A DNA stretch of 64,000 nucleotides from Tomocerus qinae (lineage: Eukaryota; Arthropoda; Collembola; Entomobryomorpha; Tomoceridae): the NCBI GenBank assembly GCA_020055645.1, contig CM034547.1:70962884-71026883 (forward strand). Direction: 5' to 3'. The position numbers and the translations under genes are program-made. Position 1 is the first letter of the stretch; the number at the start of each line of letters is the position of its first letter. Shown piece after piece: positions 1 to 64,000 of the stretch. The notes below the pieces were generated by a model. The model had not been told where the DNA came from and made no database searches. It saw only the letters and a list, made by a program, of their open reading frames with translations.

Positions 1-1634
1 TACCTTTTAGCGGTTTTTACCATCACAGAGCGGTAAAAATGGACATTATGATTAATTGGTGTCATTCATCGTAATAATAACAAATTGTAGCAATCGATCT
101 GTAAAAATGGGAGCACAAAAAGTATCAATTTTTTCAGTATTTTACGGTTAAAATGCACTTTTGGTAAAGAGAAATGGGAAAATTGTAGCAATTAATGAGC
201 ACAAAAATAGAAAAGACGTTTTAAATAATAACTTTAATGTCATATTTTCCTTAAATATTTACATTGATTATTTTAAGCCGATAAAAATTTATTTTTTTGA
301 TGCGACTACAATGGAACACTCACTTAGCATTAATCATAATCAATAAGGATTGTATTTATATTTTTGCCAGGTGGCTTTTGTCAGACATTTACTTGAGCAT
401 GCAACCCTGGTTTAAATGGATAGATGGAGATTGTGGATGAATCTTTGAATATTATGCATCAATGTACCTGTGTGTTATGCATGTAGTAGCATTATATAAA
501 TGTATTTTATTTCGTCCGTCTCTCGAGTCTTTGTCCCCCACTCACTCACCTTCTCAACAGAATCTGAGTCTGAGTTGAGGTGAGTTTCTGAGTAGCAGGG
601 TCGAAAAAATATTTCGGTGGGATGGGAGGCACTTGAGAAGGCACGTTTGCTTTTCGAGACAAAGGTTTTCTTAATGATTAGGTAGGGCGAGGTGCCCCCT
701 TGGCTACGACCCTGTTCTGTAGTCCCAATTACCCTCCACTATTCGGCTACCTTCAATTCACCTCAATCAGTCAGACACGTTTTCTATAAACTTCACTCTC
801 GTGTATTCCTCCTACTACGGCCGTACCTGTCCTACACCTACCTCCCCAATCTCTGCACTAAAAACGGGTCGAAGACACTCCATTTCTTCTTCCATCCCTC
901 CAATCTTCGTCCCTGCCTCACTCCGATATCCCTAATACCATCAGGCATCAACAATTTGACAATTCTTTTGCGATACCAAGTTTTAAACTTTGCTAAAAAA
1001 TCTTTTTCAGATGACTTCATTGCAGTATAATTGCCATTTTGTCTTGAACATCTTTTCCCAGATGATGCCACAATTATTTTTACATTTTGCTGGAGGTGAC
1101 ATTTCTAATATGCATCTACGGTTTATTCAAAATCTACTTTCAAATAGTACTAGAAAAACTTGTACCTTTCCTCACCCTTTTGATGGCCAAAAATTGTATG
1201 CTGTAAAATTTTCATGTTTTAGTGCGGGGCAAAGAAGTATTAACAAGTAACTTGGTTGCCGTGCTAAATAAAATTTCTGATGCCTGACCAAAATGAGTGG
1301 AATAAGTGAATCTTTGGTTGGTTTCATGTGGTGTCTCTCGTCAAGTCCAAGTCTGAACTAACTTCTGGTAGCCTCCCCGATAATAATGACACTGCATCCT
1401 AGCCCGAGCAGCATTTACGCTTAAACATGTTTTGGCTGAACGAACGAGCGAGGGAAGGCTGAGTTACCTGTTCCTATTCTATTTCCAAACTTGCTACACA
1501 CAAACATACAATCAGGCATGACATAATCAACTTCTTTCGTCGTATGTATCAGTTGGGCATCTTGCACTGCAAGTGTTCACATAAGAAAGAGATAGCAGGA
1601 TAAACACAATTAGACTAAAACCACAAACTATATC
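1..1634. other. Intergenic, no supported gene
   Basis: I see no exon with convincing splice signals. A C-rich patch at about 690-920 is open on both strands. The best frame (838-1068, minus, about 76 residues, basic) has no ATG at its start, shows no recognisable domain and is not annotated. Copies of the motif CAGGCATC or its complement occur near 1278 and 1515 and look like ends of small dispersed repeats. Confidence 0.5.
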
Positions 1635-2699
1635 CAGGCATCGAAAATGTTTGGCTGCCTGGCTCTCAGGTGGCTCTGGAAATTTTATTGACTCCGCCCC
1701 GAAAGTTGGTGGGGTTTATAGGGCTCTTGAGGCAATAGGATGCGGAGGATTGGAGCCACTAAAACCTAGAAATTGGTCAAAGTTTGTAATCCTGAAAATT
1801 TCAATTTTGCCTGATTTAAATACCCACACAAAGTACATTGATTACAATTTCGGAAATTTCCTTATTTTGTTGGACACTGGATGAAAAGTTAAAAAGACTA
1901 CCAGGGTTCAACAAAGAATGGTTAATGATTACAAAATTACATTTTCAAAGCCGCAATCGAAGATTTTCAGTTTTTTAACGCGACGTGGAATGTTTTGTAA
2001 AACGACGATGGATTTTTGTATACGGCGAGAGTAGATGGTCATAAAAGTAAGTAGAACATTGCACTGCATCGAAAACGGGTATTTACTTTTATTGTTTGCA
2101 GAAGGGCAACAACTGTCTGAGACAATAGTCGGTCGAGTGAGTAGTGGTGTTGATACAAGTATATAGACACAATAATCTATAGGGATTAATAATAATAAGT
2201 CCACTGCTAGCGTATTATAGAAATAGGGTATTACAGGTTGAACCACCACAAACGAGGTACACATACATACAGGGACTGTAAATGAAGAAAAGTGGAATTG
2301 ACGAGTGGCTGGAGTGGCATCAAGTGGCACCAAGAAGCCCGTCTCTCTCTCCCCTCCGGCCATTTACTTACCAAATCCCAACCAGGAATAACTTTCACAT
2401 TATTGGACTGTCTCGTCTGCAGGAAACAATAAGTAACATTTCTCTACATCTTCAGCCTCTCGTCAACCAAACTGAATAAACAAACACGTACAAAAATATT
2501 TACTCGATAGATTTACAAACACGGTTTTAAGCGCAGAGTATGTCTTTAGTCTTTGCCTCAAATCGTTGAATTGTTGCAGACATCGGAAATTGACAACTCG
2601 GAAACCAAACTTATATTGAATATTATAAGTGTGAGCGGAGCTTAAACTTCGAACTGGACGGAGTTTGTTACAATAAAATTTCCATTTTTCCGATGCCTG
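1635..2699. repeat. Segment bounded by inverted CAGGCATCG ends
   Basis: The segment starts with CAGGCATCGAAAATG and ends with the inverted match (reverse complement CAGGCATCGGAAAAATG). The same end motif bounds a 124-bp repeat at 45485-45608, with single copies near 1278, 2745 and 45641. I see no target-site duplication, so this may be two separate small repeats that happen to face each other rather than one element. Confidence 0.25.
2372..2416 (-). CDS. Candidate 45-base microexon
   Basis: On the minus strand an acceptor with a pyrimidine-rich tract ending TGTTTCCTGCAG is followed by 45 bases and the donor GTAAGTAAA. Only one of the three frames is open, in phase 0, giving 15 residues, TRQSNNVKVIPGWDL. 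Both splice sites fit the consensus well. No flanking exon of the same gene could be placed, and the peptide is not recognised. A chance pairing of two good splice sites in repeat-rich DNA is the main alternative. Confidence 0.25.
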
Positions 2700-2782
2700 A
2701 TAAATTGGTCTGAATGAATTAGAATTCATTTAAGTTTATATTTTTCCCGACGCCTGATATTTCGAAGGTACCTACTTAACAT

Positions 2783-3148
2783 TAGTATTTGACTAGCCAC
2801 TGGCTGGTGGTAATAATGGTAGTGGCTAAAATGGCCTAGTGGCTGACTAAAATGTTTGTTGGCAATTGGCCAAAATGGAATAAACAGCTAAATTACAAAT
2901 TAATTCAAGCAAAAAAATTTCCAATTATTATTGTATTAAAATAACATTTTAAGAGTCTAAATCCATTTTGGACAAATAAAAGCATTGTAAAGTCAAAGGT
3001 AATTCGAATCTAATTTTTATGGAGGACTATTACTAGTACATATAAAGTGTATGGTAGTTTTAGCCAGTAAAGTGCCATTTAGCATTGCAGGCCATTGTAA
3101 CCAGTTGGCTGGCTAAAATGTAAAAAAGCCGGCTAAAATAAAACACTG
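2783..3148. mobile_element. TAGCC-type hAT-like MITE, copy 1
   Basis: The ends read AGTATTTGACTAGCC and, inverted, CAGTGTTTTATTTTAGCC, with many TGGCTAAAATGG-like words inside. Two further copies lie at 36694-36999 (opposite orientation, with a near-perfect 8-bp flanking duplication) and 43193-43470 (inside an intron of the PDZ gene). The CAGTG-type end and the 8-bp duplication of the sister copy point to the hAT superfamily. There is no coding capacity. Confidence 0.5.
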
Positions 3149-3571
3149 TTATAATTAGATAATCGATCTATTTTGACACACAATTAATTCATCGTATCTT
3201 TCCTGGCCGCAGCGTATAAATGTGAATACAGGAATCTACGTGGACTGAAATAGAATAAATAGAAAGTGCGTCTTGTATTGGTAGAGGCGACATTTGGAAG
3301 CACACAGCGGTATAAAAAGATGGTCACGATGCTGAATCAGGCCAATTACGAGAGAATAACCTAAAAAACTAATTGTTTATGACATTGATGCTTCAATCAA
3401 CTTTCATCTCCATTCCATTTCATAGAGACATTTCCACAATTTCATTACATTGTCAATCTAAAAATATACCAACAGTAGAAATACATTAAAACGCCATACA
3501 TTACCACACAAAAACATGGAATACATTGATGTCGTTCTTCTTGAAAGGAGAAGAGGTTCTTCTTACAAGGG

Positions 3572-3729
3572 GGTTGAAGTAAGGCAATGCACTGCATGGT
3601 TACACAAATATCTATTAATTCTAATGTTTTAATTAGGTGAGGTTAGGTAAATCGAAAGCGGGTCGTGGTATGCCATGTGTATTTCATGGCGCGATTTTTA
3701 AAATGTGCAACCACTGTCTTACTTCAACC
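3572..3729. mobile_element. Short inverted-repeat element (GGTTGAAGTAAG ends)
   Basis: GGTTGAAGTAAG at 3572 faces CTTACTTCAACC at 3718, and the flanking bases of the two arms also partly match. A half copy is at 53095-53195, sharing about 90 bases with the right part of this one, including ATGCCATGTGTATTTCATGG. This makes it a dispersed family rather than a chance hairpin. Confidence 0.4.
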
Positions 3730-4664
3730 GAAAAGGGGTATCCTCAAGAAAACAGTCATCCTGAAACGACTAGACTAGACCAAGCAATTAGTTCGACTGT
3801 TCAACTACTAAGTAACATTAAGATCAAAATAACACTAATCTAGAAATCGACACAGAATGAAACATTTCATCAATATTTAATTATCATTTTTAGAAACTGA
3901 AAACAGGAAAACGGCAATCTTTTTTTTATACAATTTTGTACTCACGTTTTTGCCAATAATGTGCTTGATTTGTTTCTTGAATTACAATAAATGGAAATTA
4001 CAAGCCCATTGTTGTTCCTTGTTACACGTAATTCCCATACGTGATATAGTGGGATTTGTAAACCTTCGGGTGTCGACACTAACAGATGGTTACAATAGGG
4101 GGAGGGAGATAGTACCGTATTTAGAAGTCGATTTCGGAGGGGGAAGGATGCCATAAGCCATATGTATTACGTATATTCGCACGAAATTTAGGCTCTCTTT
4201 GTCGAAAATGTGGTGAAATGGCCTAAAAATTACGATTTCGGAGGCATTTATGTTTGCAAAACTGCAAGGGCACTTTACATGGCTATTTCCAGGGCAGAAA
4301 AGTTCCACTTGGGGAAATTTTATCTAAAATCTGTTTTTGAGCTTGGAAATGTTAAAGGAGCTGCCATGGTATGGTTTACAGCATCAACAGCGAATTAGGT
4401 AGTTATTTGTATACATGTGTAGTAATGGCGTAATGGGTTAGTTGTGTTTTTGTATGCAGATGATGGAGACCTTTAAAAAGTTGTTTTAAATCTATGTATT
4501 CATTAGGCATAACAGGTATCTCTTGCACATCGGCTTTTTGTCTCCCCATGTTCTGCCACTGCAATAATTGCCACCGGCTCAAACTCCGGCCTCCCTACCT
4601 CCATTTACAAACAATCTCATCTCTTTACCTCTTATTCAACTTACCTCATACTCATAAACCATTC
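3730..4664. other. Intergenic, nothing recognised
   Basis: Mixed-composition DNA without a credible exon. Open frames here are under 75 codons, occur on both strands over the same bases and show no domain or codon signal. Confidence 0.5.
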
Positions 4665-5095
4665 TAAACTGTTCAAAAAAGTAGCGGTCCTCTTAAATAA
4701 GAAAGAAACTTCGAAAAAAATATTCGACAAAAAAAGGTCAAAAATTCTTGTAAAAATCCGTAAAACCCAGAAAAAAATTAGAAAAACCTTCAAAAAATTC
4801 CGAAAAATAGAAAACATTTGAAAAACATCGAAAATATTCAAAAAAGTTCTACCATATTTAAAATAATTTACGAACATTCGAAAAAATTTGAAAAGATTGG
4901 AAACATTTGGAAATATAAAAAATCTCGATAGCATCCCAACAAGCTCAATTGAAGAGTAAAAACTAATGAACATTAAAATAAACTCTAACAAATTTGTAAA
5001 AATCTGAACCACGTGAAAAAACTCAAAAACATTCAAAACAGAATAGAAATTATTAGAAAAAACCAAACAAAAATCAAAAAATAAACTTACGGTAA
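4665..5095. repeat. Degenerate A-rich array (CGAAAAA words)
   Basis: Dozens of short A-runs separated by TTCG, CATTCG or TTGG give a loose array of about 11-12-base units on the plus strand. The minus strand reads as a 174-codon Phe-rich open frame (4641-5165). That frame follows from the T-runs and is not a gene. Confidence 0.6.
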
Positions 5096-5822
5096 ATATG
5101 CATTCGAAAAAGAAAAAACAATGGCGAACGTACCCAAGTACAGAGGTGGACAGACAGACTATCAAATCATTCCTAAAACGTACATCCGCTATGTGTTGTA
5201 CAGTAGACTCAGATATTAAGGTCTACTACTCTATAAAACATTTTATTGTTCTGCCATCGATTGACTTCATTGCCGCAGTGGAGCACAGTTTCATTTTGAT
5301 TTGATTACAGTTTTTTGTTTGGGGTCTAAAGTGTCTAAGTAAATGCCATGAAATTATGGGTTCTAGTCTTCTATCTGCAGAAATGGACATTTTTTGAATA
5401 TTTTCTTGCTGCTCCCAAAGAATTGGCCAAATCCTCACAACCCAAACACGACTAGGACTAGGCAAAATAACCTTGAAGCACAACTCGCACTCTCGGCCAC
5501 ACATGGCATTATTAATTTATTACTTTAAGATTTCTTGGAAAATTAATATTTTTGACATACAACGCCGGTTAATATGTAGGCATGTGAGCCAATAAAATTT
5601 CTTGAATTAATGCCATCTACTTTACTTATTTCGTTTATTCAGAGGTAGTATTTCAATTTGGCAAAAAATGTCTCAAAAATGATCACTATATGATGCTATA
5701 TGCATTATGGACAATTTGGCAAAACGTGTCGGATAGTTTGGCAAAATAGGACAGTCTGGGCTCGAGTTCGAATACCGCCCCCCCTCAAAGTTGCTGTAGT
5801 TACAGTGATTTGAGTATCAGGT

Positions 5823-6083
5823 TACCTCTTCAGAATGTTTGAAAAATGAAAATTCACTTTTTTCATTTGTGGATCTAAATTGGACGATTTAGATCCACAG
5901 CCAAATCTACGTTGCGCTCACAGTTTTGACTTTTATAAATGACTATGACCCAAAGGTTGGTTGCCATTGGGTACATACAGCTTTAGCATTGAGTACAGAT
6001 TTGGCTGTGGATCTAAATCGTCCAATTTAGATCCACAAATGAAAAAAGTGAATTTTCATTTTTCAAACATCCTGACGAGGTAA
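5823..6083. mobile_element. Foldback MITE with nested palindrome
   Basis: Two arms of about 86 bases (5823-5908 and 5997-6083) are near-perfect inverted copies separated by about 88 bases. Each arm contains a second perfect palindrome, TGTGGATCTAAAT / ATTTAGATCCACA around a 6-base centre. The whole can therefore fold either as one long hairpin or as two small ones. There is no coding content. Confidence 0.75.
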
Positions 6084-6135
6084 TCTAACCTATACATTGC
6101 CTACTAGCTAATACTGCAGGAACTTTGGTTTCCCT

Positions 6136-6829
6136 ATTCGAATACCCCCCGTCCTATTACTTCCCGGCATACTACCCCCCGGTTCGATTAGCCCCCCGTT
6201 AGACTACTTACCCGTTACATTACCTCCCTCCCCGAAACGATAATAAATAATAGATTTTAATCGTGCACGATGCTATATAGTAAAGGAAAAACCAGATAGA
6301 TAATAAAAAATGGTAAAAACGAGATTGGTCACCACTATTAATTACTTGATAATAATTATTATGTATCTGTAATTATTAGCAATGTTCACAGTGGTCAAGT
6401 GGGCAGGCTTTCTTAACAAATGTACAAAATCTTACGGTATCTACCGACAATGGAAACTAAACAACTGCAAATTAAGACTGGGTGGGTGGGATTCCAATGT
6501 AACGGAAATTTTTGTTCTATGTCCCTGTACCAAAAGCAAACTGTTTGTGCATCTACTGTTTTAAAAAGCAGTTTTAGTTAAATGTCCAGAGCGGTATGCA
6601 TTAGTAATAACTACAGATACATAATAATTACTATCAAGTAATTAAAAGTAGTGACCAATCTCATTTTTACCACTTTTCCTTTACTTTAATAGCATCGTGG
6701 ACGATTAAAATCAATTATTTATTATCGTATCGGGGAGGGGGGTAATGTAACGGGGAAGCAGTCTAACGGGGGGCTAACCAAACTGGGGGATAGTATGCCG
6801 GGAAGTAGTAGGACGGGGGGTATTCGAAT
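6136..6829. mobile_element. Foldback element with C-run tips
   Basis: Two inverted arms of about 230-245 bases (6136-6384 and 6599-6829) surround about 215 unique bases. Both outer ends carry the palindrome ATTCGAAT followed by ACCCCCCGTCC. The first 100 bases of each arm hold repeated runs of four to six C (G on the other arm). The centre contains a 60-codon open frame that I do not recognise. It behaves like a non-autonomous foldback DNA transposon. Confidence 0.75.
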
Positions 6830-6930
6830 AAACAAATGGCGATTTTACGTTTCAATTGCAATTGCTTAAAGTCAGAGTGATTAAGTGATGAGGACTAATC
6901 CATTGTTTAAAAACTGTCGACCACAAAACC

Positions 6931-7728
6931 CAAATGAGAAAAATCCAATTTTTGCCAATGAGAAAATCTAATTTACCAATGAGAAAATCTAATTTATGCT
7001 AATGAGAAAACCCAATTTTTTTCAATGAGAAAATCTAATTTTACCAATGAGAAAATCTAATTTGTGCCAATGAGAAATTCCAATTTTTGCGAATGAGAAA
7101 GTCTAATTTTACCAATGAGAAAATCTAAATTTTGAGAAAATCTAAATTTTGCAAATGAGAAAATCCAATTTTTGCCAATGAGAAAATCCAATTTTACCAA
7201 TGAGAAAATCTAATTTTACCAATGAGAAAATCTAATTTTACCAATGAGAAAATCTAATTTTACCAATGAGAAAATCTAATTTTACCAATGAGAAAATCTA
7301 ATTTTACCAATGAGAAAATCTAATTTTACCAATGAGAAAATCTAATTTTACCGATGAGAAAATCTAATTTTACCAATGAGAAAATCTAATTTTACCAATG
7401 AGAAAATCTAATTTTACCAATGAGAAAATCTAATTTTACCGATGAGAAAATCTAATTTTACCAATGAGAAAATCTAATTTTACCAATGAGAAAATCTAAT
7501 TTTACCAATGAGAAAATCTAATTTTACCAATGAGAAAATCTAATTTTACCAATGAGCAAATCTAATTTTACCAATGAGAAAATCTAATTTACGCCAATGA
7601 GAAAATCAAATTTTTGCCAATGAGAAAATCTAAATTTTGCAAATGAGAAAATCCAATTTTTGCCAATGAGAAAATCTAATTTTACCAATGAGAAAATCTA
7701 ATTTATGCCAATGAGAAAATCCAATTTT
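6931..7728. repeat. 22-bp minisatellite
   Basis: About 36 tandem units of 22 bases, core AGAAAATCTAATTTTACCAA. The centre (7190-7560) is almost homogeneous, while both edges hold variants (TTTTTGCCAA, TTTATGCCAA). The core shares GAAAATC-ATTT-CCAAT with the 27-bp array at 13739-16440, which suggests a common origin. Confidence 0.9.
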
Positions 7729-8440
7729 TGCAAATCTAAAAATCAATTTCAATTTTTGCAAATCTAAAAATCAATTTTAATTTTTGAAAATCTGAAAATC
7801 CATTCCAATTTTTGCAAATAAGAAAATCAATTACAATTTTTACAAGTTAGAAAATAAGTTTCAATTTTGGCAATAAAAAAGCCATTTAAAATTTTTGTAA
7901 ACACAAATATTTTAGAATATTTTAATTTTTATAAAAAGAATAAATCAATTTTTGCAAACAAGAGTATTTTAGAATATTTTAATTTTCATAAATAAGAATA
8001 TTTAAAATTTTTGCAAATAATAGTATTTTAGAATATTTTAATTTTTGAAAACAAGAGTATTTTAGAATATTTTAATTTTTGCAAACAAAAGTAATTTAGA
8101 ATATTTTAATTTCTGCAAACAAGAGTATTTTAGAATATTTCCATAAATAAGAATATTTCAATTTCCATAAATAAGAATATTTCAATTTTTGCAAATAGGA
8201 ATATTTAAATTTTTGCAAATAGGAATATTTAAATTTTTGCAAATAGGAATATTTCAATTTTTGCAAATAAAAATATTTTAATTTTCACAAATAAAAAAGC
8301 CATTTCAATTTTACCAAATAAGGATATCAATTTCTCTTGAAAAAATGAAAATCCATTTAAATTTTTGTTTAAAAATTTCATTTCGAATTTACCGAATAAA
8401 AATTCCATTTAATTTAAATTTTTTTCCATTAGAAAGTTCA
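7729..8440. repeat. Decayed minisatellite tail
   Basis: Continues the preceding array as irregular units of about 22-27 bases built from CAATTTTTGCAAATAAGAA, with many indels and TTTTAGAATATTTTAA variants. I read it as an older, decayed part of the same array family. Confidence 0.7.
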
Positions 8441-8453
8441 TTTCAATAATTGT

Positions 8454-9785
8454 TAAGTGGTGTGCAACACCGCTTTATAAGAATGAGTTGAGATTATCAA
8501 TTCAAACTTACTGTACGTACTGAAAAGCGAGGTCGAGTTCGAAAATGGACAAAATCGGACACACCCTGCCCGTGGGCGTGGTCAAAAAATTAAAACCTAC
8601 AGCAAGCCGTAACAGAAGCTCGCCTGATTAAAGGTTAACGTGTACACATTTTGGTAGACAAAAAGTACTCGCACGTAGCACAAAACCGAGCGTACGGATT
8701 TTGATTAAACTTTCAGAATTGGGTCTTTATATATGTAGCTATGACATATTAAAAATTCAGACATTGATATTTTAGGGAAACGAAGCTATATTATTTGAAA
8801 AATCAACAAAAAATCAAAATTGATTAATGTTGACCATAAAAATCAACAGAAAATCAAAATTGATTAATGTTGACCATAAAAATCAACAGAAAATCAAAAT
8901 TGATTAATGTTGACTATGAAAATCAACAGAAAATCAAAATTGATTAATGTTGACTATGAAAATCAACAGAAAATCAAAGTTAATTACTGTTGACTATGAA
9001 AATTAACAGAAAATCAAAATTGATTAATTGTGAATATGAAAATTAACAGAAAATCAATATTGATTAATTTTGAATATGAAAATTAACAGAAAATCAAAAT
9101 TGATTAATTTTGAATATGAAAATCAGCAGAAAATCAAAATTGATAAATGTTGACTATGAAAATCAACAGAAAATCAAAATTGATTAATATTGGCTATCAA
9201 AATCAATACAAATTAAAATATATTAATAACGACTATCAAGATCAATGCATAAGAAAATATATTAATATTGACTATCAAAGTCAATACATAATGAAAATAT
9301 ATTAATATTGACAATCAAAGTCAATACATAATGAAAATATATTAATATTGACTTTTAAAATCAAGACAAACTTGAAACAGATTCGTTATTTTACTTTTAA
9401 AGGTAATTTTCCGGTTTTGTTATTTTACTATATAATTTCAGTTTTAGTAGAAGCGGCATGATATAGTTTATACTATCCCGCTAACAATCTATAGGAAACG
9501 GTATTACAATTTTCAATGCCCATTTTTCACTTTAACTATCAAAATGAAGACAAAGTGAGCGCGCGGTATCTCAGCAACCTATGGACCGATTTACCCCAAA
9601 ATCAATAGGGATCGTCAGTGGTCTATAGGCATTGTTTTTGCCAAGTTTGGTCTATATCCGTCATTGCTTTCGAAAGTTATCGTGGGTACGGACGGACGGA
9701 CCGACGGACGGACGGACGGACGGACGGACGGACAGACTGTGCGGTTCTATAAGCTCGCTTACTCAGGCGAGCTAAAATTGGTGTA
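8454..9785. mobile_element. Helentron-like element with internal 40-bp array, copy 1
   Basis: The segment begins with AAGTGGTGTGCAACAC, which is also a terminal motif of the element at 23105-23697. It then holds the module CTACAGCAAGCCGTAACAG followed by AGCTCGCCTGA (8603-8640), a 40-bp tandem array, a roughly 370-base 3' block (GTGAGCGCGCGGTATCTCAG near 9560, a CGGA microsatellite at 9690-9735) and a terminal hairpin AGCTCGC-TTACTCA-GGCGAGCT near 9760. The 5' AGCTCGCCTGA is complementary to the 3' hairpin arm. Subterminal inverted repeat, 3' hairpin and internal tandem array together match the known layout of non-autonomous Helentrons (HINE/DINE-like). A terminal-inverted-repeat DNA transposon is the alternative. 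No protein is encoded. Confidence 0.5.
8796..9365. repeat. 40-bp minisatellite inside the element
   Basis: About 14 tandem units of 40 bases, core AACAGAAAATCAAAATTGAT, degrading towards the right edge. Arrays with the same 40-bp unit occur in each 999-bp repeat at 11190-11455 and 12190-12450, so the array travels with the element family. Confidence 0.9.
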
Positions 9786-10260
9786 ACTTTAGTTATCGGC
9801 ATTGTAGAACGTCATGAGATAGCTCGTTCGAAAAGGTTATCTGTTATGCCATGTAAAGTTTAAGTCACACTGTCACACGTGACAAAAGGTCAAAAGGTAA
9901 ATGAAAAAGTTCACTAAAAACGTCGATAACTCAAAAACGGTTTGGGATAATTAACTCAAACTTACTATGCGTAATGTAGGGATGAAAAGCAAGGTAGAGT
10001 TTGAAAATGAAATAAATCGGACACATCCCCTGTCTGTGGGTGTGGTCCAAAAATTAAACCTACAGCAAGCCATAACAGAAGCTCGCCTGAAAAAAGGGGA
10101 CAGTGCCCACTAGAATAATTGAAATTGGTTTATTTTGATAATTATTGATTAACATGGATTATCAAAATAGATGAATGTTGACCATCAAAAAAACTAAAAA
10201 CCTACAGCAAGCCGTAACAGAAGCTCGCCTGATCAAAGGGGACCGTGTACACATTTTTGA
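9786..10260. mobile_element. Broken copies of the same element family
   Basis: Contains the module GGTGTAACTTTAGTTATCGG and GAACGTCATGAGATAGCTCG (also at 13190 and 35870), then two copies of the 5' module CTACAGCAAGCC-TAACAGAAGCTCGCCTGA at about 10067 and 10198. No 3' hairpin belongs to these copies. They look like truncated or nested pieces of the neighbouring element. Confidence 0.5.
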
Positions 10261-10550
10261 TATTAATAATTATGGACTCTTTATGTATTATTTGTTAAGC
10301 CTAGTATTTAGTTGCTTGAAGTAACTGCCTAATTTTTATTGTAGCAATGTATATTCAAATAAAACGTGATAAATAAAATTGGACATATAAAGAAGTAAAT
10401 CAGTAAAGAAGTTTACTTTTATGGTCAAATTTGCTATCGATCGCCCCCACTGATGGGGAAAATTACATAAATTTTGTGAAAATTATCTACATTATCAACA
10501 TTATCAACTTTATCAACATTATCAATTATCAACATCAACATTATCAACAT
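10261..10550. other. Spacer with ATTATCAAC microsatellite
   Basis: A short spacer between repeat blocks. A loose ACATTATCA/ATCAAC simple repeat lies at 10490-10550. There is no gene. Confidence 0.6.
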
Positions 10551-13185
10551 CTAAATTTTCAATTTAATCTTTCGTACCCTCGTTTTTCGACAGCTGGAAG
10601 CAGTTTTAACAAACAAAAAATCGCATTATTGTTCTTACTATTGAAAAAAGTCTAATTTAGAAACACTCAAATGTTTTTATTACCATTTTTAATTTCCACT
10701 AACAGGATCAGTTTTAAGTAGAAACGTTTATTGCGACTATAAAATTACCTATTAAAAGCAAGCAGAATAAAATGGACAATTTGTAGGTTGAATATGTTAA
10801 CCAATAATTTGGCAATTAATACTATATTAATCCAAGTTATATAAGAGCAGAAATTCATGTTTGACAAGCATACAGATTTATTTTGGTCTGTGTTTTACAA
10901 CTATTACAAATATTTCAACAAGTTTTCAATAAAAGCGGCATTATGGCAGTCAACAGTAACACCGAAGATTAAATAACATATTTTTCCGGCTGTTATTTGC
11001 GAACCGTTAGACATATTTTGTCAACAATCAATAGGGATCGTCACAAGCCCATAGACAACGTTTTTGCCAAGTTTGGTCAAATTTCGTCAATTCCTTCGAG
11101 AGTTATCGTGGGGACAAACTTGGTGTAGTTTCATCGCGCGGACGGACAGACTGTGCGATTCTATATAGCTCGTCAGGCGAGCTAAAAATCAAAGTAGATA
11201 AACGTTGATTATGAAAATCGACAGAAAATAAAAAAATTAATGTTGACTATCAAAATCAACAGAAAACTAAAATTAATTAATGCTGACTATCAAAATCAAC
11301 AGTAAATCAAAATTGATTAATGTTAACTTTCAAAATTAACAGAAATTCAAAATTGATTAATGTTGACTATCAAAATCAACAGAAAATCAAAATTGATTAA
11401 TGTTGACTATCAAAATCAACAGAAAATCAAAATTGATTAATGTTGACTATCAAAATTCCTTATTGAGGCGAGCTAAAACGCCTGTGTTCAATAATGGATT
11501 AATATTGTCTACCAAATGAAATCGTCATGCTTTGTTAAACAAAAGTACATCTAATTTTCAATTTAATCTTTTGTACCCTCGTTTTTCGACAGCTGGAAGC
11601 AGTTTTAACAAACAAAAAATCGCAATATTATTCTTACTATTGAAAAAAGTCTAATTTAGAAACACTCAAATGTTTTTATTACCATTTTTAATTTCCACTA
11701 ACAGGATCAGTTTTAAGTAGGAACGTTTATTGCGACTATAAAATTACCTATTAAAATCAAGCAGAATAAAATGGACAATTTGTAGGTTGAATATGTTAAC
11801 CAATAATTTGACAATTAATACTCTATTAATACTTGTTATTTAAGAGCAGAAATTCATGTTTGACAAGCATACAGATTTATTTTGGTCTGTTTTTTACAAC
11901 CATTACAAATATTTCAACAAGTTTTCAATAAAAGCGGCATTATGGCAGTCAACAGTAACACCGAAGATTAAATAACATATTTTTCCGGCTGTTATTTGCG
12001 AACCGTTAGACATATTTTGTCAACAATCAATAGGGATCGTCACAAGCCCATAGACAACGTTTTTGCCAAGTTTGGTCAAATTTCGTCAATTCCTTCGAGA
12101 GTTATCGTGGGGACAAACTTGGTGTAGTTTCATCGCGCGGACGGACAGACTGTGCGATTCTATATAGCTCGTCAGGCGAGCTAAAAATCAAAGTAGATAA
12201 ACGTTGATTATGAAAATCGACAGAAAATAAAAAAATTAATGTTGACTATCAAAATCAACAGAAAACTAAAATTAATTAATGCTGACTATCAAAATCAACA
12301 GTAAATCAAAATTGATTAATGTTAACTTTCAAAATTAACAGAAATTCAAAATTGATTAATGTTGACTATCAAAATCAACAGAAAATCAAAATTGATTAAT
12401 GTTGACTATCAAAATCAACAGAAAATCAAAATTGATTAATGTTGACTATCAAAATTCCTTATTGAGGCGAGCTAAAACGCCTGTGTACAATAATGGATTA
12501 ATATTGTCTACCAAATGAAATCGTCATGCTTTGTTAAACAAAAGTACATCTAATTTTCAATTTAATCTTTTGTACCCTCGTTTTTCGACAGCTGGAAGCA
12601 GTTTTAACAAACAAAAAATCGCAATATTATTCTTACTATTGAAAAAAGTCTAATTTAGAAACACTCAAATGTTTTTATTACCATTTTTAATTTCCACTAA
12701 CAGGATCAGTTTTAAGTAGGAACGTTTATTGCGACTATAAAATTACCTATTAAAATCAAGCAGAATAAAATGGACAATTTGTAAGTTGAATATGTTAACC
12801 AATAATTTGACAATTAATACTCTATTAATACTTGTTATTTAAGAGCAGAAATTCATGTTTGACAAGCATACAGATTTATTTTGGTCTGTTTTTTACAACC
12901 ATTACAAATATTTCAACAAGTTTTCAATAAAAGTGGCATTATGGCATTCAACAGTAACACCGATGATTAAATAACATATTTTTTCGGCTGTTAGTTACGA
13001 ACCGTTAGACATATTTGGTCAACAATCAATAGGGATCGTTACAAGCCCATAGACGACGTTTTTGCCAAGTTTGGTCAAATTCCGTTTATCCCTTCGAGAG
13101 TTATCGTGGGGACAAACCTGGTGTAGTTTCATCGCGCGGACGGACAGACTGTGCGATTCTATATAGCTCGTCAGGCGAGCTAAAA
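10551..13185. repeat. 999-bp unit in tandem, about 2.6 copies
   Basis: The word GTACCCTCGTTTTTCGACAG starts at 10574, 11573 and 12572, exactly 999 bases apart. Copies 1 and 2 are complete and copy 3 stops after about 630 bases at the GGCGAGCT hairpin. Each full unit holds about 580 bases of single-copy-like DNA, a CGCGCGGACGGACAGACTGT block, the hairpin AGCTCG-TCAGG-CGAGCT, and six to seven 40-bp units. Copies 2 and 3 are nearly identical over the first roughly 380 bases and then diverge, whereas copies 1 and 2 match best in their second half. This is tandem amplification of the 3' part of the Helentron-like family. Confidence 0.9.
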
Positions 13186-13738
13186 ATTGGTGTAACTTTA
13201 GTTATTGATATTGCAGAACGTCATGAGATAGCTCGTTCGAAAAGTTTATTCGTTAGGCAATGTCAAGGTCAAGTCACACGTTTCAAAAGGTCATTGAAAA
13301 AATTCATTAAAAACGTCATGTAACGTCAGATAATCAGTTCAAACTTTTTATGCAATTTCACACCACTTTTTTACATCCATTTGGATATGGTTTATTTCAA
13401 TTAAGAAAAGCTGGATCGGAGGAAAATCATGCATATTAATACGTCACCATAGTTGTTAATATCTTTAAATTATTGTTTGATTTATTTCAATAAGTACTAG
13501 CCTAATCATTTCTAAAATAGTCAGTTGTCATCTTTTACCGTTCGGATCGCCCGTAACTTTTCTCTCTGTCTCGGAAAGCAGAGGAAGAGTAGAAGAAAAA
13601 GTTAAAATTGTATGAAAATTAATGTTAAATAAACTAGTTTTAAGTGTTAAAACCAGTTGTTCTTTTTTCGTGCATAATTTGGTAGTTTGAAGCTACATCC
13701 GAGTTAGCTTTACACACTAACTAGCATCGTGTCAACCA
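13186..13738. other. Element module remnant and spacer
   Basis: 13186-13370 repeats the module seen at 9779-9960 (GGTGTAACTTTAGTTAT, GAACGTCATGAGATAGCTCG) and ends with CACACCACTT, the inverted form of the AAGTGGTGTG terminal motif at 8454. The remainder to 13738 shows no gene or repeat. Confidence 0.5.
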
Positions 13739-16440
13739 AAAGCCATTTCAATTATTGCAATTAAGATATTAAGAAAAGCCATTTTAATTTGCTGCAATTT
13801 TGAAAAGTCATTTCAATTTATGCAAATTAAGTAAATCCATTCCAATTTTTGCAAATAAGGAAATCTATTTAAACTTTTGCAAATGAAATAATCCATTTCA
13901 ATTTTGTAAATTAGAAAATCAAGTACAACTTTTGCCAATGAGAAAATCCATTCAATTTTGCAAATTAGAAAATCAAGTACAATTTTTGACAATAAGAAAA
14001 TCCATTTCAATTTTTCGAATAAGAAAATCCATTTTAATTTTTCCAATAAGAAAATCCATTTCAATTTTTCCAATAAGAAAATCCATTTCAATTTTGCCAA
14101 TAAGAAAATCCATTTTAATTTTTCCAATAAGAAAATTCATTTCAATTTTGCCAATAAAAAACCCATTTCAATTTTGTCAATAAGAAAATCCATTTTAATT
14201 TTTCCAATAAGAAAATTCATTACAATTTTGCCAATAAAAAATCCATTTCAATTTTGCCAATAATAAAATCCATTTCAATTTTGCCAATAAGAAAATCCAT
14301 TTCAATTTTGCCAATAAGAAAATCCATTTAAATTTTGCCAATAAGAAAATCCATTTCAATTTTGCCAATAAAAAAATCCATTTCAACTTTGCCAATAATA
14401 AAATCCATTTCAATTTTGCCAATAAGAAAATCCATTTAAATTTTGCCAATAAGAAAATCCATTTCAATTTTGCCAATAAAAAAATCCATTTCAATTTTGC
14501 CAATAATAAAATCCATTTCAATTTTGCCAATAAGAAAATCCTTTTAAATTTTGCCAATAAGAAAATCCTTTTAAATTTTGCCAATAAGAAAATCCATTTC
14601 AATTTTGCCAATAAGAAAATCCATTTCAATTTTGCCAATAAGAAAATCCATTTAAATTTTGCCAATAAGAAAATCCATTTCAATTTTGCCAATAATAAAA
14701 TCCATTTCAATTTTGCCAATAAGAAAATCCATTTTAATTTTTCCAATAAGAAAATTCATTTCAATTTTGCCAATAAAAAATCCATTTCAATTTTGCCAAT
14801 AATAAAATCCATTTCAATTTTGCCAATAAGAAAATCCATTTCAATTTTGCCAATAAGAAAATCCATTTCAATTTTGCCAATAAAAAAATCCATTTCAATT
14901 TTGCCAATAATAAAATCCATTTCAATTTTGCCAATAAGAAAATCCTTTTAAATTTTGCCAATAAGAAAATCCATTTAAATTTTGCCAATAAGAAAATCCT
15001 TTTAAATTTTGCCAATAAGAAAATCCATTTCAATTTTGCCAATAAGAAAATCCATTTAAATTTTGCCAATAAGAAAATCCATTTAAATTTTGCCAATAAG
15101 AAAATCCTTTTAAATTTTGCCAATAAGAAAATCCATTTCAATTTTGCCAATAAGAAAATCCATTTCAATTTTGCCAATAAGAAAATCCATTTAAATTTTG
15201 CCAATAAGAAAATCCATTTCAATTTTGCCAATAATAAAATCCATTTCAATTTTGCCAATAAGAAAATCCATTTAAATTTTGCCAATAAGAAAATCCATTT
15301 AAATTTTGCCAATAAGAAAATCCTTTTAAATTTTTCCAATAAGAAAATTCATTTCAATTTTGCCAATAAAAAATCCATTTCAATTTTGCCAATAATAAAA
15401 TCCATTTCAATTTTGCCAATAAGAAAATCCATTTTAATTTTTCCAATAAGAAAATTCATTTCAATTTTGCCAATAAAAAATCCATTTCAATTTTGCCAAT
15501 AATAAAATCCATTTCAATTTTGCCAATAAGAAAATCCATTTAAATTTTGCCAATAAGAAAATCCATTTAAATTTTGCCAATAAGAAAATCCAATTCAATT
15601 TTGCCAATAAAAAAATCCATTTTAATTTTGCCAATAATAAAATCCATTTCAATTTTGCCAATAAGAAAATCCTTTTAAATTTTGCCAATAAGAAAATCCA
15701 TTTAAATTTTGCCAATAAGAAAATCCTTTTAAATTTTGCCAATAAGAAAATCCATTTCAATTTTGCCAATAAGAAAATCCATTTAAATTTTGCCAATAAG
15801 AAAATCCATTTAAATTTTGCCAATAAGAAAATCCTTTTAAATTTTGCCAATAAGAAAATCCATTTCAATTTTGCCAATAAGAAAATCCATTTCAATTTTG
15901 CCAATAAGAAAATCCATTTAAATTTTGCCAATAATAAAATCCATTTCAATTTTGCCAATAAGAAAATCCATTTAAATTTTGCCAATAATAAAATCCATTT
16001 CAATTTTGCCAATAATAAAATCCATTTAAATTTTGCCAATAAGAAAATCTATTTAAATTTTGCCAATAATAAAATCCATTTCAATTTTGCCAATAAGAAA
16101 ATCCATTTCAATTTTGCCAATAAGAAAATCCATTTAAATTTTGCCAATAATAAAATCCATTTCAATTTTGCCAATAAGAAAATCCATTTAAATTTTGCCA
16201 ATAATAAAATCCATTTCAATTTTGCCAATAATAAAATCCATTTAAATTTTGCCAATAAGAAAATCTATTTAAATTTTGCCAATAATAAAATCCATTTCAA
16301 TTTTGCCAATAAGAAAATCCATTTAAATTTTGCCAATAAGAAAATCTATTTAAATTTTGCTAATAAGAAAATCCATTTAAATTTTGCCAATAAGAAAATC
16401 CATTTTAATTTTAGTCATAAGAAATTAATGGCAATTAGAA
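13739..16440. repeat. 27-bp minisatellite, about 2.7 kb
   Basis: Nearly 100 tandem units of 27 bases, core AAGAAAATCCATTTCAATTT plus TGCCAAT. Frequent variants are AAATTT for CAATTT, TAATAAAATCC for AAGAAAATCC, and CCTTTT for CCATTT. These recur in blocks, which indicates higher-order duplication. Because 27 is divisible by three and the unit lacks stops in one minus-strand frame, it yields several minus-strand open frames of 68-192 residues with the nonapeptide KLKWIFLLA repeated. I treat these as a by-product, since they have no start context, no splice sites and no non-repeat coding sequence. Confidence 0.95.
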
Positions 16441-17038
16441 AATAAAACCAATTTCCAACTATTGCAGATAAGAAAAGAAAATCCATTCCAAAATATCAAA
16501 TGAGAAAATGATTGTTAAATTTGGGAGCTGGCAAAGAATTTTCACAGCCGAGTGAATGGTCCCTCTGTCGACTTGGACTGCATCTTCAATCGCGTTGAGA
16601 GTATTTGTAGCAGGTAGGACTGTGAGAGGATGAAGCAAGACGTGCACGATGTAATTGGTGTGGTAATACGCTGAAAGACAAAAGAATGGACGTTTTTGTG
16701 GACGACGGAATGGCCAAAATGATGGAGAGAGAGTCTTGGCGAAGCCTCCCTCCCTCCCCCTGCAGCCCAAACATAGAATCCTTCTTCCTAATCATTGGGA
16801 TTACTCAAGATAAGTGAATGTCGTCACTCAACAGGTGCCTTTCCAATAAACCCGTCCCCAAATCTTGTTTCTTTAAAGTAAATACTACTAAATACGAACG
16901 AGCAGTGTATGTGAAGGAGCAACTACGATGACGGATGACAACTACACAAATCTATAAAATCACAGGGTTGTAATTGTACAAACATATTACTATTATATCA
17001 CATTTGGGATATAATTTTACCATCACAGAGATAAACCT
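16441..17038. other. Spacer, no supported gene
   Basis: Moderately GC-richer DNA at 16560-16780 with overlapping open frames on the minus strand (16459-16770, 16586-16795). None has a domain I recognise. The sequence ACCATCACAGAG at about 17021 also occurs at about 20 in the window. Confidence 0.4.
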
Positions 17039-18118
17039 ACAGCAAGCCGTAACAGAAGCTCGCCTGAGTAGGGGACCATGTGTACATTTTTGGTAGAATA
17101 ATAGTCCAAATATATTAAATAAAATATGATTATCTAAATTAATTTAAATTCAAAATAGCTTAATGTTAATTATCAATATCGAAAGAAGTTAAAAATCCAC
17201 AAAAATTCAAAGTAGAATAATATTTACCATTAAATTCAAAGTAGAATAGTATTTACCATTAAATTCAAAGTAGAATAGTATTTACCATTAAATTCAAAGT
17301 AGAATAGTATTTACCATTAAATTCAAAGTAGAATAGTATTTACCATTAAATTCAAAGTAGAATAGTATTTACCATTAAATTCAAAGTAGAATAGTATTTA
17401 CCATTAAATTCAAAGTAGAATAGTATTTACCATTAAATTCAAAGTAGAATAGTATTTACCATTAAATTCAAAGTAGAATAGTATTTACCATTAAATTCAA
17501 AGTAGAATAGTATTTACCATTAAATTCAAAATAGATCCATATGAACTAGTAAAACTAACAATAATTCAAAACAGATTAATTTTAAATATATTAAGAATAT
17601 CAAAATCAACAAAAAATCTAAATTGATTAATGTCGACTATCAAAATCAACAGGTAAACAAAATTTATTGATATTGATTATCAAAATCAAAAGGAATTCAA
17701 AAAATGTAAATTTGACTAGAATATGTACTAATTAAAATTAGATTTATTTCTGTCATCTAATAGTTAGTTTCCTGATTTTATTTGCTTTGTTACAAACTCA
17801 CAATTTTGGTAGAAACGGAGTGAAATACTTTACACAATACTATTAACAATTTATGGGAAACGCAATTGAACTTTTAATATCCATTGTATGCCAAATTTTC
17901 CATTTGACTATCAAAATGATGACAAAGTGAGCGCGCGGTATCTCAGCAACCTATTGACCGATTTGAACCAAAATGAATAGGGTTCGTCATTGGTCCATAG
18001 GCATTGTTTTTGCCAAGTTTGGTCAACTTCCGTCATTGTGCTCAAAAGTTATCGTGTTAACGGACGGACGTACGGACAGACTGTGCGGTTCTATAAGCTG
18101 CCTTATTCAGGCGAGCTA
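17039..18118. mobile_element. Helentron-like element with 29-bp array, most complete copy
   Basis: Starts with CTACAGCAAGCCGTAACAG and AGCTCGCCTGAGTAGGGG. A 29-bp minisatellite follows, then a 40-bp-unit remnant (17595-17690), then the 3' block (GTGAGCGCGCGGTATCTCAG at 17928, TGCCAAGTTTGGTCAACTTC), CGGACGGACGTACGGACAGA, and the end CTTATTCAGGCGAGCTAAAA. The 5' AGCTCGCCTGA and the 3' TCAGGCGAGCT are 11-bp inverted repeats. The copy is about 1.08 kb, with no coding frame. Compared with the copy at 8454-9785, the flanking modules are conserved while the internal tandem repeat differs. Confidence 0.6.
17214..17531. repeat. 29-bp minisatellite, 11 near-identical units
   Basis: Eleven units of 29 bases, core AATTCAAAGTAGAATAGTAT plus TTACCATTA, almost without differences except in the first unit and the last boundary. 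This homogeneity implies very recent expansion compared with the decayed 40-bp remnants beside it. Confidence 0.95.
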
Positions 18119-19540
18119 AAACGATTTATTGCTACAAGTACACACCACACAAAGCACATTAAAACAAGTTTTAATGTTCCATTTCTTCTAAAATACATCG
18201 AAATAATATTTATTAAATGTTCAGTCAAAATACAGTGAAAAGATATAATTTAAAATACATTTATTCATTTAGTACAACCGCCATATTTGAATCGAAATTA
18301 ATTATTTATAATTAATTTATAAATGGAAATGTCGTCCCATTTAGACGAGTCTATCTTTCATCTTTGGTTAATGAACAAACATCAAGGTAAAAAGCTGATC
18401 TGTAACAACAATGTTACAGATCAGCTGCTAAGTTATTTCATATTGTTTTAGGGTTAAATTTAATTCGAAACTCAGCACGAAATAAAACTTTTGTACCAAG
18501 TCAAGTTTTAGGTAGTAGCTAGTATTTAACGTTAAATGCCATTGATAACTACTTACCACTGTTTTGGTGTTTTGTACACTATAGTAAACTATGCACTATG
18601 CAGGCCGAAATTAATTTCTATTATTTTATGCACTAAACTTGAAGTACAATAAAAATCTTAATTTATCCATCCATTATAACTTTAAATTGCATTGCAAAAG
18701 CATTTCGGGAACATCGTTAAGTGTTGTTTAAATACATTGTTTATGTGTCTCAACTGTTCCTAATAAATCCAATCTAATTTTATATCTAATCTCAAATGTT
18801 TTCCAAATGAACCAGTAAATTAATTTCACCCAAAAAATGGTACATTAAGTGGAGCCCAGCAATTTCAAATCTGCAACTAAAGACAGGGCAGAGTCCCCAC
18901 CCTGTCTACAAAACCAAAGTGACTTAGCTGTGTAGTTCGAATGTAGAATACCACGAATGGAAAATTTCCCATCAGGAAACGCGGATCAAATTGAGTGGAC
19001 AAGTGGAAGAAGACATGTAATCATTATAATAATAGCTACACAAGTACCCTTTAACATCAACCTACGACTTTCAAATTTTTACTGGATGGGCACATCATAG
19101 TCAAAACCTTAAACCTCGAGTTTCGAATTTTAACATTGAAGGAGTGGGAGAAAACACTCCGATCTGTCACGCTTTGTTCAGAAACTCCTACAGTTTTCAT
19201 CCGATCTTTACTAACCTCTTCCTGACCTACTCGACTTAATAATGAAGACGTAGCCACTCCAGTTTTTTATTTTTAGTAGAAAATATTTTGCCAGTGAATT
19301 TCAAAAATTTGACAAAATCCTACTCTTCAAGCAGGCAGGCCTCCGCCATTGACCCTTTCACCTCGAAAGGGGCGACCACAGCGGAGTCAAACTATTAATA
19401 GCAATAAGGCAACGTTTATTTAGTTAGTATCAATTGGTTGTGGATTGAATAGGTTGACTTGACATAGGATTGGTTAATAAATGTAATGGGGTAGGTAGAA
19501 AATAGATAGAAATAACGAGGACGATTAAAATAACAGAGCT
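18119..19540. other. Intergenic, no supported gene
   Basis: AT-rich DNA without credible exons. The open frame at 19057-19257 (minus) lacks a recognisable domain. A perfect 34-base palindrome inside is listed separately. Confidence 0.5.
18393..18426. repeat. Perfect 14-bp hairpin
   Basis: AGCTGATCTGTAAC, a 6-base loop AACAAT, then the exact complement GTTACAGATCAGCT. There is no flanking T-run, so there is no reason to call a terminator. It may be the core of a tiny MITE. Confidence 0.8.
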
Positions 19541-19544
19541 ACTT

Positions 19545-19860
19545 AAAATGAAGAGGTGAAAATGACGTGAATATTTAAGATGAAGGGAATATTTAAAAAG
19601 ACAGGAATGTTTAAAATGACGAGGTTACTTAAAATGACGGGGTCATTTACAATGACGTCTATTTGAAATGACGGGGTCATTTACAATGACGTCTATTTGA
19701 AATGACGGGGTCATTTACAATGACGTCTATTTGAAATGACGGGGTCATTTACAATGACGTCTATTTAAAATGACTGGGTTATTTAAAATGATGGGGTTTA
19801 AAATGACGTCTATTTACAAAATGATGGGGTATGTAAAATGACGGGTGACTTAAAATAGTC
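19545..19860. repeat. Minisatellite with GACGGGGTCATTT words
   Basis: Units of about 34 bases (core AAATGACGGGGTCATTTACA plus ATGACGTCTATTTG). Three consecutive units at 19630-19760 are nearly identical, and the edges are degenerate. Each unit contains the small palindrome AAATGAC-GGG-GTCATTT. Confidence 0.85.
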
Positions 19861-19936
19861 GATATCTGTATTACCTCCGACATCTAGTGTTTGCAGATTT
19901 TAAGTGAATTTGATAATTGGATCCTTCGTAGCATGA

Positions 19937-19975
19937 AGATATTCATCACTAAATACTATTTAGTGATGAATATCT
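19937..19975. repeat. Near-perfect 39-base palindrome
   Basis: Nineteen-base arms (AGATATTCATCACTAAATA and its exact complement) around one central base. A second small palindrome, CCGTAC...GTACGG, follows at 19976-20000. It is able to extrude as a cruciform. No function is evident. Confidence 0.85.
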
Positions 19976-20009
19976 CCGTACATTTGTGTACGTACGGAGA
20001 CGGTACGGA

Positions 20010-20420
20010 GAAGTTTATATGACTTTCATAAACATTCTCAGGGGGAATATTTATTGCAACATTCGTTTGATATGATATACTACATGCATTTTAGCATATA
20101 ACATTATTATCACCATCCTAAGCTACACTTTCTACAGTCTACAGTGTGTACTCAGCTCTATGAATATTACAAGCTATATTTTATTGGATTCATATTCGGA
20201 ATATGAAAACATCATAATAGACTTATCATTTATTTGGAAATGTTATAATTTATTCGGAAATGCTATAATTTATTCGGAAATGATATAATTTATTCGGAAA
20301 TGTTGCAATTTGTTCTGAAATTCTTTATGCAGTGACTTGCAATATTGATGATTTATAACCCAAAAATCTACCGTGTCTGTCTATTTTGTGTGTCAACATA
20401 ATAATAGTTGTGTCAACAGT
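20010..20420. repeat. Relic of the 39-kb foldback family plus 19-bp repeats
   Basis: TATGACTTTCATAAACATTC followed by GGGGGAATATTTATTGCAAC resembles the arm of the foldback element at 39020-39710 (39150-39190). At 20226-20310 there are four to five units of TTATTCGGAAATGTTATAA. There is no gene. Confidence 0.5.
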
Positions 20421-20820
20421 TCAACAGTTCGAGAGAATCAAAATCGGTCAATATTATTAATGAAAATCAATAGAAATTGGAATAATGCAAGTTTGACTAT
20501 AAAATTGAATATAAATGCGAAATAGATTTATTTCCGTCCTCTTATAGTTACTTCTGGTTTTATTTGCTTTTACCTACTATAAAATCTTAAATTCGGTAGA
20601 AGCGGAGTGAAATATTTTATACTATCACGCTAACAATTTATAGGAAACGCAATTGAGAAGTTTGCAGTAAGAAGGGCGTTTTCATTTTATTGAATTTGAA
20701 TTCCTTGACAACCTAGTTGTTGAAATAAATGGGGCTCAAATATGGGACCCGAAATCTGCCTGAGCGGTAACAGTACAAATAGCCGTTTATCAACAAAATT
20801 TTGAAAAATAGAAATTTTGT

Positions 20821-20993
20821 CCCTTAGACCCTAGTTAAAATGTCACTTTCTTTTCACTTCCTCCTGAAAAGAGGACTATTCAGTTACTGGTTTTGTCTAA
20901 AACTCCAAATTACCTCACCTGGGGCAACGCGCTTGCTTTATTATGCATCATCAGGAAGTGAAAAGGAAATGACACTTTATCTGGGGTCTTAAG
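20821..20993. mobile_element. 173-bp MITE (TTTCACTTCCTCCTGA arms), copy 1
   Basis: Inverted arms of about 45 bases: CCTTAGACCC...TGTCACTTTC...TTTTCACTTCCTCCTGA on the left and its inverted counterpart ending GGGGTCTTAAGG on the right. A direct second copy is at 22430-22604 inside the same 2.1-kb element, sharing the middle CACCTGGGGCAACG. Confidence 0.7.
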
Positions 20994-20994
20994 G

Positions 20995-21161
20995 CCACTT
21001 TAGACTCATCCTGTTCCTATCATCATCATGTTTGGCGATGGCGACTTCAAAATGACGTCATGTCTCATTGGAAACAATTTTTAGTAGATTTAAAATCAAC
21101 TGATATGACGTCACAAATCGTGATGATGATAGGAATAGGAAGAATATAAGTAGCACTTTAG
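20995..21161. mobile_element. MITE with paired TGACGTCA sites
   Basis: The arms TGTTCCTATCATCATCAT and ATGATGATAGGAATAGGA are inverted copies. Each side also holds a TGACGTCA palindrome (about 21053 and 21106). It lies immediately beside the previous MITE inside the 2.1-kb element. Confidence 0.65.
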
Positions 21162-22429
21162 TCATCTAACACTACTGAAATAGATCAAAAAATTTCAACA
21201 AATGTAATAAAAAAATTTAACTTTTTATTCCAATACTACGTCCCGAAGAGTGTTGTCCTCTCATTGAATAGAAATAAGGAGGATTTATATTTCTCAATGG
21301 TATTGAAACATTCCTATACAGTTTACGAGGTTGTCTTTTAGCATAGGGCTTATGAGTATTTATCCATCTGATAGTTCGAGTGTCGTGAAATTTTGACATT
21401 CCACGATATTTTCAAATTCAGCGCAACCCAATCATTTTCGCGATAATACAGCTTAAATTTCATTTTTACCAAATTTATACCAAATTTAGTGTTTTTAGCT
21501 ATTCGAATGCGGTGATTTGGTTATAGCGGTTTACTTTACTACTCGAGCGTTTTGGTAGCGCCAAAGAAGCGCAAACATTTCAGATTTTGGATTATTTGAA
21601 TTCCATTGTTTCTGATAAATGCTGAACTTAAAAGTGACATACTGTTGGCACACAGCATTGAAAAAGTAGCAAAAATTTAAATTCCGCTGACAGCGCATTT
21701 AAATACGCAAAGTTGTTTTCAAACATTTGCGCTACCTTAATTCGCTACAGCGAATAATAAATTTACCCTAAATTGAATATTTTATCTTAAATAAGAGCAA
21801 CCAATGAATTTGCGTTTTTGCAGCGCGCAAATGGTAAAGTTAACCACACTTTGAGCATTTTATCTGAAATTCATAAAGCATTCAAATAATCCAAAATCTG
21901 ATATTTAGTCTATTTAGTCGTTTGCGCTGTCGTTGAAGGCAAATGATAGCTTACAAAATTTTACTGCACTAGCTGACAATGACATGAAAGTTTTATTCGG
22001 TTTAAAAATTAATATTCCAAATAGATATACCTAGATACATATATTATGTTAGAAAAGGAATTTCGTGTATTTGGCGAGAATAGAATCCTCCTAAGTGAGC
22101 TAAGAAAAATGTTTGCTTTCCGGGACTGTTTTCCCGGTTACGACACTTTTCCTGAGAAATCTATTTTTCCGGGGTTTTATCTACACTAAGTTGGTTATTT
22201 TCCCAAAAAAAGTTCCTTCCCGGAATTCCTGTGGAGCTGACTAATGCACTTATTTTTAATAAAACACACCCATCTCCACTCTTGAGAGTGTAAGGTCTTA
22301 TTGAGGAACCCTTCACTCTCAAAAAACTGTGTTAAAAATTCCTGAGAGTGGGAGTCGAGGCACTAAAAATATGGGTTTAAGATTAATCCGACCAATGTTA
22401 ACTACTGAAAACGTTGAGTTGAGGCTCGA

Positions 22430-22604
22430 ACTTTCTATAAACCTGACGAGGGGATTCACTTCCTCCTGAAATACGGATAATTCAGTTACTTATTCTGCCT
22501 AAAATTTCAAATCACCTCACCTGGGGCAACGGCAATGTTTTATTTATGAATGTTCCTTTGCGCGTGAAGTAAAAGGTAAGTGACACTCTAAACCTAGCTT
22601 AAGG
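22430..22604. mobile_element. 173-bp MITE family, copy 2
   Basis: A direct relative of 20821-20993: TTCACTTCCTCCTGAAATAC, CTCACCTGGGGCAACGGCAA, and a right arm with GTGACACTCTAAACCTAGCT. It is more diverged at the left arm. Confidence 0.6.
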
Positions 22605-23104
22605 TATGTTTTGTATAGCAACGTTGCGTTAGTTAGTATGATATTCTAGGGTTGAGAATGATTACCCTGGTATCGGATGTCGGGTCCATTATGACATTGA
22701 TTTTTTCCCAAATTTCATTTATTTGTTATTTTTTTCAGTTTCCAATTTTAAAACGCCCTTCTTACCGCAAACTTCCGAATTGAACTTTTTAATGCCCATT
22801 TTTCACTTTGACTATCAAAATGAAGACAAAGTGAGCGCGCGGTATCTCAGCAACCAATAGACCGATTAGCCCCAAAATCAATAGGGATCGTCAGTGGTCC
22901 ATAGGCATTGTTTTTACCAAGTTTGGTCAAGATCCGTCATTGCTTTCGAAAGTTATCGTGGGGACGGACGGACGTACGGACAGACTGTGCGATTCTATAA
23001 GCTGCCTTATTCAGGCGAGCTAAAAGTCATTCAAAGTTTTGAAATGAAATGCTGTGTTCTGATTTATTATTTATTATAATAAACCATGTACAAATGGGTG
23101 TAAT

Positions 23105-23697
23105 AAAGTGGTGTGTTATGACATTACACGACATATCTTTGTGACCTTTTGAACGAGTTGTATTGTAACACGATTTTATGCGATAAATCGAACCGAAGTT
23201 ACATGAATATTTAGTCAGTTATAGTTTTCACCCACCTCCCTAATCAGGGGGTTACTGGCATTTACTTTTTAATGTCGCTGAACATTTTTGCTGTCAATCG
23301 AGACATTACACGACTTTGTAGGACGAATAGAACTGAAGTTACATCCATTTTCAGTTATTTTTACGTATTTCACCCACTTCCCCTGTCAGGGGATGACAAT
23401 AACCTATTTAGTAATGTATACTGATCTAAGTCCTTTCAATCGAGCTATTTCACGACTTTGCACGGTGAAAATAGCCGAAATTACAACGATTTTTAGTTAT
23501 TTTTAAGTTTCAAACCCCTCCCCTGGACAGGGAGTGTAACCGATTTCGCCCATTTACAAACTCGATGTTACTTTTGACCTGTAGTTAACGCACAAAAAAT
23601 TTGAACTGAATATCTCATTTCGTTCGAAAGTTTTCGTGCTTACGGACGGACAGACAGACAGATCGGTCATTCCTATAAAGTGTTGTACACACCACTT
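23105..23697. mobile_element. 593-bp TIR element with internal repeats
   Basis: The left end, AAAGTGGTGTG, and the right end, CACACCACTT (reverse complement AAGTGGTGTGTACAACACTT), form terminal inverted repeats. The motif also starts the segment at 8454 (AAGTGGTGTGCAACAC). Inside, a unit of about 160 bases occurs three times (ACATTACACGACTTTG at about 23304, relatives near 23128 and 23448), each followed by TTTTAGTTATTTTTA-like words and CACTTCCCCTGTCAGGGG. The right end holds GGACGGACAGACAGACAG. No protein is encoded. A relative in the opposite orientation lies at 55480-56200. Confidence 0.65.
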
Positions 23698-24404
23698 AAT
23701 AATCAATCATGGACATTTTGGCCGCCTCCTCCTCATTTCTACCTCGCCACATTGTCGGCCATCACCTCTGTTTGCCACGGATTGTATTTGGTAGATCCAA
23801 CGATACTAGACCATATTGCTGGAAAGCAATAATGGGTATAGACTCTAGACAACCGAAATCGTTGAAAAAAATTGTTTAAGAGTTAGGTATGGCTTCTAAT
23901 GACGATTGGGCTCGACTATCATATTCGCCTTTAAGGCTGGCTCTACGGGTTTTCATCTTTTACTAAATACTGCTCTATCTCGCGCCGTGGAGCAACATAA
24001 AACATGAACTTTCCATAATTTCATGATATAGTAGGTAGTTAGTATTGTATAATACCTACCCTGTTTTGTTCCGTGTCACAAAATGAATCAATTTTTATAC
24101 CACTGAATATTGAAAATTTAAAACCACCTTGCTACAAAAACATTATGCTCATTACTTTATTACGTACACATTATGCTAAGCAATAAGCATATTGTAACAT
24201 TCTGGGTATTATAACTGGCAGGCGCAATCACATATCAGCCGCAAAACTTTTCATTTCAGGTTTTCCTATTTGCTGTTGGTAATAGAGTGACACCCTACTC
24301 AATGATATCAATTCTCTCATCTAATATCTGAAAATCGTGATTTGACCTTTTGGGGTCACTTTTGGGGATTTTGTAAAGATACCAAAAAGAAAGAGAAGAA
24401 AAAT
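23698..24404. other. Intergenic, no supported gene
   Basis: No credible exon or repeat was recognised in this interval. Confidence 0.4.
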
Positions 24405-24595
24405 ATCTAGTGAACCTAGAGCTTACTTTTCTCAATTACACCATTAGTACGACTAGCGATGTAATGTATCTGTCTCACAGGCTCTTTTGCATGTATTAAC
24501 TTTTGCAGAAAATGACTCAACTTTTTATTTTAAAAAATCAAAAACTGCTATTTTACTTCCGTTTAAAAAAATTCTAAGGACTAGGTTCACTAGAT
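24405..24595. mobile_element. 191-bp MITE with ATCTAGTGAACCTAG ends
   Basis: The left end ATCTAGTGAACCTAG is repeated inverted at the right end (CTAGGTTCACTAGAT). Much of its interior and right flank (GGCTCTTTTGC, TTTTGCAGAAAATGACTCA, GGAGGTAGGAGGATTTTGCG) recurs at 45980-46195 in the first intron of the PDZ gene. The end motif resembles that of the 3-kb element at 59016-62041 (ACTAGTGAAYCC), so the two may use related mobilisation machinery. Confidence 0.6.
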
Positions 24596-24705
24596 AATAA
24601 GTCTAAGAATCTTCAATTTCAAATTTGGGTTCGTACGCCTTGTGGTAATGGAGGTAGGAGGATTTTGCGAAACGTAATGGAAACCCGTAAAACCAACCTT
24701 AACTT

Positions 24706-24997
24706 TTTTGGGAAACTTGGATCTAGTCCGAGAATATTGGTCGTAGAAAGACGCAGTTAGTCTCTAAAAACGCAGAAAATGTTAATTTATAGCAGATTGC
24801 ACTTAGATTCCTAATTTTTACCTTTGTTTGCGAGTTATTGCAATTTTCCCATGAAATCATTTAATATTTCTTAACCAGAGGTAAAAATTAGGAATCTAAG
24901 TGCAATCTGCTATAAATTAACATTTTCTGCGTTTTTAGAGACCAACTTCGTCTTCCTACGACCAATATTCTCGGACTAGATCCAAGTTTCCCAAAAA
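24706..24997. mobile_element. 292-bp foldback MITE
   Basis: Arms of 119 bases (24706-24824 and 24879-24997) are inverted copies with about three mismatches, with a 54-base loop. The outer ends read TTTTTGGGAAACTTGGATCT. A decayed relative of the inner arm (TTTTTAGAGACCAA) is near 41388. No coding. Confidence 0.85.
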
Positions 24998-25030
24998 CAA
25001 TCGTCACTTTTATGCCCTATTCATTTTGCT

Positions 25031-25098
25031 GTATTGTCATAGAGTAAATTTCTATGGCTCTGTTTATTTTAAATCGTAGCCATAGATACTTCCCCATT
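25031..25098. repeat. Dispersed 66-base repeat
   Basis: GTATTGTCATAGAGTAAATT ... TCGTAGCCATAGATACTTCC is repeated at 42453-42520, just downstream of the PDZ gene's last exon. The family is unknown. Confidence 0.6.
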
Positions 25099-27374
25099 AC
25101 CTGACCCTCATTGAATTTCCCCCTATTTTGAACCACCCCTGAACCTTAAAGAACGCAAACTATTTTTTCTTGGTGCCCCTCCCGGAAATATTTTCTGGCT
25201 GCATTCGCCCTCGGTACTGTGCGTAATCTGTCTGACTGGAGATAACAAACTCCCGAGTTAATGGACTAATCGCCGACTACCTGTTTTCCAAATGTCCCCA
25301 TTCGAAACTGATTCTAAGAGCATTTTAAAAAACCTTAAACATCTGAAAATATTTGCATTCGTTAAATGATCTCTGAACAAATTATATCAGGTTTGCAGTG
25401 TATAGATTTTTCCAATTTTAGCCAACCATTTATTCCATCCGTCGCAACCCTGTCAGTGTCCATCCACGCACAAAATACAATTTACCGCTTAACATATTAG
25501 CATTTTAGCATGGTAAGATATATAACATTTAATACCGCCACCTAAGCCAATTGGTGGCCAATGAGTCGGGTCCGTCTTTTTAGGTTTTTTGCATGTAGTT
25601 TTTAAGATTTTACAGTTTGCAAAAATATTTTGTCCATCAATAATACACCTGTCCCTGCGTACACTCCATACCCATTGCAAGGAATATTATTTGTCAATCA
25701 TCTACTACGAGTTGAACAACTTGCTTTGCTGGTTAAAAATGTGAAGGATGAAGGGATAGAGTTAGAAAAGTCATAGAGTTGAATTCAATTACCTCTCTGA
25801 GAACTAAATTAATGATTCAGCATTTACCTTGCTCAATTCCTCCTTGTAAAATGAGAACAGATTTTTATAATTATTCCATCGCTCATCTAGATAGAGCTAT
25901 GCTGAATCCGCATTGCATTCGGACAACATTCTTCATCCACTAGCCACTATACACAGGGTGCCATCAATCTATTGGTACTCATGCATGATTTTAAGCTAAA
26001 AGTATAATAAGTAAAAAGAATGTTCCAGTTGGAGTTGGATAAGTGGGTGGAAGAAAGGGAAATATAAAACGACTTTTGTTTAATAACCCCCCGTAGTTTA
26101 AATGAATGAACCTGTAATATATTTTATAGACACCCTGTAGTATAGTTGATAGTAAATGGATAGGAAGTGTAATTAATGATCTGCCAATAAACAAAGAAGT
26201 GATTCTCTTTAGAGCATGCAATTTGTACATTTTTAGGTATTTTTATACGGATGCGCAATGCAATTTCTTTGATGAGTTAAAAGGATAAAACCTCAGAAAA
26301 AAGCTGCAAAGGTCATTCTCATGGTAAACTCTTAATCGAAAGGCATAACTACACAATATATAAATGCACTTTACTGCTTTTGCTTCCTCTCAGCACAAAT
26401 ATCATAATAGGTGGTTGGCGTTAAAAACTTGCAAATTTGTTATGCCTCGCTAAAATTTACTCGTCGTGAATACAAAATCTAATACAAAACCTTAAAATAT
26501 GTACGAAAAAATGGAAAATATGTGCGAAACTAAAAATGTGTAGTAAGGAAAACTTTGTTTTAAAAATAGCAAATATTTCCAAATAGGTGTCAAACTTCTT
26601 AATAAATGTTCTGTGTTAAAATGTAGGCTTAATTGGTTAAATAGGGCTAAATATTGTTGAGACCCAGGTTTGTGCAGTGGCCCAGCATTCTGACCCACGT
26701 TTAGGCTCAATTAATATTTCATTTGATGACTATCACAAATAAATTAATTCGCTTCTACTCCATAGTTTAAGATGAGTTTACTGTAATATAGAAATGAAGT
26801 CTACCGACATCCGTGTGGTCTATTTTCATTATTTTTCGTCGTCCATGCTCTTAAAGTTGAACAGTTTTGTGATGAATTATAAATTAAGTTTGGCGCAAAT
26901 GCTCTAATAAAAATATCTCAAAGCTTGTATGTTGTAGTATTTACAGTGTTTAGTAGTACAATACGATAACAACGTGGAGGGACAATGCCAACGGATTCAT
27001 CGAGAAGCGTCTTCCATTCCTTTAACCATAAATAATAATTTTATCTCCACTACAAAGTGGAAATAGCTATGATGCAATCTTCCACAATAATCCTTTTACC
27101 TTAAAGATTCACATTTGTCGACGAGGTTAACAACGTATTGTCAATATTACTCTAAAGTAGAAAATGCTTTCATGACTAAGGACAGGACGACTAGCCCATT
27201 TGGCCCCATAAATCCAAATTGAACAAACAAACGCCTGTATTGTGATTTTTCTTACTCAGAGACAGGCAGTTTGAAAAAGCTTGTTTTATTAGAATATTTC
27301 ATATATTTTTGCCCGCTAATTCAAAACTTGTCTGCTTGTACATCTTAAGTAAAGTGCATGGTTGGTCGGGACCA
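25099..27374. other. Intergenic, nothing recognised
   Basis: About 2.3 kb of AT-rich DNA without repeats or credible exons. Open frames at 25489-25680, 25991-26230 and 26492-26710 (all minus) have no domain similarity I can see. Confidence 0.5.
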
Positions 27375-27414
27375 GGGCATGAAAAATCCATTGATTTTCG
27401 GGTTTTTCATGCCC
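27375..27414. repeat. 15-bp hairpin
   Basis: GGGCATGAAAAATCC pairs with GGGTTTTTCATGCCC over a 10-base loop, 13 of 15 positions paired. It sits in otherwise unremarkable DNA. Confidence 0.6.
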
Positions 27415-28155
27415 TTGTCGGGCGAGACTTACTCCAATTTAATCACGAGGCTAAAGCTCAAAGTGAAACGTCATGTCAATGTTTCGGTTGTATACATACG
27501 GCCCATCATCTTTGAGGTGAATATGGTGGAGTATATTACGAGCCCTCTGAGCAGTACTCGGGAGCTGTTTTCTAACTTCCATTGCATGGAGTTTCACTCC
27601 TGGCCGTCCTATCCGTTTCATAGTCACTTATAGTATTACTAACCATAAAATATATCTATTTTTATGTCAATTTCTATATTAGGTAGTTTGCGTTTTAGTG
27701 TCAAGAGAAAAAAACCTTAAAACCGTAAGTTTCAAAATAGTGTCGGACACTAATTCGGACACTAAAATCAAAATTTAGTGTCTAATTTTTTACCTTAACA
27801 TTTAAAATTCGCAAAATTATATCACGTGGTCTTAAGCAGATTTGGACCTTAAAATTTAAGGTTAATGTTCAATTTTAAGGTAATTTACCTAGAAACGCAA
27901 AGTACCTATTATAACGACACTCTGAGATAAACCAATAAATTTACCTTACCTTTATATTATATAGATATATATAAATGTACGTGTGTTCCCGCAAGCGATA
28001 TGATTTTACTAATTATTAAAAATATTAGAGGGGCATGTAGGAAATAGTAAAGTGATGGAAGGTTTCGGATTTCCAAAAGCGTTAGAGAGTAGGATTTATA
28101 ACAAGGATTAGAAAATGTGTGGATGTCGGATGTATTTGTAACATGGAGATGCTGT
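27415..28155. other. Intergenic, nothing recognised
   Basis: AT-rich. The plus-strand open frames at 27309-27633 overlap one another and lack any family features. Confidence 0.4.
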
Positions 28156-28329
28156 CTATTCCGTCCCTGCATATTTGTACACAGAAAAGGGAGTGAGCAT
28201 TTGAGCATAAAATAGAAAAACAAGACCGGTCTTCGTTTTTGTACCATCATCATCTGCAGTAAAATATTTCCACCATATAGCATGGATGACTAATCCGCCC
28301 ACACATCCAAACAGGTGGGCAAGATGAGT
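28156..28329 (-). pseudogene. Fragment resembling a rhomboid His-helix, very uncertain
   Basis: One minus-strand frame reads THLAHLFGCVGGLVIHAIWW, followed by about 37 residues to a stop. The pattern AHL-x-G-x-x-x-G-G-L with hydrophobic spacing is like the sixth membrane helix of rhomboid proteases, where the His of AHLxG is catalytic. The frame is closed upstream by a stop with no AG acceptor between, so it cannot be a normal internal exon as it stands. It may be a gene fossil, or chance hydrophobic sequence. No Ser-helix exon (GxSG) was found nearby. Confidence 0.15.
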
Positions 28330-28499
28330 ATAATTTTATATATTATACTAGTTGAATCCTAGTACATAAAGTGTGCTAGAAAAATGTTGAAATCAGTAAA
28401 TTTCTAGCGACTGCGCATTGGCCCGAGACTGCACATTGGCCCTAATTTTATAGACCATTGATTATTAATAATTTAGTAGACCAATAATTTTTGATGCCT

Positions 28500-28680
28500 T
28501 AGCGTGTTGAAATGTAGAACAATGAACAAACTCAGTACTGATAGTTTAGTCATTGCTCATTAATTACAAAATATTACGGACATATATACAAACCTTTATA
28601 CAAGAATACTGACAGAATTCCATGCGCATGTCCCACTTTACGTTTATGTAGAGTAAAGATAAAGATGATGATTCTACTGA
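28500..28680. repeat. Dispersed repeat, inverted relative of 38826-38990
   Basis: TGCTCATTAATTACAAAATA, TTACGGACATA and CATGCGCATG with GTAGAGTAAAGATAAAGATG match, in reverse complement, the stretch after the hAT MITE at 38.8 kb. This indicates a shared dispersed element of about 170 bases. Confidence 0.6.
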
Positions 28681-28752
28681 ACACGTATGGGTAGATAAGA
28701 TGATGGATAGATAACATTATCTATACTATATTATAATTTCCGGGAGTATGTA

Positions 28753-28756
<4 letters not shown>

Positions 28757-28790
<34 letters not shown>
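28757..28790. repeat. (TG)n microsatellite
   Basis: About 15 TG repeats following GTATGTATG, at the left part of the Helitron-like element. Confidence 0.95.
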
Positions 28791-28791
<1 letters not shown>

Positions 28792-28796
28792 ACCCC

Positions 28797-30395
28797 TCAT
28801 TTTACCCATGTTGACACTTCTAGAAGCAGTAAAACCCTATGTTGACACTTCTAGAAGCAGTAAAACCCTATGTTGACACTTCTAGAAGCAGTACAACCCT
28901 ATGTTGACACTTCTAGAAGCAGTAAAACCCTATGTTGACACTTCTAGAAGCAGTAAAACCCCATGTTGACACTTCTAGAAGCAGTAAAACCCTATGTTGA
29001 CACTTTTGGAAGCAGTAAAACCCTATGTTGACACTTCTAGAAGCAGTAAAACCATATGTTGACACTTTTGGAAGCAGTAAAACCCTATGTTGACACTTCT
29101 AGAAGCAGTAAAACCCTATGTTGACACTTCTAGAAGCAGTAAAACTATATGTTGACACTTCTAAAAGCAGTAAAACCCTATGTTGACACTTTTGGAAGCA
29201 GTAAAACCCTATGTTGACACTTCTAGAAGCAGTAAAACCATATGTTGACACTTTTGGAAGCAGTAAAACCCTATGTTGACACTTTTGGAAGCAGTAAAAC
29301 CCTATGTTGACACTTCTAAAAGCAGTAAAACCCTATGTTGACACTTCTAGAAGCAGTAAAACCCTATGTTGACACTTCTAGAAGCAGTAAAACTATATGT
29401 TGACACTTCTAGAAGCAGTAAAACCCTATGTTGATACTTCTAGAAGCAATAAAACCCTATGTTGACACTTTTGGAAGCATTTTCAACCCTATGTTGACAC
29501 TTCTAGAAGCAGTAAAACCATGATGTTGACACTTCTAGAAGCAGTGAAACCCTTAATTGACACTTCTAATTGCAATAAATACCTATGTTGACACTTCTAA
29601 TAGCAATAAATACCTATGTTGTCACTTCTAGAAGCAGTAAAACCCTATGTTGACACTTTTGGAAGCAGTAAAACCCTATGTTGACACTTCTAGAAGCAGT
29701 AAAACCATATGTTGACACTTTTGGAAGCAGTAGAACCCTATGTTGACACTTTTGGAAGCAGTAAAACCCTATGTTGACACTTTTGGAAGCAGTAAAACCC
29801 TATGTTGACACTTCTAAAAGCAGTAAAACCCTATGTTGACACTTCTAGAAGCAGTAAAACCCTATGTTGACACTTCTAGAAGCAGTAAAACTATATGTTG
29901 ACACTTCTAAAAGCAGTAAAACCCTATGTTGATACTTCTAAAAGCAATAAAACCCTATGTTGACACTTTTGGAAGCATTTTAAACCCTATGTTGACACTT
30001 CTAGAAGCAGTGAAACCCTTAATTGACACTTCTAATTGCAATAAATACCTATGTTGACACTTCTAATAGCAATAAATACCTATGTTGTCACTTCTAGAAG
30101 CAGTAAAACCCTATGTTGACACTTCTAATAGGAATAAATACCTATGTTGACACTTCTAGAAGCAATAAAAGTATATGTTGACACTTCTAGAAGCAATAAA
30201 ACTATATGTTGACACTTCTAGAAGCAATAAAACTATATGTTGACACTTCTAGAAGCAATAAAACTATATGTTGACACTTCTAGAAGCAATAAAACTATAT
30301 GTTGACACTTCTAGAAGCAATAAAACTATACGTTGACACTTCTAGAAGGAATAAAACTATATGTTGAAACTTCTAGAAACAGTAAAAAGTAAAAA
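28797..30395. repeat. 31-bp minisatellite with higher-order structure
   Basis: About 50 units of 31 bases, core TATGTTGACACTTCTAGAAG plus CAGTAAAACCC. Each standard unit contains the perfect palindrome CTTCTAGAAG. Variants (CTTTTGGAAG, CTTCTAAAAG, ACCATATG, ACTATATG) recur in the same order: the marker CCTTAATTGACACTTC occurs at 29551 and 30017, 466 bases (about 15 units) apart. This shows block duplication of a 15-unit segment. Confidence 0.95.
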
Positions 30396-30409
30396 CCCTA
30401 TGTTATGTT

Positions 30410-31620
30410 TATTGGGATGGGCGGTGAGGTTGAGAATACATGTCGATGAGACAATTATGTTATTTTGGAAGGGGCGGGGACGTGGAGACTATACATGTCG
30501 GTGAAATAACTGTTATTTAGGGAAGGGGCGGAAATCATTTTATATTTAGGGAAGTTCATGTGGATGTTACATGTCGGTAAAAAGGTTGTTATATAGGAGG
30601 GGAGTTGGATGGAGACTATATGTCCTTGAAACAATTGTTAATTGGGAAGGGGCGGGAGGAGGAGGCTACACGTCGGTGGGAAGTTGTTATTTGGGAAGGG
30701 GCGGGGAGGAGGAGGCTACACATCGGTGGGAAGTTGTTATTTGGGAAGGGGCGGTGAGGAGGAGGCTACACGTCGGTGGGAATTTGTTATTTGGGAAGGG
30801 GCGGGGAGGTAGAAACTCCATGTTGCTGAAACAATTGTTATTTGGGAAGGGGTGGGGAGTGGAGTTTACATGTCGGTGAAAAAGTTGTTATTTGGGAGGG
30901 GGCGGGGAGGTGGGTGCGACATGTTGATGAAATAATTATGTTATTTTGGAAGGAGCGGGGACTGGAGACTATACATGTTGTTGAAAAAATATATTATTTG
31001 GGTATAGTGGCGGGGAGGTGGAGATCACATGTTGATGAAACAATTGTTATTTGGGAAGGGGCAAGGAGGAGTAGATTACATGTCGGTGAAAAAGTTGATG
31101 TTTGGGTAGTGGCGGGGAGATAGAGACTACATATCCTTGAAACAATTGTTATTTGGGGAGGGGCGGGGGGAGGAGGCTGTATGTCGATGAAAAAGTTGTT
31201 GTTTGGGAAGGGGCTGTGAGGTAGAAACTTCATTTCGGTGAAACAAATGTTATTTGGGATGGGGCAAAGAGTTCGAGGTTACGTGTCGGTGGAAAAGTTG
31301 TTATTTGAGAGGGGGAGATGGAGGTTACACGTCGGTGAAACAGTTGTTATTTGGGAAGGGGCGGGGAGGGATGGTTGAGGTTACACGTCGGTGAAACAAT
31401 TGTTATTTGGGAAAGGGGCGGGCAGGTAGAGGTTACATGTCAGTGAAAAAGTTGCTAATTGGGTGGGGGAGGTGGAGGTTACATGTCGGTGAAACAATTG
31501 TTATTTGTGAAGGGGAGGTGGAGGTTACATGTCGGTGAAAAAGTTGTTATTTGGGAGGGGGCGGGGTGCTGAAGACTTCATGTCGATGGAACAATTATGG
31601 ATTTTGGGAAGGGACGGGGA
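30410..31620. repeat. G-rich minisatellite of about 51 bp
   Basis: More than 20 degenerate units, core GTTATTTGGGAAGGGGCGGG plus GAGGTGGAGGTTACATGTCGGTGAAACAA. Nearly every unit has four or more G-runs on the plus strand, so the array could form G-quadruplexes. Plus-strand open frames of 93-102 residues and a minus-strand frame of 79 here (30571-31233) are products of the repeat and are not genes. Confidence 0.9.
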
Positions 31621-31764
31621 GGGGAGACTACTGAGTGGGTACGGATCGGCCGATGTTGTATAGGAAACTGTGGTATGAAATATCGGGGCACTTGAGCTTG
31701 GGATTAGTCATATTTGAATTTTTAATTTTGCTTTATGTGAAACAGAGCCCTGTCGTAGGACGGG

Positions 31765-31958
31765 CTAACCAGCTAGTATATATATAATTACCATACACAT
31801 CTTAGCTGTATGCTTTGTACTACTATGATGGAGACTAGGTAGAGTAGGTGGCTGTTTACAATGTAGGTATATGTATAATATACAGCAAAGTGCAATGTTG
31901 TAATGATAAGTGAATAGCCCTATTATGTACAAGTTGTGTAACTTGAGTACGGGGAGGA
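31765..31958 (-). CDS. Possible second exon downstream of 32340-32472, uncertain
   Basis: On the minus strand a strong acceptor (CTTCTTCTCTTCTGGCTTCAG) ends at 31959. After joining to the one-base overhang of the exon at 32340-32472, the frame stays open for 64 codons to a TAG at 31765. The peptide (VLPVLKLHNLYIIGLFTYHY...) has no recognised domain. Its last codons lie in the tip of the Helitron-like element, so either the element supplied the end of the exon or the open frame is chance. Confidence 0.2.
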
Positions 31959-32339
31959 CTGAAGCCAGAAGAGAAGAAGAATGTGCATGTGGAGTCCACT
32001 TTTGCTTTCAACACAATTTGTGCCAATTTCTCATTATCAGACTCATAAAGCTTCTGACAATAAAGATTTGATTCGATGGATATTAGATTTTATCAATTTG
32101 AAATCAATAACCTTAGACTGTGAATACATTCTCTTATTTATAAGCGATTAGCTACACAAATTACAAACACCTCTTCTACGTAACTCCAGTACATATTATA
32201 TAGGTATAATAAAATTATAAATGAAATGTGACGAAATCGACGAATAAATAAAGGATAATTGAATGACACATGGAACGAACCTACTTGTAAACTTGGGTTG
32301 TATAGAGGTAGCGGATTAAATATTAGACAGAATTCTTAC

Positions 32340-32472
32340 CATGATGATGATGTTGATGTCGTCTGCGTCCATTGCGGGCAGATGTTCGGTACATCCTGAC
32401 CTCACCCTCTTCGTCCACCAGTCCTCCCCTTATCTGTACCACTGGAAGGGAGACCCACGATCCTAACACCAT
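32340..32472 (-). CDS. Unrecognised 44-codon coding exon with strong donor
   Basis: The region is GC-rich against an AT-rich background. ATG at 32472 opens 44 codons (MVLGSWVSLPVVQIRGGL..., then VDEEGEVRMYRTSARN, GRRRHQHHHH) and ends in a G directly before GTAAGAATT, a good donor, leaving a phase-1 overhang. A TAA lies just upstream in frame, so the ATG is a plausible true start. The alternative is an internal exon beginning after GTGTTAG at about 32464. Charged residues, a basic stretch and a His run are seen, but the family is not recognised. A possible next exon is at 31765-31958. Confidence 0.5.
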
Positions 32473-34160
32473 TTATCCATTCACACAATATCTCTCCGTG
32501 TTTAATCTATAATTAGTTGGAATTAGAATATAGCGGGATTTATATTTTATTGACGACACGCTTCCATCCGTCTGTCACTCGATGTATGTGGACACTTGCA
32601 AAATGCATTAATTAATCACAGCCTCCGGTTAAATTTAAATTTTTAAGAACTAAAATTCGATATTCTTAGTCCTGCATTTCACAGGTTAAATTGATAGCGA
32701 AGGCCAGTCAGGATTTTGTAAGTATTATAAGTAGCTATGAAGGTCACCATCTGTAAATAATTAAAATACCGCTAGTTTTCTATATCCTGCTCAATTATAT
32801 TAAAACTGGACACAATGTACCATAGTGTTTATATGAGTTCGACTGCGATGAGTCCGACCGAAGCACAAAAAGTGAGATGAGAAGTGAAGGTGGTTGGTAA
32901 ATAAATATCTTAGGAGATGAGAGTGAGTGGCTGCTGTGAAGATTCTATGGCTAGTACTAATGGCTTTCGTACTTCAATTCGCACTTGTCTAGATCAAATA
33001 AGTGATTTCCCAATTTATAAATTATTATTCACTGATAATTGGCACAAATCATCCTCTAGCTGCTACTGCAGGTAGTTGGGATAAAAAGGGTAGACACGTT
33101 TTTGTACTATTGACCAAGAAATAATTGGGGATTCGTTTGCCAGAGATAATCAACTGGTCAAGTCAGATAATCTTTCCTATTATACTAAATGCATTAAAAT
33201 CATTCACTCTCGTCAACTATATCATTACTTACACTTCTCAGCTGCAGATCCACTCACTACTAAGCTATAACGTCATGCATCTTGTGGTTTGTATTGAAAC
33301 TTGCTCTGTATGTCAACACATTCCTGTGGAAAATCAATTTCGCCTTCTGGCGTCCTCCGAAATTCAATTTTAAAAACATATTTTGTTAATTATGACGCCA
33401 TTAGCAGTTATCTGGATGTTTCGAATAAAATAAATTTTTGTTTTAAAATTCATTTTCCGTTGTAAAACTTGGTCATTGAAATTAAGATATTTCAATTGTA
33501 GTCTACCACTTCTTGTCCCTATATTTTATTCGTCCTTATTAAAACATTCTGGGACATATTTACATTGTCTAATGCTTTCCAAAAATCTACGTTTAGAACG
33601 GGCGGTCGTACTATATGGAAATGAACAAATACAAGGTTCTTTGCCGGAAGTTTTGAAACAATCCGAATTTCAATACAAAGGGGAACATCTCAACTTTCAT
33701 CGTTTAGAATAGAAGCCAATACAAAACCCCAAAGTGTGGTGATATACGTTTTATGAGACTGAGTATATAAGTAGTTAATATATTGCTCTCGAATCTGTCA
33801 GTCGCAGGAAACAAATAAGGAGCTTTTTTTATAAAAAGGTAGGAGTAAGTTTTTTTAAAGCAGTCCTTTTTTCCTTTTTCATGTAGCAATGTGCCCCATT
33901 TACATGTAAATAAAAGCAAAAAAGGAATGCTTTTTTAAAAAACAAAAAGTAGTACGTTTTTGTAAAAAAAGGAGTACCTTTTTTGTTCTCTGGTCGGTGG
34001 CATCTTCTTCTGTTATGTTAGATAGATACACGAGTAGGCTAACGAGTTGTACGCAGTTACTACAATATGTAATTAATAATCCTATGGAATATTAATATGG
34101 TAATTATATGCAACTACCTAAACTAAACTAAGTAATTAGGTTGGGGATCACTTTTTGTTA
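32473..34160. other. Intergenic or upstream region, no gene recognised
   Basis: May contain the promoter and 5' UTR of the exon at 32340-32472. The base composition is mixed, and the tract at 33820-33985 is full of poly-T and poly-A runs around AAAGGAGTACC. Open frames at 33125-33373, 33476-33712 and 33704-33919 overlap and lack domain features. Confidence 0.4.
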
Positions 34161-34167
34161 TTTGGGA

Positions 34168-34330
34168 TAATGAAATGATCGACTGGGCCCATTGAGACAC
34201 CTTGAAGAACATCACAGAATTATAGAATAAATTAGTCACTTATTACATTGAATAACGAAATGATCGACTGAGCCCATTGGGACACCTTGAAGTACACCAC
34301 AGGCTGATAGATTAAATTAGTCAATTATGA
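34168..34330. repeat. 85-bp unit duplicated in tandem
   Basis: GAAATGATCGACTG starts at 34172 and 34257, followed in both copies by GGCCCATTG/AGCCCATTG, GACACCTTGAAG and AAATTAGTCA. Roughly 85 percent of positions agree by eye. Confidence 0.8.
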
Positions 34331-35224
34331 CGTAGAGTCACTTCGATGTGGATGTTGAATGTATTCTGCCAGCTATTGGCCTTATGCCTAGTAGAACTAT
34401 TCACGTTAGAAGAGAAATAAACCAAAAAGGTCTTTGTCTATGATAATCGAAAGTCGTAGCTGCAACTAATTTTGATTGTGTCTAAACTATAACAATTTTA
34501 ATAATTTCAGTTGCAGAAGTAATGATGACTGCCTCTATGGCCTTTCCGAAAATACATTCTGGCAGATTTCACAATCCTTGAGATGCATGATGAAACTGGT
34601 GAAGGTAGATAGGGCACATAACAGATGAACAAGAAGACGAACATTAACAAACGATGATCACTGGTTGACTGACGAAGATTTCGTCTTCATGGACTAGAGA
34701 ATGAAATTATGATTTGAGTGTGTGTATGGAGTGAGCGAGGGAGGGAGGGATGGCTAAGGTTAAGGAAGTAGTAAATGAGTGAACAGCAGAAGATGTTTAT
34801 TAAAAATCTCTGGCTGGGGCACTCAAATTTTTTAGCAACTCAAACTCTTGTTCCCCATTCCCATCAATAGACATTCGACTGAAAGTTCTTATTTCGATGA
34901 ACATTCTATTTATTCTATATTACCATCATCTTACCTATCCAACATTACCCCAGCAGTCTACCAAACCAGCCAACAGGTACCATTAAACCAAGGTATCCCA
35001 AAATTACGTCTTTTAATTGTACAACAAATATTGTATTGTTAAATATAACATTCCAATCCATAAATTCGATTCCTAGACATTGAAAATACTTCAATTTCGA
35101 TAGAAGATAGCCACTTCGCCAAATTAACCTCCGCGCACTTCAAAACATTCCTTAGTTTCTTTACCCATGAACTGCAACCCACAAACAACCTCCAGAAATT
35201 TTTGGCACCTCAGCAGCAAAATGT
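34331..35224. other. Intergenic, nothing recognised
   Basis: No gene or repeat was recognised. The short plus-strand frame at 34848-35042 has no distinguishing features. Confidence 0.4.
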
Positions 35225-35280
35225 ACCCCAACGCATACCTTCATGTGCTAAACTTAGTACATGGAGGTATGCGTTGGGGT
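35225..35280. repeat. Perfect 16-bp hairpin
   Basis: ACCCCAACGCATACCT (35225-35240) pairs exactly with AGGTATGCGTTGGGGT (35265-35280). CATGT and ACATG inside extend the stem. The loop is about 12 bases. A plus-strand open frame (35202-35516) running through it is not considered a gene. Confidence 0.85.
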
Positions 35281-35693
35281 GCATTATTGAAAAAATTAAT
35301 TGGGAAATAAGCGCAGTTTGTTACACTAAAAATTGTGAAGTGGTTGAGTTTGCTTGTAATCATTACATGCGCAGTTTAATAATAAAAATTAAAATTATCG
35401 CATCAAATTCGTTGGAGAGGCCCTGCTTAAATGTTATGTATGAAATAGTTGTACTTATAGTACAGGTAGTGCGAGCTAACAAACAGCAAGGAGACAGAGG
35501 AGATAGATGTATTTAAATGCATCACATGCATACACATAGTTGCTTCTTGGCTGTAGTTATGTTCATGTAGAGATTTATTATCAATTGGCAAGGAATCGGA
35601 TATTTATTCTCCTGGCAAAATTTACACAATCAAAAACCTGGCCTGGCTTACATTTAGACCATTGCATTAAATTCTCAATGCTAACTAATTATT

Positions 35694-35960
35694 AGGTAGC
35701 AGAGCTGCTTTATAGGAATGCTTAATCTGTCTGTCCGTACGTACGTAAGAACGGTTTAAGATAATCAGTTCAAACTTTCTGTAACGTATCTAAAGATGAA
35801 AAGTGAGGCCAAGTTCGAACGGACAAACATCCCCTGTCGGTGGGCGGGGTTAAAACCTAAAATTCATGTAACTTTAGTTCTCCACGTTGTAGAACGTCAT
35901 GAGATAGCTCGTTTGAAAGATTTCTTGCTAGGTCAGGTCAAGGTCAAATCATGTGGATTA
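35694..35960. mobile_element. Truncated copy of the 8.5-10 kb element module
   Basis: CTTTATAGGAATGC, GTCTGTCCGTACGTACG, GATAATCAGTTCAAACTTTC, CATCCCCTGTCGGTGGGCGG and GAACGTCATGAGATAGCTCG match the ordered words at 8470-8600, 9940-10030 and 9790-9840. It is one more piece of the same dispersed family, without array or 3' hairpin. Confidence 0.6.
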
Positions 35961-36693
35961 GAAAATATATTATACAATTTCCATTTGGCTAGAATAGCTG
36001 GAATTAAGTTTTGTATTTTTCTGATTAGTGATTTAAATTTGTGACTAAATATCCGGTGGCTGTTGATTTGGTGAAGGGATGGAGTGAGTAGAGTATAGGT
36101 TATGTATGTATATGTATGAATTAGTTATGCTATGCACATGTTGCAACTTGTTACCTGCAAATGAACAATGAACCTAAGTTGATTGTTGATCCTATTCTCT
36201 CTCTCGTCGACTCAACTCACGTTCATCTCCCATGCCGTGGCGTGGATGCAGATTTGCTAAATATCTATCTGCTATCTGTGCATACCTAAGAGTAAAGGAG
36301 GAAGCGATGGAATTATTTATTGTACTCACAACCTATATACACTTACACATCTGCAATATTAGCACAATACGTCATCTACATTAGGACTGTCCAAAATTTG
36401 CACAATTTTTTGTTTCTTCTCGCCTAGTATCAGTGGCGGCTGTGTGGCAATGGCCATTCATCACAGGGCCCCTGCTCAGCATTAAGTTAAGACGCAATGA
36501 ATAAAATCATTTTTCAAATTAGAGATTCGCGCACATATTTAATATCTTTACTTTGACATATTTTTGATAAAATTGTTGAATAAAGAAATTAATTTGAAAA
36601 TAAAATAAATCAAAACGAATAATCGACTAAAAAGAATTGAAATTAATGAATAATAGAATATGTTCGTTCTTCATTCCCCCTGTTTGGTTTAAA
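35961..36693. other. Intergenic, nothing recognised
   Basis: No exon or repeat was recognised. Confidence 0.4.
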
Positions 36694-36999
36694 CTGTGTT
36701 TTATTTTAGTCGGGTTTTTTTATATTTTAGCTTTCTGGCAGGCTAAAATTAATGATCTAGTGGCTAAAACTACTATACACTACCTACTAGTAATTTACTC
36801 CTCTCGAAAAAGAAGTCCCGAATTACCTTTGAGTTAAAAATGCTTTTATGTATCCAAAATGGATTTAGATAAGCTTTTAAACTCTTAAAATGCAACTTTA
36901 TTATATCAATTTGGAAATTTTGCTTTTTTTGCATAACTTTTTTAATTTTAGCCAAAAATCATTTTAGCCACTATCATTATAACCAGTGGCTAAGTACTG
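36694..36999. mobile_element. hAT-type MITE with 8-bp TSD (TAGCC family, copy 2)
   Basis: 306 bases from CTGTGTTTTATTTTAG to GTGGCTAAGTACTG. The flanks GGTTTAAA (36686-36693) and GGTTTGAA (37000-37007) agree at 7 of 8 positions, the duplication length typical of hAT transposons. It lies in the opposite orientation to 2783-3148 and the same as 43193-43470. Confidence 0.7.
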
Positions 37000-37399
37000 G
37001 GTTTGAATTGGATAGAGTGGAAACTTTCGAAAGCAGCCCTATTTCAGCCCAGTGGCAAAATTAGTGTTGCAATCGTTTGATAATAATTTGCGAGCAATGA
37101 TAAACCAATGAGTCGTAAGGACTAATTGGGTATATATAAATTTAAATGCAATCAGGTTTAGCATAGTTTAATGTTATATCTAATTTGCAAATTGAAAAGC
37201 AATTTCCCAATTACCCAAATGTTTGTCAACAATGGAATGTGAGACGCAGATAGATGTATGTGAATTGGTGAAGCCTAGAGACAAAATCGCAATTGGCAAT
37301 CAACTTCTTTGGATCAAACTCTGTCATTCATGTCATTTAAAGGCGCAGCTATAAACCACTAATTTAGGGGAGCTTGAAAGAAAGCTTTGTAGAACCACA

Positions 37400-38250
37400 A
37401 AGTCTGCTAAGTCCGCTTTTGAACGCTGTCACGGAATTCCACCAAAAACGATCTGACTGACGATCTTCCGCTCTCGTAGACACTTTCTTCTTTGGCGAGT
37501 AGAGTCTCCACCGCTGCTCGCAGAAGGCCTAGACGGTCTTGAATCACTTCAGCCCCGGCGTGTTCATCTGCTACCTCTTGTGCATTGTCGGTTGATTCCG
37601 GAAAGAGAATTTTGTCCAAAATGGTAGCCATAATCTGCTCGTCGATTTTTGCTATGTTCGCACCTTTCCTCTCGACGTTTCTCCACATCCCGTCAACCAG
37701 CATTTTGCAGGGTCCTTCTTTCGCTATTTCTTCCTCCAGGACGGTGATGGCTTGATTAAATTCTTCCCGAGCCGGAGTCCGTTGTGTGCGAAGGAGAACC
37801 AAATGCTGCTCAAGTTCACCTAGTGTAGGCATCTTCTCAGGAAACTTTTTGCTCTTTTTTGTAGAAAATTTTGCTGAAAATTGTGACTTCGTCCTAACCA
37901 GGGGCGCCAATTGAGAAAAGCTAACCTAGCTACTTGTTCTCAACATCATTTGTTCATGAAGTCAGTTAGGATAAATGCAAAAATTCTAGCTATAATTACG
38001 GCAAAATGTTTAAGTGTAAGAGATGACCCTAGGTGAATTGAGGGGAATGTGAGACTGGAGAAACAAGACTTGTAAAGTTAAAGTTTTATTTACAAAGAAT
38101 AGAAGAGAGGTGTGTATACAGCTAAGGGCAAGAGGCGAATGCTTGATTTAGTACAGGTAAGTTCTAGTTTTATAAACTAGCATTGACATAATTTTACTGG
38201 TTGCCACCGGTTTATACTAGGAATTAGCCAAAACTTTTTGTCAACACTAC
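37400..38250 (-). mobile_element. LTR retroelement remnant (BEL/Pao-like, tentative)
   Basis: A fossil on the minus strand. An LTR-like block (about 38248 down to 37912) has TG...CA ends, a TATA-like box near 38175 and AATAAA near 38087. It is followed after two bases by a TGGCGCCCC primer-binding-like site and then a Gag-like region of about 160 residues (37910-37407). That region is rich in Leu, Arg and Glu, with the spacing of hydrophobic and basic residues seen in BEL/Pao Gag N-termini. No protease, reverse transcriptase or second LTR is present, so the element is broken and incomplete. The family call rests on layout and general residue pattern, not on a diagnostic motif. Age cannot be estimated without a second LTR. 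Confidence 0.45.
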
Positions 38251-38629
38251 TGTCCGATTAAAGTTTTGAGTCCAAAATTGCAGTTCTATTGTTCTAATTC
38301 GGCCACGGGATTGGTTAAAATTTTTTAAAATTCGACATTTTATTGGTTATTTCCATGGCGAGATTTCTGTAGGTGACAACTATTTTTTGGAAAGGGACGC
38401 GTGTGACACGCGTGTGACGTCACAAATCGGTTTACACAAATCGGTACACAAAAATTCAGAAGTGCCTGGGAATTCCAAACCTATTTTACTTCTACTAGCC
38501 TTGGGTGTATAAGATAATTGGGTAAACAAGTCACCACGTACTTAAATAAATAACAATAAATTAATAAGTCAACAAACGATATTAAGCAAGATTGTCCATA
38601 TAAAAAGGCTTCATTTGAACCAATTGTGC
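38251..38629. other. Intergenic, nothing recognised
   Basis: Contains GTGTGACACGCGTGTGACGT and TGACGTCA at about 38410. No gene. Confidence 0.4.
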
Positions 38630-38817
38630 CAAGCACGTATTTAGTAGGGGGCGGGGGGGGGGGCGCAGCGCCCCCCTAAATCTGAGAAAAAGAGAATTTT
38701 TTTCTCAAAAATGGCCTAAATTTGTAAAAAAATTTCGCGCTTCGCGCGAATATGTCTTCTTTTTGGTATAATTTTTGCTTCTGCCCCCCCTTGAACAAAT
38801 TTCTAGATACATGCCTG
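38630..38817. mobile_element. 188-bp hAT-type MITE with 8-bp TSD
   Basis: The left end CAAGCACGTATTTAG and the inverted right end (reverse complement CAGGCATGTATCTAG) are followed inward by G-runs. Flanks AATTGTGC (38622-38629) and CATTGTGC (38818-38825) agree at 7 of 8 bases. The interior has the hairpins GGGGCGC-A-GCGCCCC and TCGCGC-T-TCGCGCGA. The end sequence and 8-bp duplication fit hAT. A relative is at 40699-40826. Confidence 0.75.
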
Positions 38818-38825
38818 CATTGTGC

Positions 38826-38990
38826 ATCTTTACTCTACATAAAGATAAAGTGGGGCATGCGCATGGGATTCTTTCACTATTCCTGAATAAATGTTTGTAT
38901 CTACTATGTCCGTAATATTTTGTAATTAATGAGTAAGGGTAATATTTTGTAATTAATGAGCAAGGACTAGGCTATCAATACTGTATATTA
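38826..38990. repeat. Dispersed repeat, inverted relative of 28500-28680
   Basis: CATCTTTACTCTACATAAAG, GGGGCATGCGCATGG and ATTTTGTAATTAATGAG match 28500-28680 in reverse complement. The word GTAATATTTTGTAATTAATG is itself duplicated here at 30-base spacing. Confidence 0.6.
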
Positions 38991-39019
38991 TATTATCACT
39001 AATTTCCTAGTGATGTAGG

Positions 39020-39710
39020 TACTGTTACAATTATCGCTACGCGATATTTTTCAAATAATAACCGCAGTGAAAATCGCTTCTGATTGGTCGATGCATTTTT
39101 GAAATTGACCAATCAGAGCACAGGATTCCATAGCAAAATTTTATATGATTTTCATAAATCATTCCCAAGGGAAATATTTATTTTAACACTGAACTTTGAA
39201 CTACAGACTTGTGATAGGATAGGAAAATACGGACTCACAACATAATCATAACATTTTGCATAAATTTTAAAAGTAAATCTAATTAATTAGTTTGTACTAC
39301 TTCATAGAGAAAGATGAATACGGAGTGTAGTAGTGGTGATAATATTTATGCAAAATGTTATGATTATATGTTTGTTCAGACTGCTTAGTGAAGTAATAAT
39401 CAATTGTAACACATGAAAGCAGTTGCTCTGTTCAGCAAGTAAGCATCATAGAGTTGAGTGCAGTTTATTAGTTTGCGATTATGCTAAAAGTGTGAGTCCG
39501 TATTTTCCTATCCTATCGCAAGTCTGTAGTTCGAAGTTCAGTGTTAAAATAAATATTTCCCTTGGGAATGATTTATGCAAATCATATAAAATTTTGCTAT
39601 GGAATCCTGTGCTCTGATTGGTCAATTTCAAAAATGCATCGACCAATTAGAAGCGATTTTCACTGCGGTTATTATTTGAAAAATATCGCGTAGCGATAAT
39701 TGTAACAGTA
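39020..39710. mobile_element. 691-bp foldback element with 219-bp arms
   Basis: Left arm 39020-39238 and right arm 39492-39710 are inverted copies at roughly 95 percent identity by eye, starting CTGTTACAATTATCGCTACG next to TA on both sides. The 253-base centre holds a second inverted pair (ATAATCATAACATTTTGCAT near 39243 and its complement near 39350), giving a double-nested hairpin. A distant relative of the arm is at 20010-20060. The interior frame (39423-39617) is not convincing as a gene. The TA flank would fit a Tc1/mariner-like or similar donor. Confidence 0.85.
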
Positions 39711-40698
39711 TATTATATTATCCATTCAGAAAATGACTTTTGTTTTTGACGAGGATTATTTTTTGGGAAACTTGTTTTGCATAGTGATCATGGCCAAAGT
39801 GTTTTCAGATCTATGCTGCTCCTTTTGTAGCACATTGTTGAATTTCCACATTGCCGGGCTGCTGGTAACCACCTTCCTATATAAAACCTAATTTTCCATC
39901 GTTCCCACCGATTGGATGTCGGTGGACAATCAGAAAAGAGCCTACTCTTTTCTGATTGCTTCCACATTTTTTATTTCACAAAAGTTCCATGATCATCCGA
40001 CATAGTAGGTTGAAAAAAATCTAGTACTGACAATTTGGGGATCTTCCACTGTATAGTATGTCTGTGAAAAATATTTAGGACTTTACTTTGTGGTGCCGCT
40101 AGTTAGGTCCTTAACTTAAGGTTAATTTTACATTGTGGGATATAATATATATTTTTATTCCAACACTATTCATTTTGATAATTTCAATAATTAATTAAGC
40201 TCAACTACGGCTTGTTAAATAAAAATGCTCAGAACAGAAAATGAGAGATGTACAAAGGTTGTAATCATTTTATTTTCCGAGAGTGAATGAGTTACATACA
40301 GAGGTTAGCGTTAAGCGACTAGAATCGTATTTCGTTGGTTAGCTCCGCAATTAATTTAAATCAATAACTTTATACTAAATCTAGTATAGCTCTATTTTGA
40401 CAGGTTTAAAAATAAACTAAAAGGCAAAACAACCTTTTTATTTTTCCAATGGTACATTTTAAAGTTGTCGTCTGTACTTTTTGACGTTGGTTTTAAACTT
40501 TCTTCGCAGTTTTAGTTAAAGACACTTATCCAGGAATTTGACCAAGAGCAGCACTCGAAAAAGTAGTAGTAAAACCGAATTGTTTTTCGATTTTTACCCG
40601 TTTCTGACAAAAAAATCTCTATTTTTCACGGGATTTAGGAGGGCAACGGCTCCCCTTTGAATACATGCTTAAATAAATTTAATTTGTGTTCTTCTGCC
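39711..40698. other. Intergenic, nothing recognised
   Basis: CAATCAGAAAAGAGCC-TACTCTTTTCTGATTG at 39928-39958 is a short hairpin. Otherwise there is no recognisable feature. Confidence 0.4.
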
Positions 40699-40826
40699 GG
40701 CACGTATCCATCAGGAACCCCAATTATATTGGTAAAGCGATAATTTCTTTTAGCCTTTTTGGAAAGAAATCTTCCTTTTTCTCGGAGTTAGGGGCGCTAT
40801 GTTTCTCTCTAGATACGTGCCTGTAC
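40699..40826. mobile_element. Short relative of the 38.6-kb hAT MITE
   Basis: GGCACGTATCCATCAGG at the left faces CTCTAGATACGTGCCTG at the right (reverse complement CAGGCACGTATCTAGAG). The ends match the 38630-38817 element. No convincing target duplication is seen. Confidence 0.45.
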
Positions 40827-41149
40827 ATCCGAATTAAAATAAAAGAGTTAAAGTTAAGTGTTAAGTTATCATAACAGTAGTCGAAAATTGATTCGGAAGT
40901 CAGGTGGCGGTGGTTTAAGTGATGATATTCGTCGAATTTAAATCCCATTGAAGTATCAACGACATAGCTCCAAAATGCTATCAGCTATCATTAAACAAAA
41001 TAATAAGAGCTGGAAGTTTCTTCATGATACTTTTGCATTAAATCTGGAGGTCACAAAAATATCATTCAAATTGAAACTCACATTTTATAAAAAGGTATTG
41101 GTAAAAGATAATTCGAATTAATGAATACCAAGGAGCCTAGCCTAAATAG
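40827..41149. other. Intergenic, nothing recognised
   Basis: No exon or repeat was recognised. Confidence 0.4.
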
Positions 41150-41275
41150 TTAATTTTCCCAGAAACTAATTAATTAATTTTCCCAGAGCCTGACTAAATA
41201 ATTTTTCCAGAGCCTGACTAAATAATTTTTCCCGAGCCTAACTAATTAATTTTTCCAGAGCCTATATAATTATTT
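41150..41275. repeat. Degenerate 24-bp tandem repeat
   Basis: Five units of TAATTTTTCCAGAGCCTGAC plus TAAA, with CCCGAG and CCTATA variants. Confidence 0.8.
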
Positions 41276-41428
41276 TTGCCTGTACGAAATAGGGTTTTAT
41301 ATCCAAAAATTGTAATACTTCAAAATTGAAACATTAATAAATGAAGAACAATCTCTCTGATTATTGCAGAACAGCAATTTCAGTGTTTTTAGAGACCAAT
41401 TTTGTCATTTGTCAATATTCAGGAAGCT

Positions 41429-41815
41429 TAAGGTGATGGTGTATACGATTTGGGAATCTCTGGTGACTATCAAAATACGTGTTAAAATTTTTTGCCATTC
41501 TTGATATAACTTCCAGAGTTTTACTCCGATTTTCTAATGAAGTACATTTTCGGTAAGGTAAAAACATTGGCTAGGATTTAATTTGGGAAAATTTTGGATT
41601 TTTTTGATTATTTAGCAGTAGCAATGGTTCAAAATTTTATGCGAATTTCTATCCAGATGTCATCATTAAAGTGTGCATTGTATAAAAACTGAGACAATAA
41701 TCGAACATTTTCCCAAATTAAATCCTAACCAATGCGTTTGCCTTTCCGAAAATGTACATCATTAGAAAATCGGAGTAAAACTCTGGAAGTTATATCAAAA
41801 ATAGCAAAGAGAGTT
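41429..41815. mobile_element. Foldback element with arms of about 103 bp
   Basis: Arms 41493-41595 and about 41705-41815 are inverted copies (CTTCCAGAGTTTTACTCCGA / TCGGAGTAAAACTCTGGAAG). A TTAA at 41429 precedes a left flank whose GGGAATCTCTGGTGACTATC resembles the start of the TTAA-flanked element at 56938-57349. The two probably belong to related families. The right boundary is unclear. Confidence 0.6.
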
Positions 41816-42452
41816 TCATAAAAAAGGTTGAAATGTAAACTGCCTCATACTTGACCGGATGTGCAAGTCATAGAATATCCGACATTGAAGCAATAGACTG
41901 ATATCAACTTGACATGAGCTAGAGCATAGAGCTTTTTCTCTATGCCAACGCTGATGGTGTCATATTTTTCATAGTGTTATTGCTTGATCACAGTCAGTAG
42001 TAATTCGATCCCATGGTTACTGATGTCCCACCCAAGGGATAGCAGTGCAATACTCGAAATAATATGAGTGGAAATGCAAATGTGCCTCTACATCCAAATG
42101 TAGCCAGTTCATGGCATGAACAAATTCTTGGGTACATTGGATGAAGGTTTTGCAGTGCAGATTGCTGTTGCTATTGGCTCCCTGTGTTAAATAGCTACAT
42201 ACCATTCAAAATTAGGAACTACCTTGGGAACTTTCCATTTTGTTATTTTGAAGTATTGCACTATTATACTGCCCAGCGTCGAATACTGCGATTGTGTGGT
42301 TATCTCCAGTTAGTTTTTCGGTTAGTAGGGTTATGGGTTTCGGCTACCGTTTGAAGCATATTTTTATTTGAATTTTGAAATATTTCAAAATTTTGAATTT
42401 CGAAATAAAAGAGGAACAGCCCCCTTAAACTTGTCTGTAAAAAACTATACCT
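41816..42452. other. Intergenic, 3' of the PDZ gene
   Basis: No exon was recognised. The open frame at 42017-42205 (minus) has no family features. Confidence 0.4.
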
Positions 42453-42520
42453 GTATTGTCATAGAGTAAATTTCAATGTCTCTATGTACCTTTTAAATCG
42501 TAGCCATAGATACTTCCCCA
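42453..42520. repeat. Dispersed 66-base repeat, second copy
   Basis: Second copy of the 25031-25098 repeat (GTATTGTCATAGAGTAAATT ... CGTAGCCATAGATACTTCC), same orientation. Confidence 0.6.
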
Positions 42521-42525
42521 GCATA

Positions 42526-42546
42526 TTTATTTGAACTTTATTTATT
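42526..42546 (-). terminator. Candidate polyadenylation signals of the PDZ gene
   Basis: Two AATAAA hexamers on the minus strand (42541-42546 and 42526-42531) lie about 210-230 bases beyond the stop codon at 42757. They are the nearest canonical signals downstream of the last exon. Confidence 0.4.
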
Positions 42547-42756
42547 GAAATTTCCCATTCTATTATCTATTCAACTCAAAATTCAACTTATATTAGTACT
42601 TTTCTATTATTACAAAAGGGTGCATACATAGAACTACAAACACTTTATGAAATATTTGAAAAAGGTGAGTGAATACTGAATACAAAAATAATTAATAAAA
42701 ATAAATACAATTTAAATAAGAATGGTAATAAAAATAACTTCATAATCAGATGGTTA

Positions 42757-42974
42757 TTATGTGCATAAATATTGCCCATCTAGTTGTTCACACGAAAAGG
42801 ATTTCGAAGCTTGGCGGTGTAGGCTCTGAATTGCAAAACGTTTCGTTTGGAACACTTCTCGACGAGCAACGTTCAGCAGGATTTCTCCGGATTTATAACT
42901 TTTGAATATTCTCAGCGCCTCGTCGTGGGTAACATCAGCCAACGTTTGACCATTTATTGACAAAATCTCATCAC
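42757..42974 (-). CDS. PDZ-domain protein, exon 3 (last)
   Basis: After the acceptor TTTTTTTGTGGGTAG this exon starts with GT, completing the Gly codon of exon 2, and runs 71 more residues to TAA at 42757. It supplies the second half of the PDZ domain: DEILSINGQTL (strand 4), then THDEALRIFK, whose His at the start of helix B defines a class I PDZ, and GEILLNVARR (strand 6). A tail of about 30 residues rich in Ser, Gln and basic residues follows (QSLHRQASKSFSCEQLDG). The phase agrees exactly with exon 2, so the split-domain model is firm. Confidence 0.9.
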
Positions 42975-43730
42975 CTACCCACAAAAAAATACATTAGGGA
43001 TATTCACTTTAAAGATTATAATTTTATTAATATTTTATTTTAATATAATATTTTGCAACCATACAGGAATTTCTTTATTGGCGACACTAGCGGCTGTCTT
43101 TGGACTAGAAGCTGATTATAAACAAAATTTTATAACATTGTTGGCAATAATAGTTAGCAGAGAGAGATAGAGATAGAGTTTACATAGTGTTTTATTATAG
43201 CCGGCTTTTTTACATTTTAGCCAGCCAGTAGAGTAGGCCATTTTATTCGACTAAATTGGCTGGTGGCTAAAATGGCCATATCTTAATTTACATTGACCTT
43301 AGCTGTTAGCCAGACTAAAATTGACTATAGCCAAATTAATACCAATTTAGCCACTAGCAGTGCTCGAAGACCAGCCGGCCGGCAGGTTGAAATTCTTTTT
43401 AGCCAGTGACTAAAATGGCCAAAAATAGTCAAATGGGGCTATGTCGCCACTAGCACTAGCCGGTGAGTCAAATACTGAGAGCTGATCAAGGTTCAGTTTT
43501 ACTGTAATTTTTCATATTGCGTCATTTAAGTCCAGACTAGTCCCTAGACGGCCAAAAGATTTCGCCAATAAAAATATTCGTCTATTTAATGTTTTTCTAT
43601 TGTGTTTTAAAAATAGGTTGTAGGAAATAAGTACAGACCGGACATGTTCAAAAGTCATAGGACATTTTTTCCCAAAAACCAAAATTTTATTTTTAACGAT
43701 CTTTGCCTAATTTCAAAATTTTCTCAATAC
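42975..43730 (-). other. Intron 2 of the PDZ gene
   Basis: 756 bases, GT at 43730-43729 and AG at 42976-42975, splitting the PDZ domain after the SEG that precedes DEILS. It contains a TAGCC-type hAT-like MITE (43193-43470). Confidence 0.85.
43193..43470. mobile_element. TAGCC-type hAT-like MITE, copy 3, intronic
   Basis: From AGTGTTTTATTATAGCCGGC to GGTGAGTCAAATACT, matching the reverse complement of 2783-3148. It lies wholly within intron 2 of the PDZ gene. No clear 8-bp duplication remains. Confidence 0.6.
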
Positions 43731-45290
43731 CTTCTGAAAGAGCTCCGTCTTCAGCGGCTTGTCCATTGGGGAATATTCTTTTGACGAAGATGCCCATTTT
43801 CCCTTTGGGAGAGTCAGTTCCGCCGACGACGGAGAATCCGAGGCTTTTTCTCTGGGGACCTTTTTGGTAGACAACGGTGAAAATGGAGAGGGACACGGAT
43901 TTACTTTTGAGGGGAATGAATTCCCGCTTTCGGATATTTTCTCTTTCTTTGCGGGACTCGTTGTCTCGGAAGGGACTCGTGTCTCGGTAACTAGAAATTC
44001 GGACGCTGTCATTTTTGATCCCACAGACATGGCGGAAGGGCGGTCGGGTATCTTTGTTTTTATTATCCGCCGTGCTGAGAGCTCCTTTAATGTTACGAAT
44101 CCACTCGACTTGGGAGGGAGACAACAAAGATGGGATGGTGATCCGGTTGATTGTCTCTGTCGAAGAATTGATTCTGCGGGCTGTCGGGTGTTTCGGGGAG
44201 TCGAAGGGGGAATTGGAATTTTCGCTGGTAGTTGTACTAGAGTTGCTACTGAATCCTTCGGGTTTGAAAGAAATTTGAATCTCGGGAGGACCCAGGTTGA
44301 CCAAGGACACGGGGGAGCCCTTTTCGATTAATTGTTTACTGTCTCGGGCGCAATCAATCCAATTCCTGGAAACCGGAGAGCCATTTTCAATTAGCTGTTT
44401 AGTTTCTGGGGGGTAATCACTCCAATTCCTGGCCGAGTCGCTGTCGTAGCCACTTTCATCCCGCCCACCCGCACTAGAGTCTTTACCCTCAGCCCACTTC
44501 CGCCCCCACAGCGGAATTGATGTATTGCTTTGGTCAAGTAGTTCTAGGCGGACTCTGCCCAGACTGTCGGGAACCAATTCCTTCCGCACAAGACCCACCG
44601 ACAAATCCCCCAGGCTATGGTACAACTCCTTGTGCTGTATTCGAGACTCCAACCCCCGTTTGGTCCCCGCTTTCAAGTCCTCCGACGTCTCTTCTGACAG
44701 AGCCGACAGTTTCGACCGGATGTATTTGTGGGGGAAGGAGGATTTTCTGCTGCTGCTCCCCCAGATGCTGTTGCAACTCCCCAGGGACAGGTTTTCGCAA
44801 CTCGTCGTCCTTAGACCGTTTTCACACAGCCTAGATAAGTGGCCGACACCCGAATCCCCCGATTCGATAATGTTGTCCGTATCCGTCTCTTCCGATCCGA
44901 CATACAACTCACTCTCGTCTTCAGAAGATGTCGGATGAACTTTACTTTTTGGACCGTTTCCTTTCGCCATGTACATTCGGTTCGGTTTCGTCAGGAATTT
45001 TCGCAAAGACTCAACCCGACTCAATTTTCTCTTCTCTGGAGTCGACTGTTTGCTACTTGGACTTTCGGGTATCATCTCTGGGGAATCGGAGTCTTCAGCT
45101 ACAATCACATCGTCGGTGGATGACTCCAGATTCAACCGAGATCTCAACTCGATCGTCGTTTTATTCCCTTCGACACTCCCCACTGTTCCCACACAAACCG
45201 AATTTTTCTTCGGGTTAATAACTTCTGCTTCTGAATTTCGGATCGACTCCCACGTCCGCCCGAGTTTCTTCCCCCAAGTTGACATCCGAC
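43731..45290 (-). CDS. PDZ-domain scaffold protein (IL16/PDZD2-like), exon 2
   Basis: The main coding exon of a 672-residue protein (residues about 81-601). The acceptor CTCTTGGAAG precedes GTCGGATG, and the donor GTATTGAG follows at 43730. The frame continues from exon 1 and into exon 3. It opens with [16 protein letters not shown], then has acidic and Ser-rich low-complexity sequence with no membrane segment or signal peptide. It ends in the first half of a PDZ domain (from residue about 549: [40 protein letters not shown]), whose SLGF is the ligand carboxylate-binding loop. PDZ domains bind C-terminal peptides of membrane or signalling proteins, so a cytoplasmic or submembrane scaffold role is likely. 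The closest style I recognise is the IL16/PDZD2 group. Orthology is not certain. The exon is clearly GC-richer than its surroundings, as expected of coding DNA. Confidence 0.9.
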
Positions 45291-45363
45291 CTTCCAAGAG
45301 CAAAAAAATTTAAATCAATACTGACATCCCCATAAGAACTATATGTTACAATAATGTAAGGTT

Positions 45364-45419
45364 CAAGGTTGCTATAGACATTCTTGTGGTATACCACAAC
45401 AATCCCTATAGCAACCTTG
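45364..45419. repeat. 56-base imperfect hairpin in intron 1
   Basis: CAAGGTTGCTATAG pairs exactly with CTATAGCAACCTTG. Inside, TTGTGGTA pairs with TACCACAA, separated by a 6-base mismatch on each side. The size is within the range of a short microRNA precursor or a tiny MITE. No second copy was seen. Confidence 0.7.
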
Positions 45420-45484
45420 TGTGTGTCTATCTGTGTATTATGACTATGACACTCGGTCATTTTAAAATACACTTTAATGTGTAT

Positions 45485-45608
45485 CAGGCATCGTAAAGTT
45501 TCTGCAATTCGGCAACCAGGTTACTGGGGAAAGTAGGCATTGGTTCTCCCCCGTATAAAACTAAAACGATATAAAACTTTCACGCTTGTTCCCTTTTTTC
45601 CGATGCCT
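45485..45608. mobile_element. 124-bp MITE with CAGGCATCG ends
   Basis: The left end CAGGCATCGTAAAG and the inverted right end (reverse complement CAGGCATCGGAAAAAAGG) flank about 95 bases. The same end motif recurs at 1635 and 2691. It lies in intron 1 of the PDZ gene. Confidence 0.5.
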
Positions 45609-45979
45609 GCCTTAAGGAGCGCTTGCCAGGATAATTTTTTTAATGCCTGACTTTAAAAGAACCCAATACCTGTAATCAATGACATTCAATTCAAATTCTT
45701 AAAAACTCCAAACCCATCTCTAATAGCATAAAGATTTCGACCAATAGCTCCACAGACTTATTCTTACGGCTTCTTCTATGGGTTTCCACTTTTTACTAAA
45801 CAGTGTCATATTTACTTAATACATTTCGAAACATGTGGCGCGAATTTTAACCATTAGGATGTAAATATCTCAAAAACGATAGCACCTGGAGACCTAAAAA
45901 CCAGTTTCATTCTACTTGAAATGTTTTACATTTTACATAGTTAATTTTACAGTAACATTGCAGGTACATATTTAATTGG

Positions 45980-46195
45980 TCCCTCTCTGTCTCACGGGCT
46001 CTTTTGCCTGTATACATACCTTTTGCAGAAAATGACTCACATTGTCAAAATTCGAAAAGTACTATATATACTTTCTTTCGTTTAGAATAATTCTAAGGAC
46101 AGACTAGTCTCAATAGAAAAAAATTCGAAAAATCTGGGGGTTCATATGTTTAGTGGTTGTGGAGGTAGGAGGATTTTGCGAAACCTAGGAGGAAG
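45980..46195. repeat. Relative of the 24.4-kb MITE region
   Basis: GTCTCACGGGCTCTTTTGCC, TTTTGCAGAAAATGACTCA, AATTCTAAGGAC and GGAGGTAGGAGGATTTTGCG follow the same order as 24475-24685. Its left border is decayed. Confidence 0.6.
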
Positions 46196-46390
46196 CCCAA
46201 TCTTAAGGGATATATAATTCGAAACAATCCCCAGTCTACCCTTAAGGGATATATAATTCGTAACAACCCCCAGCCTACCCTTAATGGATTCAAGATTCTA
46301 AATAACCTCCAACCCACCCTTAATGGATTCGAATTAACTTCAATCCCGTCCTTAATGATATTAAAGATTACCTCCCAAGATATCCTTAAA
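46196..46390. repeat. Degenerate tandem repeat of about 39-45 bp
   Basis: Four imperfect units containing CTTAAGGGATATATAATTCG or CTTAATGGATTC and CCCAGCCTACC-like words, next to the donor of exon 1 in intron 1. Confidence 0.6.
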
Positions 46391-46396
46391 AATTAC

Positions 46397-46637
46397 CTTG
46401 CGGTGGTTTGCAGTGTTGTTGTAGGAGTATTTTCCTGTGTCGACTGAGCGGTGCGGAAGAAGAAATTCGGGAGGTGGACAAGTCGGTTTCGGAAGTGGAT
46501 TCGTAGAGTATGGGTAGGGAAGTGAGATGGCAGGAGTCTTCGACGGTGACGAGGGACGATGTCATGTCCACCGACTCTCCCTCCACTGCGCACTCGAATT
46601 CCAAATGATTGTCTTTCCTCCGCTGGAACAATCTCAT
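46397..46637 (-). CDS. PDZ-domain protein, exon 1 (first coding)
   Basis: ATG at 46637 opens MRLFQRRKDNHLEFECAVEG, followed by a Ser/Thr-rich stretch and SRHRKILLQQHCKPPQ, 80 codons plus one base. The donor is CAAG|GTAATT at 46396. The one-base overhang joins exon 2 in frame to give [12 protein letters not shown]. The frame stays open upstream to a TGA 18 codons before the ATG, so an upstream acceptor (for instance GGTCATCAG near 46698) cannot be excluded. Alternatively translation could start at the MSTWG methionine in exon 2. Composition and codon use resemble exon 2, which favours a real exon. Confidence 0.7.
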
Positions 46638-47019
46638 TCTCACTCTCCTCCCCTCCAGACACTTTATTCCTTCACTCCAGACCAGACATCAACGGCTGAT
46701 GACCATCCTTCTCCAGCCAACGTCGTCCTTAACCTGATTTCAGGATATTATCTTCGACTCTCTGTCATCTCCTTCTTGGTAACAAAACCTACAAGGAAGT
46801 AGAAAAGCCATAAAGTAAATGGCAAACCGATCAAAAATGTTATCCCAATTAATGCAAGTAAATCCATAATAAGTTAATCTAATAAATAAATGAACCATAG
46901 TAATCGCCGTAAAAAAGTAGCGGAAAGTAAACCAAATAAAAAGTATAGCAATCGACCTAAAAAGTAGCGGAAGAACACAGTTCATTCTCCTACTAATTTA
47001 AGTTGGGTGCCAATTAATA
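46638..47019. other. Upstream of the PDZ coding region
   Basis: Probably the 5' UTR, promoter or an upstream intron of the PDZ gene. The word AAAAAGTAGCGGAA repeats twice (about 46910 and 46960) and has relatives at 4675 and 58158. No clear TATA box or initiator was assigned. Confidence 0.35.
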
Positions 47020-47380
47020 TTTATGGCACACACATGACTTTTGTATGGAGGATTTTTTGACACTTAGTGTGACTTTGTATGGTGCGTTTTGGCTTACCTA
47101 ATGAATTTGTATGGAAATAATTACTATGTATGGTGATACAAACATGCATAGTATACCGATATATATCACCATAGGTTGGTAAATTTATTCAATGTTAATA
47201 ATGTATTGTGGAATGATAAGACCCAAATAGAAAATTCACAACCATGCAAAAAAATGAACCTATTACGTTAAATTAACTTACCTTGTATATCCAATATTGC
47301 CATAGAAAGTCATACACAGCCATACAAAGCAATACTATCTATTTTTAGCTCTCCCATACAAAAGTCATGTGTGTGCCATA
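47020..47380. mobile_element. 361-bp MITE with 27-bp perfect TIRs
   Basis: TATGGCACACACATGACTTT (27 matching bases in all) at the left is repeated exactly inverted at 47354-47380. The interior is built of GTATGG/CCATAC words and an inner inverted pair around 47135-47172. The flanking ATTTAAGTTGG occurs on both sides (about 46996 and 47399), further out than a target duplication would be. It lies just upstream of the PDZ gene. Confidence 0.8.
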
Positions 47381-47989
47381 TAAATTCCTATTTTCCCATT
47401 TAAGTTGGATATTCGCCTAGCCTTTTAGAGAGATAAATCAAGTTTCCTAACTAACTTTTTCGTATTTTTCAAACGAGTTCAATTGAAACATTTTTAAAAC
47501 AAAACATTTTCATAAAATCCTGGAGTTTTGCATACTATTAATATCATGATCCTGGACTTCGGACATCTACAAATACATTTAGGTCATGTATAGTCGTAGA
47601 AACTCAGGAATATAGGGCACAGGCTTGTATTTATATAACATCTATGACATGTACATGGTAACCATGAGGTTAATACATGAAGCCGCAATATATTTTTATA
47701 CTCGATGTTAGTCATGAAACTTTGGTTATTGTTTATCTACTTTCTAGGCACCTCTGCCTAAATAATTTGCATACTTAGCGATTTTTGGTAAATATTTAAA
47801 ACTTAAGGGATAAAAACATTGGTAACATATTTTGGCCTTTTTGCCATTTAAGCCTATATTTTAAAATGGATTTGGCTATTTCGGGTCAAAAAAGATATTT
47901 GATCACACTTTGTCATTATATAGATTCTTTGCTATTTTTTGCAATTTTAGTGCATGTCTTTTTCATTCTTTACACACCTAGTTAGGATT
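47381..47989. other. Intergenic, nothing recognised
   Basis: AT-rich DNA between the 361-bp MITE and the LINE. No exon was recognised. Confidence 0.4.
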
Positions 47990-49605
47990 TTTGTTGTTTT
48001 ATTGTACACATTTTATTTCTACCTTTTTTGCATAGATATTTACATTACTATTTTCAGAAAATAAATAAATGCATAAATAATTACACACTTCATCATAATA
48101 GGAGAGAATGATGATGCTAATTCAGTTTCCTTTAATTGCTCACTTAGCAGATAATGTTTAAGTTTACTCTTAAAAAGTTTCAACGTGTTACAATCTAAAC
48201 CAATAATGTAATCTGGAATACTAAACCAGTAGCTATATGCTTGTTCCGTAAAACTACTCTTTCCAAAAGTATTTTGACTAGTATTAAGGTTAGTTTTACA
48301 TATGTTGTAGATCTTGTATTAATAGTGTTAGATGAATCAAATGTTAGATAGTTCTTAAAGTACGGTGGACATTCATTATTCACTATACTAAAAATTAGTT
48401 TTAAAAGTTCAAATCTATACAAGGATACTGGAAACAGCCATATTAATTTATATATTATTTGTTCTTTGACATTATCATATTTGCTTGCCATGAGTACAAA
48501 CTTTCCTGCTAGCCTTATGGCTCGTTCAATAATTTTCAAGTTTTCCTTACGTGTCGTACCTCAGATTATTGACATATAGGCAATTATTGGCTGTATGTAT
48601 GCATTCATAATAAGTAGCCTATGATGTTCAGTCATTAGGTATCTATACGGAAATAAGGATATTATTATGGAATTACGTTTAGTACGCATATTTGTTATCT
48701 GGATACCCCACTTTAACTCTAAATCAATACACAATCCTATTATTTTCATACTTTTAGATGGCGTTATTACATCATTGCCAATATTTATACAGAAATTTTT
48801 TAGTGATTCTACAACATTAGGTCTACCCAATAACATCATTGTAGTTTTGTCACTGTTAATTTCCATATGATTGGTTTCCATCCACTGCATAACATTATTT
48901 AAGTCTTCCTCTATGTGTTTTTTAATATTATCATCGTATTGTCATCGGCAAATAAGAACATTGGTGTTTTTTTATATAAAGGTTATTTATCATAATAGAA
49001 AATAAAAATGGTTCTAGTATTGATCCCTGTGGGATTGAAAGATGTTCTTTGTGTCTGAGAAATTTGTGTTAGATACAAGCGTAAAGATTGCCCTTTCTGC
49101 CAGGTATGCTTTTAACCGAAGAGTATCGATACCGTACCAGCCTAACTTACTCAAAAGCACTTAGCAATTTGTCCGGTCAAAAGCTTTGGCCATATCTAGT
49201 GCCAATACTATGCAAACATTTCCAGTAGATATTTGTTTAAAAATATGGTCTGTAATGGCTACCTGTGCATGTTGAGTTGAATGGTTTTTCCTAAATCCAT
49301 ATTGTCTAACATGTAGTATATTATTAACATTTACGTGGTCAACTAATTGAGCTAGTATACATTTTTCTATAATTTTTGATAGGAAACATTGTATCGATAT
49401 TGGACAAAAGTGAACAGGTAGTGACGGGTTATCTACTTTAGGGCTAGGAATAATTTTTGACACCTTAAGTACTTTCGGTAGATCCTCTGTTACAATACTA
49501 GCAATAATTAGACAATAAATGTAAATATTTATCACAGGATTACTCATAAGTATATTAAAATACTTAGGACATAATGACATTGCGTCTAGTGAGCCTACTT
49601 ACAAA
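47990..49605 (-). mobile_element. 5'-truncated LINE (Jockey/CR1-type), RT region
   Basis: Minus strand. It starts abruptly near 49600 within the reverse transcriptase (KVLKVSKIIPSPK, FCPISIQCFLSKIIEKC, YGFRKNHSTQHAQ, LALDMAKAFDRTN). It continues with a PQGSILEPFLFS motif near 49030, the catalytic FADD at 48941-48952, NHMEINSDKTTMMLLG near 48870, and the C-terminal FGKSSFTEQAYSYWFSIPDY near 48240. The 3' UTR carries AATAAA signals near 48005. The endonuclease and ORF1 are absent. The reading frame changes at least four times (for instance between 49165 and 48990, and near 48285) and has in-frame stops, so it is dead. Truncation at the 5' end is the usual outcome of target-primed reverse transcription. 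Confidence 0.9.
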
Positions 49606-50316
49606 TTAAAAGGGAGAATCGAGTGTATTTTTAGCAGTAATAAACAGTTTTAGTACAATCGCAAAGCAAAACGTTGGTATATAATTAAGTTTGAGTTTCA
49701 AATATTCCAGCACAGTTAGGATTGTTTCAACCCTGTTTACTGGTACGTTAGGATTCCCTTATGCAAATATACGGACAGACAGACATAATCAACTCACAAA
49801 ATAGATTCGCTGAAAATCCGTTTCTCTGTAATGGAAAAGATTGTGAATTTGTGAAGGGAGCGGAGGCGTTTGATTTGGAATACGAAGGATAGACTACATT
49901 TTAGGCATCACCTCGTCAAATTAATTCTCCAATTTCAGACTCTGAACTACTCTTTTGCACAAAATAACATTACTCCTTCCTATCTCTTTGCTTCTGCTTC
50001 CATAAGCAGCAAAATTGTTTTTGCAACAATTAGTTAATCTTAGGCGATGGTTAGCAATTTCTTCCTTAATTCCATATTTTGCAGTGGCTGTACTTAATTT
50101 TGTTGATATATAAAATCTACATATTATCATGTAAATTAGGTAACACACCCGCAGCTACTTGTACTTCTATTCTGTTGACTTCTCATATGCGGTAAATGAT
50201 TCGTTCGAACTGCTGCATGCGGGACCTTGATTGAGTCTACGGGGTCACAAATATATCATACTTTTTTTGGTCTGTGACTTTTTGGTTAAAATGGTTAGGC
50301 TTAGACCGATCAAAAG
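49606..50316. other. Intergenic, nothing recognised
   Basis: No credible exon. The minus-strand open frame at 49921-50148 is unremarkable. Confidence 0.4.
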
Positions 50317-50714
50317 TCATACAAATATTAATTAACGTGGTCCAGAAGCATTTATATTTGTAAATAGATTTTTACATTTAATTACTGTCTTTCGCTGCCC
50401 TGATCCTACCACACCTACATACATAGCCACTAAATAACATGGGAATCAGGTACAAATATAATAAAAGTGTTATTTAAAGGGACACATACGCGTAGCTATG
50501 ACGCTTTTGACTATTCATACAAATATTAATTAACGTGGTCCAGAAGCATTTATATTTGTAAATAGATTTTTACATTTAATTACTGTCTTTCGCTGCCCTG
50601 ATCCTACCACACCTACATACATAGCCACTAAATAACATGGGAATCAGGTACAAATATAATAAAAGTGTTATTTAAAGGGACACATACGCGTAGCTATGAC
50701 GCTTTTGACTATCA
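50317..50714. repeat. 198-bp perfect tandem duplication
   Basis: Two adjacent copies (offset 198 bases) beginning TCATACAAATATTAATTAAC and ending GACGCTTTTGACTAT appear identical base for base. This is a very recent duplication, or an assembly artefact. Confidence 0.9.
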
Positions 50715-52039
50715 GATTCAACGCTATTTTTCTTTTTAGCAAAGTCCCTAAGGATCTGAACTTACTGGACCTACGAAGAAGTGTAAATACCCAAAAAAAA
50801 TCACTTGCCCAATTTTATGTGTTTTTCACATTCCTGCCCCGAAACTGGAAACAGCCTAGCGTAATTAATTCGTAGGTTGGAAATCATTGTAGGTAATACA
50901 GTATTGTTCTAGTCATCTCTCATAATTTCCGAGCCGCGAAAACTAAACCTAAATTGAGAATTAGATGCACCACACTTAGTAGAACTGGATAAGCCTTCGT
51001 TCCCGTAGCCTATTTTAAGCTTATACTAGGGAGTATTCAAAATTAACATCACCTTTATAGAAGCCAGTCCCCATAACAATTTCACTCACCTTGGGGGGGA
51101 CTATACTAATGCTTATTGACAACGCAAACTTCTTGAGACTGCGAAATTAACGTGCTTGCCACGTTTTCTACTACGTGACATATAGCTTCGGTCCATGTAG
51201 GTGACCACGTGAGTGACTGATGATAAAACGTGTCAAACAGTCTCACGGGCTTTGCGTTGGCCTGTAATAATAAGATTACCTAATAATAGGAGGCATTAAA
51301 ATAAATATGAAAATTGGGACAGAAACCAGCCAGCGTTATTTGTATTGTGTGTCATGACATGACATAATAATGGTAAAAAGAAGGACTGCCGTATCATAAT
51401 TTTGATATCTCGCGAGAATACTGCCAACTGCAAGGAGAAGATAATGTCAGTTATGCACGCGGACTACATAACATTTTGAGTGCAAGATGCAAAACAAATA
51501 ATAATAAAGATTTCACGATGCATTCGTTCGTAACGTAGAATTATGTGGAATGAAGGGCATTAGGTTGCTACTCTTAGCTAAGCACCAACATAATATTATT
51601 CTGCACATACAAAAGTACTCGTACCAACAACAGGTAAGTACTTGAAATATTTCGCGGAAATAAATAGGTGAATATTTTGAAATATTTCGCGAAATATTTC
51701 ACTTCCGTTTTTCTTGAAAAATGAAATTTTTGAAATAAATGAATTAAATAGGGTACACAGACATGGCACTTGAAATATTTCTCGGAAATAAATAGGCGAA
51801 ATTCAAAAATTTCATTAAGTTCATATATTTCAAATATTTCTAGGAAAATTCCTTGAAATAAGAAATTAATTCCATGTCTGTAACAACGCCGATTTAGTCT
51901 TTGGTATTAAATAAGGACCCATCAAACCGAATTAATTCAGATAGATTCAGATAATTCAGATTCACGGCTCAGAGGGCATAGGATATTTTACAATTTTTTT
52001 CATTTCCCAGTATTTTCCACTATTTTCTCATTTCAAAAA
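50715..52039. other. Intergenic, nothing recognised
   Basis: The section 51630-51880 is rich in GAAATATTTC palindromic words. No gene. Confidence 0.45.
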
Positions 52040-52360
52040 AATATTTTCTATTTTTTCCCTTTAATAGTGTTTCCCACTATTTTCACATTTCCCAGTATTT
52101 CCTATTATTTCCCCATTACCCAGCATTTCCTACTATTTCCCCATTCCCCAGCATTTCCTACTATTTTCCCATTCCCCAGCATTTCCTACTATTTTCTCAT
52201 TTCCAAATATTATCTATTTTTTCCCTTTCCCAGTGTTTCCCACTATTTTCCCATTTCTCAGTATTCTCTACTTTTTTCTCGATTCCCAGTATATCTGCTA
52301 TTCCCATTTCCAAATGTTTCCTACTTTTTTCCATTCTCCTGTATTTCCTACTCTTTTGGA
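52040..52360. repeat. Pyrimidine-rich minisatellite of about 29 bp
   Basis: About 11 degenerate units around CCCATTCCCCAGCATTTCCT plus ACTATTTT. Open frames of 108-125 residues on both strands over this stretch come from the repeat. Confidence 0.8.
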
Positions 52361-53094
52361 CCATTGAAAAGAGGAAAGCAGTTTCGGATATTTCCAACTC
52401 CATTTTTTGGACGTCCTGGAAATATGAAAATAGCTTTGAAATAATGAAATAGTAGATAGGGAATGTAAATGTAATCGAAAAATCTGATTGTCCGCTCAAT
52501 CTTTGCATTACTTCCCACTCCATCGGGTACTCTCATTTCCCACTAGGAAATTTCCCATTACTGGCATTTTAACCCTTAGCGTGCATAAATCACCTTCCAG
52601 CTGGCTGTTATATTGGAAAACAGAAGAAGTGCGAGTTATAGTATAGAGAGCGTATTTCTATTAATGATCTGATCATGAATAAGTAAGTACGGGGATATCT
52701 ACTTGTATGTGTTGTAGTAGTACTTTAAATTACTTTGATTAGGCACCTATTATCTGTTTCTGTAAATGAGGTAGTGTAATAACAGTTGGTGGGTGGGAGT
52801 GATGTCTATTGGTAGACTTCCAACTAAGAATTATTATTAATATTATTGCTTAAAAACATTAAAATGGGCATTTTGATCAACTGATACGGAGTGGATAAGT
52901 AAACTAAGTGTTGCCCTTACATACACATACACAATATGAATTATTGTTAGTATCGAGTTATTTTGTGTGAAAGTTCTGTCAGGCTGTCCGATCGTCCACA
53001 CGTTAACCGTCAAAACACGTTTGCAAAGTGAGAAATATTGAAAAATTTGTTCTATTTGTCAAAATAACTGCCAATTTTATTGTTTAATTAGATT
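52361..53094. other. Intergenic, nothing recognised
   Basis: No exon or repeat was recognised. Confidence 0.4.
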
Positions 53095-53195
53095 AGGTGC
53101 CTCGAAATCGGATCCAAGTATGCCCTGTGTATTTCATGGCACGGTTTTTTAAATGTGCAACCTCTGTCTTACTTCAACCCTCTAATTGTGATAAG
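53095..53195. repeat. Half copy of the 3.6-kb MITE
   Basis: TATGCCCTGTGTATTTCATG, TTAAATGTGCAACCTCTG and CTTACTTCAACC match 3655-3730. The left arm is missing. Confidence 0.6.
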
Positions 53196-55051
53196 ATCTG
53201 CTCTTGGAAACATGACCAAGTCGATGCAAATAATATAAGGACGTGTGGAGACTTGGGGAAAATATGATTCCGGGAAAATCGGCTATGCTCAGCAATGGCC
53301 TATTCAGTTTTATTCTAACAAGATTTTTAAGATGAGCATAGTAGCCTATTTGAAAAAAACTTTTTACCCAAAATTCAATTGAATAATTTTAAATAGGAAA
53401 TACGTACCAAATGTATTTTTAATTTTTCTTTTAAGTTGACATACAAATTGACTTTATACACCGTTTCAGCGCTTTCACGTTTTTGCAAAAGATTTTTTTA
53501 TTGTTTACATGAAATCATTTCTGTGACTCCCCACATATTTTCTGTTGGAGCTCGTATCTAATTTTCGGCCGCATTTCAAATTTAAGAGCTCCAGTCCATT
53601 TAGCCGAGGTTTTGAATTTTATTGAAAATTAAGTAAATAAATTTTAATGTTGGCGGAAATTTTTGCTCTATTATTAGGTGATGTTTCCCACATGGTGATC
53701 AACCCAAACCCAACAGGTGAATTCGATACTGCATACGCCCGTTTCGCAAAATTTGTTGAAATAGCAGCAGAATCCCAACAAAATGAATAGCCGTGAATAA
53801 AATGTATTATTAGTTATGTAAATGATGACCATCGCTAATGCTATTGTCTTTACAAGAATTACATGACTATAATTTGACCATACTATTAAATTAAATAATT
53901 TAATTTGTGGCAGTGCCGGGCCAGAGGTCAGGCAACCAATTTATTTCATGGTACTTAAATATATATAAATCATAATAGCTGTCAATCGTCCATCATAAAT
54001 ATCCACAACGCTTAAATCCACAGATAAACTCAAACTAACGCTAAATTACAATTTCAGGTCTCGGGCATGTATTTATTCAAAATGCAGAAATATTAATTGA
54101 ATTATAATTTCATAACTTGTTCAAGTAATTAATCAAACCGAAGAAAAAGCGACTATTTAAATGTGCTTAAAAATAACACAGCTATATATTATAAACATTT
54201 CAAAACGTCATAAAATTTTTTTTACCAGTAATGTGAAAAATGAAATGATATAACGAACTCTAATAATTGAAATAATGTCTTTGTAATGAATTTAATTGAC
54301 AAGGTATATACTATTATAAATATTAATGTGCTTAGTAATTAGTAATATTGTGTATTTAAAAAATATTAAAACTTTAAAAAAACATATTTTAAGAATTTTT
54401 AATTGTTAAAAATTTTACTTTTGGAATATTTTTAAATATGTAAAATAAAAATAACTTAAAAAATTGTAAATTAAAAAAAGTTAAAAACAAAATGTTAAAT
54501 GTTTTTCATATGTAGGAGCCATATATAGGATACGAGGTTGGCTAAGCAGGCATTTGGAATAATATGTTTTACATAGATATCCGATCCCTGATTACAATAA
54601 AATGTTGTGGCATGCACCGTAGCAATATGTATATAATTGAGCACTTGACAGCAGATTTAGTGTTAACTAGGTAGATCTTGTTCTGATTATTTGTTAGAGG
54701 AGGTATTGAATATTAATTGTTGATATGTGATTGATGGGGATGTAGTGGGCCGTGGAGAGGACGAAAGTTTATAGTCGGCAATAAAGATTAGCGAGGAACA
54801 AGACAAAGGTGGATACACTTTCCATTTACTACCAATTACTGTAATTAATTAACTCCTATCCAAGGAGTCATCTCTAACAGGTATAAAGCACTGGATGGAC
54901 AATTCCTATTAACATCTCTCTTTAAATTGCACCTTTGCCGGACGAACACCCACCAACATTAATTGGTTTTTAGGCATCTCCATTCCTCCACGTAATTGCC
55001 AACCCGCGGTAAATCCCCATAGAAAATCTCAAAAATGAAAAAAATATTTTT
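53196..55051. other. Very AT-rich intergenic DNA
   Basis: Nearly free of GC at 54100-54510, with long runs of A and T. No gene, tandem array or clear inverted repeat was recognised. Confidence 0.5.
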
Positions 55052-55150
55052 GTGACGTCATCTGCAGTACATTTTAAATGGGAAATTCTCATGTCGAAAA
55101 ATTGATTTCTAACAAATTCCATTTAAAAAGTACTGCAGATATGACGTCAC
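55052..55150. mobile_element. 99-bp palindromic MITE with paired TGACGTCA
   Basis: The arms GTGACGTCATCTGCAGTAC and GTACTGCAGATATGACGTCAC face each other with CATTTTAAATGG / CCATTTAAAAAG inside and a 37-base loop. Each tip carries TGACGTCA. Confidence 0.75.
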
Positions 55151-55479
55151 TTTCCAATATGATTATTTGCCTTTCCTTCTGTATTCTAGGTTCTTTGCGT
55201 AATTGCTTTACGTCAAGTGAATGCTAAAGATTGCTATCAATCAGGCGTCCCCGAAATCCTGAATATTCTAATTTTCAGAGGCTCCACGCACGTTTTGGTT
55301 GCTCCTATGATATAGGTTACTTTTGGTTTGGGTGCTTACTTCTGTGGAAGTATTGGTAGAATTCGAAGTGGGTGCACAATTAAAATTATTTCTCTACTAG
55401 GCCTTCACCTAAACCACACATCAAAACGCTATGATATTAGTTGGAACTGTGAATAGGTGCTTCCCTCTCCTCCCTAAGC
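55151..55479. other. Intergenic, nothing recognised
   Basis: No feature was recognised. Confidence 0.35.
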
Positions 55480-56200
55480 CTATAGTACAAAGTTGTGCAA
55501 TGGTTAGATCGAAAGCTGACATGTCCATTTAAAAAGGTCATCTCCTGACAGGGGAAGTGGGTGATAAAATAACTGCAATTCTATACAACTTTTGTTCTAT
55601 TCATCCTACAAAGCAGTGCAATTAGCTGATTCGAAAGCTAACAGGTTGTGTGACACTTCCAAGCCAATGTTAGGCCGAGGGTTACGCGGTTTTGACTCAC
55701 TTATTATAAACTTCTCTGCTTTTAAATTTCCCTTTTCTACTTTTGGTTTATTCTTATTTATACCTACTTAAATTACAATTACATTATTTTTAGAATTTGA
55801 AAAAGTTTTTCATATTTAAGCGCACTCCAATCTGTTCAGTTTCAACCAACAGTCGTTAATTACTCAATTTCAATCATCCGTTTTATAGTTAAGGGGTTCC
55901 CGTTTGGAGTTTCCATTCTATGTTCATCGTCAAAGTTGTTCCGAATGAACGTGAAAATCCGAAATTAATGTCGGTTGGAAGGCAGAGGATTGGGCTATAC
56001 ATTTCTAGTTATTTTTAAATCTTGAACCCATCCCCCGGTTGGAGATTGAAACTGGTGTTGCCCATTTACGAACTGGAACTTCTATTTATTTATATTAGGA
56101 TTGTATACCTGAGCAGTCTAAGGCGTAACCGTTCGAAAGTTATCATATGCACAAGGATTTTCGGACGGACAGACTAACAGAGTAGAGTAATCTCTTTTTT
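55480..56200. mobile_element. Decayed relative of the 23.1-kb TIR element
   Basis: CTGACAGGGGAAGTGGGTG, GTTCTATTCATCCTACAAAG and, at the far side, TTCGGACGGACAGACTAACA correspond to words in 23105-23697, partly in reverse orientation. The borders and inverted ends cannot be set. Confidence 0.45.
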
Positions 56201-56937
56201 GAATAATGTTTGATATGCAATTGCAGAGGATGTAAGGATCGAATTCATGTGATGAATAAACCTATCTATCTCTCTCTACTGTAGTTCTACAATGGCAAAA
56301 AATCTTTTTTAATAGCACAAAAATTGTTTGATAAAAATAGTTTCAGTTGATCAGTTGAGTTTGTGTGCCAAATTAGGTTTTCACTGGAGACTATAAATGA
56401 TACTATTATAGCTATATTTTGGGCGGATATTTACACAAGCAAAATGATTTTCTAAATATATCTATTAACGGACAATTAAAAGAGATCTATTCATTGGTGA
56501 TTAATTGGTGTATGTAATCCGCGTCTTACATTGTGCAATTTTAAGAGAGAAAAACAGGATTGCCTACTTAGGTCTTTCCCAATGCTGATTACATGTACAC
56601 TAATGCATCTTACAACATCTGATAGAGATAGCAAATATATAATGGCTATGCCTAAAGAACCAATTAGTGTGTAATCAAATAAAATAGGATACAAGTGTAA
56701 ATGATGTATTTAGGTATCTATATGTATATGTTTGTGTATGATCCATGTAATGTGAGTGTGTGTAAGTGTGTATGAGTAATAGTACACATAGAACAGATCC
56801 AAACAATACAAGACAGTCGAAGGTGATGTCTGCAATTAATTCTTAAATTGTTTTACTTTGATTGGATGTTAAAACAACTAATTCTGTTTGTTAATACACT
56901 ACATTGAGTTCTACTATTGTGTATTAAAGTCTGTTAA
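56201..56937. other. Intergenic, nothing recognised
   Basis: AT-rich, with GTGTGTAAGTGTGTATGAG simple sequence near 56755. No gene. Confidence 0.4.
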
Positions 56938-57349
56938 GGGCCCAGTTCCTTTACATTTGGAAATCTCTGATGACTATCAAAATACATGTAAAAATTGTTT
57001 TACAACTCTTGGAATTCTGTCTAAAGTTCTTACCCGATTTCCTTGTGTGGCACATTTTTGGAATCCTGAATATATTGTCAACCACCCCATTGTACAAAAT
57101 ATACGATATTTAAATTTTCTAGCAGATTTTGTCGTTTACAAAATTATAATCGCAATAAGATATATTAATGAGTAAACATATCGTATATTTTGTACAATGA
57201 GGGGGTCTACAATATATCCAGGATTCCAAAACTGTGCCACGCAAGAAAATCGGGTAAGAACTTTAGACAGAATTCCAAGAGTTGTAAAACAATTTTTACA
57301 TGTATTTTGGTAGTCATCAGAGATTTCCAAATTTAAAGGAACTGGACTC
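56938..57349. mobile_element. 412-bp foldback element flanked by TTAA
   Basis: Arms of about 172 bases (to 57109 and from 57178) are inverted copies at over 90 percent identity, with a 68-base loop. TTAA lies directly outside both ends (56934-56937 and 57350-57353), followed inward by GGGCCCAGTTCC / GAGTCCAGTTCC. A TTAA target is typical of piggyBac and Kolobok superfamilies. Both arms read as open peptide in one frame (EISDDYQNTCKNCFTTLGIL), but a MITE origin is far more likely than a gene. Confidence 0.8.
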
Positions 57350-57353
57350 TTAA

Positions 57354-58454
57354 GTGTGAGAGAGAGAGCGCAATCTGGTATAAACACAGATCGCATAGTT
57401 ACATCAATTAGATTTAATGAAATCAGTTTTAATATATAGTACCAGGGGTCTAAAAGGTCGTAAATAATTGGCTCCCTAAGAATGGAATTCGTTTTCTATT
57501 AAAAATATTCTTCAAATAAAAACAAATTTATTTTATTTTATTAGAAAAAGTTCTAGAGATAGTAATTGGTTTTTAATAGTTTGATTTTCTATTAAATATA
57601 TTCTACAAATAACGATTGTCTGAGAAATGGCTTGGAAATTTTTAGAGAATAAAAATAATTTTGCGCTGAGAGCTTTTAAAATATTGTAATTTCGTTCTCT
57701 AAATATTTTCCTAGCCCGTTAGTACGGGCTCGGGCTTGGAAATAGTCAAAATCCTGTTTGATTACTGAATATAAATATAATGGAGAGCAGTAGGGAGAGT
57801 GTTTTTGAATGTTTGTGTAGGAATTGGATGAGATTTGAAATGGATTCCACTCCTCCCTCACCAATTATGTCATAAATTGAATTACTCAAGTAGGATGAAT
57901 TAAATCCCCACGCACATTTGCACGCCACAGTCAATGATTGCTTCACCTGAATTAATTGCACTAAACCAACTCAAAACTCCCTTTTACAATTCTTGCCAGT
58001 CAGTTCATTCAAGTTTAGAAGAGTCAGAGCAGAAGAGAAGCAAACCACTTGTTAACCCAGTCTGACTTGCCCACCTCACTATGTATGTGCACAACGTCTG
58101 CAATTCACGAACCACATCTCTCTAGCATCTACTTATAATCAAAACTAAACGGATGTAAAAAAGTAGCGTCAGGCTAGAAACTCAGGCCAAGACGCCATTC
58201 TTGAACCTAAAGTGAAGCTGCAGTACTACTAACTAGTGGAATCAGCTGTGAGCTCGGCCAATATACATTTAGTTGGAATTTTACTTTCCCAAACGCATAA
58301 CTCAATTAGGGAATTATGGCTCATGGCTTTTCACAAAGGTTCATACAGAAGGGTCACACGTGCACGTATACGTGGCCGTCTTTCCACAATTACTTTACCT
58401 TGTTTCAATTACCACTAAAAAAGACACAGACAATATGAACAACCCCTTGTTCCA
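57354..58454. other. Intergenic, no supported gene
   Basis: Several unrelated open frames under 75 codons (57676-57961 minus, 58236-58418 plus) without domains. Palindrome CCTAGCCCGTTAGTACGGGCTCGGGC near 57710 is imperfect. Confidence 0.35.
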
Positions 58455-58615
58455 CTTTCCGCCATATAAACAACCCAGTCCACAATTTTATTTCCATTGT
58501 CACCAACAGACAGACAGACAGACGGACAACGAATTGTTTATTAAGCATTCCGCCATTCAACAACTAAATCTCCAATTCTGTTTCAATTGCCACCAACATA
58601 CAGAGAGAGGCTAAG
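58455..58615. repeat. Diverged 90-bp direct duplication with CAGA microsatellite
   Basis: TTCCGCCATATAAACAACCC...CAATTTTATTTCCATTGTC is followed by TTCCGCCATTCAACAACTAA...CAATTCTGTTTCAATTGCC, each ending in ACCAACA and a CAGA-type run (CAGACAGACAGACAGACGG in the first). Confidence 0.7.
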
Positions 58616-59015
58616 GAGGCAGACAACCACCAAGCAATTCACACAAAAATTTCACTTTCTGGGTCAAAGCGACTTTGTTGTGTGTGATGTGCATTGGATT
58701 GGATATAGTTGCAGCATAGCCAACTAACGTCGTTAGTCAAATTGCAATATTGTTGTATTATTGTGATCTCAGTCTCCATTGTAATTTTAAATAATAACCA
58801 GGCCCATTTACTTTTTACCATCCTAACAAATACCTAACCAATAATCCTAAATAAGTGCTCCGAATGCGTACTATTTAGGAGACATAAAAAGCCCACCGTA
58901 TTAAATATTTAGGGTCTGTATTATTTATTAGTCTAGTTAGCTGGTGCAGACACAGGCCTAGGAAGGGTCACTTACACCGCCATTTCCAGTTACAATTTTT
59001 AAATGTATATTTATA
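58616..59015. other. Intergenic, nothing recognised
   Basis: No exon or repeat was recognised. Confidence 0.35.
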
Positions 59016-62000
59016 ACTAGTGAACCCAGCTAAGGGGGTGGAACCTAGCACACAAGTGAATTTCTTTAGGCCACCCATCACAGTAACAAAAACAATTCCA
59101 AAAATCATCGGTACTTCACTAAGGTTTTTATGTTAACCGGTACTACATATTTTTATTTAATTGTACAAAAAAGGTGTGCAAACTGGCACAAAGAAATCAA
59201 TGGGGCATTAAAAAGTAACAGCAACTCTACTAAAAAATGCTAAAAATATAAAATAATTTGTCGATTTAGCAGAACTAATTTGCATTAGAAGTTTTGAAAT
59301 TACATTACGATCATTACAAAATGTCTACGGAACAACTCATTTCGGTGGTTTAGAGGAAGTGAGCATGCGCATTTTGGTTTAAAGGAACCTGCATATATTA
59401 CGTGTGTAGTTGTTCGGGGAGGAGGAGGTGGAATCCAAAAGTGTTACAGTCAGCACTTGGGTTACAAGTTGGGGAGGGGGTTTTGCATTACGTAATGTAT
59501 GCAAGTTTCCTAAGCTCTCCTACCAGACATACATACATAGATAGATTGGTAAATTTATTGCTTTATCTCTTTTCTGTGTTTATAATATAAGAATCAGAAA
59601 TATATCGGGATTTAGGAAAAACGTAAAAGGCTATCCTAGCCTCTAGATTAGATGAGAATTAAAAGGTAACGAAAATAGTCTTAACTAAAAAAGTGTTAAG
59701 CACTATAAATGTGTTATCAGGTGAGTTAATTTTAATTATTTTAAAATTGTTTGTATGTCGGTTGGCTAGCGATGCTTATGCTGATAATGTCATGAGTTAA
59801 GGTTAAGGGTTATATGCACTTGTTGAGCTGTTTTGTCTCTCGTGAGTTCTCAGGGAGGTAGAAATAATTGTAAATGGTGTATCAATGTACCCAATAATTA
59901 TTTTTGTATTTTGTTAAACTGCTACTATTATTATTTATTGTTATTTAAAGAGATAGGGAATGTATGATTACTTACATGAACATATAATAATAATAATATT
60001 ATGCTGCTCTACAGTCCTAGAGGCATCTACTATATAATTTCTGTTTTATTATTGCAAATGTATAAATTCTGTTTTGTTATATATTTTGTTTTTGTTATTA
60101 CTATAATTGCTATATTATATAAACATGTATTAAAGTGGAGTATAGGATAGATTTATTGCCACGCGAGAGTTGTTTGGTGTATTATTGGGCTGCATGGTCG
60201 ACCTGGAGTGAATTGTCTGTGTCTGTGCGATGGAGTTGTAAGAATACAATAAAATAATTACAGCACAAGCCAACATTCACCTTCCATAATCTCCTCAACA
60301 TTAAAATGCAAGCTGACTAGCGTCTCTTCTGTTTGCACTGCAAATCTTCACTTCGCACTCGCCCCACATAAAGTTGCACCTCGGTTGGGCCATTGCTGTA
60401 ATAGGTCTACCTACCTTATGTTAAATGAAGGCTGTCTCACTTTTTAATTAAATTACACTTCATTTCCGTTTGACAAACAACCCATATTTTAAAACAAATA
60501 CACAATCCATGCAATAAATGGTCGGTCCCTACCTTATTAATTATATTTCACAATTTGGCGGGCTATTCATGACGCCCTCGCACATTGTGGAGGAAAGCTG
60601 CCTCGAATTGACAAGTATAAAAGAGGGGCGGGGCTTAACTTTGAATGTTCCTATACCACTAATGCTAAATATGCGATTTTAAAATCGCTATATCTAACGC
60701 TACGAACGCAGTCGGCCCTTATAACTAATACGTATTACTAATTCGAATGTAACGGTTCGAATGATGTATATGTCAATGCTCTCTGTCGATAGCGTCTGTA
60801 TTAAAAATGAATTCGAAAAATTAGAATAGGATTTTCAATGTAAAATTTAAACGGAAAAGAGAGCGCGCTCAGCTTTTAGACGTCAGCTTCAATACATGTA
60901 AGCTCCAGATAGTGCCTCGCTCGCCTCGCTTAGCAAGCGGCCGTGGGTGAAAAAGACTCGCATAATTGTAATTTTGTGGCATTTTTTCCTTTGCGCAAAA
61001 AGGAAGACTAACGCCTGCAATAAAATCCGCGCAATTTTAACTCTATATAATAAACACAAGGAAAAAATACTTACCAACCTATCTATTATCTATGTATGTA
61101 TCTATGTCTCTATGTATGTCTAGTAGGAGAGTCTAGGGAACCTGCATATATTATTGCGTAACGCAAAACCCACTCTCTCATGTGTATACCAAGTGCTGAC
61201 TGCAACACTTTTGAGTTCCTCCTCCTCCCATCAAGTGCACACGTAATATATGCATAGTCCTTAGAAGTAAAAAAGCAAAATACGCAAGCCCAATTCCTCT
61301 ACACCACCGAAATGAATCGTTTCATATTATTATATTATAGCATCAAAACAATATAAGAAATTTACATAAGAAGGTTAGGTTTAATGGTGAATTGTGATTG
61401 AATGGAAAATGATTAGCGAAAGGGGTCATTTTTTAGTAATGACGTGTGTAAGTAATGAGCGTATTAAATAGCATTTCAAAACTTCTAATCCAATTGGTTC
61501 TGCTATATCGACAAACTTATTTAACATTTTTAGTAGACTATCTGCGTTTACTTTTTATCACCCCCTTGATTCCTTTGTGCCAATTGGTACGCCTTTTTGT
61601 AGAATTAAATAACTGCAGTGGGGGCCACGATTTATTCTTTAAAAATATTTATTCGTAAGTTGTACTCATGAGATTTGTACGTTTTTCCAAAATCCCATGG
61701 GGAGTCTTATTTTTCTGATTTTAAAAGGGAGCTTTTTGGTGACTTTGTGGGATTTTTTTCAAAAATGGAGTCTTTTATTGTTCCCTATGTTTTATGCTAC
61801 GATCTACAGTTATTATTTTGGCTTAGAAAATTCTTTTTTATCAGGAAATTGGGGCTGCTCTACAGCTAATTTTTCCAACCACTGTAGAAAATAAAAGTAT
61901 AATAATTTAATTATACTTTGTATTAGAAAAGATAACATATTAACCTAAGGGATCTTTTCGAAATTGTTTTTATTACTGTGATGGATATCCTGCTGAATTT

Positions 62001-62041
62001 CTCTTGAGTGCCAGGTTTACCCCTTAGCTGGATTCACTAGT
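59016..62041. mobile_element. 3.0-kb element with very long inverted repeats
   Basis: The left end ACTAGTGAACCCAGCTAAGG is matched inverted at the right end (reverse complement ACTAGTGAATCCAGCTAAGG). Homology continues inward in the same order: GGCACAAAGAAATCAA, TAGAAGTTTTGAAAT, CATTTCGGTGG, CCTGCATATATTACGTG, GGTTTTGC-TTACG and AGACATACATA. The left arm spans about 59016-59560 and the right about 61065-62041. The right arm carries an extra block of about 350 bases near 61640-61990. The roughly 1.5-kb centre has no transposase-like frame. The end motif resembles the MITE at 24405-24595. It is non-autonomous, family unassigned, with no clear target duplication. Confidence 0.75.
60616..60633 (+). 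promoter_or_regulatory. TATA box with adjacent GC box, possible internal promoter
   Basis: TATAAAAG at 60616 is followed directly by AGGGGCGGGGC in AT-rich DNA, inside the 3-kb inverted-repeat element. The match to a TATA element is good, but no downstream coding frame supports transcription, so it may be chance. Confidence 0.2.
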
Positions 62042-62729
62042 TTTTTTATAACGTCAATGTTTTCATCGCGATAATTAACTAAACAATTAGTAAGGTTTTG
62101 ATTGGCCAAGGTTTCTGTTGAGATACCACTAATAGGGAATGTCCCATTTCCCACTGGGAATCTTAATTCTCAAGTAACAAAATACAATAGGGAATACAGG
62201 AAATAATGGTTCGATTATTTGGGCTGAATTCAGTTTTTTTGCTTCATAATATAAATAATTTCTAATTTCAAATAACTCATATTAGTCTCTGGTGTACAAG
62301 GGCTAAATGCAAAAAACCGAAATGAAAATCTATGCCGTTCTTGCCGAGACAACCTTAAATGTTACTGTACTAAATAAATGCCAAACAATACGGGTTGTTC
62401 GTCTATTGGTATAGGAAACCTGGCTATTGTGGTGGCTATGCATAGCTATGGTTGTGTGTGATGCTCTGGCTAGAGTCGACTAAAGATTCATTAGCAAATA
62501 AATGTATATTTACTTCCCCATCTGAGATCTGTCAGCAGGAAAACAATAGTAATGATTGCCATTTCAATGATTTTCCCATAGATTGGCTAGTGTACCTACT
62601 TATTATCCAAAGCAAAACAGGGTCGGAGCCAGAAATAAATTCTAGGTGGGCCCATAAAACTATATCTCAAATATATTGACAATTTTCTCTTGTTTTGGAC
62701 AAATACAAATAATGTTGACCCTTCAAAGC
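62042..62729. other. Intergenic, nothing recognised
   Basis: CATTTCCCACTGGGAATC at 62148 resembles CATTTCCCACTAGGAAATTT at 52534. No gene. Confidence 0.35.
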
Positions 62730-63260
62730 AAAAATTTTGGCGATTTTTGTTCCTTCAGACAAATATTTATCAATTTTGGCATTTTTAGACAAACATTAAG
62801 CAATTCTAGTGGCAATTATAGCCGTTAAGATAAAATATGTTGACAATTTTAGCTGTTTAGACAAACTGTTGGCAATTTTGGCTGTTTAGACAAACTGTTG
62901 GCAATTTTGGCCAATTAGACAAAGTATGTTGGCAATTTTAGCCGTTAAGACAAAATATATGTTGACAATTTTAACCGTTTAAACAAAATATGTTGACAAT
63001 TTTTGACATTTAGACAAAATATGTCAACAATTTTAGCCGTTTAGACAAAACTGTTGCCAATCTTAGCCATCAGCCGTTTAGACAAACATTATGGTAATTT
63101 TTGCCACTGAAACAAGCGTTTTGGCAATTTTTGCCATTTAAACAAACATTTTGGCAAATGTAGCCGTTTAGACAAAATTTTGTCTATTTTAGCTGTTTAG
63201 AAAAATATTTGGTAATTTTGACGTTTTAGACAACATTTTGGGCCTTTATTGCCCTTATAT
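62730..63260. repeat. Degenerate minisatellite of about 28-30 bp
   Basis: About 17 units around GTTGGCAATTTTGGCTGTTT plus AGACAAA, with length and base variation. It is older than the homogeneous arrays at 7.2 and 17.3 kb. Confidence 0.8.
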
Positions 63261-63392
63261 TAACAAAAATGTTTGCAGTTTTTGACCTCTTATTATCGCA
63301 AAAAGCATTAGCAATAATATTATGGTTAGTATTTGAGGGATAGTGTTTGGCCCCCTGACTGGCTACGAGTATGTGAGCATGGTTTGTGGTCT

Positions 63393-63650
63393 ATGATCAT
63401 GAGTTGTATGTACGAGATTTGGGACGCCTTGGAGGAACATGTCAGAGCAAATGAAGCCAGACGGGAAAAACGAGAGCATCAACTACATAGGCCACCACGA
63501 CGACCACGAAGAGATCACTCACGCACTGATTTATTATTTATTTACACGTACTTCTTTCACTCATCTAAAAACGGAGTCGTTAAATCTGCACTAGATAGAA
63601 ACTCATGCAATGCAGTTTGCACTTGCTCTCCAAATAGTTATTACATTTAA
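63393..63650 (+). CDS. Unrecognised Arg-rich open frame, possible exon
   Basis: ATG at 63393 opens MIMSCMYEIWDALEEHVRAN, then EARREKREHQLHRPPRRPRR, DHSRTD, and runs to a stop at 63650. The first 45 codons are GC-richer, strongly charged and look like coding sequence (acidic helix followed by a basic Pro-Arg stretch). The rest is AT-rich and probably non-coding, so the true exon may end before about 63530. No family is recognised. Confidence 0.3.
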   Translation: MIMSCMYEIWDALEEHVRANEARREKREHQLHRPPRRPRRDHSRTDLLFIYTYFFHSSKNGVVKSALDRNSCNAVCTCSPNSYYI

Positions 63651-64000
63651 ACTATATTTTAGAAAACTAACTATTTTCGTTCTGTAAATTATTATCCGAA
63701 CTGCTTATCAGTATTGAGCAGTTAACGTAAATAAGTGCGTGTAGGTGAATATAGTGATGCACTAACTTTGCAAGAGTTTGAACACCCCTTCACAATAAAT
63801 GTTGTGATAATGTATTCAGTCCAAGTTGACATTTGTTGTCAACTGATCTTACATTTAAGATTTGCCATAAATGACACCGTATTAAGCAAGTTAATAGATA
63901 ACTTACTAGATTATTAATTTAAAATTAATTAGTTATGAGAATTAATGAAATATATTCAAGTAGAGAATAAATGAAAGTTTAAACTAGTCACAGTGTTACG

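Follow-up and report, generated by a model that had tools for sequence, protein, structure and literature searches.

Helentron derivatives that carry tandem repeats are known from oysters and flies, and the Helentrons themselves are named for an AP-type endonuclease. Rolling-circle elements of this kind have a recurrent architecture: in the parts of the published description available to us, the DINE-1/HINE layout comprises a left flank with a subTIR, an inverted repeat (IR) and a microsatellite, then central repeats, and then a right flank with a subTIR and a palindrome (PMC4067079). The same layout is given for the oyster Cg_HINE in the available parts of that report, where HINEs with a central tandem array, as well as related HINEs that differ in their repeats, have already been published (PMC7492417). 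Here we analyzed a 64,000-nucleotide stretch of the springtail Tomocerus qinae (C2:70962884-71026883, hereafter the window) by searching it and the 334-Mb assembly (334.44 Mb, 115 contigs). The element at 17034-18118 of the window is short, lacks genes and is related to a rolling-circle transposon, and we hold with high confidence that it is a HINE, i.e. a non-autonomous Helentron, which derived by internal deletion from the resident Helentrons of ~10.7-10.9 kb and was presumably mobilized in trans.

A first-pass annotation, made from the letters of the window, had proposed a Helentron-like family with variable arrays that repeatedly seeds new satellites, and had called for checks on a consistent terminus, T-run insertion, array variability and an autonomous Rep-helicase partner. 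Its Helentron-like character, subterminal repeats, consistent ends, T-run insertion, Rep-helicase partners and variable arrays are all retained below, but its orientation, its independent minisatellites and its satellite seeding are not. Two conserved modules, an end block (LF) and another module (RF), were BLASTed against the window and 60 loci, and were found to share a strand, with LF preceding RF; the 60 loci were the best-scoring ones (30 of 40 scored matches plus 30 of 41) and are biased to query-like copies. The BLAST confirmed that the four regions named earlier all share the conserved block and that three also have the second module, while their extents were partly redrawn (Table 1). 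Namely, the element placed at 17039-18118 is real but reaches from 17034 to 18118 and contains both arrays (29 bp × 11.5 and 40 bp × 2.6), its exact boundary bases being inferred from the T counts at empty sites; the region 10551-13185 is a family member but only part of one complex copy, 10057-13182, with two 3′-ends; and 20425-23022 does contain the conserved block but is a truncated copy lacking the second module, inside which a separate TIR transposon lies at ~20657-22775. This transposon has the ends GAAGTTTGC...GCAAACTTC and is flanked by GCAATTGA and CGAATTGA, which may represent a target duplication of 6 to 8 bp.

Table 1. Positions of HINE copies and their parts in the window, and loci with 29-bp arrays
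Feature	Position	Strand	Details and basis
HINE copy C, full	17034..18118	-	TAGCTC...TAGGTT on minus strand, T-run flanks; LF/RF pairing, aligned termini
Copy C 5′ subTIR AGCTCGCCTGA, true 5′-end	18107..18117	-	Octamer count, aligned ends, subTIR comparison
Copy C inverted-repeat partner of 5′ subTIR (5′ hairpin)	18096..18102	-	DNA folding, three sequence versions
Copy C 5′-flank GTCY microsatellite (ACGG on +)	18060..18081	-	Direct reading; same place in Helentrons
Copy C 40-bp minisatellite remnant, 2.6 units	17598..17702	-	TRF
Copy C 29-bp minisatellite, 11.5 units at 99%	17203..17535	-	TRF; unit comparison
Copy C 3′ subTIR, TCAGGCGAGCT on minus strand	17057..17067	-	subTIR comparison
Copy C 3′ palindrome TACGGC-TT-GCTGTA near 3′ terminus	17038..17051	-	59 aligned ends
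HINE copy A, full, 14.2 × 40-bp array	8594..9774	-	LF/RF pairing; alignment to Helentron
HINE copy B, complex	10057..13182	-	Three 5′-ends in 1000-bp tandem duplication (10547-13187); two 3′-ends (10057, 10199)
Truncated HINE copy D, interior part without 3′-end	20425..20656	-	Direct reading; no RF match there
Truncated HINE copy D, 5′-end, separated from the rest by TIR transposon	22776..23022	-	BLAST of modules
Seven 29-bp-array loci	window, L003/L033, L004/L034, L009/L035, L032, L038, L002/L040		

Pairing of LF with RF yielded 35 full copies with lengths of 416-1205 bp, no two of which have both the same ends and the same length, since such copies, e.g. near-identical loci on different contigs, were merged. 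Genome-wide, the palindromic 3′-end gave 2111 matches with ≤1 mismatch (1027 + 1084), a tally of 3′-ends and not of full copies, and the reversed-pattern control gave 0. Within the window, the octamer AGCTCGCC occurs 12 times versus 0.30 expected, a count that 0 of 100 shuffles reached.

The sense strand of the element is the minus strand, for which the decisive point is that the Rep ORFs read LF → RF; the 5′ and 3′ names of the first-pass annotation are therefore swapped, its '3′ hairpin' being the true 5′-end and its '5′ module' the true 3′-end. Read on the minus strand, the 5′-end is organized as TTTT-AGCTCGCCTGA-(spacer)-inverted repeat, after which come GTCY repeats, and the 3′-end as TCAGGCGAGCT-TCTGT-TACGGCTTGCTGTA-GG-TTT. 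Each terminus was consistent when aligned (68 and 59 ends): among 68 distinct 5′-ends, one row cut by a locus edge having been left out, 60 start exactly with TAGCTCGCC and 59 of those 60 are preceded by T; among 59 aligned 3′-ends, the three positions past TAGG are T in 58, 59 and 59, and the sequence varies further out. The complementarity between the two ends, which had been pointed out before, was borne out as an 11-bp subTIR match that is perfect in 28 of the 35 full copies, with 1-4 mismatches in the remaining 7. By DNA folding, the 5′ hairpin is stable versus shuffles in three sequence versions (z of -3.80, -2.72 and -2.79). The 3′ palindrome TACGGCTTGCTGTA is conserved across the 59 aligned ends and is not more stable than shuffles (z of -0.57 and -1.32), the predicted fold pairing the subTIR arm with the palindrome.

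Two inverted 11-bp subTIRs near the ends would also be expected of a MITE with terminal inverted repeats and a DDE transposase, the AGCTCGCC motifs then being the TIRs. Against this, the aligned ends place the motif near-terminally only at the 5′ side and ~20 bp inside at the 3′ side, no non-T target duplication appears at the empty sites read, and the same two ends bound Rep/Pif1 elements (see below), so that a MITE is hardly conceivable here and the rolling-circle reading is kept.

The target was read from empty sites, for which 9 of 33 joined flank pairs were searched against the genome and 40 of 726 candidates were scored, other joints perhaps having been crowded out; a local search was swamped by matches to the 40-bp array. 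Among 41 listed empty-site matches, 38 spanned the joint of L010 and 2 that of L009, and one was partial. At L010, the two empty relatives read have T5 and the filled site has T5+T3; at L037, two insertions lie within the same repeat, each showing the other's empty site, and fit three element Ts; at L015, the insertion lies within a tandem repeat and the empty site again fits three element Ts; at L009, the two empty relatives are unlike one another, and the T count fits approximately. The T-run insertion thus rests on four clean empty-site comparisons (L010, L037 twice and L015) and an approximate one (L009). The element carries three Ts and makes no duplication beyond possibly T, a target duplication of Ts alone being indistinguishable from none within T-runs.

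These same comparisons bear on whether transposition spread the shared ends, or whether minisatellite loci were instead multiplied by segmental duplication and gene conversion. A local head-to-tail duplication is indeed real, i.e. the 1000-bp one at 10547-13187, which comprises the HINE 5′ part plus array with 98.2% identity over 1642 bp; some 3′-ends on C1 are regularly spaced, at ~2.05 kb and 1.88 kb among the matches listed; and one 5′ flank is common to L007 and L008. Yet the flanks past the T-run differ for most of the listed ends and empty sites exist, and we consider spreading by duplication very improbable relative to transposition of a HINE. In copy B, every unit of the duplication has a second, truncated 5′-end ahead of the array. 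Head-to-tail copies in which RF adjoins LF were found at L004, L006, L011, L032, L040 and L047 (L014 is the same junction as L011), which would suit rolling-circle read-through or repeated T-run insertion. Another arrangement occurs at L028:2250-2350, where two HINE 3′-ends face each other with a palindromic TTTACCATCACAGTGGTAAA spacer between them; the 3′ flank of copy C (17013-17033) resembles this spacer.

The autonomous Rep-helicase partners called for by the first-pass annotation were found, and they share the ends of the short copies. PF14214 gave 96 matches genome-wide, to be counted as matches and not as distinct elements, which fall into a strong-scoring group A and a weaker group B; group B also includes fragments, some weak rows being fragments of group A genes. 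An E-value below 1e-30 marks 41 of them as group A Rep; 36 of these 41 lie on C1, a contig that makes up 42% of the assembly, as do 35 of the remaining 55. No 3′-end among the first 100 of the 2111 places listed, all of them mismatch-free, had a Rep match closer than 10 kb on C1 below ~28 Mb. Since Rep genes of group A are numerous and often open, the element could be taken for a canonical Helitron, with TC...CTRR ends and an A|T target, that belongs with them; but the subTIR (≤1 mismatch) was absent within ~1.5 kb of all 20 group A loci examined, and the termini are TAGCTC...TAGGTT in T-runs instead of the expected TC...CTRR at A|T, which leaves a canonical Helitron with next to no probability.

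It is with group B that the element shares its ends. In the first group B locus (C2:45.18 Mb), a 2096-aa ORF lies between the 5′-end and the 3′-end, the whole spanning ~10.7 kb; the same 5′-end was present in all five further group B genes of which the 5′ side was examined (6/6 in total, with the locus of one, L088, starting inside the subTIR); and the 3′-end was also present in both Helentron genes traced downstream, the second of which (C1:89.5 Mb) is a 10916-bp element. The encoded protein matches Helitron_like_N (PF14214, 1e-25) and PIF1 (PF05970, 3e-26), and likewise does the second protein examined. In the C1:89.5 Mb element, Rep, helicase and C48 domains occur in one 1614-aa open frame, with two upstream ORFs in, or ahead of, other frames (frames as read, unjoined). 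The putative endonuclease segment of the Helentron protein gave no Pfam or PDB match; its translation contains the candidate endonuclease motifs HNIQSL, CESW, GDFN and SHHKPI, C-terminal to Rep/helicase, which we take to be the right place for an AP-type endonuclease. At the Helentron C-terminus, a Peptidase_C48 (Ulp1-type) domain was matched at 7.9e-11 over profile positions 1-206 of 217 (C1:89512600-89513164, L092:1-564; and L081). The frame of the C2:45.18 Mb element stops within the C48-like region.

The full-length elements also indicate how the short ones came about. Copy A aligns over its own residues 1-891 (79.6%) and 1001-1182 (86.9%) with the C1:89.5 Mb Helentron, with ~9.8 kb of the Helentron absent between them, and on this alignment copy A is an internal-deletion derivative of the 10.9-kb Helentron type. 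Its 5′-end shows 91.3% identity over 346 bp to the C1:104.5 Mb Helentron. For the 5′-end of copy C, the best of the six Helentrons examined (C1:89.5 Mb) reached only 82.7% identity over 364 bp, and for this reason its own parent may be outside these six; matches of copy B to all six were limited to 160-168 bp at 70-73%. Given these differences in 5′-end identity among copies A, B and C, the window copies probably go back to several Helentron lineages rather than a single one. By the rules of PMC4067079, as worded in the parts available, an identical 11-bp subTIR defines a family and >80% identity over the last 60 bp a subfamily; the subTIR is identical to that of the C1:89.5 Mb Helentron, and the identity with its 3′ terminus is 92% over 75 bp, which places the element in the family and the subfamily of that Helentron.

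Array type and unit number differ among the 35 copies, as had been anticipated. By TRF, an array with a 40-bp period is present in 23 of the 35, with 1.9 to 14.7 units; in other copies the period is short or takes values such as 37, 81 or 120, and no array is present in four (L041, L054, L056 and L057). The 40-mer itself was detected in sense orientation in 29 copies, in one of these in both orientations, and was undetected in 6. One copy (L010, C1:85.73 Mb) has a long palindromic stretch partly in place of the 40-bp region, perhaps captured or inserted. Between the 5′-end and the gene, the six Helentrons hold 4, 12, 18, 12, 1 and 2 units of 40 bp when ≤10 substitutions and small indels are allowed, the fifth count coming from 430 bases only; without indels the numbers are 3, 11, 17, 10, 1 and 2 (≤10 substitutions) or 1, 9, 11, 10, 1 and 1 (≤8 substitutions). 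Twenty shuffles per sequence gave none at ≤10 substitutions, and for one Helentron of the six 4 units were counted on the opposite strand; some Helentrons have few units, i.e. 1-3 at C2:45.18 and C2:15.08 Mb at ≤8 or 10 substitutions. The 40-bp minisatellite was thus inherited from full-length Helentron parents.

Nine of the 35 copies carry the 29-bp unit between the same flanks, as 11, 4 and 3 units and, in six copies, as one unit; no match to it with ≤7 mismatches was obtained in L092 or in the 5′ regions of the six Helentrons. Compared alone with the 40-bp unit it is only suggestively similar (26 of 2000 shuffles as good). The 123-bp context of a single 29-mer, by comparison, is colinear with a run of 40-bp units once an 11-bp gap is opened where the 29-bp stretch begins on its left and more gaps are placed behind that stretch; the alignment score of 91.5 was equaled by 0 of 1000 shuffles (mean 43.9, maximum 70.5), and the opposite strand scored 25. 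The 40-bp unit holds two TTGATTTT motifs that are 29 bp apart (11 bp across units). Judged by this alignment, the 29-bp unit is a 40-bp unit that lost 11 bp and then multiplied in situ, from a single unit up to 11. The 'different minisatellites' of the first-pass annotation are accordingly not independent, since the 123-bp context aligns with the 40-bp units and these are already in the autonomous elements. More tentatively, and with somewhat more doubt than belief, we propose that the Helentron lineage with a C-terminal Ulp1-type (C48) protease and its derivatives form a graded series of minisatellite birth, in which the 40-bp unit loses 11 bp and re-expands to 1, 3, 4 and 11 units between unchanged flanks.

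The array variation between copies had suggested a larger role, namely that the element repeatedly captures or creates unrelated satellites, which spread as free arrays and build most of the window. Such a role would find a parallel in the oyster, in that Cg_HINEs have unrelated central repeats between similar flanks in the available parts of PMC7492417, and the 40-bp dimer has 2279 matches genome-wide, which are candidates for free arrays. The 40-bp and 29-bp units, however, are one lineage by the above alignment. Dimers of the 29-bp unit (≤3 mismatches) gave 25 matches genome-wide at 7 loci (Table 1), all copies of the Helentron/HINE family, and no 29-bp array independent of the element was among them. 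The elements hold 1679 of the 10990 tandem-repeat bases of the window, as counted from a merged list of TRF rows, and LF and RF are absent at the edges of its large 27-bp (13770-16424), 31-bp and 50-bp arrays, none of which is abutted by a 5′- or 3′-end. The seeding of satellites is therefore unlikely, and the HINE is one contributor to the window and not its explanation.

Other features of the window were recorded as well. Its 27-bp, 22-bp and 24-bp units bear no strong resemblance to the 40-bp unit, with 41, 53 and 334 of 500 shuffles as good. Two AT-rich minisatellite blocks (6933-8327 and 13770-16424) flank the HINE cluster and have related units (27-bp versus 24-bp: 2 of 500 shuffles as similar), as if a single array had been split by the cluster. 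A 198-bp two-copy tandem repeat with 100% identity at 50317-50712 is either very recent or an assembly effect. On the minus strand, open frames at 48195-49598 resemble decayed pieces of a non-LTR retrotransposon, the RVT_1 match being limited to 49161-49598, and a 538-aa open frame at 43693-45309 with a PDZ domain (1.1e-05) is probably a host exon.

The ends, the target, the parents, the deletion structure and the array ancestry are shown by the comparisons above. For the mechanism, we infer from what is known of Helitrons and from the available parts of PMC4067079 that the HINE would be mobilized in trans by the Helentron Rep/helicase. The Rep/Pif1-helicase would recognize the hairpin of the 5′ subTIR as well as the subTIR and palindrome of the 3′-end, and nick within the flanking T-run, and a single-stranded or circular copy would then insert between Ts. 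The 40-bp array was supplied by the parent's 5′ region and grows or shrinks, presumably via replication slippage or unequal exchange; in one branch, a unit short of 11 bp has re-expanded as a homogeneous 29-bp array, and the paired TTGATTTT motifs would ease both the 11-bp loss and the 29-bp duplication. Beyond setting right how the element is oriented and the notion that most of the window was built by it, the analysis has made partners, deletion and stepwise unit expansion between fixed flanks all visible within one genome, and the family is therefore usable for measuring how a minisatellite starts and grows inside a transposon.

Among the described systems, as presented in the parts of each source available to us, the HINE/DINE-1 elements of mites, mosquitoes and Drosophila (Thomas et al. 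2014, PMC4067079) share with the springtail element subTIRs of at least 11 bp, the 5′ inverted repeat, the short microsatellite, at the sequence level the palindrome near the 3′-end, a T-rich target without duplication, and termini common with Rep/helicase elements. Unlike them, the springtail element has a central 40-bp and a derived 29-bp minisatellite, its 3′ palindrome is weak by folding energy, and its partner's putative endonuclease gave no profile match. Helentrons with OTU and VTD ubiquitin-type cysteine proteases likewise combine Rep/helicase with an added cysteine protease (PMC9741609, in the parts available), whereas the T. qinae domain is a C-terminal Peptidase_C48 (Ulp1 family). 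Ulp1/C48 domains have been published for Ginger1, Mutator and Crypton elements (PMC2836005, PMC3212892 and PMC13317346, likewise in part), and no link between a C48/Ulp1 protease and a Helentron was found in the accessible portions of the literature searched, which does not show it to be unreported; the C-terminal C48 protease on a Helentron is thus possibly a new side result. The Cg_HINE of the Pacific oyster (PMC7492417) shares, in the available parts of that source, the left flank with subTIR and IR, a GTCY-type microsatellite in several oyster elements, a central array in fixed orientation, the right flank with subTIR and, at the sequence level, palindrome, the T-rich target and an array type that varies among relatives. 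Its most abundant clusters have units of 140-180 bp, versus 40 and 29 bp in T. qinae; and whereas autonomous partners could not be linked in the oyster study, the T. qinae elements have known partners, to which their array can be followed back.
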